A stretch of DNA of 36,221 nt from Myxococcales bacterium. GTDB taxonomy: Bacteria; Myxococcota_A; Polyangia; Polyangiales; Polyangiaceae. Of the stretch, positions 1 through 36,221 are shown one piece after another; positions within the stretch are counted from its first letter, which is position 1; every line of letters begins with the position of its first letter. The notes beneath the pieces are model-generated. The model saw only the letters and a program-made list of their open reading frames with translations. It had not been told where the DNA came from and did no database searches. The position numbers and the translations under genes are program-made. Location: contig SYFR01000488.1 of assembly GCA_005800325.1 (NCBI GenBank), forward strand, positions 1 through 36,221, given 5' to 3'.

Positions 1-111
1 CACGCCGGCTTCGGCCTCGGCCTCGAGCGGCTCGTCACCTACGTGTGCGGGCTCGGCAATATTCGCGACGCCATTCCCTATCCGCGCACTCCCGGCAGCG
101 CCACGTTCTGA
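1..111 (+). CDS. asnS: Asparaginyl-tRNA synthetase, C-terminal end (partial)
   Basis: Only the last 36 codons are present, in frame from base 1 to a TGA at 109-111. They read [20 protein letters not shown] followed by [14 protein letters not shown]. This is the class II synthetase motif 3 (GxGLGxER) and the closing 'IRD-IP-PRTPG-A-F' tail typical of AsnRS, which charges tRNA-Asn with asparagine in the cytoplasm. AspRS and LysRS share motif 3 but end differently, so AsnRS is the best call. A tRNA-Ser gene lies 67 bp downstream. The rest of the gene is outside the window. Confidence 0.88.
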
Positions 112-178
112 ACGCCAGCGCTTGCCAAAGATCGCCTCCTCGGGCATCTTCCCGACCCGCTTTCGCTCGCGAGAGCTT

Positions 179-265
179 GGAGAGGTGGCCGAGTGGCTGA
201 AGGCACACGCTTGCTAAGCGTGCGTAGGGTAACTCCTACCGCGGGTTCAAATCCCGCCCTCTCCG
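179..265 (+). tRNA. tRNA-Ser (anticodon GCU)
   Basis: An 87-nt class II tRNA folds by eye. The acceptor stem GGAGAGG (179-185) pairs with CCTCTCC (258-264), and G265 is the discriminator base. The anticodon stem CACGC/GCGTG encloses the loop TTGCTAA, giving anticodon GCT. The T arm is GCGGG-TTCAAAT-CCCGC. A long variable arm (GTAGG...CCTAC) and the G discriminator are serine identity features. It reads AGC/AGU serine codons. The CCA end is not encoded. Confidence 0.96.
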
Positions 266-359
266 CTGCGAATCACGCCGCACGCCGCTGAGCCCGCGCA
301 GCGCGCGGCTCGGCTCATGCGTGGCCGAGGCGTTCGCGTGAGGCGACGGACCCCGGGCA

Positions 360-1775
360 TCACCGAAGCGTCACTGGCGCGGGCGGGCGCAGCACGTTCG
401 AGAGCCACAGCGAAGCGCTCGCGCAGGTCGCTGCCGCGCGGGCGGGCTTGCTCGGCTCGCGCCGATACGGGCCCGCGACGAAGGCGAGCCTTTCTTCCGA
501 GCGCCCCCACGCGAGCGGTCCTAGCTCCGGTCGCAGCGAGCACGCGGCGAGCTTCTTAGCGACGGCTCGCTCGGCCTCACGCGCCTCGCTGGCGTCGTCG
601 AAGCGTACGAGCCACGCGACCGCAAACTCCTTGCGGCCGACGCTCGCGCGCTCGAACACGACGAAGCGATCGCCGCCCCACCCCGCCGCAGCATTGGCCG
701 CTTCGCTCGGGGTCATCCACTCTTCGAAGGCGACGCGCAGTCCCTGCTCGCCCGCGCTGTCGCCGTCGAGTCGCTGCCAGCCCTCGCCGAGCGCCGCGCT
801 CTCGGGCTCATGCACGTCGAGCGCCGGCTCGTGCGCGTCGTATTTCTCGAGGTGCAGGATCTGCTCGGTCGTCGCCGGCGGTGCCGCCCACGCGCGGTCG
901 ACCTCGGCCCAGCCTCCGCGCTGCCGCAGCGCCTGCACGAAGCGAAAGCCGTCGATGTACGGCGCCACGAGCGACAACTGCAGCGACCGCGGTGTCGTCG
1001 CGCCCGTCGTCGAGAGCGCCATCGACACCATCATGCCGAGGCGCAGCTGCTCGGCGTCAGCGCGAAACGCCGAGCCCATCGCCACGTCGAGCATCGCGCT
1101 CGTGGCGTCCCCCTCGGCGAGGCAGCTCGTGGCAGCGAGCCGGTCGAGTTCGCCGGGGCGATACGCGAGCCGCGCGCCGAGGTCGTAGTGCTGATCCTGA
1201 AGCGCGTGCACCAGCTCATGGGCCAAGGTCTCGCGCCGCGCGCCGGGATCGAGGTCGTCCACCAGGTACATCCGATCTGCGTCGGGGTCGTAGAAGCCCG
1301 CGATGTTCGTCTCCACCATCGCGAACACGCCCTCGACGAACGGATAGTCCGCGGGCGTGAGGCCGAGCGCCGCGAAGAACTCGCCCTGGGCCGCGAGCAC
1401 ACGCTCGGGGAGATCGCGCTTGGTCTTCTCGACGATGAGGCGGATCCCCTCGCGGCGTGAGACCTCGCCGCCGGCGACGGCACCCCGGGCCGCGAGCTCG
1501 CGCGTCGCGCTCACTTGGGCGAGGGCAACCGCGATCGCCGCGGCCGCCTCCGAGGTCGCCTCGTCCGCGTGCCGGCTCGCCCCGTCCGCGTGCGCCTTCG
1601 CCGGATCGCTCGTCGCCGCCGTGCCTCGGGCGCGCTCGCGGCTTGCGGTCCCGGTCGGCCCGAGGGCGACATCGCCGAGCCCCGCCGCGCTCTTGGCGCG
1701 CTCGCTCGACGGCCGGAGCCCGCACGCCGCCGTCGACGACACGAGGGCCGCGAGGAGCCAGCGCCGCTTGGCCAT
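360..1775 (-). CDS. Predicted lipoprotein with HExxH metallopeptidase motif
   Basis: About 471 aa. The ATG at 1775 is chosen because it overlaps the rpe stop by one base (TGATG) and gives a lipoprotein signal ([18 protein letters not shown]). The track's longer start would run deep into rpe. After a low-complexity region rich in Ala and His/Asp comes the core, with HELVH at about residues 186-190 inside a stretch reading 'ETLAHELVHALQDQHYDL'. That is the zincin signature: two His zinc ligands and a catalytic Glu. A nearby 'YDPDADRMYLVDDL' segment resembles uncharacterised myxobacterial putative metallopeptidases. The substrate is unknown and the third zinc ligand was not identified. The protein is probably membrane-anchored and faces the periplasm. 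It appears co-translated with rpe, though no functional link is evident. Confidence 0.8.
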   Translation of the reverse strand: MAKRRWLLAALVSSTAACGLRPSSERAKSAAGLGDVALGPTGTASRERARGTAATSDPAKAHADGASRHADEATSEAAAAIAVALAQVSATRELAARGAVAGGEVSRREGIRLIVEKTKRDLPERVLAAQGEFFAALGLTPADYPFVEGVFAMVETNIAGFYDPDADRMYLVDDLDPGARRETLAHELVHALQDQHYDLGARLAYRPGELDRLAATSCLAEGDATSAMLDVAMGSAFRADAEQLRLGMMVSMALSTTGATTPRSLQLSLVAPYIDGFRFVQALRQRGGWAEVDRAWAAPPATTEQILHLEKYDAHEPALDVHEPESAALGEGWQRLDGDSAGEQGLRVAFEEWMTPSEAANAAAGWGGDRFVVFERASVGRKEFAVAWLVRFDDASEAREAERAVAKKLAACSLRPELGPLAWGRSEERLAFVAGPYRREPSKPARAAATCASASLWLSNVLRPPAPVTLR

Positions 1776-2488
1776 CAGTCGTTCCCAGGGACGTCGGCGG
1801 CCGCGCGAATCGCGTCGATCGCGACACGGTAGTCCGCGACGCGCTCCGCCAAGGTCGCCTCGGCGCCGCGCGTGTTCGCTCCATACACGGCCGACCCCGC
1901 GACGAGCACGTTGGCGCCCGCCCTGCGCGCCGCCGCCGCCGGCGCCCGCGTGATCCCGCCGTCGACCTCGAGGTCGGCCGCGAGCTTGCGGCGCTCGAGC
2001 TCGCCCTTGAGCCACGTCAGCTTCGGCAGCACACTACCGAGGAACGGCTGACCGCCGAAGCCCGGATTGACCGTCATCACGAGGAAGAGATCGGCGCAGT
2101 CGAGCACGTAGCGGACGCTCTCTTCGGGCGTGTGCGGATTGAGCGCCACGCCTGCGCGCGCGCCGAGCTGCCGGATCTGCCGCAGCGTGCGCTCGAGGTG
2201 CGTCGAGGCCTCGGCGTGCACGGTCACGACGTCCGCGCCAGCCGCGACGAACTCCTCCACGTAGCGCTCGGGCTCGACGATCATCAAGTGCACGTCGACC
2301 GGGAGCTTCGTGGCCGCGCGCACCGCCCTCACCACCAGCGGACCGATCGTGAGGTTCGGGACGAAGCGGCCATCCATCACGTCGACGTGGATCCAGTCGG
2401 CGCCCGCCGCCTCGACGGCCTGTAGCTCCATCGCCAGTCGACCGAAGTCTGCCGACAGAATCGAAGGGGCAATTCGCGTTTCCGGCAT
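1775..2488 (-). CDS. rpe: Ribulose-phosphate 3-epimerase
   Basis: 237 aa, close to the usual 215-240. It interconverts ribulose 5-phosphate and xylulose 5-phosphate in the pentose phosphate pathway. Family signatures are present in order: [13 protein letters not shown] at the N terminus, the metal-site strand [37 protein letters not shown], and LEVDGGIT. The conserved His and Asp metal ligands (HVDVMDG, VDVHLM, EVDGG) are intact. The fold is a TIM barrel and the enzyme is cytoplasmic. It is the first gene of a minus-strand pair; the following lipoprotein starts on its stop codon. The C terminus is extended by a short helical tail rich in Ala and Arg. Confidence 0.97.
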
Positions 2489-2827
2489 GCGCGTTCTTCT
2501 AGTGTGGCGAAGCAGAGATTCGCCACCAAATTAGCACCGCGTCCGCGAGTCGAAATGAGCCGCAGGGCGACGACTTCGCTCGCCCTCGCCGCGATCGGGG
2601 GCGAGCGAACTTGTCAGCGAATTTCGGACTCAGGGCACGAGCGAAGTCGGCGAGCCTTGGGTAGCCCGGCTCGAGGTCGCGCCATCGTCGTGCGGTGCCG
2701 CGCAGGTCACCCGCGGCCCGCGTCTTGCGCGCGATCAACGACGCCGAAGTTCGCGCTTTGGTCTTCCCGTCGAGGCGTGCTATCCGAGCGCCCGCCGCGG
2801 CGCCCCCGCGCCCCGCGAACGCCGCCG
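2489..2827. other. Intergenic region between divergent rpe and the GNAT gene
   Basis: This 339-bp gap has no convincing gene. The two track ORFs that cross it (2499-2738 minus and the upstream extension of 2504-3304) encode Arg/Ala/Ser-rich sequence without recognisable motifs. It must hold the promoters for rpe and for the GNAT/cNMP pair. The only clear structure is a strong hairpin at 2575-2609, inside a second, wider 12-bp inverted repeat (2571-2582 / 2638-2649). Confidence 0.6.
2571..2649. other. Nested inverted repeats (hairpin) in intergenic DNA
   Basis: TTCGCTCGCCC (2575-2585) is perfectly complementary to GGGCGAGCGAA (2599-2609), with a 13-nt loop. Overlapping it, CGACTTCGCTCG (2571-2582) also pairs with CGAGCGAAGTCG (2638-2649). 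The left arm therefore has two alternative partners, so two exclusive folds are possible. No U-tract follows, so a classic intrinsic terminator is unlikely. It could be a 5' leader structure of the GNAT gene or a chance product of GC-rich DNA. Confidence 0.5.
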
Positions 2828-3304
2828 ATGACCGCTCCCCCGTTCACCACGCGCCAGCTCGAGAAGGGTGACTACGACCAGATCGTGCGGATCATCGACA
2901 AGTGGTGGGGTGGTCCGACCAGTGCCCTCGCCCACCCCTTGTTCTTCTACGAGCTCGGCGAGCTGGCGCGCGTCGTCGTCCACGAGGGCGCCCTCGTCGG
3001 CTTCTTGTTCGGGTTCATCGCGCCCGCGGGTCCGACGGGCTACGTCCACCTCGTCGGCATCGATCCCGAGTTCCGGCGCCGCAACGTCGGCACGCGCCTC
3101 TACGCCTCGTTCGAGGAGGCCTGTCGGCTCGCGGGCTGCTCGCGGCTGAAGGCCATCACGACGCTCGCCAACGACGGCTCGGTACACTTCCACGAGGCGC
3201 TCGGCTGGACGGCAGAAGAGCACGGAGACTACGCGGGCCCGGGCCGCGCGCGGCTCGTCTTCACGAAGGCGATCGCCGCCGACGCGAGCGAGGGACGCCG
3301 ATGA
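2828..3304 (+). CDS. GNAT-family N-acetyltransferase
   Basis: 158 aa from the ATG at 2828 (MTAPPFTTRQLEKGDYDQIV); the upstream extension in the track is not GNAT-like. The fold elements appear in order: an N-terminal 'R-L---DYDQIVRIID' region, the beta4 segment GYVHLVGIDPEFRRRNVGTRLY with the acetyl-CoA pyrophosphate-binding motif (RRRNVGTRL, matching Q/RxxGxG/A), and a C-terminal 'FHEALGW' block usual in the family. It transfers acetyl from acetyl-CoA to an amine, either a small molecule or protein lysine. Its stop overlaps the start of a cyclic-nucleotide-binding protein (ATGA). In mycobacteria these two domains are fused as a cAMP-controlled protein lysine acetyltransferase, so cyclic-nucleotide control is a reasonable inference here. 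The substrate is unknown. Confidence 0.88.
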   Translation: MTAPPFTTRQLEKGDYDQIVRIIDKWWGGPTSALAHPLFFYELGELARVVVHEGALVGFLFGFIAPAGPTGYVHLVGIDPEFRRRNVGTRLYASFEEACRLAGCSRLKAITTLANDGSVHFHEALGWTAEEHGDYAGPGRARLVFTKAIAADASEGRR

Positions 3305-3864
3305 CCGCACGCGACGACGTGACCGCACGCGACGACGTGACCGCACGCGACGACGTGACCGCACGCGACGACGTGACCGCACGCGACGACGACGCCCTGC
3401 GCGGCGGTGCTCTCTTTGCCGCGCTCGAGCCGGAGGTCGCCGAGGCCCTGATCGCCCGACTCACCCGCCGCTCGTTCACGGCCGGCGAGACCGTGTTCCG
3501 CGAGGGCGACAGCGGTCACTCGCTGTTCATCGTGCTCGAGGGCGAGATCGAGCTCGTCCGCGTGGCGGCGAGCGGCGAGCTCCTCCATTCCGTGACGTTC
3601 GCGCCGGGCACCTGGTTCGGGGAGGTGGCGCTGCTCGGCGTGACGACGCGAGCCATCCTGGCCCGCGCGCGCACCGATGCCCGCCTCGCCGAGCTCGGCT
3701 CACGCCAGCTGCACGAACTCTACCGCGCCGATCCGCGGGCGTACGCGCTCCTCGCGATGAACCTCGCGCGCGGCCTCGCGCGTAAGTTGCAGCAGTCGGA
3801 GGGCCGCCTCGCGGGCGTGCTCGCGGCCACCGGGCACCGCGCCGCTCCGCTGCGGGCCGAATAG
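3301..3864 (+). CDS. Cyclic nucleotide-binding domain protein with N-terminal TARDDV repeats
   Basis: 187 aa, ATG at 3301 overlapping the GNAT stop. Residues 2-30 are four copies of TARDDV plus a partial fifth. A cNMP-binding domain follows (about 36-150): 'LFAALEPEVAEALIARL', 'FTAGETVFREGDSGHSLFIV', and a phosphate-binding cassette reading WFGEVALLGVTTRAIL that keeps the Glu and Arg expected to contact the ribose and cyclic phosphate. The C-terminal helical tail is short and has no helix-turn-helix, so this is a sensor or regulatory subunit, not a Crp-type transcription factor. Coupling to the acetyltransferase gene suggests it controls that enzyme. Whether it prefers cAMP or cGMP cannot be read from the sequence. 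Confidence 0.88.
   Translation: MTARDDVTARDDVTARDDVTARDDVTARDDDALRGGALFAALEPEVAEALIARLTRRSFTAGETVFREGDSGHSLFIVLEGEIELVRVAASGELLHSVTFAPGTWFGEVALLGVTTRAILARARTDARLAELGSRQLHELYRADPRAYALLAMNLARGLARKLQQSEGRLAGVLAATGHRAAPLRAE
3304..3390 (+). repeat. 18-bp tandem repeat in coding sequence (4.8 copies)
   Basis: Four perfect copies of ACCGCACGCGACGACGTG plus 15 bases of a fifth start immediately after the ATG of the cNMP-binding gene. They encode (TARDDV)n. The copies are identical at the DNA level, which points to recent slippage or expansion. The unit is a multiple of three, so the frame survives changes in copy number. Confidence 0.98.
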
Positions 3865-3926
3865 CTCGAGCGCGGCGACTCCGCGTTTCGCCGCCTAGTT
3901 CTAGCGAGCGGCGTGCGACGCGGCGG

Positions 3927-4598
3927 TCAGTCCCCGTCGGTGGCGCGGCCGAGCACTTTGCACATGCCGCCCGCCCCGGCAGGGCCATGGGCATAGACGA
4001 GGCTCTTTCCCTTTTGCGGCCGGGAACGCACGTAGAGCGCGCCTCCAGGCCCCGGTCGCTCGAGGATGGCACCGAGCGCCTGGGGCCGGTCCAGCGGTAG
4101 CTCCTCGACCACGACGATGACGTTCGCGCCGTCGCGGTCGACCGCGAAGATCGACGGACGCCGATGCGTGGGCGCGTCGGCGGCACAGCTCGAGCCTTCG
4201 GTGCGCATCGCGAACGCCAGCTCGCCAGGGCCCATCACCGGCACACCCGCCTGCCAGCGCAGCCTCCGATCTCCGGCCTCCCCGACGACCACGTCGAGGC
4301 ACGAGCAGCGCGCGTCCGGCTTGTCGGTCTTGGGCATCATCAAGTCGTGGCGCACGCCGCGCAGCGTGGTCGCCTTGCCGCCCACCTGCTGCGGCGCCTT
4401 GCCAAACAGCGACTCGACATCGCGCCACGCCGTCGTCCGCGCCGTCTCGTCCCTGACCCAGTCCTTCTCGTCGTAGACGTCGACCTGCCGCGCGCAGCCC
4501 GTCCCGAGCCCGGCAGCCATCACGAGCCACGCGACGCCCACCCACGTCGAAGCCCTCGTTCCCGTCCTAGGTTGCCGCGAAAAGACCGAAGCTCGCAT
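3927..4598 (-). CDS. Predicted lipoprotein, function unknown
   Basis: About 223 aa from the ATG at 4598 (MRASVFSRQPRTGTRAS...), giving an n-region with Arg, a hydrophobic stretch (WVGVAWLVMAAGLGTGC) and a lipobox Cys. The track start 22 codons upstream adds only Arg/Pro-rich residues. The mature part has about five Cys (CSC, SSC, MCK) and beta-rich segments such as 'ANVIVVVEELPL'. I recognise no family; it looks like one of the many lineage-restricted myxobacterial lipoproteins. It is divergent from the next lipoprotein gene, with a perfect palindrome between them. Confidence 0.72.
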   Translation of the reverse strand: MRASVFSRQPRTGTRASTWVGVAWLVMAAGLGTGCARQVDVYDEKDWVRDETARTTAWRDVESLFGKAPQQVGGKATTLRGVRHDLMMPKTDKPDARCSCLDVVVGEAGDRRLRWQAGVPVMGPGELAFAMRTEGSSCAADAPTHRRPSIFAVDRDGANVIVVVEELPLDRPQALGAILERPGPGGALYVRSRPQKGKSLVYAHGPAGAGGMCKVLGRATDGD

Positions 4599-4714
4599 CG
4601 CGCGTCGAGCTTCGCACCTCGGGCCGGGGCGCGGCAAGTTCGCGGGTCGTCTCGTGCGGTGCATCCGAGATTCGCCAGCGAACGAGCTCGCGTCCGGGTC
4701 GGCGATCGCGTCGG

Positions 4715-4726
4715 GAGAAATTTCTC
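4715..4726. promoter_or_regulatory. Perfect 12-bp palindrome GAGAAATTTCTC, candidate operator
   Basis: GAGAAATTTCTC is a perfect palindrome with an AT core, unusual in this very GC-rich window. It lies in the 167-bp region between two divergent lipoprotein genes, about 40 bp before the TTG start at 4766. The position suits a dimeric repressor or activator site shared by both promoters. No regulator gene is adjacent. Confidence 0.4.
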
Positions 4727-4765
4727 ACGCATCTGCCGCTCGTCCGTTAGGCTGCCGTAGGCGCC

Positions 4766-5245
4766 TTGAACTCGAGTCTTTTCCCCTTGTGTGTCGCGGC
4801 TGCTCTTGGCGCATGTCGAGCCGACGAATCCGCCAGGCCACCGAACACCTCGGGAGTCCCCGCCACCTCGGGAGCCAACGCCAGCTCGGGCGGCAACGCC
4901 ACCACAGGAGCCAGCGGAGGCGCGGGGCAAGGCGGATCGGGTGGCGACGGAAGCGGGGGCGACACCTCCAACTACGGTGAGGATGGTCCCGCGTGCTACG
5001 CCTGTGTGATTGCCCTCGAGGAGGGCAGTTGCGCCGCTGAGTTCGCCGTCTGCCGCGAACACACGGGCTGCATCCTGTGGCTCAGCTGCATCGACGACTG
5101 CGCCCAGGATATCAACAATCACGCCTGTTACTTGGCCTGCGACGCCGAGTTTCTTCAGACGAACTCTTCGAATCAGACGCTGAGGTCGTGCGCATGCGAA
5201 GAGTGCGCGGGCGTGTGCAAGAGCCTCTGTACCTGCGGCAAGTGA
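4766..5245 (+). CDS. Cys-rich predicted lipoprotein, function unknown
   Basis: 159 aa, starting at a TTG (4766); no better in-frame ATG gives a signal peptide. The N terminus MNSSLFPLCVAAALGAC is a short lipoprotein signal with lipobox LGAC. Next comes a linker of Ser, Gly, Thr and Asn (GASGGAGQGGSGGDGSGG type), then a compact Cys-rich domain with about 14 Cys (CYAC, CAAEFAVC, CILWLSCIDDC, CACEECAGVCKSLCTC). This architecture is very common among myxobacterial surface lipoproteins of unknown role. The many paired Cys suggest disulphide bonding outside the cytoplasm. Confidence 0.78.
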   Translation: MNSSLFPLCVAAALGACRADESARPPNTSGVPATSGANASSGGNATTGASGGAGQGGSGGDGSGGDTSNYGEDGPACYACVIALEEGSCAAEFAVCREHTGCILWLSCIDDCAQDINNHACYLACDAEFLQTNSSNQTLRSCACEECAGVCKSLCTCGK

Positions 5246-5464
5246 GCGCGCGGGCGCTCCCGGCGCCTTGGAGACAGCGAGCCAGCGAGAAGCGCGGGAG
5301 CGGTCGCGCGTCGTGGCGATGATCTTTGTATGAGCGCGAACGGCGGCGTCCATGGCCTGGAGTTTCTGCGCGACGCACGGAGTCGGTCGGCGATGCGCGT
5401 GCCTGCGGCACGGCCTTTGCCGGAGCGGTTGGTCGCGCGCGGGCGAATGCGATACGGAGGGCGC

Positions 5465-7714
5465 GTGAGCCGCGGCGACGACCAGCTCGACTTCGCGCTT
5501 CCCGCGCCGGCGGCGCCCGCGGTGGAGGGCGTCCTCGAGGGCGAGGTGATTCGGGTCACATACACGAGCGAGGCGACCGGATTTCGCGTGCTGCGGGTGC
5601 GCGTCGCCGGGCAGGCCGAGCCGGAGACGGTGGTCGGCGTGGTGCCGGTCGCGCCGCCAGGAAGCCGTGTTCGCGTCACCGGCACCTACGTCGAAGACTC
5701 GCGCCACGGCCGCCAGTTCAAGGCGACGACGCTGCTCGTGCTCGCGCCCGCGACGCTCGCGGGGATCGAGCGCTACCTTGGCTCGGGCCTCGTCCCTGGC
5801 ATCGGACCGGTCTACGCCAAGCGCATCGTAGAGAAGTTCGGCGAGCGCACGCTCGAGGTCCTCGACCGCAGCCCTGAGCGGCTGCGGGAAGTGCCGGGGC
5901 TCGGCGCGCGCCGCATCGAGGGGATCGCCGGGGCGTGGTCCGAGCACCGCGAGATCGGCGCCATCATGGTGTTCCTCCAGGCGCACGGTGCGTCGCCGGC
6001 GCTCGCGGCGCGCATTCACGCGAGGTTCGGGGCGCAGGCGATGACCGTGGTGTCGAAATCGCCCTACCGCCTCGCGCTCGACGTGTGGGGGATCGGCTTC
6101 AAGACCGCGGACGAGATCGCGCGCAGCGTCGGAATTCCCGCGGACTCACCCGAGCGCGCGCAGGCGGGCGTGTTGCACGTCTTGCACGAGCTCGCCGGGC
6201 GCGGAGACGTCTACGCCGAGGAGGCCGCGCTCGTCGAGCAGACGGCGGCGATGCTCGAGTGCGAGCTCGTGGCAGCCGAGCAAGCGGTCGCGGCGCTCGC
6301 GTCGACGAGCCGGATCCGGAGGGAGGTTCACGGCGAAGTCACAGCCATCTACGCGCCCGAGCTCTACGACGCGGAGGTGCGCACGGCCACGCGGCTCGCG
6401 GCGCTCGTGCGCGAAGTCGAGCCCATCCCTCACGCGGCGCGGGCGATCGCCGAGTTCGAGCGCCAGAGCGGCCTCACGCTCGACGAGACGCAGCGGCGGG
6501 CGATCGATGCGGCGGCGCAGAGCAAGGTGCTGATCGTGACGGGAGGCCCGGGCACCGGCAAGACCACGATCGTGCGCGCGCTGCTCGCGCTCTTCGACAT
6601 GGCGCGTATTCCGGTGGCGCTCGCGGCTCCGACGGGGCGCGCGGCCAAGCGCATGAGCGAGGCGACAGGGCGGGACGCGGCGACGCTCCACCGCCTGCTC
6701 GAGTTCGAGCCGCGGCGCGGGAACTTCATGCGGCATTCCGATCGCGCGCTCGAGGTCGGCGGCCTCGTCGTCGATGAGACGTCGATGGTGCCCATCGTGC
6801 TCGCGGATGCGCTGCTCGGGGCGCTCCCGGATCATGCGCGGCTCGTGCTCGTCGGCGACGTCGATCAGCTCCCGAGCGTCGGCCCCGGGGCGGTCTTGCG
6901 CGACGTCATCGACTCGGGCTGCGTGCCGGTGGTGCGCCTGTCGCGCGTGTTTCGCCAAGGCGAGGACAGCAGCATCATCGCCAACGCGCACCGCATCCAC
7001 GACGGCATCGCGCCGCTCGGCGCGGTCCGGCAAGGCGAGCAATTTTACGTCTTCGATCGGCAGGGTCCCGAGGAGGCGATCGAGCTGATGCGCGAGCTCG
7101 TCACCAAGCGGATCCCGCGCGCCTTCGGGCTCGATCCGCGCCGCGACGTACAGATCCTCACGCCGACGCAGCGCGGGGCGGCGGGCGCCATCGCGCTCAA
7201 CGAGCTCTTTCAGGCCGAGCTCAACCCGCCGTCGCCCGAGCGCGCCGAGGTTTGTCGCGGCAATCGCACGCTGCGCGTCGGCGACAAGGTGATGCAGCTC
7301 AAGAACGACTACGACAAAGAGATTTTCAACGGCGACGTCGGGCAGGTCGCGGGCGTGCACGCCGAGGAGCGCACCGTGACCGTGCGCTTCGACGAGCGGG
7401 AGGTAGCGTTTGCGGAGTCCGAGCTCGATCAGCTCGGGCTCGCGTATGCGACGACGGTGCACAAGAGCCAGGGCAGCGAGTACCCGGCCATCGTGATGCC
7501 GCTCATGACGCAGCACTTCATCATGCTGTCGCGCAATCTTCTCTATACGGCGGTCACGCGCGCCAAGCAGCTCGTGATCTTGATCGTGCATCCGCGCGCG
7601 CTGTCGCTCGCGCTCGCCGAGGTTCGCCGCGAGAGTCGAAAGACGCGGCTCGCCGAGCGGCTGCGCGAAATCGCGGGCGGTCAGTCGCCGAAGCCGGCAA
7701 GCGCGAGCAGCTGA
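5465..7714 (+). CDS. recD2: RecD2-type ATP-dependent DNA helicase (SF1B)
   Basis: 749 aa from GTG 5465, which is preceded by GGAGG; an ATG at 5330 would give 794 aa with an N terminus not expected in the family. RecD2 is a 5'-3' helicase acting in recombination and repair without RecBC. In order: N-terminal beta domain (EGVLEGEVIRVTYTSEATGF), helix-hairpin-helix region (GLVPGIGPVYAKRIV, VPGLGARRIEGI), Walker A GGPGTGKTT, motif Ia (APTGRAAKRM), Walker B VVDETSMV, motif III VGDVDQLPSVGPG, the RVFRQ motif, motif V/VI segments (ATTVHKSQGSEY and LLYTAVTRAK). All helicase motifs look intact. The last 34 bases overlap the end of the convergent trxA. Confidence 0.95.
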   Translation: MSRGDDQLDFALPAPAAPAVEGVLEGEVIRVTYTSEATGFRVLRVRVAGQAEPETVVGVVPVAPPGSRVRVTGTYVEDSRHGRQFKATTLLVLAPATLAGIERYLGSGLVPGIGPVYAKRIVEKFGERTLEVLDRSPERLREVPGLGARRIEGIAGAWSEHREIGAIMVFLQAHGASPALAARIHARFGAQAMTVVSKSPYRLALDVWGIGFKTADEIARSVGIPADSPERAQAGVLHVLHELAGRGDVYAEEAALVEQTAAMLECELVAAEQAVAALASTSRIRREVHGEVTAIYAPELYDAEVRTATRLAALVREVEPIPHAARAIAEFERQSGLTLDETQRRAIDAAAQSKVLIVTGGPGTGKTTIVRALLALFDMARIPVALAAPTGRAAKRMSEATGRDAATLHRLLEFEPRRGNFMRHSDRALEVGGLVVDETSMVPIVLADALLGALPDHARLVLVGDVDQLPSVGPGAVLRDVIDSGCVPVVRLSRVFRQGEDSSIIANAHRIHDGIAPLGAVRQGEQFYVFDRQGPEEAIELMRELVTKRIPRAFGLDPRRDVQILTPTQRGAAGAIALNELFQAELNPPSPERAEVCRGNRTLRVGDKVMQLKNDYDKEIFNGDVGQVAGVHAEERTVTVRFDEREVAFAESELDQLGLAYATTVHKSQGSEYPAIVMPLMTQHFIMLSRNLLYTAVTRAKQLVILIVHPRALSLALAEVRRESRKTRLAERLREIAGGQSPKPASASS

Positions 7715-8007
7715 TTGCGGTTGGCGAGGCCGACGCGAGAGCCCTTCTTCTGCCCGCCCTCGAAGACCATGACCGTCGGCACGCTGGAGATGCCGTACTT
7801 CGAGGCGATCGAAGGGGCCGCGTCGACGTCGATCTTGGCGACGGTGAGCTTGCCGGCATACTCGACGGCGAGCTTCTCGACGATCGGCGCCAGCATTTTG
7901 CAGGGCCCGCACCAGGTCGTGTAGAAATCGACGAGCACGGGACCCGTGGCCTTCAGCACCTCGGCATCGAAGTTGGCATCGGTGACCGTCTTGACGTTGT
8001 TGCTCAT
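7681..8007 (-). CDS. trxA: Thioredoxin
   Basis: 108 aa, the normal thioredoxin length, from the ATG at 8007 (MSNNVKTVTDANFDAEVL). The active site WCGPC is at residues 32-36, preceded by VLVDFYTTW and followed by the cis-Pro segment ISSVPTVMVFEGG. It is a cytoplasmic dithiol-disulphide oxidoreductase working with thioredoxin reductase. The longer track ORF adds 22 Arg/Pro-rich residues unlike any thioredoxin. Its 3' end overlaps recD2 by 34 bp on the opposite strand, so there is no room for separate terminators. Confidence 0.97.
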   Translation of the reverse strand: MSNNVKTVTDANFDAEVLKATGPVLVDFYTTWCGPCKMLAPIVEKLAVEYAGKLTVAKIDVDAAPSIASKYGISSVPTVMVFEGGQKKGSRVGLANRNQLLALAGFGD

Positions 8008-8226
8008 GGCGTAAGGGGACCTTTCGGGGCGGCGCGGCTGCGCTCGGGTGTCGGGGCGAGGGGCTGCCCTCACTTGCGTCGGCTCGCCGAACGCCGCGGG
8101 GGCGGATGCCGGTGGAACCTAGGGCGAGCGCCGCCTCAGAGCAAGCGCGTGCGCTCGCATCGGGGGAAGGATCGCGAGCCGACGTTCCGCGTGGCCCGTA
8201 ACTCTGCTAGATCGCGAGCCAACGCC

Positions 8227-8835
8227 ATGTCCGACGAGATCACGCAAAAGCACCTGAGTCGCGCGCGCGTTCGCGGTGCCCCATCGAGCATCCCCGGGGC
8301 GAGCGGGCTCGTCGGCTCCTACGGCTTCGAGGAGACGCAGCGCCAGGCGGTGCGCGCGCTCGCCATCAAGCTGAGCCGCGACTTTTCGATCGCGGAGGTG
8401 CGCGAAGGGGCAGCGAAGCTCGCGCAGCTCGCGGCGGTCTCCGGGCTGACGGTGCTCGAGGGCGCGCTCATCGCGCTCGACGGCGACCCGACCGAGGTCG
8501 TCCCTCACGAGTGGTCGTGGAAGTTGCTGTTGGCGGTGCGCGGTCCTGCGAAGGCGGACGAGGCCGCGGGCGTCACCGTGGACCGGCTCTTCGCGGGGTC
8601 GTACCTCGAGACCGTGACGCATGGAGGCTTCCCCGATCTACGCAACCTCTACACGTTCTTCCTCGGACACTTCTTGCCGCAGCGCCGCCAGGAGCTCACC
8701 CGACCCGTCATCTACCATCGCGTGCTCGAGGGGATCGATCGCGACGATCCCGCCGCGCTCACGCTCGCGGTGTTCTTGCCGTTCAGCATGACCCTGAAGG
8801 AGCCGGCGCGGCTCTTGACCCGCGAAGAACTCTGA
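8227..8835 (+). CDS. Putative GyrI-like / effector-binding domain protein
   Basis: 202 aa from the ATG at 8227. The N-terminal half (VGSYGFEETQRQAVRALAIKL) is helical and unassigned. The C-terminal half (about 125-197) reads 'GSYLETVTHGGFPDLRNLYTFFLGHFLPQRRQ...IYHRVLEGI...LAVFLPF'. This matches the layout of GyrI-like small-molecule-binding domains: 'G-Y----H-G-Y--L---Y', then a helix, then a final strand with 'I-LPF'. That is a by-eye resemblance, not a firm match. No DNA-binding motif was recognised. It is followed after 8 bp by an outer-membrane barrel gene and may be co-transcribed with it. Confidence 0.6.
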   Translation: MSDEITQKHLSRARVRGAPSSIPGASGLVGSYGFEETQRQAVRALAIKLSRDFSIAEVREGAAKLAQLAAVSGLTVLEGALIALDGDPTEVVPHEWSWKLLLAVRGPAKADEAAGVTVDRLFAGSYLETVTHGGFPDLRNLYTFFLGHFLPQRRQELTRPVIYHRVLEGIDRDDPAALTLAVFLPFSMTLKEPARLLTREEL

Positions 8836-8843
8836 CGGGCATC

Positions 8844-10247
8844 GTGCCGCGCGCCGACGGACGAGTGACCGCCCTTCGTGCCGTGCTGGCCGTGGGCGCG
8901 TTGCCCGTGGGCGCGTTGGCCGTGGGCGCGTTGGCCGTGGGCGCGGTGGCCATGGGCGCGTTGGCGGGCGAGGCGCGCGCCGACGTCCCGGCGCGCTTCG
9001 ACGTCTCCGGCGTCGAAGCGCCTGCTCGTCCCGCGGACGCCGCCGCTCGCGACGCGGCGGAGGTCGCGCTGTTCTTGCCGCGCAACGTCATCGACTACAC
9101 GTTTCTCGGCACCGAGCTCGCGGCCAGCCTCGTCGCCGACGAGCAGCTCGTGCCGCGCTACCGGGAGCTGCTCGGCACGCCCGGCGGCGACCTGTTCGTG
9201 TTCCCGACGCTCTTCGCCGAGACGGGCAGCACGCCGAGCGTCGGGCTGCGCATGATCGCGGACAGTCCGAAGGTGGCGAGCAGCCAGCGCTTCGGCTTCG
9301 GTGGCCCAGCGAACGTCGCGGTGGAGTCGCGCGTCGTCTACAAGGGGCTACGCGCGGTCGCGCCCTACCTCGTCTCGGTCGAGCTCGCGTACCGGCTCGA
9401 GGACGACATCGAGTTCCACGGTCTCGGGATCTCCCCGCGGACCGATCCGCGCAACCGCTTTCGCGACGGCACGACCAAGACGTTCGGCCTGTATTCGGAG
9501 CGGCGCGTGCGCTGGCTCGCGAGCTACGGCGTGCGGCCGACCGACGATCTCGAGCTCTTCTTGTCGAGCAGCCTGTATCGGCGGCAGACGATTTTCGACG
9601 CCAACGCCGGCGAAGAAGGGCTATTTCGCGTGTTCGAAACCGGCAGCGTGGCGGGCTTTTCGAACGAGGCGTTCCTCGCGTACTCCGAGCTCGCGGCCCG
9701 CTACGACTCACGGCGCGTGCGGACCCGGCCAGCGCCGGGCGTCGCCGTCGAGGCGTACTTCGGCGGCGCGCACACGGTCACGGGCAGCAGCGTCGCTTAT
9801 GCGCGCACGGGCGCGCGCGCGACTTGGGCGCTGCCGTTCTTCCGGCAGACGAACCTCGTCATTGGACGCTTCGTCATCGACCACGTCGAGGCGCTCGGTG
9901 GGCACGAGCTGCCGTTCGTCGAGCTGTCGCGCCAGCCCGACTACCGCGGCTTCGACACCCGGCGCGACGCGCTCTCCCTCGTCCTTTCGCTCGACTATGC
10001 GTGGCAGCTCGTGCCATTTCTGGGCATGCGGCTCTTTCTCGACGGCGCGACCGTCGCCCCCGGGGTGTCCGAGCTCGAGCTGAGCCACCTCGCGGGCAGC
10101 CGGATCGCGGGTGGGCTCGGCTTCGACTTCTTCGCCGGCAAGAGCGCGCTCGCGAGCTTCTTGGTCGCCGCGAGCCCCGACGGCGCGCGCGTCACGGTGG
10201 GCATCGGCGGGGCGGAGATCCACGGCGATCGGCAGCACCGGGATTAG
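8844..10247 (+). CDS. Outer-membrane beta-barrel protein (Omp85/D15-like, no POTRA)
   Basis: About 467 aa from GTG 8844 (GTG 8865 is also possible). The signal peptide is made of five GALAV-type repeats and ends near GEARA-DVPARF. The rest is alternating beta-strand sequence typical of an outer-membrane barrel. The last 120 residues resemble the C-terminal part of surface-antigen D15/Omp85 barrels: 'QPDYRGFDTRRDALSLVLSLDYAWQL', 'FLGMRLFLDGATVA', 'SRIAGGLGFDFF'. There is space for only a short periplasmic N-terminal region, so POTRA domains appear absent. The next gene encodes a lipoprotein, and I recall barrel-lipoprotein pairs of this kind in deltaproteobacterial genomes. The substrate or role is unknown. 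Confidence 0.75.
   Translation: MPRADGRVTALRAVLAVGALPVGALAVGALAVGAVAMGALAGEARADVPARFDVSGVEAPARPADAAARDAAEVALFLPRNVIDYTFLGTELAASLVADEQLVPRYRELLGTPGGDLFVFPTLFAETGSTPSVGLRMIADSPKVASSQRFGFGGPANVAVESRVVYKGLRAVAPYLVSVELAYRLEDDIEFHGLGISPRTDPRNRFRDGTTKTFGLYSERRVRWLASYGVRPTDDLELFLSSSLYRRQTIFDANAGEEGLFRVFETGSVAGFSNEAFLAYSELAARYDSRRVRTRPAPGVAVEAYFGGAHTVTGSSVAYARTGARATWALPFFRQTNLVIGRFVIDHVEALGGHELPFVELSRQPDYRGFDTRRDALSLVLSLDYAWQLVPFLGMRLFLDGATVAPGVSELELSHLAGSRIAGGLGFDFFAGKSALASFLVAASPDGARVTVGIGGAEIHGDRQHRD
8892..8966 (+). repeat. 15-bp tandem repeat (5 copies) coding a signal-peptide core
   Basis: Five copies of a GTGGGCGCGTTGGCC-type unit (8892-8906, 8907-8921, 8922-8936, 8937-8951, 8952-8966) with only a few substitutions encode VGALP-VGALA-VGALA-VGAVA-MGALA. 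They form the hydrophobic h-region of the barrel protein's signal peptide. Confidence 0.95.
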
Positions 10248-10277
10248 TCGGGCGAATTCGGTGGGCACGAGCGAACG

Positions 10278-11852
10278 ATGAGCGGCGGCGAGAGCGTGGC
10301 GCACGGCGCGGGTCGGTCGCGGGGCTTGCGGAGGACGTGGAGCGGCGGCAGCCGAGGCGTCACGGTGCTCGCCCTTGCGGTTGCGAGCGGGTGCAGCTAC
10401 CGGCCCGCGCGGTTTGCGCTAGCGCCGCCGGTCGAGCGCGCCGACGACGAGCGTGCGGTCGCGATGCCGAAGCCGCGCACGTTCTTTCCGACGTTCTTCG
10501 AGGCCGATGTCTACGTCCGGCGCGAGCTCGTGAACATGCTCGATCCGAAGCGCACGCCCGCCGCGGTCGACGTGAATCAGCTCGACGATGTGGTCGCGTC
10601 ATCGTGGTATTCCCCGCCGCGGCTCGCCGATAAACCGCTCAAGGGCTACACGCGGAACGGGCCACCCGTCCCGCCGTTCACCGCGATCGACGAGCCGCCG
10701 AGCTCGGAGACGCCGGGCGTTCGCGTCGTCATCGATGCGCGCGGGATCCGCTACGAGCTGCTATCCGACCTTGCTGGGCGCCGTGGGATGCGAACCGGCG
10801 CAGCCGCGACGGCGAGCCGCCTCGCGTTCGCGCTCGGCTACGAAACGCCCGAGGTCCACGTGACGACGACGCCCGACGGGGAGCGCGTCGCGGCGACGCA
10901 GTGGCCAGTGGGCGTCGATCTCGGTCCGACGTCGATCGCACACACTCGCGCCGACGACCCAAACGACCGGCTCGACCCGCGCGATCGGCGCAGCCTCCGC
11001 GCGCTGCGGCTCGTGGGCGCGTGGCTCGACTTCAAGCGGTTTGCGCCGCGAATGCTGCGCGACGCGTACGCGGGCAAGCCCGGCGAAGGGCACGTGCGCC
11101 ACTACCTCGTCGGGCTCGACGGTGCGCTCGGCGTCGACCGCTATCGCGACGCGGTCCAGTGGGTTCTCGACAAGGATCGCGAGGACTCGAACTTCTTTCT
11201 GCGCCTCTTCAGCCTCGGCCTCTCGCCAAAGCCGGCGGCCTACATGCCGGAGACGCCGTGGCCGAGCGTTGGACTCTACGAGGAGTTCGCGACGCCGTCC
11301 GAGTACTCGCCTTCGCCGCCGTTCGAGCCGGGCGATCGCCTCCTGCCCGCGGACGCCTATTGGGCGGCCAAGCGCATCGCCGCGGTGTCGCAAAGGATCC
11401 TGGGGCGCGCGGTCATCTCGAGCCACCTCGGCGCGCCGGAACAGAACTGGCTCCTACAGCTCCTGGCGGCGAGGCGCGCGCAGGTGGTGGCGTGGGGCTT
11501 CGATCGCACGACGCCGCTCGAGGTGGCGACGCTCGCGACGAGCGTGAACGAGGCAGGCGCCGGCGTCCTCGAGCTCGTCGATCTCGCGATCGACAGCGGC
11601 GTGGCGAAGGCTCGGCACATGAGCTACGCGGTGCGCTTTCTCGCGAGCGATGGCAGCGAGCTCGAGCGGCGCGACGATCTGCGACCGGAGAAGGCGCGGC
11701 TCTCCGTCGCGCTGCCGAGCGCGGCGGCGGCCCACGACTATGTCGTGGTGCACGTGCGCGGATACCGACGCGGACGGCCGTTGCCGAACGCGTTCGAGGC
11801 GCATCTGCGGCAAGGACCGCTCGGGTTTCGCCTCGTCGGGGTTCGTCACTGA
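10278..11852 (+). CDS. Predicted lipoprotein partner of the barrel protein, function unknown
   Basis: 524 aa from the ATG at 10278. The N-terminal signal (RGVTVLALAVASGC) has a lipobox Cys near residue 39. The mature protein has 'VDVNQLDDVVASSWYSPPR', 'GPPVPPFTAIDEPPSS...RVVIDARGIRYELLSDL', 'AATASRLAFALGYETPEVHVT', and 'RALRLVGAWLDFKRFAPRMLRD'. These blocks recall an uncharacterised deltaproteobacterial family found beside Omp85-like barrels. In that family the 'A-AS-L-FALGY--PE' helix follows a Lys-containing strand, reminiscent of kinase-like folds such as CotH or HipA. The expected Lys-bearing strand here reads RYELLSDL, so catalysis is doubtful. It follows the barrel gene by 30 bp. Family recall is from memory and unverified. 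Confidence 0.7.
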   Translation: MSGGESVAHGAGRSRGLRRTWSGGSRGVTVLALAVASGCSYRPARFALAPPVERADDERAVAMPKPRTFFPTFFEADVYVRRELVNMLDPKRTPAAVDVNQLDDVVASSWYSPPRLADKPLKGYTRNGPPVPPFTAIDEPPSSETPGVRVVIDARGIRYELLSDLAGRRGMRTGAAATASRLAFALGYETPEVHVTTTPDGERVAATQWPVGVDLGPTSIAHTRADDPNDRLDPRDRRSLRALRLVGAWLDFKRFAPRMLRDAYAGKPGEGHVRHYLVGLDGALGVDRYRDAVQWVLDKDREDSNFFLRLFSLGLSPKPAAYMPETPWPSVGLYEEFATPSEYSPSPPFEPGDRLLPADAYWAAKRIAAVSQRILGRAVISSHLGAPEQNWLLQLLAARRAQVVAWGFDRTTPLEVATLATSVNEAGAGVLELVDLAIDSGVAKARHMSYAVRFLASDGSELERRDDLRPEKARLSVALPSAAAAHDYVVVHVRGYRRGRPLPNAFEAHLRQGPLGFRLVGVRH

Positions 11853-11994
11853 GCGCGCGCGCCCGCGGCTCTTGCGACCGAGCAGGAGCGCGACGCGACG
11901 GCAATTGGGCAGTCGGGAGGGACTCGCGCTAGGTTCGGCGTCCCGTGGGTTGGCGACGTAGCAACGCAGGCGCTCGCGCGAAGCGGAGGGCGCG

Positions 11995-12450
11995 GTGAGG
12001 CGAGGAGCTCGCCTCGTTGCTGCGGTCTTCGCGCTGCTCGGCGTAGGCGCCGTGCCCTCCACGGTGCGTGCGTTTTCGCCCTATGCCGTGTCGCCTCCCC
12101 CGAGCGTGCTCGCGGCGAGCCCCGCTCACGTGTACGCGAACATGAGCGACGACGAGGCGTTCGCCGAGCTCGATCGGCGCGGTGTCCCCTACGTGCGCGA
12201 GGGCGAAGTGCGCGGCGTGCGCTCGCCGATCCGCCTCGCTGGGCCGCTGCATGGCGTCCACATTCACTCGGTGTTGCCCGAAGAAGCGCGCGCCAGCTCG
12301 GTGTTCGAGATCCTCGACGCCCGCCTCGCGCTCTCGCTCGACGATTTTGCGGTGCTGCTCGAGCGGCACGACGTCGTCGAGCTCGTGCACGACACGATGT
12401 TCCGGCCCAACGTCGCGAAGGAGGAGCCGCCCCCGCCGCGCGTCGCCTAG
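11995..12450 (+). CDS. Extensin-like protein, N-terminal part (ends at in-frame TAG)
   Basis: 151 aa from GTG 11995, which has GGAGG just upstream and yields a Sec signal peptide (MRRGARLVAAVFALLGVGAV...VRAF). The mature part reads 'AELDRRGVPYVREGEVRGVRSPIRLAGPLHGV' and 'FEILDARLALSLDDFAVLLERHDVVELVHDTMFRP'. This matches the first half of the extensin-like C-terminal domain found in bacterial LAS-type (D-Ala-D-Ala carboxypeptidase-like) proteins, where the block normally reads 'DCRLA-AL--FA-IL---GV--V-H-SMYRP' and runs straight on to the zinc site. Here it stops at TAG (12448-12450). The same frame stays open after the stop and carries the second half, so this looks like one gene with a nonsense codon. 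Confidence 0.65.
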   Translation: MRRGARLVAAVFALLGVGAVPSTVRAFSPYAVSPPPSVLAASPAHVYANMSDDEAFAELDRRGVPYVREGEVRGVRSPIRLAGPLHGVHIHSVLPEEARASSVFEILDARLALSLDDFAVLLERHDVVELVHDTMFRPNVAKEEPPPPRVA

Positions 12451-12522
12451 GCCGCCGCGCCCGAGGACGAGCAACCGCGCGCGCGCGACGGCACGCCCGC
12501 GCCCGGCGGACCGAGCTCGACG

Positions 12523-13416
12523 GTGACGCACCCCGAGCCGCAGCGCGAGCCGGCAAGTTCCGCGTCGCGCGCCAAGGACGAGCGACACGCGCCCGCGCGC
12601 AGCAGCGACCTCGGCAAGAAGGGGGAGCTGCGCGACAAGGCGCCGCGGCAGCACCGAAAAGACGCGATCAAGGGCAAGGCCGCGAGCCGCGCGAAGCTCG
12701 AGCTCTCCGGGGCCGCACGCGACGCGAGCCCTGCGGCGGGCGCAACCACGACCGCGCCGCAAAAGACGAAGCCGCAAGTGGACGCGAAGACGCAGGCCGA
12801 CGTGGCGGGCAAGGCGGGCAAGCGCGACGCGAAGGTCGACGCGAAGACGCAGGCCGACGTGGCGGGCAAGGCGGGCAAGCGCGACGCGAAGGTCGACGCG
12901 AAGGCGCAGGCCGACGTGGCGGGCAAGGCGGGCAAGCGCGACGCGAAGGTCGACGCGAAGGCGCAGGCCGACGTGGCGGGCAAGGCGGGCAAGCGCGACC
13001 CGAAGGCGCCCGCCACGCACAAGGGGAGCGAACTTGCGGCGCACGACGCCGAGCAACCCGAGCTCGACGCGCCCGCCGCGCCGGCGCCGGCTCCTCGCAC
13101 GAAGCGACCCCGCTGGGCACCGCCCGGAACACGTCACCCCGCCGGGCTCGCCATCGATCTGGGCGCGCTACGCAAGCGCGACGGCACTTGGCTCAGCGTC
13201 GCGCAGCACTTCGGCGGACGCATCGGCGCGCCTACGTGCGGACCCGCGAGCAAGCCCCCGACCACCGGCGTCGGCGCCGAGCTGTGGGCGATCGTGTGCG
13301 AGGCCGCGAGCGCGGGGCTGTTCACGTACGTGCTCTCCCCGAACTACGACGCGGACCACGCCGATCACTTCCACATGGAAATCAAGGGTAGCTCGCGCGT
13401 CGTCCTGTTTCAGTGA
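12523..13416 (+). CDS. Extensin-like LAS-peptidase domain, C-terminal part with KAG-rich repeats
   Basis: 297 aa if it starts at GTG 12523, in the same frame as the preceding ORF. No good ribosome site is visible and there is no signal peptide, so it may not be expressed alone. Residues 1-200 are Lys/Ala/Asp-rich low complexity including four 19-aa repeats. Residues 200-297 hold the second half of the extensin-like domain: 'PPGTRHPAGLAIDLGALRKRDGTWLSV' (HxxxxxxD zinc ligands), 'VCEAASAGLFTYVLSP', and 'DADHADHFHMEI' (HxH zinc ligand). LAS peptidases cut peptidoglycan peptides in the periplasm. The zinc residues are intact even though the gene is interrupted. It is either a recent pseudogene, a sequence error at the TAG, or a readthrough product. 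Confidence 0.65.
   Translation: MTHPEPQREPASSASRAKDERHAPARSSDLGKKGELRDKAPRQHRKDAIKGKAASRAKLELSGAARDASPAAGATTTAPQKTKPQVDAKTQADVAGKAGKRDAKVDAKTQADVAGKAGKRDAKVDAKAQADVAGKAGKRDAKVDAKAQADVAGKAGKRDPKAPATHKGSELAAHDAEQPELDAPAAPAPAPRTKRPRWAPPGTRHPAGLAIDLGALRKRDGTWLSVAQHFGGRIGAPTCGPASKPPTTGVGAELWAIVCEAASAGLFTYVLSPNYDADHADHFHMEIKGSSRVVLFQ
12778..13005 (+). repeat. 57-bp tandem repeat, four copies, inside the extensin-like gene
   Basis: Four in-frame 57-bp units start at 12778, 12835, 12892 and 12949. Each encodes VDAK(T/A)QADVAGKAGKRDAK, with the last ending in DPK. Units 1-2 have KTQ and units 3-4 have KAQ, which suggests stepwise duplication. The encoded sequence is highly basic and Ala-rich, and it lies between the two halves of a conserved domain. 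Confidence 0.97.
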
Positions 13417-13445
13417 CGCGCGGCGCGGACTTCGGACTCAGGGGA

Positions 13446-13772
13446 CTACGCTCGCGCCCTGCGGAGCATCGCGTCGACGAGCTCCGCGACATCGAGGCGC
13501 TCGGCGTCGCTGCCGCAAAACTTCACGCCGCAGTCCGCGCCTAGCCGCCACACGACGCGAGCGCTCACGCGCAGCGGCTCGCCGTGCTCGGTCGGGAGCT
13601 CGACCGGGTGCACGATCGGGAGATCCATGTGCTCGGTGCGCAGTCGAGCGCCGGTGGCGCTGAGATCGACGAGGCGACAGGCGCGGGGATGGCCGTGGCG
13701 CACGAGGCGCGCGGCGGTTTCGGCGCGAACGCGAAGACCCTGTCGGCGATCGGCGTGCTGCGAGGATTCCAT
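13446..13772 (-). CDS. PilZ-domain protein (c-di-GMP receptor candidate)
   Basis: 108 aa, essentially one PilZ domain. The first c-di-GMP-binding motif appears as RRQGLRV (RxxxR with the preceding Arg, residues 9-15) and the second as DLSATGARL (D/NxSxxG). The beta-barrel continues through 'VELPTEHGEPLRVSARVVWRL' and ends 'CGVKFCGSDAERLDVAELVDAML'. Such stand-alone PilZ proteins sense c-di-GMP and act by protein contact. A GGDEF-type cyclase lies 15 kb away in the window, but no direct link is shown. It is divergent from a tiny basic ORF. Confidence 0.9.
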   Translation of the reverse strand: MESSQHADRRQGLRVRAETAARLVRHGHPRACRLVDLSATGARLRTEHMDLPIVHPVELPTEHGEPLRVSARVVWRLGADCGVKFCGSDAERLDVAELVDAMLRRARA

Positions 13773-13860
13773 GGTGCGAACCGAAGGGTAGGGCCCACGG
13801 CGGGGATGGGCCTAAAAAAGCATCGCTATTTTCGGCGGTTCGACTAAAACGCTCCCTCCC

Positions 13861-13992
13861 ATGCCTCAGCGACCCATCGTTCGCCGTCGTCAGAAAGCGC
13901 GCCGCACCCGCCAGCTCGCCGAGTGGCGCGCCAAGCAGCTCTCGACGGAGCAGGCTGCTCCGGTCGCGGCTGCCGCAGCCAAGGCCAAGTAG
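13861..13992 (+). CDS. Small very basic protein (43 aa), function unknown
   Basis: This ORF is too short for the supplied track. The ATG at 13861 opens MPQRPIVRRRQKARRTRQLA, then EWRAKQLSTEQAAPVAAAAAKAK to TAG at 13990-13992. The first 26 residues carry ten Arg/Lys, and the tail is Ala-rich, a layout like small ribosomal or nucleic-acid-binding proteins. Codon third positions are mostly G/C. An AT-rich leader containing a TATTTT (13827-13832) precedes it and could be a -10 element. The next gene is on the opposite strand, so this ORF stands alone. Coding status is inferred, not proven. Confidence 0.55.
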   Translation: MPQRPIVRRRQKARRTRQLAEWRAKQLSTEQAAPVAAAAAKAK

Positions 13993-14042
13993 CTGACTCG
14001 CGAGCTGCGTGGCCGACTGAGCCGCGCCCGCGCTTCAAGGTT

Positions 14043-14690
14043 CTACGTTTCGCGCTGTGCGAGCTCGTCGTCGTGCGCGGCGGCGAACGAGCGCGCGTCG
14101 GTCACGATCACGGCGACCGCCACGTCGCCCTGCGTGTTGGGGATCTCCGACGCGAGCTGAAAGTCGAACGCGACGCCGAGCGAGAGCGCAGGCGGGCAGA
14201 ACGCCGGCAGCGTGCGGTCGTAGTAGCCCGCGCCGTAGCCGATGCGGTGGCCTCGCGCATCGAACAAGAGGCCGGGCACGACGATGACGTCGAGCGCGGT
14301 CGCGCGCGGGGCGTCCGGCGAAGGCTCCGCGAAACCGTGCCCTCGTTCGCAGAGCTCTGCGAGATCGACCACGAGCCCGAACCTCATGCGGCCGCCGTCT
14401 TGCGGCTCGATCGCGGGGTAATAGACCTGCTTTCGTTGGGCTCGCAACGCGGCGTGCAGCGCCGCCAAGTCGACCTCGTGTTTGTCGCGAATGGCCGAGA
14501 ACGAGGCCACGCGCGACGCAGTGGCGATGGCCGGATGCTCGAGGACGCGCGCCACGATGCGAGCGGAGCGGACCGCGAGCGCCGCGGAAGGCACGCTCGT
14601 TCGCACGGCGCGTGCGCGTCGCCGCATGACCGCCTTCGCGCGCTGGCGCAAGGCATCGTCGGGCGGCACATCGGCCGGCTCGTCGTGCAT
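14043..14690 (-). CDS. fau: 5-formyltetrahydrofolate cyclo-ligase
   Basis: 215 aa. It converts 5-formyl-THF to 5,10-methenyl-THF using ATP, in cytoplasmic one-carbon metabolism. Family marks are an N-terminal 'LRQRAKAVMRRRARAV' helix, 'VASFSAIRDKHEVDL', 'KQVYYPAIEP', 'VDVIVVPGLLFDARGHRIGYGAGYYDRTL' (the typical G-R-GYGxGYYDR signature, here with IGYGAGYYDR), and a final 'ASEIPNTQGDVAVAVIVTD' (usually 'iP-e-hD--vd-iiTe'). Length and motifs are normal. It is divergent from the glycosyltransferase operon across a 146-bp gap with a 29-bp triplicate repeat. Confidence 0.93.
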   Translation of the reverse strand: MHDEPADVPPDDALRQRAKAVMRRRARAVRTSVPSAALAVRSARIVARVLEHPAIATASRVASFSAIRDKHEVDLAALHAALRAQRKQVYYPAIEPQDGGRMRFGLVVDLAELCERGHGFAEPSPDAPRATALDVIVVPGLLFDARGHRIGYGAGYYDRTLPAFCPPALSLGVAFDFQLASEIPNTQGDVAVAVIVTDARSFAAAHDDELAQRET

Positions 14691-14722
14691 GCTCGAACCT
14701 TACGGGCTGCGTGAGCGGCTGC

Positions 14723-14809
14723 CAACCCGGCGGCCGAGCGCGTGCGGCTCGCCACCTGGCGGCGCCGAGCGTGCACGTCGCAACCCGGCGGCCGAGCGCG
14801 TGCCCCCGC
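14723..14809. repeat. 29-bp imperfect tandem repeat, three copies, intergenic
   Basis: Units start at 14723, 14752 and 14781. Units 1 and 3 share the perfect 23-mer made of CAACCCGGCGGCCGAG plus CGCGTGC; the middle unit is a diverged copy (CCACCTGGCGGCGCCGAG...). It lies between the divergent fau and glycosyltransferase genes. It may contain or displace promoter elements. Confidence 0.85.
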
Positions 14810-14836
14810 GCCGCAAACTGCGCTATCGAGGGCCCC

Positions 14837-15553
14837 ATGCGCACCGCCGTCGTCGTTCCGGCCTACGATGCGGCGCCGACGATCGGCGCGGTGCTTGCCG
14901 GGCTCGTAGCGCGCTTCCCGCCGCCGAGCGTGCTCCTCGTCGTCGACGACGGCTCGCGCGACGAGACCGCGGCGTACGCCGAGCGCGCGGGGGCGACGGT
15001 CGTGCGTCACGGCCACAATCGCGGCAAGGGCGCCGCGCTTCGCACCGGACTCCACGAGGCGCGCGCACGAGGCTGCGACGTCGCGATCACCGTCGACGCC
15101 GATGGCCAGCACCCGCCCGAAGAGGCGTGGCGAATGCACCACGCTTGCGCCGACGCCGAGGCGCTCGTGGTCGGCGTGCGCGACTTGCGAGCGGCCGGGG
15201 CCCCGCGCCCAAACCAGCTCTCGAACGCATTCTCCAACCTCGTCATGTCGGCCTTCGTCGGCGCGCGGCTCTCGGACACGCAGTGCGGCCTGCGGCGATA
15301 TCCTATCGCCACAACGCTCGCGCTCGGCGGTCGCGAGCCGGGCTACGGGTTCGAGGCGGAGCTCCTCATTCGCGCCGTCGCGGCCGGCATGCACATCGTC
15401 GAGGTGCCGATCGCGGTCCGGTATCCGCCCGAGCGCGTCACACATTTCGACGCGTGGCGCGAGCCGCCGCGGATCGTTAAATGCGTGCTGAGCACCGTGG
15501 CGGAGACGCGCGTCCGACGGCTCGCCTCGTCGTGGGGCGGCCGCGACCGATGA
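14837..15553 (+). CDS. Family 2 glycosyltransferase
   Basis: 238 aa from the ATG at 14837 (MRTAVVVPAYDAAPTIGAVL). GT-A fold marks are in order: the N-terminal VVVPAYD strand, LLVVDDGSRDETAAYAE (nucleotide-sugar-binding DDGS), GHNRGKGAALRTGL, and the metal-binding DXD-like VDADGQHPPEEAW, followed by 'SDTQCGLRRYP' and 'GYGFEAELLIRA'. This set matches soluble GT2 enzymes of the dolichyl/polyprenyl-phosphate sugar transferase type. No membrane segment is present. Its stop overlaps the ATG of a C45-type Ntn-hydrolase, and a LolA-like gene follows, so the product is likely to be a cell-envelope lipid or glycoconjugate. The donor and acceptor are unknown. Confidence 0.92.
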   Translation: MRTAVVVPAYDAAPTIGAVLAGLVARFPPPSVLLVVDDGSRDETAAYAERAGATVVRHGHNRGKGAALRTGLHEARARGCDVAITVDADGQHPPEEAWRMHHACADAEALVVGVRDLRAAGAPRPNQLSNAFSNLVMSAFVGARLSDTQCGLRRYPIATTLALGGREPGYGFEAELLIRAVAAGMHIVEVPIAVRYPPERVTHFDAWREPPRIVKCVLSTVAETRVRRLASSWGGRDR

Positions 15554-16998
15554 GTCGCGCGCGTCGCCGAGCTTGGCTCCGTCGCGGGCTCGTGCTCGTG
15601 GCCGCGGCTCTGAGCGTGCCCGTGCTCATTCATCTCGTGGCGCTTGCGAGGAGTGCGACGGTCGTGCCGCAGGTCGCGGTCTCGAGCGGCGTGCCTTCGG
15701 TGGCGGCGGACGATCCGGGGCGGCGCGAGGTCGCTCGCTCGTATGCCCGCATGCGCGGCAACATTCGCGAGGTGCGCCTCGCGGGCAGTCCTAGCGAGGC
15801 GGGGGCAGCGCACGGCAAGCTGCTCTACGACGATCAGCGCGCCATCGAGAGCGCGATGCACGACGCCTTTCGCCAATACGTGCCCTCGAGCCTCGCGCGT
15901 GCGGCGATCGTCGACTTGGCGCGCCTGCGATTCGGCGCATTCGATGGGCAGATGAGCGAGGATCGGCGCCAAGAGATCGCGGCGCAGGCCGCGCAGTTCG
16001 TGCCGGATCCGTTCACGTCGCTGATGCCGACCTACCCGCGATTTCTCTACCTTCACTCGCTCTACGACATCCTGCTCGCCTTCGAGCACTCGCCACTTCT
16101 CGGGTGCACGAGCTTCGTCCTCGGACCGGAGGCGACGTTGAGCGGGCACACGCTCGTCGGGCGCAACTTCGACTTCGAGGGGCCGAGCGTGCTCGAGGCG
16201 CACAAGACCGTGTTCCTTGTCGGCGGAGACGGTCCCGTGCCGTACGCGACCGTGTCGTGGCCCGGCTTCGTCGGCGCCGCGACCGGCATGAACGCCGAAG
16301 GAGTCGCGATCGTGGTGCACGGCGCGCGCGCCGGAGAGGTGCGTAATCGCGGCGCTCCCGTTGCCCACACCGTGCGCTGGCTCCTGGCCCATGCGACGAC
16401 GACGAGCGACGCCGTCGGCAGACTGGGCGAGCTTCATCCGCTCGTGCCGCACATGCTGCTCGTCGTCGACGCGTCGGGCGACGCCGCGGTGGTCGAGCGC
16501 GTGCCGGGGCACCCGCCGTTCGTTCGGTGGCGCGCAGGCCCGACGCTTTGGCTGACGAACCACTTCGAAGGACCGCACGCGTCCGATCCGAAGAACCAGC
16601 GAGTTCGCAACACGACGTCGACGCTCGCGCGCGCCGGAAGGGTCGCCGAGCTCTTGGCGGGCACGCGCGCGGCACGGCTCGAAGACGCGGTGTCCCTCTT
16701 GCGCGATCGCAGCGCACGAGGAGGCGGCGAGCTGCCGCTCGGCCATCGCAGCGCCATCGATGCGCTCATCGCGACGCACGCCGTCGTCATGGACACGACC
16801 CGCCGCAGCCTCTGGGTGAGCGAGGGCCCGCACGCGCTCGGCCGCTTCGTGCGTTTCGACCTGCGCGAGCTGCTCGATCCCGCGTTCGAGCCGCGTGGCG
16901 CGGCGTCGGTCGAGGCCGTGCCGGCGGCGCCGCTCCTCGCGAGCGGGCAGTTTTCCGCCTGGCGTGAGCGCGGCGCTCCGCACGAGGGCGTGGAATGA
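15550..16998 (+). CDS. Peptidase C45 / acyl-CoA:6-APA acyltransferase-like Ntn hydrolase
   Basis: 482 aa from the ATG at 15550, overlapping the glycosyltransferase stop (ATGA). The N terminus (RRRAWLRRGLVLVAAALSVPVLIHLVAL) is a signal anchor or membrane helix. The family signature is LLGCTSFVLG with Cys at residue 186, then HTLVGRNFDFEG, 'GFVGAATGMNAEGVAIVVHG', and a late 'LWLTNHF' block. In penicillin acyltransferase relatives the chain is cut before this Cys, which becomes the N-terminal nucleophile for amide hydrolysis or acyl transfer. Conservation of G-C-T-S and the following N-F-D makes activity likely. It probably works on the outer face of the inner membrane on an acylated envelope molecule made or exported by its operon. 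Confidence 0.87.
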   Translation: MSRARRRAWLRRGLVLVAAALSVPVLIHLVALARSATVVPQVAVSSGVPSVAADDPGRREVARSYARMRGNIREVRLAGSPSEAGAAHGKLLYDDQRAIESAMHDAFRQYVPSSLARAAIVDLARLRFGAFDGQMSEDRRQEIAAQAAQFVPDPFTSLMPTYPRFLYLHSLYDILLAFEHSPLLGCTSFVLGPEATLSGHTLVGRNFDFEGPSVLEAHKTVFLVGGDGPVPYATVSWPGFVGAATGMNAEGVAIVVHGARAGEVRNRGAPVAHTVRWLLAHATTTSDAVGRLGELHPLVPHMLLVVDASGDAAVVERVPGHPPFVRWRAGPTLWLTNHFEGPHASDPKNQRVRNTTSTLARAGRVAELLAGTRAARLEDAVSLLRDRSARGGGELPLGHRSAIDALIATHAVVMDTTRRSLWVSEGPHALGRFVRFDLRELLDPAFEPRGAASVEAVPAAPLLASGQFSAWRERGAPHEGVE

Positions 16999-17714
16999 TG
17001 AAGGCCGATCGGACCCGCGCGATGCGCCTCTCTCGAAAAAGCGCGATGCTCCTTTCTCGAAGGAGCTGGATGAAGGCGGCAGTCGCAGCGGCGGCCATGC
17101 ATGGCACGCAGGGCTTCGCCACCGGGGCGACCCACGCGCGCGAGGCCTCGGACACCGACGAGGCGCTGCGTGCGATCGCGGCCGCGCGAGCCGACGTGCG
17201 CACCCTCACCGCGCGTTTTTCGCAGCATCGAGCCATCGGCCTCTTGGCCGCGGAGGTCAAGAGCGAGGGCCGGCTCTGGCTCGTGCGTCCCGACAAGCTG
17301 CGCTGGGAGCTCGCCGCGCCCGACTCGGTGACGTATTGGATCGGGCCTTTTGGCCTCGCGGTCCGCAGCGCCGACGGAGTGACCAAGGTCGGCAAGGCGG
17401 CGGCGGGGCGGTTTGGCGCCGTGCTCGACGATCTCCTCGTCATGCTCGGCGGCGATCTCCGCACGCTCGCGAAGCGCTACGCGATCGAGCCCAAGCGCGA
17501 GGGACGGGAGCTCGTGCTCGCGTTCTCGCCGACGGACCCGGAGCGGAAGAAGCGGCTCACCCGGCTCGTCCTTCGAGCGAGCGCGGAGGAGCCGTGGCGC
17601 GTCGTGCGCATCGAGCTCTTCGAGCCGAACGGCGACAAGAGCGACATCGCGTTCAATCAAGTCGCGAAGAACGAGCCCATCGAGGCGTCGGTGATGACGC
17701 CGCCCGCGAAGTGA
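16995..17714 (+). CDS. LolA-like outer-membrane lipoprotein carrier with Tat-like signal
   Basis: 239 aa from ATG 16995, overlapping the C45 gene stop (ATGA). LolA-fold features are 'ARADVRTLTARFSQHRAIGLLAAEVKSEGRLWLVRPDKLRWEL' (the family's 'TL-A-F-Q----L-----S-G-L---RP--LRW' block), 'DGVTKVG', and 'RRLTRLVLRA...VVRIELFEPNGDKSDIAFNQV'. LolA-type proteins carry lipids or lipoproteins through the periplasm. The N-terminal region contains SRRSWMKAAVAAAA, which fits a twin-arginine signal (S-R-R-x-F/W-M-K) with a weak hydrophobic core; true LolA uses Sec. The first 25 residues include an 8-aa near-duplicate (AMRLSRKS / AMLLSRRS). In this operon it is probably a dedicated carrier for an envelope lipid, not the housekeeping LolA. 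Confidence 0.88.
   Translation: MMKADRTRAMRLSRKSAMLLSRRSWMKAAVAAAAMHGTQGFATGATHAREASDTDEALRAIAAARADVRTLTARFSQHRAIGLLAAEVKSEGRLWLVRPDKLRWELAAPDSVTYWIGPFGLAVRSADGVTKVGKAAAGRFGAVLDDLLVMLGGDLRTLAKRYAIEPKREGRELVLAFSPTDPERKKRLTRLVLRASAEEPWRVVRIELFEPNGDKSDIAFNQVAKNEPIEASVMTPPAK
17020..17067 (+). repeat. 24-bp imperfect tandem duplication in LolA-like signal region
   Basis: CGATGCGCCTCTCTCGAAAA... (17020-17043) and CGATGCTCCTTTCTCGAAGG... (17044-17067) align over 24 bp with six differences. They encode AMRLSRKS and AMLLSRRS; the second copy carries the twin Arg. Confidence 0.7.
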
Positions 17715-17729
17715 GCGGCGCGCCGTCGC

Positions 17730-20138
17730 TCAGAGCATCGACACCGGATCCACGTCGATGACGGCCTGCGCCTTGCGATCGAGCTCGGTGAGGCGCGCGG
17801 CGATCTCGCTCAGCACTCCGCGCAACGGGCCTCGCTCTCGCGAGCGCAGGAGCACGCGAAACCGAAATTGGTTACGCGTCTTGGCGATCGGCGCCGGCGC
17901 GGGGCCGAGCACCTCAACCTCGCGTGCGCTCACGGCCTTCGTCGCTCGGGCGCGCGCCGCGATCTGCGCGGCGGCGGAGCGCGCCACCTCCTCGTCGATG
18001 GCCGACACGCGCACGAGGGCGAGTCGCTGATGCGGCGGATACCCAGCGGCGAGGCGATCGAGCAACTCAGCGGCGAGGAACCCATCGACATCGTGGCGTG
18101 CCGCGAAGGTGAGCGCCGGATGGTCGGGGTTGTACGTCTGGATGACGACGCGACCGGGTCGCTCGTGCCTGCCGGCGCGCCCGGCGACCTGCACGAGCAG
18201 CTGAAATCCCCGCTCGGCCGCGCGAAAATCGGGCATTCCGAGCGCGGTGTCCGCGTTGACGACGCCCACGAGCGTTACGCATGGGAGATCGTGTCCCTTC
18301 GTCACCATCTGCGTGCCGACGAGGATATCGAGCTCACCGCGGCGCATCTGGTCGAGGATCGCCGCCGAGCGCGCGCCCTGGGCCACGTCGCGATCGAGGC
18401 GGCCGACGCGCGCCGCGGGAAACGCCGCTCGCAGCGAGGCCTCGAGCTTCTCCGTCCCGAGGCCCTCGAGCTCGAGCTTCGAGGAGCCGCATGTACACGT
18501 CTTCGGAAGGCGCGCCGCAAAATCGCAGGTGTGGCATCGCAGCCGCTGCTCGCCGCGGTGAAACGTGAGCGACACCGAGCACAGGCGGCACTGCATCAAG
18601 ACGCCGCACGCCTGGCACACGATGGCCGGCGCGAAGCCGCGGCGGTTCAAGAACACGATGCTCTGCTCGCCCGCTCGGAGCGTGGCCTCGAGCGCGCGGT
18701 GCAGCGGCAGAGACAGGTACCGCTCGCCGCTCGGCCCGGCACCAATGCGGCGAAGATCGACCAGCTCGATCGTCGGCAGGGTCGCGCGCGTGGCACGCTC
18801 CGGCAAGTCGAGCCTCTCGGCGCGACCGCTGCGACTGAGCGCGATCGACTCGAGCGACGGGGTCGCAGAGCCGAGCACGCAGACGGCGCCCGCGCGATGT
18901 GCGCGCAAGAGCGCCATGTCGCGCGCGTGGTACCGAACACCCTCTTCCTGCTTGAACGAGCCGTCGTGCTCCTCGTCCACGACGACGAGCCCGAGGTCAG
19001 AGACCGGCGCGAACAGCGCCGAGCGCGCCCCGACCGCGATCTTCAGCGTGCCGTCGCGAAGCTCGCGCCACATGCGATGGCGCGCCGAGCCTTTGAGCCC
19101 GCTGTGAAGCACGCCGACCTCGTCGCCGAAGCGCGCGCGGAAGCGACCCACGAGCTGCGGAGTAAGCGCGATCTCCGGCACCAGCACGATCGCGCTCTTT
19201 CCGAGATCGCGGCACTCGGCGATCGCTCGCATGTACCCCTCGGTCTTGCCGCTGCCGGTCACTCCGACGAGGACGAACGCGCCCGCTTGCCCGTCGCGAA
19301 GACGCGCGGCAATTCGTGAGACGCATGCGGCTTGCAGGGCCGTCGGTTCGGGGGGCGGCTCGCGCGGGACGTCGCCGTCGAAGCGCGCGCCCTCCGCGAT
19401 GTCCGAGCGTTGCGCGGTGAGGACGAGCCCAAGCTGCTCGAGCTTGGCGACGGCGACGCGGGCGTTGCCGAACTGGCGCGCGAGGGCCGACACCTTCGCA
19501 TCACCGTGCGCGCGAAGGAACGCGAGGACGAGCGCGGCCTGACCTCGCAAGGATCCCGGCGCTTCGAGGGCGTCCGTCGCCGTGGCGAAGGTGACGACGC
19601 GGCCGAACGCGCGCGCGTGGCCCGGTGCTTCGCCCGCCGCGAGCTCGCCTTGCGCGGCGAGCCGAGCGATCGACTCACGCTCGACGACAGGGAGCGCGAG
19701 TCGCAGCGCCTCGCCGATCGGCGCGTAGTAGTAGCGCGCGAGCTCCTCGAGGAATCGCAAGAGCTCGACGGGCAAGACGGGCGCCGCGTCGACGAGCTCG
19801 AGGAGTGGCTTCAGCCGATGGATCGGGAGCGACGGCACTCGCTCGCCGACGCTCAGGACGACGCCCGCTACCTTGCGGTGGCCAAGAGCGCAGAGCACGC
19901 GCGAGCCGGGCACGACGCTCGCACGCAGCCGCTCGGGCACCGTGTAGCTGAAGGCCATCCCGAGCGGCACGGGGATGGCGACATCCGCGAGCCATACCGG
20001 CGTCGCGGCGGGGGCGCTCGAAGACTCGTCGGGTAGGTCCCGCGTGCCGCGCCTCGAAGCCTCGTCGGACAGGTCCCGCTTGCCGCGCCTCGAAGCCTCG
20101 TCGGACAGGTCCCGCTTGCCGCGCCTCGCGCCGGTCAC
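17730..20138 (-). CDS. priA: Primosomal protein N' (replication restart helicase)
   Basis: 802 aa from GTG 20138, which overlaps the Kelch gene stop as GTGA; the track's longer start lies inside that gene. PriA reloads the replisome at stalled forks by 3'-5' helicase action. After 40 repeat residues comes the DNA-binding domain (VWLADVAIPVPLGMAFSYTV), then Walker A GVTGSGKTE, DEEH box VVVDEEHDGSFKQ, 'VLGSATPSLES', a zinc region with eight Cys (CQAC, CRLC, CHTC, CTC), 'LVGTQMVTKGHDLPCVTLVG', and 'QVAGRAGRHERPG'. All helicase and zinc motifs look intact. Residues 5-40 are three copies of RRGKRDLSDEAS, not part of the usual PriA N terminus. It converges with the LolA-like gene across only 15 bp. 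Confidence 0.95.
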   Translation of the reverse strand: MTGARRGKRDLSDEASRRGKRDLSDEASRRGTRDLPDESSSAPAATPVWLADVAIPVPLGMAFSYTVPERLRASVVPGSRVLCALGHRKVAGVVLSVGERVPSLPIHRLKPLLELVDAAPVLPVELLRFLEELARYYYAPIGEALRLALPVVERESIARLAAQGELAAGEAPGHARAFGRVVTFATATDALEAPGSLRGQAALVLAFLRAHGDAKVSALARQFGNARVAVAKLEQLGLVLTAQRSDIAEGARFDGDVPREPPPEPTALQAACVSRIAARLRDGQAGAFVLVGVTGSGKTEGYMRAIAECRDLGKSAIVLVPEIALTPQLVGRFRARFGDEVGVLHSGLKGSARHRMWRELRDGTLKIAVGARSALFAPVSDLGLVVVDEEHDGSFKQEEGVRYHARDMALLRAHRAGAVCVLGSATPSLESIALSRSGRAERLDLPERATRATLPTIELVDLRRIGAGPSGERYLSLPLHRALEATLRAGEQSIVFLNRRGFAPAIVCQACGVLMQCRLCSVSLTFHRGEQRLRCHTCDFAARLPKTCTCGSSKLELEGLGTEKLEASLRAAFPAARVGRLDRDVAQGARSAAILDQMRRGELDILVGTQMVTKGHDLPCVTLVGVVNADTALGMPDFRAAERGFQLLVQVAGRAGRHERPGRVVIQTYNPDHPALTFAARHDVDGFLAAELLDRLAAGYPPHQRLALVRVSAIDEEVARSAAAQIAARARATKAVSAREVEVLGPAPAPIAKTRNQFRFRVLLRSRERGPLRGVLSEIAARLTELDRKAQAVIDVDPVSML
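20019..20126 (-). repeat. 36-bp tandem repeat, three copies, at the PriA N terminus
   Basis: Three 36-bp units directly after the GTG start of priA encode RRGKRDLSDEAS, RRGKRDLSDEAS and RRGTRDLPDESS. Two are nearly identical at DNA level and the third is slightly diverged. They lie in the overlap zone just past the Kelch gene stop. Confidence 0.95.
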
Positions 20139-21724
20139 GGGGAATAGACGGCGCCGTCGGCGAGGCTCCCGTTCGCTCCTCGTCCGCCCCAGACGAGCAT
20201 CTTGGTGCCGGTCGAGACCGCGGTGTGCTCGTCGCGTGCGGCGATGGGGAGGGACGGCGTACTCTTTTCCCACGCGTTGAGCGAGGGCACGAAGACCGCG
20301 CCGGTGCCGAGTGGACCGTTCGGGTCGCGTCCGCCCCACACGATCATGCGCTTGACCCCCTCGAGCCAAACGGCGCTGTGGCCGGCGCGCCCGGTGATGA
20401 AGCCGGGCTGATCGAACTTCGCCTGCCACGGCACGGCGCTCGCGGGATCGTACGCTGCGCCGTCATTGAGGAAGCTGCTCGCGTCGCGGCCGCCGAACAC
20501 GAGCACCCGTGAGCCATCGAACACCGCGGTGTGCTCCGCGCGCGCGGAGAGCTCGCCGATTTGCGACAGCGGCGTCCAGGCGTCGCCCTTCGGCGCGTAG
20601 AGGAACGCACCGGCGACACCGCCGCTCGGAAAATACTGCCCCGTGGCGATGGGGGACATGTTCGCGCCGTAGGCGTCGCCGAACCCGCCGAACACCATCA
20701 TTGCTCCGTCCTTGAGGATGTTCGCGGTGTGGTCGCGGCGCGCGATCACAGGGAGCAATCCGATCGTCGACATCGGCGACCACGAGTCCGAGGCCGGCGT
20801 GTACGTGTAGCCGGTAAAAAGAAATGCGCCGGCGTCGTTCGCGTCGCCGCCCCAGACGAACATCTGCGTGCCGGTCCAGAGCGCCGTGTGTCGCACGCGC
20901 GGGGCGGGGCCGAGCTGCGACGAGACGGCGGTCCACTTGTTGGTCGCGGGGTCGAAGCGCGCGCCGTCGCCGAGCGTCGAGCCGTCCACGGATTGCCCGC
21001 CCCAAACGATCATCTCGGTGCCGGTCCACACGGCAGTTGCCCTGACGCGTGGCGACGGCGCAGCGGCGAGCGCGATCGGTGTCCACGTGCGCGTCGCCAG
21101 GTCGTACATCCCGCCGTCTGCGAGCGCGCTCATGGGCGAGCCATCGGGCGTGCCGCCCCACACGACCATCTTCGTCCCGGTCCAGACGGCGACATGTTGC
21201 GAGCGCGGCGACGGCGCTCCCTCCGGCGCGATCGGCTCCCACGGATCCGTGCAGGCGCCGCCGAAGCAGAGCCCGAAGCAGGTATGCCCGCATTGGCCGC
21301 AGTCGTCGGGAGCGGTCGCGACGTCGACGCAGTGGTTCGGCCCGCAGTACGTTTCGCCGCCGGGGCACACGCACTCGGCTTTGCTGCACACCGTGCCGGG
21401 CTTGGCGGCGCAGTCGCCGACCACGAGGCACTCGACGCACTCGCGCTTGGCGGTGTCGCAGACGCTCGCCGGCTCGGCGCAGTCGCTGTTCGAGATGCAA
21501 GCGCCCGCGCTGCCGCCGGCTCCTCCGCCGCCACCCGGGCCCGTCGTCGTCGTGGCTCCGGGGCCCGCGATCGTCTCGGTAGGCTCGAGCCGGACCGCGT
21601 CCGCGCAGCCGTCGAGCACCGCGATCGCGAGAGCCAGCGATGCGGCACCTCGGAGGCCGATCCGGAGGGTGCGCCCGAATGCGCCCCACTGTGCTTCTCG
21701 TGAAATTCGAAGTCCGCTGACCAT
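20135..21724 (-). CDS. Kelch-repeat lipoprotein with Cys-rich N-terminal region
   Basis: 529 aa from ATG 21724. The signal (LRGAASLALAIAVLDGC) ends at a lipobox Cys near residue 40. Then comes a Thr/Gly linker (TTTTGPGGGGGAGGSAG), a Cys-rich segment (CISNSDCAEPASVCDTAK, CPGGETYCGPNHCVDV, CGQCGHTC), and about six Kelch-type blades. The blades repeat 'SPR-HTAVWTGT-M-VWGG----GS--DGA-YDPATN-W'. The fold would be a beta-propeller, and the Cys-rich part resembles metazoan-like disulphide modules common in myxobacterial surface proteins. It is probably exported and lipid-anchored, with a binding role; the ligand is unknown. Its stop overlaps the priA start, an odd pairing of a surface protein with a replication helicase. 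Confidence 0.9.
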   Translation of the reverse strand: MVSGLRISREAQWGAFGRTLRIGLRGAASLALAIAVLDGCADAVRLEPTETIAGPGATTTTGPGGGGGAGGSAGACISNSDCAEPASVCDTAKRECVECLVVGDCAAKPGTVCSKAECVCPGGETYCGPNHCVDVATAPDDCGQCGHTCFGLCFGGACTDPWEPIAPEGAPSPRSQHVAVWTGTKMVVWGGTPDGSPMSALADGGMYDLATRTWTPIALAAAPSPRVRATAVWTGTEMIVWGGQSVDGSTLGDGARFDPATNKWTAVSSQLGPAPRVRHTALWTGTQMFVWGGDANDAGAFLFTGYTYTPASDSWSPMSTIGLLPVIARRDHTANILKDGAMMVFGGFGDAYGANMSPIATGQYFPSGGVAGAFLYAPKGDAWTPLSQIGELSARAEHTAVFDGSRVLVFGGRDASSFLNDGAAYDPASAVPWQAKFDQPGFITGRAGHSAVWLEGVKRMIVWGGRDPNGPLGTGAVFVPSLNAWEKSTPSLPIAARDEHTAVSTGTKMLVWGGRGANGSLADGAVYSP

Positions 21725-21851
21725 GGTCTCTCTCCCGAGTCGAAAAAGCGCGAGCCGAGCCTAGCGCAAGGCCTCGGTGATGCGCGCAATTCGTCGCGTC
21801 CGCGCCGGCCGCTCTTTTCACCATCGAATCGGCAGGGTAAGAGCCACCGCG

Positions 21852-22463
21852 ATGACAAGGTTGCGCGCCGATCGCGAGCCGAGCCGAGTGCGCCTCTTCA
21901 CGGGCGCGCTCGCGGCGGTCGTGGCGCTCGCGCTCGCTGGCTGTCAGCCCGAGATCGGCGACGCGTGCGCGACCGCGCTCGATTGTTCGTCGCTCGGAGA
22001 GCGCCTCTGCGACGTGACGATGCCGGGGGGCTACTGCACGCAGTTCAACTGCGCGCCGGGCAGCTGCCCCGATGAGGCGGCCTGCATCCTGTTTCGCAAC
22101 GACGTCGATGCTGCCTGCCAGGGCGTCGACGACGGCAAGAGTGCGCGATTCTCGCAGGCGTTCTGCATGGTCGAGTGCGACGACGTGAGCGACTGCCGAG
22201 CCGGCTATGCGTGTCTCGCCCCATCCGAGCGAGGTGCGCGCGCCGTCGACAAAGACGAGGACGGCGCACCGGTCGTCGTGCGGATCTGCGTGCCCGCCAG
22301 CACGCCGGCGGAGCTGCCGAGCGAGCCGCCGGGCGTGTGCTCGCCCGGAGCTGCGCCGCCGCTCGTTCCGTATGTGCCAACGACCGGGACGACGAGCGCG
22401 ACTGGCGCGGGTGGTGCTGGCGGAGCTGAAGGAGTGGGCGGCAGCGGAGTCGGCGGCGGCTGA
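21852..22463 (+). CDS. Cys-rich predicted lipoprotein, function unknown
   Basis: 203 aa from the ATG at 21852. The signal LFTGALAAVVALALAGC is a textbook lipoprotein signal with lipobox LAGC. The mature part has about 13 further Cys in pairs ('GDACATALDCSSLGERLCDV', 'GYCTQFNCAPGSCPDEAAC', 'CMVECDDVSDCRAGYAC'). This resembles the myxobacterial 'C--DADC-----C-----GYC' modules also present in the Kelch protein across the divergent gap. The C terminus is a Gly/Ala/Thr-rich tail (TGAGGAGGAEGVGGSGVGGG). It is divergent from the Kelch lipoprotein with 127 bp between, so the two may share a promoter region. Confidence 0.82.
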   Translation: MTRLRADREPSRVRLFTGALAAVVALALAGCQPEIGDACATALDCSSLGERLCDVTMPGGYCTQFNCAPGSCPDEAACILFRNDVDAACQGVDDGKSARFSQAFCMVECDDVSDCRAGYACLAPSERGARAVDKDEDGAPVVVRICVPASTPAELPSEPPGVCSPGAAPPLVPYVPTTGTTSATGAGGAGGAEGVGGSGVGGG

Positions 22464-22535
22464 ACGGCGTGCCCGGTTGCGCGGGCCAGCAGCGAGCGGT
22501 CGCGCGCCCGGAGAGGGCGAGTCCCTGAGCACGTC

Positions 22536-23579
22536 ATGATCCCTTTCGTTCCCTCGGTGCGGACCCTCGAGGCGGCGCTCCGCGATTTGCGCCACGCCAA
22601 GGCGAGCGTGCGGCGCGCTGCCGCTGCGGATCTCGGCAGACAAGCGCCCGAACACCAGGACCGTGCGGTGGCCGCGCTCGTGGCAGCGCTCGCGCCCACG
22701 ACCGAGCCTGACGCCTCGGTTCGCGCCGCCGCCGCCGAGAGCCTCGCCTACCTGGAGGACGGCGCCGCGTGTGCGCCGCTGCTCGCCGCGGCCGAGGGCG
22801 ACCAGGACGTGCACGTGCGCGAGCTCGCCGTGATGGCGCTCGGCGCGCTCCTCCGTCGATCGCCTGGCGACGAGTCGCTCCTCGCCTATTTGTCGCGTGC
22901 GCTCGAAGATCCCGAGCCGCGCATCCGGTTTCAGGCCGTGATCGCCGTGGCGCGCGCCGCCGATCGTGAGCGGGCCATTGCGGCGCTCGTCGCCGCCACC
23001 GACGACGACGATCCGCTCGTGTGCCACATCGCGTTGCGCATGGGCGAAGAGCTCGGCGGAGAGGAGCTTCCGGTCCCGGCGCTCGTGTACGAGCGGGCGC
23101 GACGGCTCCTCGCGCACGAGGCTCCCGTCGTCCGCATCGCCGCCGCCATCGTGCGCGCGCGCGGCGGGGACAAGGCAGCGACGCCGCTGCTCGTCGACGT
23201 CGTCGAAGGACGTCTCGCCACGACCGAGGCCGAGGACGAGGCGGCGGCGATCGAGCTCGCCGGGGAGCTCGGCGTCGTCGCGGCGCGGCGGGGCCTCGAG
23301 CGTCGTGCGTTCGGGGGCGCGTTCGGCATCGGCGGCGACAGGTATGCGTGGCATGCGCGCGTGGCCCTCGCCCGTCTCGGTCATGCGCGAGCGATCGCGT
23401 GGATCCGCCGCGATTTGCGGGCTTTTTCGCGCGCGCGACGCACTCTCGCGGTCGCGGCGGCGGGGCGCGCGCGGCTCCTCGATGCGTCGCCCGAGCTCGA
23501 GGCGATGCAGGACGACGCTCGCCGCGCCGATCCGGACGCCGTGCGCGAGGCGCTCGCCCTGCTCAAAAGCGCGGTATAG
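22536..23579 (+). CDS. HEAT-repeat protein
   Basis: 347 aa from the ATG at 22536. It is almost wholly paired helices with the HEAT/PBS-lyase-type pattern: 'LRHAKASVRRAAAADLGRQAPE', 'DASVRAAAAESLAYLEDGAACAPLLAAAEG', 'DVHVRELAVMALGALLRRS', 'DPEPRIRFQAVIAVARAADRERAIAALVAATDDDDPLVCHIA'. About six to eight repeats are visible. Such proteins are scaffolds for protein contacts and have no catalytic motif. No signal peptide is present, so it is cytoplasmic. The partner is unknown. It precedes a membrane protein gene by 37 bp and the two may be co-transcribed. Confidence 0.88.
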   Translation: MIPFVPSVRTLEAALRDLRHAKASVRRAAAADLGRQAPEHQDRAVAALVAALAPTTEPDASVRAAAAESLAYLEDGAACAPLLAAAEGDQDVHVRELAVMALGALLRRSPGDESLLAYLSRALEDPEPRIRFQAVIAVARAADRERAIAALVAATDDDDPLVCHIALRMGEELGGEELPVPALVYERARRLLAHEAPVVRIAAAIVRARGGDKAATPLLVDVVEGRLATTEAEDEAAAIELAGELGVVAARRGLERRAFGGAFGIGGDRYAWHARVALARLGHARAIAWIRRDLRAFSRARRTLAVAAAGRARLLDASPELEAMQDDARRADPDAVREALALLKSAV

Positions 23580-23616
23580 GTCGCGCGCCGGCACCGCGCG
23601 CCGGAAAACCCGAGCC

Positions 23617-24297
23617 ATGCACCCGAACGACGACGCACCTCGCACGGGTGACGCGCCCTCGACGCCGCAGCCCGGCTCCGACGTGTTCTCGGCGGCGGAT
23701 CTCGAGCCGCCCGAGTGGGAGCTCGCCGCGCTCAGGCGGGCCCGCATCGATCGCGCGGCGACGACCGTGGCGGTCACGGCTCTCGGCGTCTTTGCGGGCG
23801 GGCTCGTCGCGCTCGGCGCCTGCGCCGCGCCGATGGTGTTTCGGCTCGCGCCGTACCCGTTCTCCGCGGACGCGATGGGCGCGGCCTTTCAGCGCTTCGA
23901 CGCGATCGCGGTCGGCTGCGCCCTCGTCGCGCTCGGCGCCGAAGTCGCGCGCACCCTCCTCGACGTCCGCGCCAGGAGCCCGCGTCCGCGGCCCGTGCGC
24001 ATCGTCGCGCGCGTGCGCCGCTACGTCGGCATGGTGCTGGCGGCGCTGGCGATGGTCGGCGCCGCGATGCTGACGCCCGAGATCTTGCGCCTTCATGGCG
24101 AGGGCGTGAGGCGCGGTGTCGGCGAGCGCGGACATGCGCTCGAGGCGACGCACCGCCGCGCGGAGCAGAACGGCAAGGCCTGCGTCGCGCTCGCCGTGCT
24201 GCTCATCGGGCTCCACGTCTTCACGTTGCGCTCGCCGCGCGACGAGGAAGGCGACGACGACGCGGAGGCGCCGCTTGCGCCCGGGCCTCGCGGTTGA
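23617..24297 (+). CDS. DUF4149/TMEM205-like membrane protein
   Basis: 226 aa from the ATG at 23617. An acidic, Pro-rich N-terminal tail of about 45 residues is followed by four predicted membrane helices, near residues 46-70 (TVAVTALGVFAGGLVALGAC), 88-108, 130-150 (VGMVLAALAMVGAAMLTPEI) and 187-203. The order 'G-L----G---AP-VF', 'F---D-IA', 'P-I--LH--G' and a late 'H---E----L---C' fits the DUF4149 (TMEM205-like) family, whose role in bacteria is unknown. The C-terminal tail is acidic. This is a by-eye family call of moderate strength. Confidence 0.72.
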   Translation: MHPNDDAPRTGDAPSTPQPGSDVFSAADLEPPEWELAALRRARIDRAATTVAVTALGVFAGGLVALGACAAPMVFRLAPYPFSADAMGAAFQRFDAIAVGCALVALGAEVARTLLDVRARSPRPRPVRIVARVRRYVGMVLAALAMVGAAMLTPEILRLHGEGVRRGVGERGHALEATHRRAEQNGKACVALAVLLIGLHVFTLRSPRDEEGDDDAEAPLAPGPRG

Positions 24298-24313
24298 AGG
24301 GTGAGGTGAATCG

Positions 24314-24619
24314 ATGCGAGACGATGCGCTCTATAGCGGGTTTCTCAACCACGACTACATCCTCACGTTCACCATCGCCGATCCCGAGCGTCGGCAGCGC
24401 ATGCTCGCCATGTGCGCGGGCCCCTGGATGGGCGACAGCGTCACCGCCGACACCTGGGAAGTGTCGAACGAGCTCGGGCCGGACGCGATGGAGCGCGCGC
24501 TCAACGACCTCCTCGGCGAGGGCGATCGCTGCGCGTATTACTACCTGACGCCGCCGATGGAGAGCGGCATGCCCGGCACGCCCCCGGCGAAGCGCATCTT
24601 TCGCGTGCTCCTCGGCTAG
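24314..24619 (+). CDS. Small conserved-looking protein, function unknown
   Basis: 101 aa from the ATG at 24314, just after a GGTGAGGTG stretch that may act as the ribosome site. The sequence is soluble and mixed (MRDDALYSGFLNHDYILTFT, 'RMLAMCAGPWMGDSVTADTWEVSNELG', 'CAYYYLTPPMESGMPGTPPAKRIFRVLLG'). It has none of the Arg/Ala bias of shadow ORFs, which supports real coding. I do not recognise the family. It lies 16 bp after the DUF4149-like gene and probably shares its transcript. It converges with the WYL regulator gene. Confidence 0.72.
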   Translation: MRDDALYSGFLNHDYILTFTIADPERRQRMLAMCAGPWMGDSVTADTWEVSNELGPDAMERALNDLLGEGDRCAYYYLTPPMESGMPGTPPAKRIFRVLLG

Positions 24620-24662
24620 CGGCGCCTCGGCGCGCCGACTCGGTCCGCTTCCCAACAGCCTG

Positions 24663-25754
24663 CTAAGCGCGGTACATGCGCTTCAGCCGCTCGCCCAGCG
24701 CCGCCATCTGCGCGCGCAGCGACTCGGGCTCGAGGACCTCCGCGTCGGCACGCCACGACGCGATCCAGGCGTCCACCTCGACCGAGGGGCTGCACTCGAA
24801 GGTGAGCTCCACGCCGCGGTTGCGAAGCTCCCGAAGCTCTTGAGTCGGGTGCCAGCTGCGCTCGCGGATGTAGGGCGCGATGGCCGGCGTGAAGCGGACT
24901 CGGTAGCGAACGGGCGGCTTGCCGATGAACACGCCAAAGGCCGAGCGCTCGAGCAGCTCCGGGTCGTAGCTCTTTGGCGGCTTGCAGGTCTTGTCGAGCG
25001 ATTCGAGTCGGACGAGGCGCTGGAGGTTGAGCACGATGACGTTGTCGTGAGACTGCACGTAGGCGTGGAGGTAGAGGGCGCGGTTATAGACGAACACCTT
25101 GAGCGGCAAGAGCTCGTAGCTGCGGTCCTTCCCGCCGCCGCCGATCGCGCGGTAGGTGACGCGGCAGAGGCGCCTCGCGTCGATGGCGTGCATGAGCGGC
25201 CAGAGCACCTCGGGAGCCGCCTCGCGATAGGCGAACTTGTCGTACGTGTGAAAGCAGCGGTTGATGGTCGCGAGCAGGCTCTTCTGGCGCGAGCCCAGCA
25301 CGCCCTCGATCGTGTCGGACAGATCCTCGAGCTGCGCGTACATCGTGCTGCGCTGGTTGATCGGCCCGGACGGATCCATCGCGATGCGCAGCGCGAGGTA
25401 GTGGCTCACATCGAGCAGCGGCTCGAGTCGCCGGCGGGCGCCATCCCGTGGGATGCGCCAGCGATGCCGCTTGCCCGCCGGATCCCGCTCGGCGACGAGC
25501 TCGAATCCCGCCGCCTCGAGGGCGTCGAAGTCGCGTCGGATGGTGCGCGGCGTCGTGTCGTACTTCGCGGCGAGCTCGTAGAGATCCACCCCGTCCAGGC
25601 GGCAGAGATCGGCGAGCAGCATGAGCACGCGCACGAGCTGGGCGTTTCGGTCGATGGGCTCCGCGCTTCGGTCGACGGGCTGCGCGTCTCGCTCGCGGCG
25701 GGCGGGCGGAGCGGCCTTGCGCTTGCGCTTGGGCGGCGTGCGTGAAGCGGCCAT
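24663..25754 (-). CDS. WYL-domain transcriptional regulator (DeoR-type HTH)
   Basis: 363 aa from ATG 25754. A Lys/Arg/Pro-rich N-terminal tail (about 1-40) contains three degenerate 7-residue repeats. A winged helix-turn-helix follows (about 39-95): 'LVRVLMLLADLCRLDGVDLYELAAKYDTTPRTIRRDFDALEAAGF'. The WYL domain lies at about 165-250 ('LCRVTYRAIGGGGKDRSYELLPLKVFVYNRALYLHAYVQ'), then a WCX-like C-terminal domain ('VRYRVRFTPAIAPYIRERSWHPTQELRELRNRGVELTFECS'). WYL regulators bind nucleic-acid or nucleotide ligands and often control DNA-damage or phage-defence genes. It is divergent from a tandem-AAA ATPase gene across 206 bp, which is the likely target. Confidence 0.93.
   Translation of the reverse strand: MAASRTPPKRKRKAAPPARRERDAQPVDRSAEPIDRNAQLVRVLMLLADLCRLDGVDLYELAAKYDTTPRTIRRDFDALEAAGFELVAERDPAGKRHRWRIPRDGARRRLEPLLDVSHYLALRIAMDPSGPINQRSTMYAQLEDLSDTIEGVLGSRQKSLLATINRCFHTYDKFAYREAAPEVLWPLMHAIDARRLCRVTYRAIGGGGKDRSYELLPLKVFVYNRALYLHAYVQSHDNVIVLNLQRLVRLESLDKTCKPPKSYDPELLERSAFGVFIGKPPVRYRVRFTPAIAPYIRERSWHPTQELRELRNRGVELTFECSPSVEVDAWIASWRADAEVLEPESLRAQMAALGERLKRMYRA
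25629..25691 (-). repeat. 21-bp imperfect tandem repeat, three copies, in WYL regulator N terminus
   Basis: Three 21-bp units encode RDAQPVD, RSAEPID and RNAQLVR (residues 22-42). They lie between the basic tail and the helix-turn-helix. The copies are diverged, so this array is older than those in the cNMP or PriA genes. Confidence 0.7.
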
Positions 25755-25820
25755 GGCGGCGAGCCTCGCTCAAGTCGACGCCGCGGGCCAACTCGACCTG
25801 GGTCTACCTGGGACCTCCCA

Positions 25821-25886
25821 TGTCACAGTCGAGCGACGCCCCCGACGGCTCGGTCGCGCCAGGAACCATGACCTTGGGTGTCACAG
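25821..25886. promoter_or_regulatory. Direct TGTCACAG repeats in the WYL/AAA divergent promoter
   Basis: TGTCACAG occurs at 25821-25828 and again at 25879-25886, 58 bp apart, each shortly after a run of 'ACCT-GGG' type (ACCTGGG, ACCTTGGG). Both lie in the 206-bp gap between the divergent WYL and AAA genes. Spacing and position suit binding sites for the WYL regulator. No clear -35/-10 was identified. Confidence 0.35.
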
Positions 25887-25960
25887 CGGGCTGTTAGCGT
25901 TCAGGACCATTTGCGGGGCCGTACGAGCCCCGTCTGCCTGACCACGCCGGAGCGCTTCGC

Positions 25961-28087
25961 ATGAAGACAGCCCCAAGGTTCTACTCCAGCCGACGCGCTC
26001 GGCTCCAGATCAAGGAGCGGCTCGCGCCCGCGACGATCCCGACCGTGGATGCGCTGTGGATGTTGCGCCTGCTGGTGCGGGGGTGTGGGCTCGACTCCTT
26101 CGCGGCGGACGAGGACTGGCCGGAGGCGCGCGTGTGCGCCGCGATAGGTGTGGCCACCGACGCCGCCAAGCAAGACGACCTCGAGCGCTGGCGCGAAGTT
26201 CTCGCGACCCGGCTCGCGAAGGTCGAAGGCATGAGACGTCTGCGCCGCGAGCCCGTGTTCGTCAACGCGCGGCTGCTCGGTCGGGCGCTCGGCCTCACGC
26301 CCCTCGAGCAGCAGGTGCTCGCGCTCGTGGTGATGGCCCAGCAGCGCGCGTTGCTGAGCGACTGCGTGGACCAAGACCGCTCTCGCCGATTGAGCAGCAC
26401 GCTCGCCATCGCGCTCGGCGCGCCACGCGGGGACGTGAGCCAGGCGCTCCGGGCGGACGCGGCGTTGCGGTCGCTTGGCCTGGTGAAGGTCAAGAGCAGG
26501 CTGCCGCCTCGCGGGATGACCTCGTTCGCCCACACCATGACGCCGATGGACGGTCTCGAGGACGTGCTCGCCGGCGAGCACAAGACGCCCGCGCGGCTCC
26601 TCGCTCGCTTCTTCGCCTCCGAACGGCGCGCCAAGCTGACGCTCGCCGCCTATCCGCACGTCGCGGCGCAGGCACAGCTCGCGGCGCGCCTCCTCGAGGG
26701 CGCGTTCGCGCGCCGCGAGAAGGGTGTGAACATCCTCCTCTACGGCCTGCCCGGCTCCGGCAAGACCGAGCTCGTGCGTGCGCTCGCCCACGAGCTCGGT
26801 GCCAAGCTCTTCGGCGTGCGGTGCGAGGACTCCGACGGCGACCCCATGTCTGGCTCACCGCGCATGACCTCGTATTGTGTGTGTCAGAAGATCCTCGAGC
26901 GCGCGCCGCGATCGATCGTGCTGTTCGACGAAGCGGAGGACGTGTTCCCGCGCACGTGGAGCGGCATGTTCGGCCTGAGGCTCGAGACGGGGAACGACAA
27001 GGCGTGGACCAACAAGATGCTCGAGACCAACGGCGTGCCGGCGGTGTGGATCGCCAATCACGTCGACCACATCGATCCGGCCTACCTCCGTCGCTTCGAC
27101 CTCATCGTCGAGCTGCCCGCAGCGCCGCCGCCCGTGCGCCGCGCGATGCTCGACCGCCACGTGCGCGGCCTGTCGTTCGGGGAAGCGTTCCTCCGCGAGC
27201 TGGCTCACGACGGCCGCCTTCGCCCTGGTCACATCGAGCGGGCGGCGCGAGTCACCCGGCTCGCCGGTGTGGCGGGCCGCGACGAGGCCGAGGCCACCTT
27301 CGAGCTCGCGCTTCGCGGCACCCTTCGCCTCGCTGGGCCTCGCGAGCGCCTGACCGCGTCGAACGATGCGTGCCGCTACGATCCCGCGTTCGTCAACGCG
27401 AGCTGCGACCTCGGCCAGCTCTGCGACGGCCTCGCAGGCAAGCGCGGCGGAACCGCGTGCCTCTACGGCCCACCCGGCACAGGCAAGACGGCGTTCGCTG
27501 CGCACGTCGCCGAGCGGCTCGGCATGCCGCTCATTGCCTGCCGCGCCTCCGACCTCTTGAGCCGTTGGGTCGGGCAGTCGGAGCAGAACATCGCCCGCAT
27601 GTTCGAGCGCGCCACCGCGGAAGACGCGGTCCTGCTGCTCGACGAGGCCGACTCCTTCCTGGGCGATCGCCGCCGCGCCAACCACAGCTGGGAAGTGACG
27701 CAAGTGAATGAGCTGCTCGTGCAGATGGAGGGCTTCCGCGGCGTCTTCCTCTGCGCCACCAACCTCTACGACACGCTCGACCCGGCGGTGTTTCGGCGCT
27801 TCGCGCTCAAGGTTCGCTTCGAGCCGCTGCGGCCCGAGCAGCGCTGGCAGATGTTCCTCGCCACGCTGACGGAGCACGGGATTTCTCCGCCCCGCGAGGC
27901 ATCTTGCAAGGGCACGCGCGCGCGGCTCGACGCGCTCGACAAGCTCACGCCAGGCACCTTCGCCGCCGCGGCGCGCGGCCTCACGCTGCTCGGCGGCGGC
28001 TACGATCCGGACGCGCTCGTCGCCGCCCTCGAGGAGCAGCTCCGCCATCAACCGGGCTCTGCCGCACGCGTCGGCTTCGTTCGGTGA
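25961..28087 (+). CDS. Tandem AAA+ ATPase (two classic AAA modules)
   Basis: 708 aa from the ATG at 25961. Residues 1-240 are a helical N-terminal region I do not recognise. AAA module 1 has Walker A YGLPGSGKTE near 261-270, Walker B IVLFDEAEDVF, sensor-1 VWIANHVDHID and an Arg finger region LRRFDLIVELP. AAA module 2 has Walker A YGPPGTGKTA near 500, a pore-loop-like SRWVGQSEQNIARMF, Walker B VLLLDEADSFLGDRR, sensor CATN and an FRRFALKV Arg finger. Module 2 resembles the Cdc48/meiotic AAA clade. No protease or nuclease domain is present, so a protein-unfolding or remodelling role fits best. Divergence from a WYL regulator suggests an inducible stress or defence function, which is inference. 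Confidence 0.9.
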   Translation: MKTAPRFYSSRRARLQIKERLAPATIPTVDALWMLRLLVRGCGLDSFAADEDWPEARVCAAIGVATDAAKQDDLERWREVLATRLAKVEGMRRLRREPVFVNARLLGRALGLTPLEQQVLALVVMAQQRALLSDCVDQDRSRRLSSTLAIALGAPRGDVSQALRADAALRSLGLVKVKSRLPPRGMTSFAHTMTPMDGLEDVLAGEHKTPARLLARFFASERRAKLTLAAYPHVAAQAQLAARLLEGAFARREKGVNILLYGLPGSGKTELVRALAHELGAKLFGVRCEDSDGDPMSGSPRMTSYCVCQKILERAPRSIVLFDEAEDVFPRTWSGMFGLRLETGNDKAWTNKMLETNGVPAVWIANHVDHIDPAYLRRFDLIVELPAAPPPVRRAMLDRHVRGLSFGEAFLRELAHDGRLRPGHIERAARVTRLAGVAGRDEAEATFELALRGTLRLAGPRERLTASNDACRYDPAFVNASCDLGQLCDGLAGKRGGTACLYGPPGTGKTAFAAHVAERLGMPLIACRASDLLSRWVGQSEQNIARMFERATAEDAVLLLDEADSFLGDRRRANHSWEVTQVNELLVQMEGFRGVFLCATNLYDTLDPAVFRRFALKVRFEPLRPEQRWQMFLATLTEHGISPPREASCKGTRARLDALDKLTPGTFAAAARGLTLLGGGYDPDALVAALEEQLRHQPGSAARVGFVR

Positions 28088-28118
28088 GGCGCGCGACCCA
28101 TCCCCTCCACGATCGCGC

Positions 28119-28208
28119 GAGCGTGCCCGCCTGCCCGAGCGTGCCCGCCTGCCCGAGCGTGCCCGCCTGCCCGAGCGTGCCCGCCTGCCCGAGCCTGCCC
28201 GATCCTGC
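28119..28208. repeat. 18-bp tandem repeat, about five copies, intergenic
   Basis: Four perfect copies of GAGCGTGCCCGCCTGCCC (28119-28190) and a degenerate fifth lie 31 bp after the AAA gene stop and 110 bp before the FHA-GGDEF start. There are no spacers, so this is not a CRISPR array. It falls in the presumed leader of the GGDEF-aminotransferase-luxEC operon. Confidence 0.95.
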
Positions 28209-28317
28209 TCTGCATTGACGTCCCCTCGGACGGAGGCGTACCCTCGGCGCGTCTCATGGTCCCGGCTCGGACGGGCGGCACCACGCCGTCGCTCGCCCCC
28301 GGACACGGCGGTCCTGC

Positions 28318-29214
28318 GTGGCGAATTTCGACGAGAAGACCCGAATTACCCAGATCATCCGACCGGCGGCGGAGGAGAGCCAAGCTCCGCGCACCGACTG
28401 CGTCGTCGTGATCTACACCAAGGAGCCTACGCTCCTCGGCAAGCGCTTCGTGCTCGACTCGAGCCCGCAGCGGGTCGGGCGTGGCACCGACATGGACATC
28501 GTGCTCGACAGCGACTCCGTCTCGCGCCGGCACGCGAGCTTCACCCTCGAGGGCGCGCACTGGGTGGTCGCCGACGAGGGCAGCACGAACGGGACCTACA
28601 GCAACGACGATCAGGTCGCGAAGGCCGTGCTTCGCAACGGCGACCGCATCAAGATCGGCTCGACGATCTTCAAATTCTTGTCGGGCGCGGACGTCGAGTC
28701 GCAGTACCACGAAGAGATTTACCGCCTCACGATCGTCGACGGCCTCACGCAGATCCACAACAAGCGGTACCTGCACGAGTCGCTCGAGCGGGAGCTCATC
28801 CGCGCGCGGCGGCATGGGCGGCACCTCGCCGTCATGATGTTCGATCTCGATCACTTCAAGCGCGTCAACGACGAGCACGGGCACCTCGCCGGAGACTTCG
28901 TGCTGAAAGAGATCGCGGCCCTCGTGCAAGGCGGGATCCGTCGCGACGAGATGTTCGCGCGCTACGGCGGAGAAGAGTTCTGCATCGTGCTGCCGGAGTC
29001 GATGCTCGACGGGGCGGTGGATCTCGCCGACCGCCTCCGCCAGCAGATCGAGAGTCACTCGTTCGTCTTTCAGAACGACCGCATCCGGGTGACCATCAGC
29101 GTCGGCTGCGCCGTCCTCAGCGAAGAAGATCGCAACGCCGCCGAGCTGCTCAAGCGCGCCGACGAGCGGCTCTACCAAGCGAAGAACTCGGGCCGAAACC
29201 GCGTCTGCGCATGA
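28318..29214 (+). CDS. FHA-GGDEF diguanylate cyclase
   Basis: 298 aa from GTG 28318; no upstream start exists in frame. An N-terminal FHA domain (about 35-115) has 'RVGRGTDMDIVLDSDSVSRRHASF' and 'DEGSTNGTY', the phosphothreonine-binding residues of FHA modules. The GGDEF domain (about 135-298) has 'DGLTQIHNKRYL', 'MMFDLDHFKRVND', and the active-site loop YGGEEF (GGEEF at 217-221), an accepted active variant that makes c-di-GMP from two GTP. The inhibitory site five residues upstream reads RRDE instead of RxxD, so product inhibition may be weak. It has no membrane segment. Its TGA overlaps the aminotransferase ATG, so enzyme and cyclase are co-translated. A Ser/Thr kinase may act upstream through the FHA domain. 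Confidence 0.94.
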   Translation: MANFDEKTRITQIIRPAAEESQAPRTDCVVVIYTKEPTLLGKRFVLDSSPQRVGRGTDMDIVLDSDSVSRRHASFTLEGAHWVVADEGSTNGTYSNDDQVAKAVLRNGDRIKIGSTIFKFLSGADVESQYHEEIYRLTIVDGLTQIHNKRYLHESLERELIRARRHGRHLAVMMFDLDHFKRVNDEHGHLAGDFVLKEIAALVQGGIRRDEMFARYGGEEFCIVLPESMLDGAVDLADRLRQQIESHSFVFQNDRIRVTISVGCAVLSEEDRNAAELLKRADERLYQAKNSGRNRVCA

Positions 29215-30506
29215 GCCACGCGCCCGTGCCGGGGCCGCGTTCGCTCGAGCTCGGTGCACGCATCGCCGGGGTCGAGTGCCCCGCATTCACGCATCGCCGG
29301 ACGACCCGCGCGGGCGCGGACGCAACGGACGCGGCGCCGATCGTGCTCGCCTCGGGCAGCGGCGCGACCCTCCTCGACGTCGACGGCAACCGCTACCTCG
29401 ACCTGGCGGCCGGGTTCGGCTCGGTGCTCGTGGGTCACGCTGCGCCGCGCATCGTGGCAGCGATCGCCGAACAAGCAGGAAGGCTCGTGCAAGGGCTCGG
29501 CGACGTCTACGCGAGCGACGTGAAGCTCGCGCTGCTGGAGCGGCTCGCGCGCCTGCATCCGAGCCCCGGCGCCCAGGTGTTGCTCGCGCAGAGCGGCGGC
29601 GATGCGATCGCGGCGGCGATGAAGACGGCGACGCTCGCGACGGGCCGGCACGCCTTCGTCGCGTTCGACGGCGCGTACCACGGCCTCGGCTACGCACCGC
29701 TCGCGGCGTGCGGATTTCGAGCGAGCTTTCGCGAGCCGTTCGCCCCGCAGCTGAACCAAGCGGTGAGCTTCGCGCCGTTTCCGGGGCTGCGCGGCGCCAC
29801 GGTGGAGGCGTCGCTCGCGTTCGTGTCCGACCTCTTGCGCGTGCGGCCGTGCGCCGCGGTCCTCGTCGAGCCGGTCCTCGGGCGCGGCGGCTGCGTCGTG
29901 CCGCCGGCGGGGTTCCTTCGCGAGCTGACGCGGCTCGCTCATCAGCACGGCGCGCTCGTCATCGCCGACGAGATCTGGACCGGGCTCGGCCGGGCGGGGA
30001 GCTGGCTCCGGTCGGCGGAGGACGGCGCCGTGGCGGACATTGTTTGTCTCGGCAAGGGGCTCGGCGGCGGCGTGTCGATCTCGGCCTGCATCGCGACGCG
30101 CGAGGCGATGCGCGGCTGGTGCCAGGGCGAGGTCGTGCACACGTCGACGCACGCGGGCTCGCCGCTCGCCTGCGCCGCGGCGCTCGCCACCCTCGAGGCG
30201 CTCGAAGAAGAGGCGCTCGTGGCGCGCTCGCGAGCGCTCGGCAGCGAGGCCGTGGAGCGCTTTCGCCGCGCCCTCGCGACCTCGAGGTTCGTGCGCGACG
30301 TGCGCGGCCGCGGGCTCATGATAGGCGTCGAGCTCGACGGCGCCGAGTGCGCGATGAAATGCGTGCGAGGGCTCCTGCGTCGAGGCATCGTCGTCGTCTC
30401 CGGCGGGATCGCGGGCGACGTCCTCACGCTGACCCCGCCGCTCACGATCGACGCCGAGGCGCTCTTCTCCTTCGGAGACGCGCTCGCCGAGGTGCTCGCT
30501 GCGTGA
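29211..30506 (+). CDS. Class III PLP-dependent aminotransferase
   Basis: 431 aa from the ATG at 29211 (ATGA overlap with the GGDEF gene). Class III marks: 'TLLDVDGNRYLDLAAGFGSVLVGH', 'LLAQSGGDAIAAAMKTA', 'VAFDGAYHGLGY', 'LVIADEIWTGLGRAGSW' (Asp contacting the PLP ring nitrogen), and the Schiff-base Lys in CLGKGLGGGV (K282), then 'RGRGLMIGVELDG'. This group transfers amino groups to aldehydes or ketones distal from a carboxylate (omega-type transaminases, ornithine and diamine enzymes). The next two genes make a fatty aldehyde from an acyl group, so the likely acceptor is that aldehyde, giving a fatty amine. This is inferred from context. A role on an unrelated keto compound cannot be excluded. 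Confidence 0.92.
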   Translation: MSHAPVPGPRSLELGARIAGVECPAFTHRRTTRAGADATDAAPIVLASGSGATLLDVDGNRYLDLAAGFGSVLVGHAAPRIVAAIAEQAGRLVQGLGDVYASDVKLALLERLARLHPSPGAQVLLAQSGGDAIAAAMKTATLATGRHAFVAFDGAYHGLGYAPLAACGFRASFREPFAPQLNQAVSFAPFPGLRGATVEASLAFVSDLLRVRPCAAVLVEPVLGRGGCVVPPAGFLRELTRLAHQHGALVIADEIWTGLGRAGSWLRSAEDGAVADIVCLGKGLGGGVSISACIATREAMRGWCQGEVVHTSTHAGSPLACAAALATLEALEEEALVARSRALGSEAVERFRRALATSRFVRDVRGRGLMIGVELDGAECAMKCVRGLLRRGIVVVSGGIAGDVLTLTPPLTIDAEALFSFGDALAEVLAA

Positions 30507-31630
30507 GCCAGGTCGAAGAGAGCGACGCGCTTCACGGGCGCGTGGCGCAGTTCATCAAGGGCTCGCTCGCCGGCACCACGACCGAGGGCTTCGAGCAGCT
30601 CGCGCTCGCGCTCGCGCGCTACCAAGCTCGCCATGTCGATGCCGTCGCGCGAAGTCTCGCAGCGAACGGGCTCTCCGCGGCGAGCCTCGCAACCGTCGAA
30701 GCGATCCCCGCGATCCCCACCGATGCATTTCGCCTTCGCCGGATCGCCGCGCACCCGGAGTCCCTCGATGAGCGCGCGTTTCTGACGAGCGGCACGACCG
30801 CGGCCGAGCGCGGGCTGCACGCCATGCGCACGACGCGCACCTATCGGCTCGCGGCCCTCGCCTGGGCCGAGCGCCTGCTCTATCCAGGCCGCACGCCCGA
30901 CCTCGAGGTGCGCCTCGTCGGCCTGCTGGAGAACGAGCAGCGCGCGCCCGCGTCGTCCTTGAGCTTCATGATGGCGCGGCTCGCCGAGCGGCTGGGACGT
31001 GCGAGCTGGCACTTCGACGGCGAGCGACTCGATCTCGAGGGCGTGCGCCGCGCCGTCGAAGAGGCACGTCGGGCGCAAAGCCCCGTGTTTCTCGCGGGGA
31101 CGGCGTTCGCGCTCGCCGAGCTCGTCGACACGATCGGCGCGCTCCCGCTGCCGCCTGGAAGCTTCGCGATGCAGACCGGCGGCTTCAAGGGGCGCACCCG
31201 CGAGGTGTCGCCAGCCGAGCTCACGCGCGGGCTCGCCCGAGTCCTCGCGATGCCCGAGATCCGCGTCGTCGGCGAGTACGGCATGACCGAGCTGTCGAGC
31301 CAGCTCTACCAAGCGGCGCTCGCGCATGTCCTCGGGTGGTGCGCCGTGCCGCTGTCGCGCTCGGCCTATTACGCGCCGCCTTGGCTGCGTGTGACGGCGG
31401 TCGATCCGGCCACGCTCGCGCCGGTCCCGAGACACACCGAAGGGATCGCGCGCTTCGTCGATCTCGCCAACGTCGACTCCTCGGTGGCGATCCTCACGGC
31501 GGACCGCATCACGGTGCTCGACGACGGCGGCGTCGAGCTTCACGGCCGCGTCGCGGGCGCGCCGCCGCGCGGCTGCTCGCTCGCGCTCGAGCCGTTCCTC
31601 TCTCGCCATGCCGACGGCAAGCGAAGCTGA
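30503..31630 (+). CDS. LuxE-like acyl-protein synthetase
   Basis: 375 aa from GTG 30503, overlapping the aminotransferase stop as GTGA. LuxE family marks: 'AIPAIPTDAFRL', the ATP-binding FLTSGTTAAERG, 'SFMMARLAERLG', 'PVFLAGTAFALAELVD', 'MQTGGFKGRTREVSPAEL', and 'VVGEYGMTELSSQLY'. LuxE activates a fatty acid as acyl-AMP and passes it through a Cys thioester to the LuxC reductase. It overlaps the luxC-like gene by 23 bp. No luciferase genes are present in the window, so the complex serves another pathway, probably supplying aldehyde to the aminotransferase. Confidence 0.92.
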   Translation: MSQVEESDALHGRVAQFIKGSLAGTTTEGFEQLALALARYQARHVDAVARSLAANGLSAASLATVEAIPAIPTDAFRLRRIAAHPESLDERAFLTSGTTAAERGLHAMRTTRTYRLAALAWAERLLYPGRTPDLEVRLVGLLENEQRAPASSLSFMMARLAERLGRASWHFDGERLDLEGVRRAVEEARRAQSPVFLAGTAFALAELVDTIGALPLPPGSFAMQTGGFKGRTREVSPAELTRGLARVLAMPEIRVVGEYGMTELSSQLYQAALAHVLGWCAVPLSRSAYYAPPWLRVTAVDPATLAPVPRHTEGIARFVDLANVDSSVAILTADRITVLDDGGVELHGRVAGAPPRGCSLALEPFLSRHADGKRS

Positions 31631-32687
31631 GCGCGACGTGGAGCGCGTCGGTCGCGTGCGGCGCATCCTCGCCGTCGGCCGTGAGCTCCGAGCCCCGGGG
31701 ACGCCACTCGGCCAGCGTGCGCGCGCGGAGCTGCTCCCTACCTGTGGGCTGTCGGGCCCGGGGCTCGAGCTCGCGCTCACGCAGCACCTCGAGGCGAGCG
31801 CCACCGACGAGGAGCTCCGCGCCTTCGTGTCGTGCGCCGCCACGCGCTCGGCCTGCCTCGTCGTGCTGGCCGCGAACGTGTGCACTGCGGCGCTGCGTGC
31901 CGTGGCGTTCGGGCTCGCGACCGCCCCGCGCGTGTTCGTGCGGCCGTCGCGCCGCGATCCGGCGCTCGCTCGCATCCTCGCCGACGTCCTCCACGAGGTC
32001 GTCCTCATCGACGACGTCGCCGTCGCCGCGCTCGAGATCGACGAAGCGCACCTCTACGGCAGCGACGCGGCGCTCGACGCGATCGCGCACACGCTGCCAG
32101 CGCACATCCACCGGCTTCGCCACGGCAGCGGCATGGGGCTCGCGCTCATCGACGAGGGGGCCTCGCTCGCGGACGCCGCCTCGCGCGTGGCCGCCGATCT
32201 CGTCGCGTTCGATGGGCGAGGCTGCCTCTCCCCGAAGGTCGCGCTCGTGCAAGGGCCGAGGGAGCGCACGGAGTCGTTCGCGCGCGCCCTCGACGGCGAG
32301 CTCGCGATGTTCGGCGCTCGCGTTCCGCGCGGGGAGCTCGATGCGGCAGCGCGGGCCGAGCTCACGCGCTTCGGCGGGACGATGTCGGCCGTCGGGCGCG
32401 TCTTTTCCGGCTCGGAGCACCTCGTCGCGCTCGACGACGAGCCCCGCGCGCTCCTGCTTCCGCCGGCGCACCGCGCGCTCACGGTGGTCCACGCATCCGA
32501 GCGGGTCGACGAGGTCGTGGCGCCGTGGCTCCCGTTCGTCACCTGCATCGGTGCCGACGACGCAGCGCGCGAGTCGTCGCTTGGGCGGCGCTTCTCGGCG
32601 AGCTGTCCGCGCGCGCGGTGGGCACCGCTTGGCGCGATGCAGCATCCGCCGTTCGATGGCCCCGTGGATCTTCGCGCGATCGCGTGA
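31608..32687 (+). CDS. LuxC-like acyl-CoA/acyl-protein reductase
   Basis: 359 aa from the ATG at 31608, inside the last 23 bp of the luxE-like gene. Family marks: 'GRELRAPGTPLGQRARAELLPTCGLS', 'LVVLAANVCTAALRAVAFGLATAPRVFVRPSRRDPALARIL', 'GSGMGLALI', and the catalytic block FDGRGCLSPK with Cys near residue 206. LuxC takes an acyl group on this Cys and reduces it with NADPH to the aldehyde. It belongs to the aldehyde dehydrogenase superfamily. Together with LuxE it forms a fatty-acid reductase. It is the last gene of the four-gene overlapping operon and converges with the phospholipase D-like gene. Confidence 0.92.
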   Translation: MPTASEAERDVERVGRVRRILAVGRELRAPGTPLGQRARAELLPTCGLSGPGLELALTQHLEASATDEELRAFVSCAATRSACLVVLAANVCTAALRAVAFGLATAPRVFVRPSRRDPALARILADVLHEVVLIDDVAVAALEIDEAHLYGSDAALDAIAHTLPAHIHRLRHGSGMGLALIDEGASLADAASRVAADLVAFDGRGCLSPKVALVQGPRERTESFARALDGELAMFGARVPRGELDAAARAELTRFGGTMSAVGRVFSGSEHLVALDDEPRALLLPPAHRALTVVHASERVDEVVAPWLPFVTCIGADDAARESSLGRRFSASCPRARWAPLGAMQHPPFDGPVDLRAIA

Positions 32688-32724
32688 CCCGCTCGCGGCG
32701 TCTCTTCGCCGACGCCTCCTTCGC

Positions 32725-32752
32725 GGCGTCACGGTGGCGGCGTCACGGTGGC
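32725..32752. repeat. 14-bp direct tandem repeat at the convergent luxC/PLD junction
   Basis: GGCGTCACGGTGGC occurs twice in tandem (32725-32738, 32739-32752) and spans the stop codon region of the phospholipase D-like gene. No U-tract hairpin that would end both transcripts was found in this 55-bp gap. Confidence 0.8.
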
Positions 32753-34902
32753 GGTGCGGGCGGTGCCTCGGCGACGTCGGGTCCCACCGACTCGAACAGG
32801 CAGTCGGACAGCGAGCCGAACGGCAACGAGTAGAGGAAGCCACGCGGGAGGTAGGCCTTCGGCAGGGACTCCCCGTCGAGATCGAGGTCGTCGCCCTCGG
32901 CTTGCCACGCCGCGCGGACGCCGTCGTTGTAGACAGCCGCCTTCGCGAGCTGGGCGCTCCACCCGCCCGCGCTCAGCTCGAGCTTCGTTCCCGAACCAAG
33001 CAGATGGCGGACGATGCGCTCGCGCTCGGTGCGCACCCACGCTGCGTCGAGCACCGCGACGTTGAGCTCTCCCTCGTAGGCGAGGCTGCGATTGTTCTTG
33101 TTCGCCGAGCCGACGCTCAGGAACACGTCGTCGACGACGAGGACCTTCGAGTGCACGAAAATAGGCTGAAAATACGCGTCCGTCTCGTCGATGACGACGA
33201 GGCTCGGATCCACGGCGACGTCGAAGGACTGCAGCGCCAGCGCGAGAAACCGATCCGGAAAGTTCGCCGCGAACAGCTCGAGGCTCTGATAGGTCCAGGC
33301 GCAGCCTGGGTCCGACCACTCGTTCACCGGGTTCGTGACGACGATGAGCAAGAGCCCGGGGACCGCTTGCATGCGCGCCAGGATTCGGTCGTTCATCATC
33401 GGCGCGCGAAAGAACTGATCTTCAATGAGGATGAACTTCTCGGCGCGATCGAGCGCGTTGAAGAAGCTCTCGGCGACGCTCTGCTCGGCGAGCGGCTCGG
33501 GCGAGGTGGCCGTGAGCTGCGCGAGAACGCCGTCGTCGTGCGGTGCCGGCGCGAGCGCGGGCGCAAGCGGGGTCGCGTGCTCGGAGTACTCGACGCCCGC
33601 ATCGAGCTGCAGCTGCCAGCGCCGCGCGAAGACGTCGTGCACGTCCGCGACGCTGGGCCCGTCGATGCGCACGACGTAGTCCTTGCGAGGCACGAAGTCG
33701 GGCAGCGCCTCGCGCGCGGCGACCGCGATGCGCTCGTCGAAGGTGGCGTCGAAGCTCATGCGAAGAGGCTCGAACACCGCGTGGGCCTCGGTGTCCCAGT
33801 CGGCGCCCTTGAGGTTCATGCCACCGACGTAGGCGACACGATCGTCGATGACGACGAGCTTCTGGTGGTAGCTCGCGTGCGGGACGTCGAGCCCGAGCGT
33901 ACCCTCGGCCAAGTCGACGGTGCGCGGCGGTACGTTCGACGCGACCGGCTCGTGCGCCTCGAACGACCAGGTCGCCCCATCCTCGAAGGTCGCGAGCGCG
34001 CGCGCGACAAAGTCGACGGGCTCGGGCTGAAGGAAATAGGCGCCGCTCGTCGGGTTCGCTTGTCCCATCACCTCGAAGTCGTCGCCCCCGTCGTCGCCGT
34101 GGGCTCGCAGCGGCGCGTCCATGGTGATGCCCGACAAGAGCCCGTCTTGATCGAGGAACTGATTCACGAGCACGCGTTTTTTCGCATCGCTGGCCTCGAG
34201 CACACCGAGGATCGTGTTCTCACGGCGCTGCTCGTCGGACAGGTACGGGTGGCTCTCGGGGTCGCGAGCGAGCTCGAAATCGCTCTCCCACCACCAGGTC
34301 GAGGCGAGCACGCTCGCGGTCGCAAGGGCGAGCTCGGCGTGGGTCGCGCCCCAGGCCGTGTCGCCCGCGGAGAAGAGCTCGACGCGGTTGCCGGCTCGCG
34401 GCGGCCGCCCTTGCGCCGAGAACCACTGGTGGCGCAGCCCGAGCACGACGCGATGGCGCGGCAGGCCCCCGGCCACGGTGGCGCTCTGGTGCGCGAGCGC
34501 GACGCCGTGCGCGCCCTCGCTCGACGGGCTCGTCAGCGAGACGGCGTCGAGCGACGTCGTCCCGTCGAACGCCACGGTGACGGTCATTGCGCCGTGGTCG
34601 GGCGCCGAGAGCTCGATCGAGAACGTGGCCGCTCGGGTCAGCGGGATCGTCGCGAGCGGCGCGGCTACGGTGAGCTCCATCCCATCGGCGAGCACGCGCA
34701 GTTTGGCGCCCGCGCCGAGAGGCCGCGCCCAGAGGTCGCGCGCATCCACCTCGAGCGTCGCGACGATCGGGCGATCGATGGTGTCGTTGCCATACGCGCC
34801 GTCGTCCTCTTCCGCGGTGTCGATCGTGCAGGCGGCGGCGACGCAAAGGCATGTCGCCCACATCGCCGCAACCGCGAGTCGTCGCACCATGACGACCACC
34901 AT
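32743..34902 (-). CDS. Phospholipase D-like lipoprotein
   Basis: About 719 aa from ATG 34902 (34890 is also possible); the track's longer start runs into the divergent ketosynthase gene. The signal VRRLAVAAMWATCLCVAAAC carries a lipobox Cys. The mature part begins with an acidic stretch and a beta-rich region (about 30-190), then the PLD module with both HKD motifs: YHQKLVVIDDRVAYVGGMNL and VHSKVLVVDDVFLSVGSANK, each HxKxxxxD followed by G-(x)-N. It should cleave or exchange phosphodiester bonds, for example in phospholipid head groups, by a phosphohistidine intermediate. Export and lipid anchoring point to envelope or external membranes as substrate. It lies between the fatty-acyl reductase operon and a ketosynthase, so a lipid-remodelling role is plausible. 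It ends in a Pro-rich tail. Confidence 0.9.
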   Translation of the reverse strand: MVVVMVRRLAVAAMWATCLCVAAACTIDTAEEDDGAYGNDTIDRPIVATLEVDARDLWARPLGAGAKLRVLADGMELTVAAPLATIPLTRAATFSIELSAPDHGAMTVTVAFDGTTSLDAVSLTSPSSEGAHGVALAHQSATVAGGLPRHRVVLGLRHQWFSAQGRPPRAGNRVELFSAGDTAWGATHAELALATASVLASTWWWESDFELARDPESHPYLSDEQRRENTILGVLEASDAKKRVLVNQFLDQDGLLSGITMDAPLRAHGDDGGDDFEVMGQANPTSGAYFLQPEPVDFVARALATFEDGATWSFEAHEPVASNVPPRTVDLAEGTLGLDVPHASYHQKLVVIDDRVAYVGGMNLKGADWDTEAHAVFEPLRMSFDATFDERIAVAAREALPDFVPRKDYVVRIDGPSVADVHDVFARRWQLQLDAGVEYSEHATPLAPALAPAPHDDGVLAQLTATSPEPLAEQSVAESFFNALDRAEKFILIEDQFFRAPMMNDRILARMQAVPGLLLIVVTNPVNEWSDPGCAWTYQSLELFAANFPDRFLALALQSFDVAVDPSLVVIDETDAYFQPIFVHSKVLVVDDVFLSVGSANKNNRSLAYEGELNVAVLDAAWVRTERERIVRHLLGSGTKLELSAGGWSAQLAKAAVYNDGVRAAWQAEGDDLDLDGESLPKAYLPRGFLYSLPFGSLSDCLFESVGPDVAEAPPAPPP

Positions 34903-35008
34903 TCTTGCACGTCCCGCGGGCGCGGCTCGCCCCCCCTCTCGTCGCCGCGCGCCGATCGCGGCCGTTCGAGGCGGCATTCTCCGCGCCCTCCAACTAAGGT
35001 GCATCGCG

Positions 35009-36221
35009 ATGCGCGATTGGAGTCGAGAGGTGGTCGTCACGGGGATCGGGGTCGCTTGCAACTTGGGCGACGACTTCGAAGAGATTGCGGCGCACCTCCG
35101 GGCGGGGCTGCCGGGCAAGTTTGGGCTCTGGCAAGAGGCCGTCGAACACGGCGCCAAGTGCCAGCTCATCGGCAGCTACGCCGGCGACCTCTCGGACGAG
35201 CGCTTGGGGATCGACAAGAGGGCGTCGCGCTTCATGGGCCGCGCGACGAGGCTCGCGCTCCTCGCGGCGCGGGCCGCGCTCGCCGGATCGGGGCTCGCCT
35301 CGCGGGAGGCCGCGGTGGTCGTCGGAAGCGGCACTGGCGACGTGGACACGCACGTCGAGGTGCGGCGCAAGCTCGATCAGCACGGAGACTGCCGGCGCGT
35401 CGGAACCACGGTGATCCCGAAAATCATGAGCAGCACGGTGTCGGCGAACCTCGTCAACGTGCTCGAGACGCGCGGGCCGAGCCTGTCGGCGTCGGCGGCG
35501 TGCGCAGGCGGCGCGTACAACCTCTTGCTCGCGGCGCAGCTCCTCGAGCACGGCTTCGCCGACACGGCGATCGCGGGCGGCGTCGAGGTTGTCGACCTCC
35601 ATTTCTTCGCGGGTTTCGACACGATGCGCGCGTATAACGGCGGCGACAACCATGCGCCCGAGCGCGCCTCGCGGCCCTACGCCGCCGATCGCGCGGGGTT
35701 CATCTTCGCAGAGGGCGCGGGCATCCTCGCGCTCGAGACGCGCCGCCACGCCGAGGCACGCGGCGCGCCGATCCTCGGAAGCCTCCGCGGGTACGGGATG
35801 TCGAGCGACGGCCGCGGCGAGATGGTCGCGCCCGACGAGGACGGCGCCGCACGCGCTCTCGCCAAGGCACTCGAGCACGCGGAGGTGGACGCCTCGAGCA
35901 TCGACTACGTCAACACGCACGGCACCTCGACACCGCTCGGCGATCTCTCCGAGGTGCGCGCGATGCGTCGTGTGTTCGGCGGGCGCCACGTGCGCTACTC
36001 GTCGACCAAGGGCTACACCGGGCACACGATTTCTGGCGCTGGCGCGATCGAAGCAGCCTTCTCGCTGGCGATGCTTCGCGGTGGCTGGGTCGCGCCGAGC
36101 GTGAATGCGTCGCCCCTCGATCCCGAGCTCGCCGACTTCCCACCCGTGCTCTCACCGACCGACGCGCCCTTGCGCTTGGCGGCGTCGAGCTCCTGCGGCT
36201 TCGGCGGCACCAACGCCGCGC
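35009..36221 (+). CDS. Beta-ketoacyl-ACP synthase (FabB/FabF type), partial
   Basis: 404 codons from the ATG at 35009, open to the window edge; the track omits it because no stop is reached. An AAGG ribosome site lies upstream. The KS active site is complete: catalytic Cys165 in SASAACAGGAYN, His304 in VNTHGTSTPLGD, and His339 in KGYTGHTISGAGAIEA, plus C-terminal SSCGFGGTNAA. The spacing and the 'GHTISGAGAIEAAFSLAMLRGGWVAPSVN' block are closer to FabB than FabF. It condenses malonyl-ACP with an acyl chain. No acyltransferase domain is fused, so this is a type II enzyme. It may be fatty-acid synthesis or a specialised lipid or polyene cluster continuing beyond the edge. Confidence 0.93.
   Translation, partial: MRDWSREVVVTGIGVACNLGDDFEEIAAHLRAGLPGKFGLWQEAVEHGAKCQLIGSYAGDLSDERLGIDKRASRFMGRATRLALLAARAALAGSGLASREAAVVVGSGTGDVDTHVEVRRKLDQHGDCRRVGTTVIPKIMSSTVSANLVNVLETRGPSLSASAACAGGAYNLLLAAQLLEHGFADTAIAGGVEVVDLHFFAGFDTMRAYNGGDNHAPERASRPYAADRAGFIFAEGAGILALETRRHAEARGAPILGSLRGYGMSSDGRGEMVAPDEDGAARALAKALEHAEVDASSIDYVNTHGTSTPLGDLSEVRAMRRVFGGRHVRYSSTKGYTGHTISGAGAIEAAFSLAMLRGGWVAPSVNASPLDPELADFPPVLSPTDAPLRLAASSSCGFGGTNAA

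Follow-up and report, generated by a model that had tools for sequence, protein, structure and literature searches.

The locus

The window, by which we mean the whole stretch of DNA that was analysed (36,221 nucleotides), contains a set of four genes whose products are listed in Table 1: an FHA-GGDEF protein, a class III PLP aminotransferase (AMT), a LuxE-like protein and a LuxC-like protein. A sequence-only reading had described these as four overlapping genes, and the open reading frames bear this out, with ATGA at 29211, GTGA at 30503 and a 23 bp overlap between the end of the LuxE gene and the start of the LuxC gene. No near-identical DNA was found in plasmids.

Table 1. Genes of the locus, with Pfam matches and the codons of key catalytic residues
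Product	Position	Strand	Pfam match (E-value)	Catalytic residue (codon)
FHA-GGDEF diguanylate cyclase, DgcB-like	28318..29214	+	FHA, PF00498 (8.6e-19); GGDEF, PF00990 (4.5e-48)	
Class III PLP aminotransferase (AMT)	29211..30506	+	PF00202 (1.1e-84)	K282 (30054-30056)
LuxE-like ATP-dependent acyl ligase	30503..31630	+	PF04443 (2.6e-5)	C358 (31574-31576)
LuxC-like thioester reductase (ALDH fold)	31608..32687	+	PF05893 (1.8e-21)	C206 (32223-32225)

The motifs of the last three proteins, earlier described as intact, are indeed so, and the residues are conserved in alignments. In the aminotransferase these are K282, D253 and E220, of which the PLP lysine K282 is invariant. The AlphaFold model of this protein (pTM 0.93) matches GabT, ArgD and PuuE in Foldseek, and the sequence reaches none of the listed NCBIfam cut-offs for named class III enzymes; against the PigE model it scores 227.5 of 850 bits, far under the cut-off. 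The possibility had been raised that the enzyme would cluster with a defined aminotransferase. In a tree with few references, it instead falls in a separate clade (100/98 support) outside E. coli ArgD, AstC, GabT, BioA, HemL and PatA, and the trio aminotransferases from different phyla form one clade.

The LuxE-like protein matches Photobacterium LuxE in the PDB (7xc6_E, E 4e-9), which upholds its assignment, at less strength than was first implied: its PF04443 score of 23.7 bits lies slightly under the cut-off of 24.9. Its motifs S96-G-T, E258YGMTEL and RGC, the last with C358, are all present. The LuxC-like protein scores 77 bits against PF05893 (cut-off 21), and its invariant C206 aligns with a Cys of Photobacterium LuxC. 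The architecture of the LuxC-LuxE fatty acid reductase (7xc6) is thus shared, namely a ligase with AMP-binding motifs and a C-terminal Cys, and an ALDH-fold partner with a catalytic Cys; the acid-to-aldehyde chemistry is proposed to be shared as well. Unlike the pair from luminous bacteria, the proteins here are distant in sequence (16% in the structural match), and no LuxD or luciferase gene was found among the window's open reading frames scanned with Pfam. The long-chain equivalog cut-offs are not reached (31.8 of 550 bits for LuxE, 35.5 of 750 for LuxC).

The FHA-GGDEF gene

The first gene resembles DgcB (Bd0742), the FHA-GGDEF cyclase of Bdellovibrio (PMC6733907), in having an N-terminal FHA domain, a C-terminal GGDEF domain and a conserved E-K-T tail motif. 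The GG[DE]EF signature appears as GGEEF at residue 217, the I-site is degenerate (RRDE), and the tail, with its conserved Thr, reads EKTRIT in the tail alignment. This gene adjoins the other three in a single family, the Polyangiaceae to which the window belongs, at 60-85% identity. Even there the junction with the aminotransferase gene is looser, with a median spacing of +54 bp and an overlap in 4 of 17 cases. Because the trio has this neighbour in that one family only, we excluded the gene from the unit. Unlike DgcB, it is probably a family-level neighbour of the trio and not a step of the pathway, and the earlier suggestion that c-di-GMP is coupled to the pathway finds no support.

Conservation of the AMT-LuxE-LuxC trio

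In most relatives the remaining three genes lie side by side in the same orientation, and the median spacing is -4 bp at each of the two junctions; the arrangement is therefore not due to chance. It had been asked whether the synteny extends past close relatives; it extends far beyond them, across Myxococcota and into Eremiobacterota, Omnitrophota and Verrucomicrobiota. A LuxE homologue occurs in 124 of 144 Myxococcota genomes, and the trio is found even in small genomes of this phylum (2.2-3.3 Mb). Several of the LuxE-bearing genomes carry LuxE-LuxC with no adjoining aminotransferase gene. In Bacteroidota, LuxE is mostly solitary and its recurring neighbours are uninformative. Nor did the conserved neighbours within the order (clusters c5, c7, c8 and c9) give any hint of a pathway.

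A gap in queuosine biosynthesis

Some genes for queuosine biosynthesis are present in these bacteria and others are absent. Among 39 relatives, Tgt is present in 37, QueD in 38 and a QueE-like protein in about 35, while QueF is found in none (0/39) and full-length QueC-like matches in only two (G023 and G034). Weak QueF matches in G025 and other genomes were set aside: the G025 frame, when read, was FolE-like, and the others match that frame. Wherever the Tgt region of a genome in the order was read, QueA adjoined Tgt, and it does so in G046 and the Gemmatimonadota genome G184 as well; Tgt occurs in all 54 genomes of a wider set. The window's own genome, which is 68% complete, has a clear QueE (264 bits to TIGR04349, cut-off 300), a QueD-like protein that is a divergent member of the PTPS family (62.5 bits to TIGR03367, cut-off 89) and neither QueF nor a full-length QueC-like match; Tgt is missing from this incomplete assembly and present in genomes of the same genus.

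The distribution of LuxE is complementary. In a sample of the Myxococcota phylum, QueF occurs in 14 of 20 genomes that lack LuxE and in 0 of 35 that have it (p = 9e-9), and the corresponding counts for QueC are 14 of 20 and 1 of 35. The genomes are related, and genome counts therefore overstate independence; at the family level, six LuxE-minus families have QueF and none of the tested LuxE-plus families does (p 2e-5). Six genomes lack both LuxE and QueF. One of these has QueC (G078), two are without QueE (G040, G041), and the remaining three (G099, G146, G163) have same-genus genomes that bear LuxE. Outside the phylum, the genomes with the trio or with LuxE-LuxC (G176-G182, G184, G185) all have QueE and Tgt, none has QueF, and QueC is mostly absent; the five LuxE-bearing Bacteroidota genomes tested likewise have QueE and Tgt and neither QueC nor QueF. 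A QueC-like protein and LuxE occur together in G148 (Myxococcota), in two Omnitrophota genomes and in a Gemmatimonadota genome.

Physical linkage points in the same direction. Three lineages show direct adjacency of the trio to queD or queE: queD lies 22 bp before the aminotransferase gene at one locus (L077) and 73 bp after LuxC at another (L084), and queE overlaps LuxE by 4 bp at a third (L091). In addition, queD lies about 2 kb from the trio at L038, and queE and folE are nearby at L053. Considering that que genes fall within 6-9 kb at only about 8 of about 110 loci, this linkage is modest when taken alone. No preQ1 riboswitch was detected near the trio genes of the window and 13 loci at the Rfam gathering threshold.

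A proposed route to preQ1

We propose that AMT-LuxE-LuxC probably constitute a nitrile-free cassette for preQ1 synthesis that replaces QueC and QueF. Gene content, synteny, catalytic motifs, the distribution complementary to QueC/QueF and the linkage to queD/queE are direct observations; the substrate, step order, cofactor and product of the trio we infer. QueD and QueE would supply 7-carboxy-7-deazaguanine (CDG), which LuxE would convert with ATP to CDG-adenylate; the acyl group would then pass to the C-terminal Cys358 of LuxE itself and be held there as a thioester. Cys206 of LuxC would then accept the acyl group, and reduction with a nicotinamide cofactor would release 7-formyl-7-deazaguanine, from which the PLP aminotransferase would form 7-aminomethyl-7-deazaguanine (preQ1). 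Tgt would place preQ1 in tRNA, and QueA would carry on toward queuosine. The chemistry predicted for the trio, from COOH to CH2NH2, matches exactly the step that is missing in these genomes.

How does this route relate to the known one? QueC activates CDG using ATP, and the QueC-QueF pathway runs from CDG through preQ0 to preQ1. The proposed route would share the start, the product, the ATP activation of the carboxylate followed by reduction, the upstream QueD and QueE, and the downstream Tgt and QueA. The differences are that the trio belongs to other protein families and consists of three enzymes rather than two, that a thioester and an aldehyde are proposed in place of the nitrile, and that the nitrogen would derive from transamination.

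Alternative explanations

A first alternative is that the trio acts on another carboxylate, by a semialdehyde route like that of ArgB-ArgC-ArgD or on some other metabolite, and that the correlation with queC/queF reflects lineage history. ArgD and GabT are the nearest families of the aminotransferase, GltD-like genes adjoin the trio in Omnitrophota and sulfhydrylase genes in Eremiobacterota, and que linkage is confined to a minority of loci. We nevertheless regard this explanation as unlikely: the complementary distribution repeats in several families and phyla, adjacency to queD/queE in three lineages is hard to attribute to chance, and the aminotransferase falls outside the ArgD/GabT clade.

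The sequence-only reading had favoured a fatty-amine or amino-lipid pathway, in which LuxE-LuxC make a long-chain aldehyde from a fatty acid and the aminotransferase converts it to an alkyl amine. Its general logic, a reductase coupled to a transaminase (acid to aldehyde to amine), is supported as predicted chemistry. TamH in tambjamine biosynthesis provides a precedent, as does PigE for prodigiosin; in both, likewise, a thioester is turned into an aldehyde, which a class III aminotransferase converts to the amine. The homology of LuxE/LuxC to fatty acid reductase and the match of the aminotransferase to PigE (227 bits) fit a fatty substrate. However, scores far under the long-chain LuxE, LuxC and PigE cut-offs, the fact that neither LuxD nor any lipid gene was noticed among the neighbours examined, and a distribution that tracks the lack of queC/queF, with linkage to queD/queE, all argue against it. 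In addition, the presence of the trio in Myxococcota genomes of 2.2-3.3 Mb favours a housekeeping role over a lipid speciality. TamH and PigE are moreover fused reductase-aminotransferases, whereas here the genes are separate and a LuxE activation step is added; and the trio, unlike those systems, is conserved in a housekeeping-like manner and linked to que genes. We therefore consider a fatty substrate quite improbable.

It is very unlikely that preQ1 is simply salvaged from outside and the trio is unrelated: this is the standard classification for genomes with tgt and queA and no queF (PMC10570037), and diverse preQ1 transporters are known (PMC11130926), but pure salvage explains neither the retention of the CDG-making QueD and QueE in nearly all trio genomes nor the presence of QueC and QueF in genomes without LuxE.

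Implications

Reviews and genome classifiers treat QueC plus QueF as the sole route to preQ1, so that a genome lacking QueF is classed as a preQ1 salvager; in one survey such genomes amounted to 25% of species, with Bacteroidetes among the main sinks (PMC10570037). In the literature library that was searched, no paper was found that connects queuosine with LuxE or with an aminotransferase, or that describes a route free of QueC/QueF, and the AMT-LuxE-LuxC route is likely to be previously undescribed. Somewhat more tentatively, the nitrile-free branch may be widespread, in Myxococcota, Eremiobacterota, Omnitrophota, Verrucomicrobiota, Gemmatimonadota and also Bacteroidota, and many bacteria scored as scavengers may be producers. 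If the proposal is correct, salvage maps would need correction, and the retention of QueD and QueE in these bacteria would be explained. A base otherwise made via enzymatic nitrile reduction would also have a transaminase route, with a deazapurine acid as the substrate of LuxE/LuxC and the aldehyde passed to an aminotransferase, unlike in luminous bacteria. LuxE/LuxC-type proteins would thereby gain a role outside luminescence. LuxE and LuxC are fused in two genera, and the best PDB match of a LuxE-LuxC fusion model is 7xc6_A.

The aminotransferase-LuxE-LuxC gene set

The sequence-only reading had proposed a set of four overlapping genes with intact catalytic motifs. Its coordinates for all four agree exactly with ours (see table), and the overlaps at the three successive junctions (4, 4 and 23 bp) are borne out. 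The motifs of the last three genes, a class III aminotransferase (AMT), a LuxE-like ligase and a LuxC-like reductase (together, the trio), are indeed present and are also kept among relatives: K282 of AMT; SGT (96-98), EYGMTEL (258-264) and C358 of the LuxE-like protein; and C206 of the LuxC-like protein. The LuxE-like protein scores 23.7 bits against a Pfam cut-off of 24.9, and matches Photobacterium LuxE with an E of 4e-9 in a PDB sequence search. The gene downstream of LuxC differs at other loci from that of the window.

Features of the window, which is an entire contig of a 68% complete genome
Feature	Position	Family evidence	Remark
18-bp tandem repeat CGAGCGTGCCCGCCTGCC	28118-28201		4.7 copies, 98% match; just before the FHA-GGDEF gene
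FHA-GGDEF gene	28318-29214	Pfam FHA + GGDEF	
Class III aminotransferase (AMT)	29211-30506	Pfam Aminotran_3	
LuxE-like	30503-31630	Pfam match just below cut-off; PDB sequence search	
LuxC-like	31608-32687	Pfam LuxC	
Phospholipase D-motif protein gene	32743-34902		Convergent, directly downstream of LuxC

A LuxC homologue occurs in 35 of 39 related genomes, and most loci keep the three trio genes side by side on one strand, each of the two junctions having a median spacing of -4 bp. Two genera of the window's family encode LuxE and LuxC as one fusion protein of ~745 aa (L048:297-2534 and L051:8552-10783). LuxE is present in 124 of the 144 genomes of a Myxococcota phylum sample, and most of 60 additional loci, chiefly from other families, carry the same trio. 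In the named genomes scanned, the AMT-LuxE-LuxC adjacency also occurs in Eremiobacterota, Omnitrophota and Verrucomicrobia, and LuxE-LuxC in Methylacidiphilaceae and Gemmatimonadetes; some LuxE-LuxC pairs have no adjacent AMT. Because the adjacency extends to other families and phyla, the restriction to close relatives that would have told against the earlier reading does not apply. Four Eremiobacterota-type loci (L083, L086, L088, L092) show an operon-like string: O-acetylhomoserine sulfhydrylase-like, CoA-binding-like, LuxE, LuxC, AMT and a Gfo/Idh/MocA-like oxidoreductase.

Nor does AMT cluster with the class III reference enzymes: in a tree with few references, 73 trio aminotransferases from several phyla are separate from E. 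coli ArgD, AstC, GabT, BioA, HemL and PatA (support 100/98). Its AlphaFold model (pTM 0.93) matches GabT, ArgD and PuuE in structure. The model of the natural L051 fusion (pLDDT 88, pTM 0.88) has as its best PDB match Photobacterium LuxC in the LuxC-LuxE complex 7xc6, at 16% identity. These models confirm fold and family, not substrate.

Queuosine genes and the distribution of LuxE

Among the 39 relatives, 37 have Tgt, 38 QueD and about 35 a QueE-like protein; QueF is absent from all of them, and full QueC-like matches occur in G023 and G034 only. Weak QueF matches in this set were rejected as FolE-like. The window's own genome encodes QueE (264 bits to TIGR04349, cut-off 300 bits) and a divergent QueD-like protein. 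A QueA homologue (E. coli QueA query) adjoins Tgt in all Tgt regions read from the window's order, in G046 and in the Gemmatimonadota genome G184, and therefore preQ1 is needed there; QueA was not found in the stretch read at six other Tgt regions, from other families or phyla. Many LuxE-bearing Myxococcota genomes have two full-length Tgt genes.

In the Myxococcota phylum sample, QueF was found in 14 of 20 genomes lacking LuxE versus 0 of 35 with it (Fisher p 9e-9), and QueC in 14 of 20 versus 1 of 35 (p 1e-7); the genomes in these counts are not independent, and the family-level p is 2e-5. The six genomes with neither LuxE nor QueF are mostly explicable: G078 has QueC, G040 and G041 are without QueE, and congeners of G099, G146 and G163 carry LuxE, which suggests assembly gaps in those three.

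Outside Myxococcota, QueE and Tgt are present in all of G176-G182, G184 and G185; QueF was found in none of these, and QueC-like proteins only in G179, G181 and G184. Those three and the Myxococcota genome G148, whose LuxE-LuxC has no adjacent aminotransferase, combine a LuxE homologue with a QueC-like protein but without QueF. Five LuxE-bearing Bacteroidota (G188-G192; loci L100, L108, L109, L131, L135) have QueE and Tgt, and neither QueC nor QueF was found in them; the control Bacteroides ihuae has both and no LuxC match. No LuxC or aminotransferase gene was located in these five genomes or at the Bacteroidota locus L141.

About 8 of roughly 110 loci show physical linkage to que genes. In L091 (Gemmatimonadetes), queE and LuxE overlap by 4 bp; in L077, AMT is preceded at 22 bp by a queD-like gene, and queD follows LuxC by 73 bp in L084 (Verrucomicrobia). 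The trio is ~2 kb from queD in L038, and farther from it in L058 and Minicystis rosea (L068). In L141 (Bacteroidota, 3118-5296) queD precedes LuxE in the same orientation, and in L053 queE and folE lie around the trio. The queD products of L084 and L038 exceed the NCBIfam QueD cut-off; QueE of L091 and L053 reaches 292 and 265 bits against the TIGR04349 cut-off of 300.

A proposed route to preQ1

The product of QueE is 7-carboxy-7-deazaguanine (CDG). We propose, from the genes, their motifs, their distribution and the linkage observed here, that the trio would convert the carboxylate of CDG first into an aldehyde and then into a primary amine, the product being 7-aminomethyl-7-deazaguanine (preQ1); the substrate, step order, cofactor, amino donor and product we infer. 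LuxE would use ATP to convert CDG to CDG-AMP and then to a thioester on its Cys358; acyl transfer to LuxC Cys206 and reduction would yield 7-formyl-7-deazaguanine, transamination of which would give preQ1 for Tgt and then QueA. The fatty-amine role originally suggested for the trio is a less likely reading, which none of these observations favours. A search of the open-licence literature yielded no paper tying LuxE, LuxC or an aminotransferase to queuosine and no description of a preQ1 route without QueC and QueF.

The FHA-GGDEF neighbour

The FHA-GGDEF gene, which the sequence-only reading had coupled to the trio, precedes it in most of the window's family (median +54 bp, overlap in 4 of 17); in other families, no such gene was seen to adjoin the trio. 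In DgcB, a phosphorylated tail Thr is bound by the protein's own FHA domain (PMC6733907). The FHA-GGDEF protein shares the FHA residues of DgcB, and its tail, E-K-T-R-(I/V)-T, which most homologues keep, resembles the Bdellovibrio DgcB self-peptide. Judged by these motifs, the protein is probably a DgcB-type cyclase that adjoins the trio in one family. Its I-site is degenerate (RRDE).
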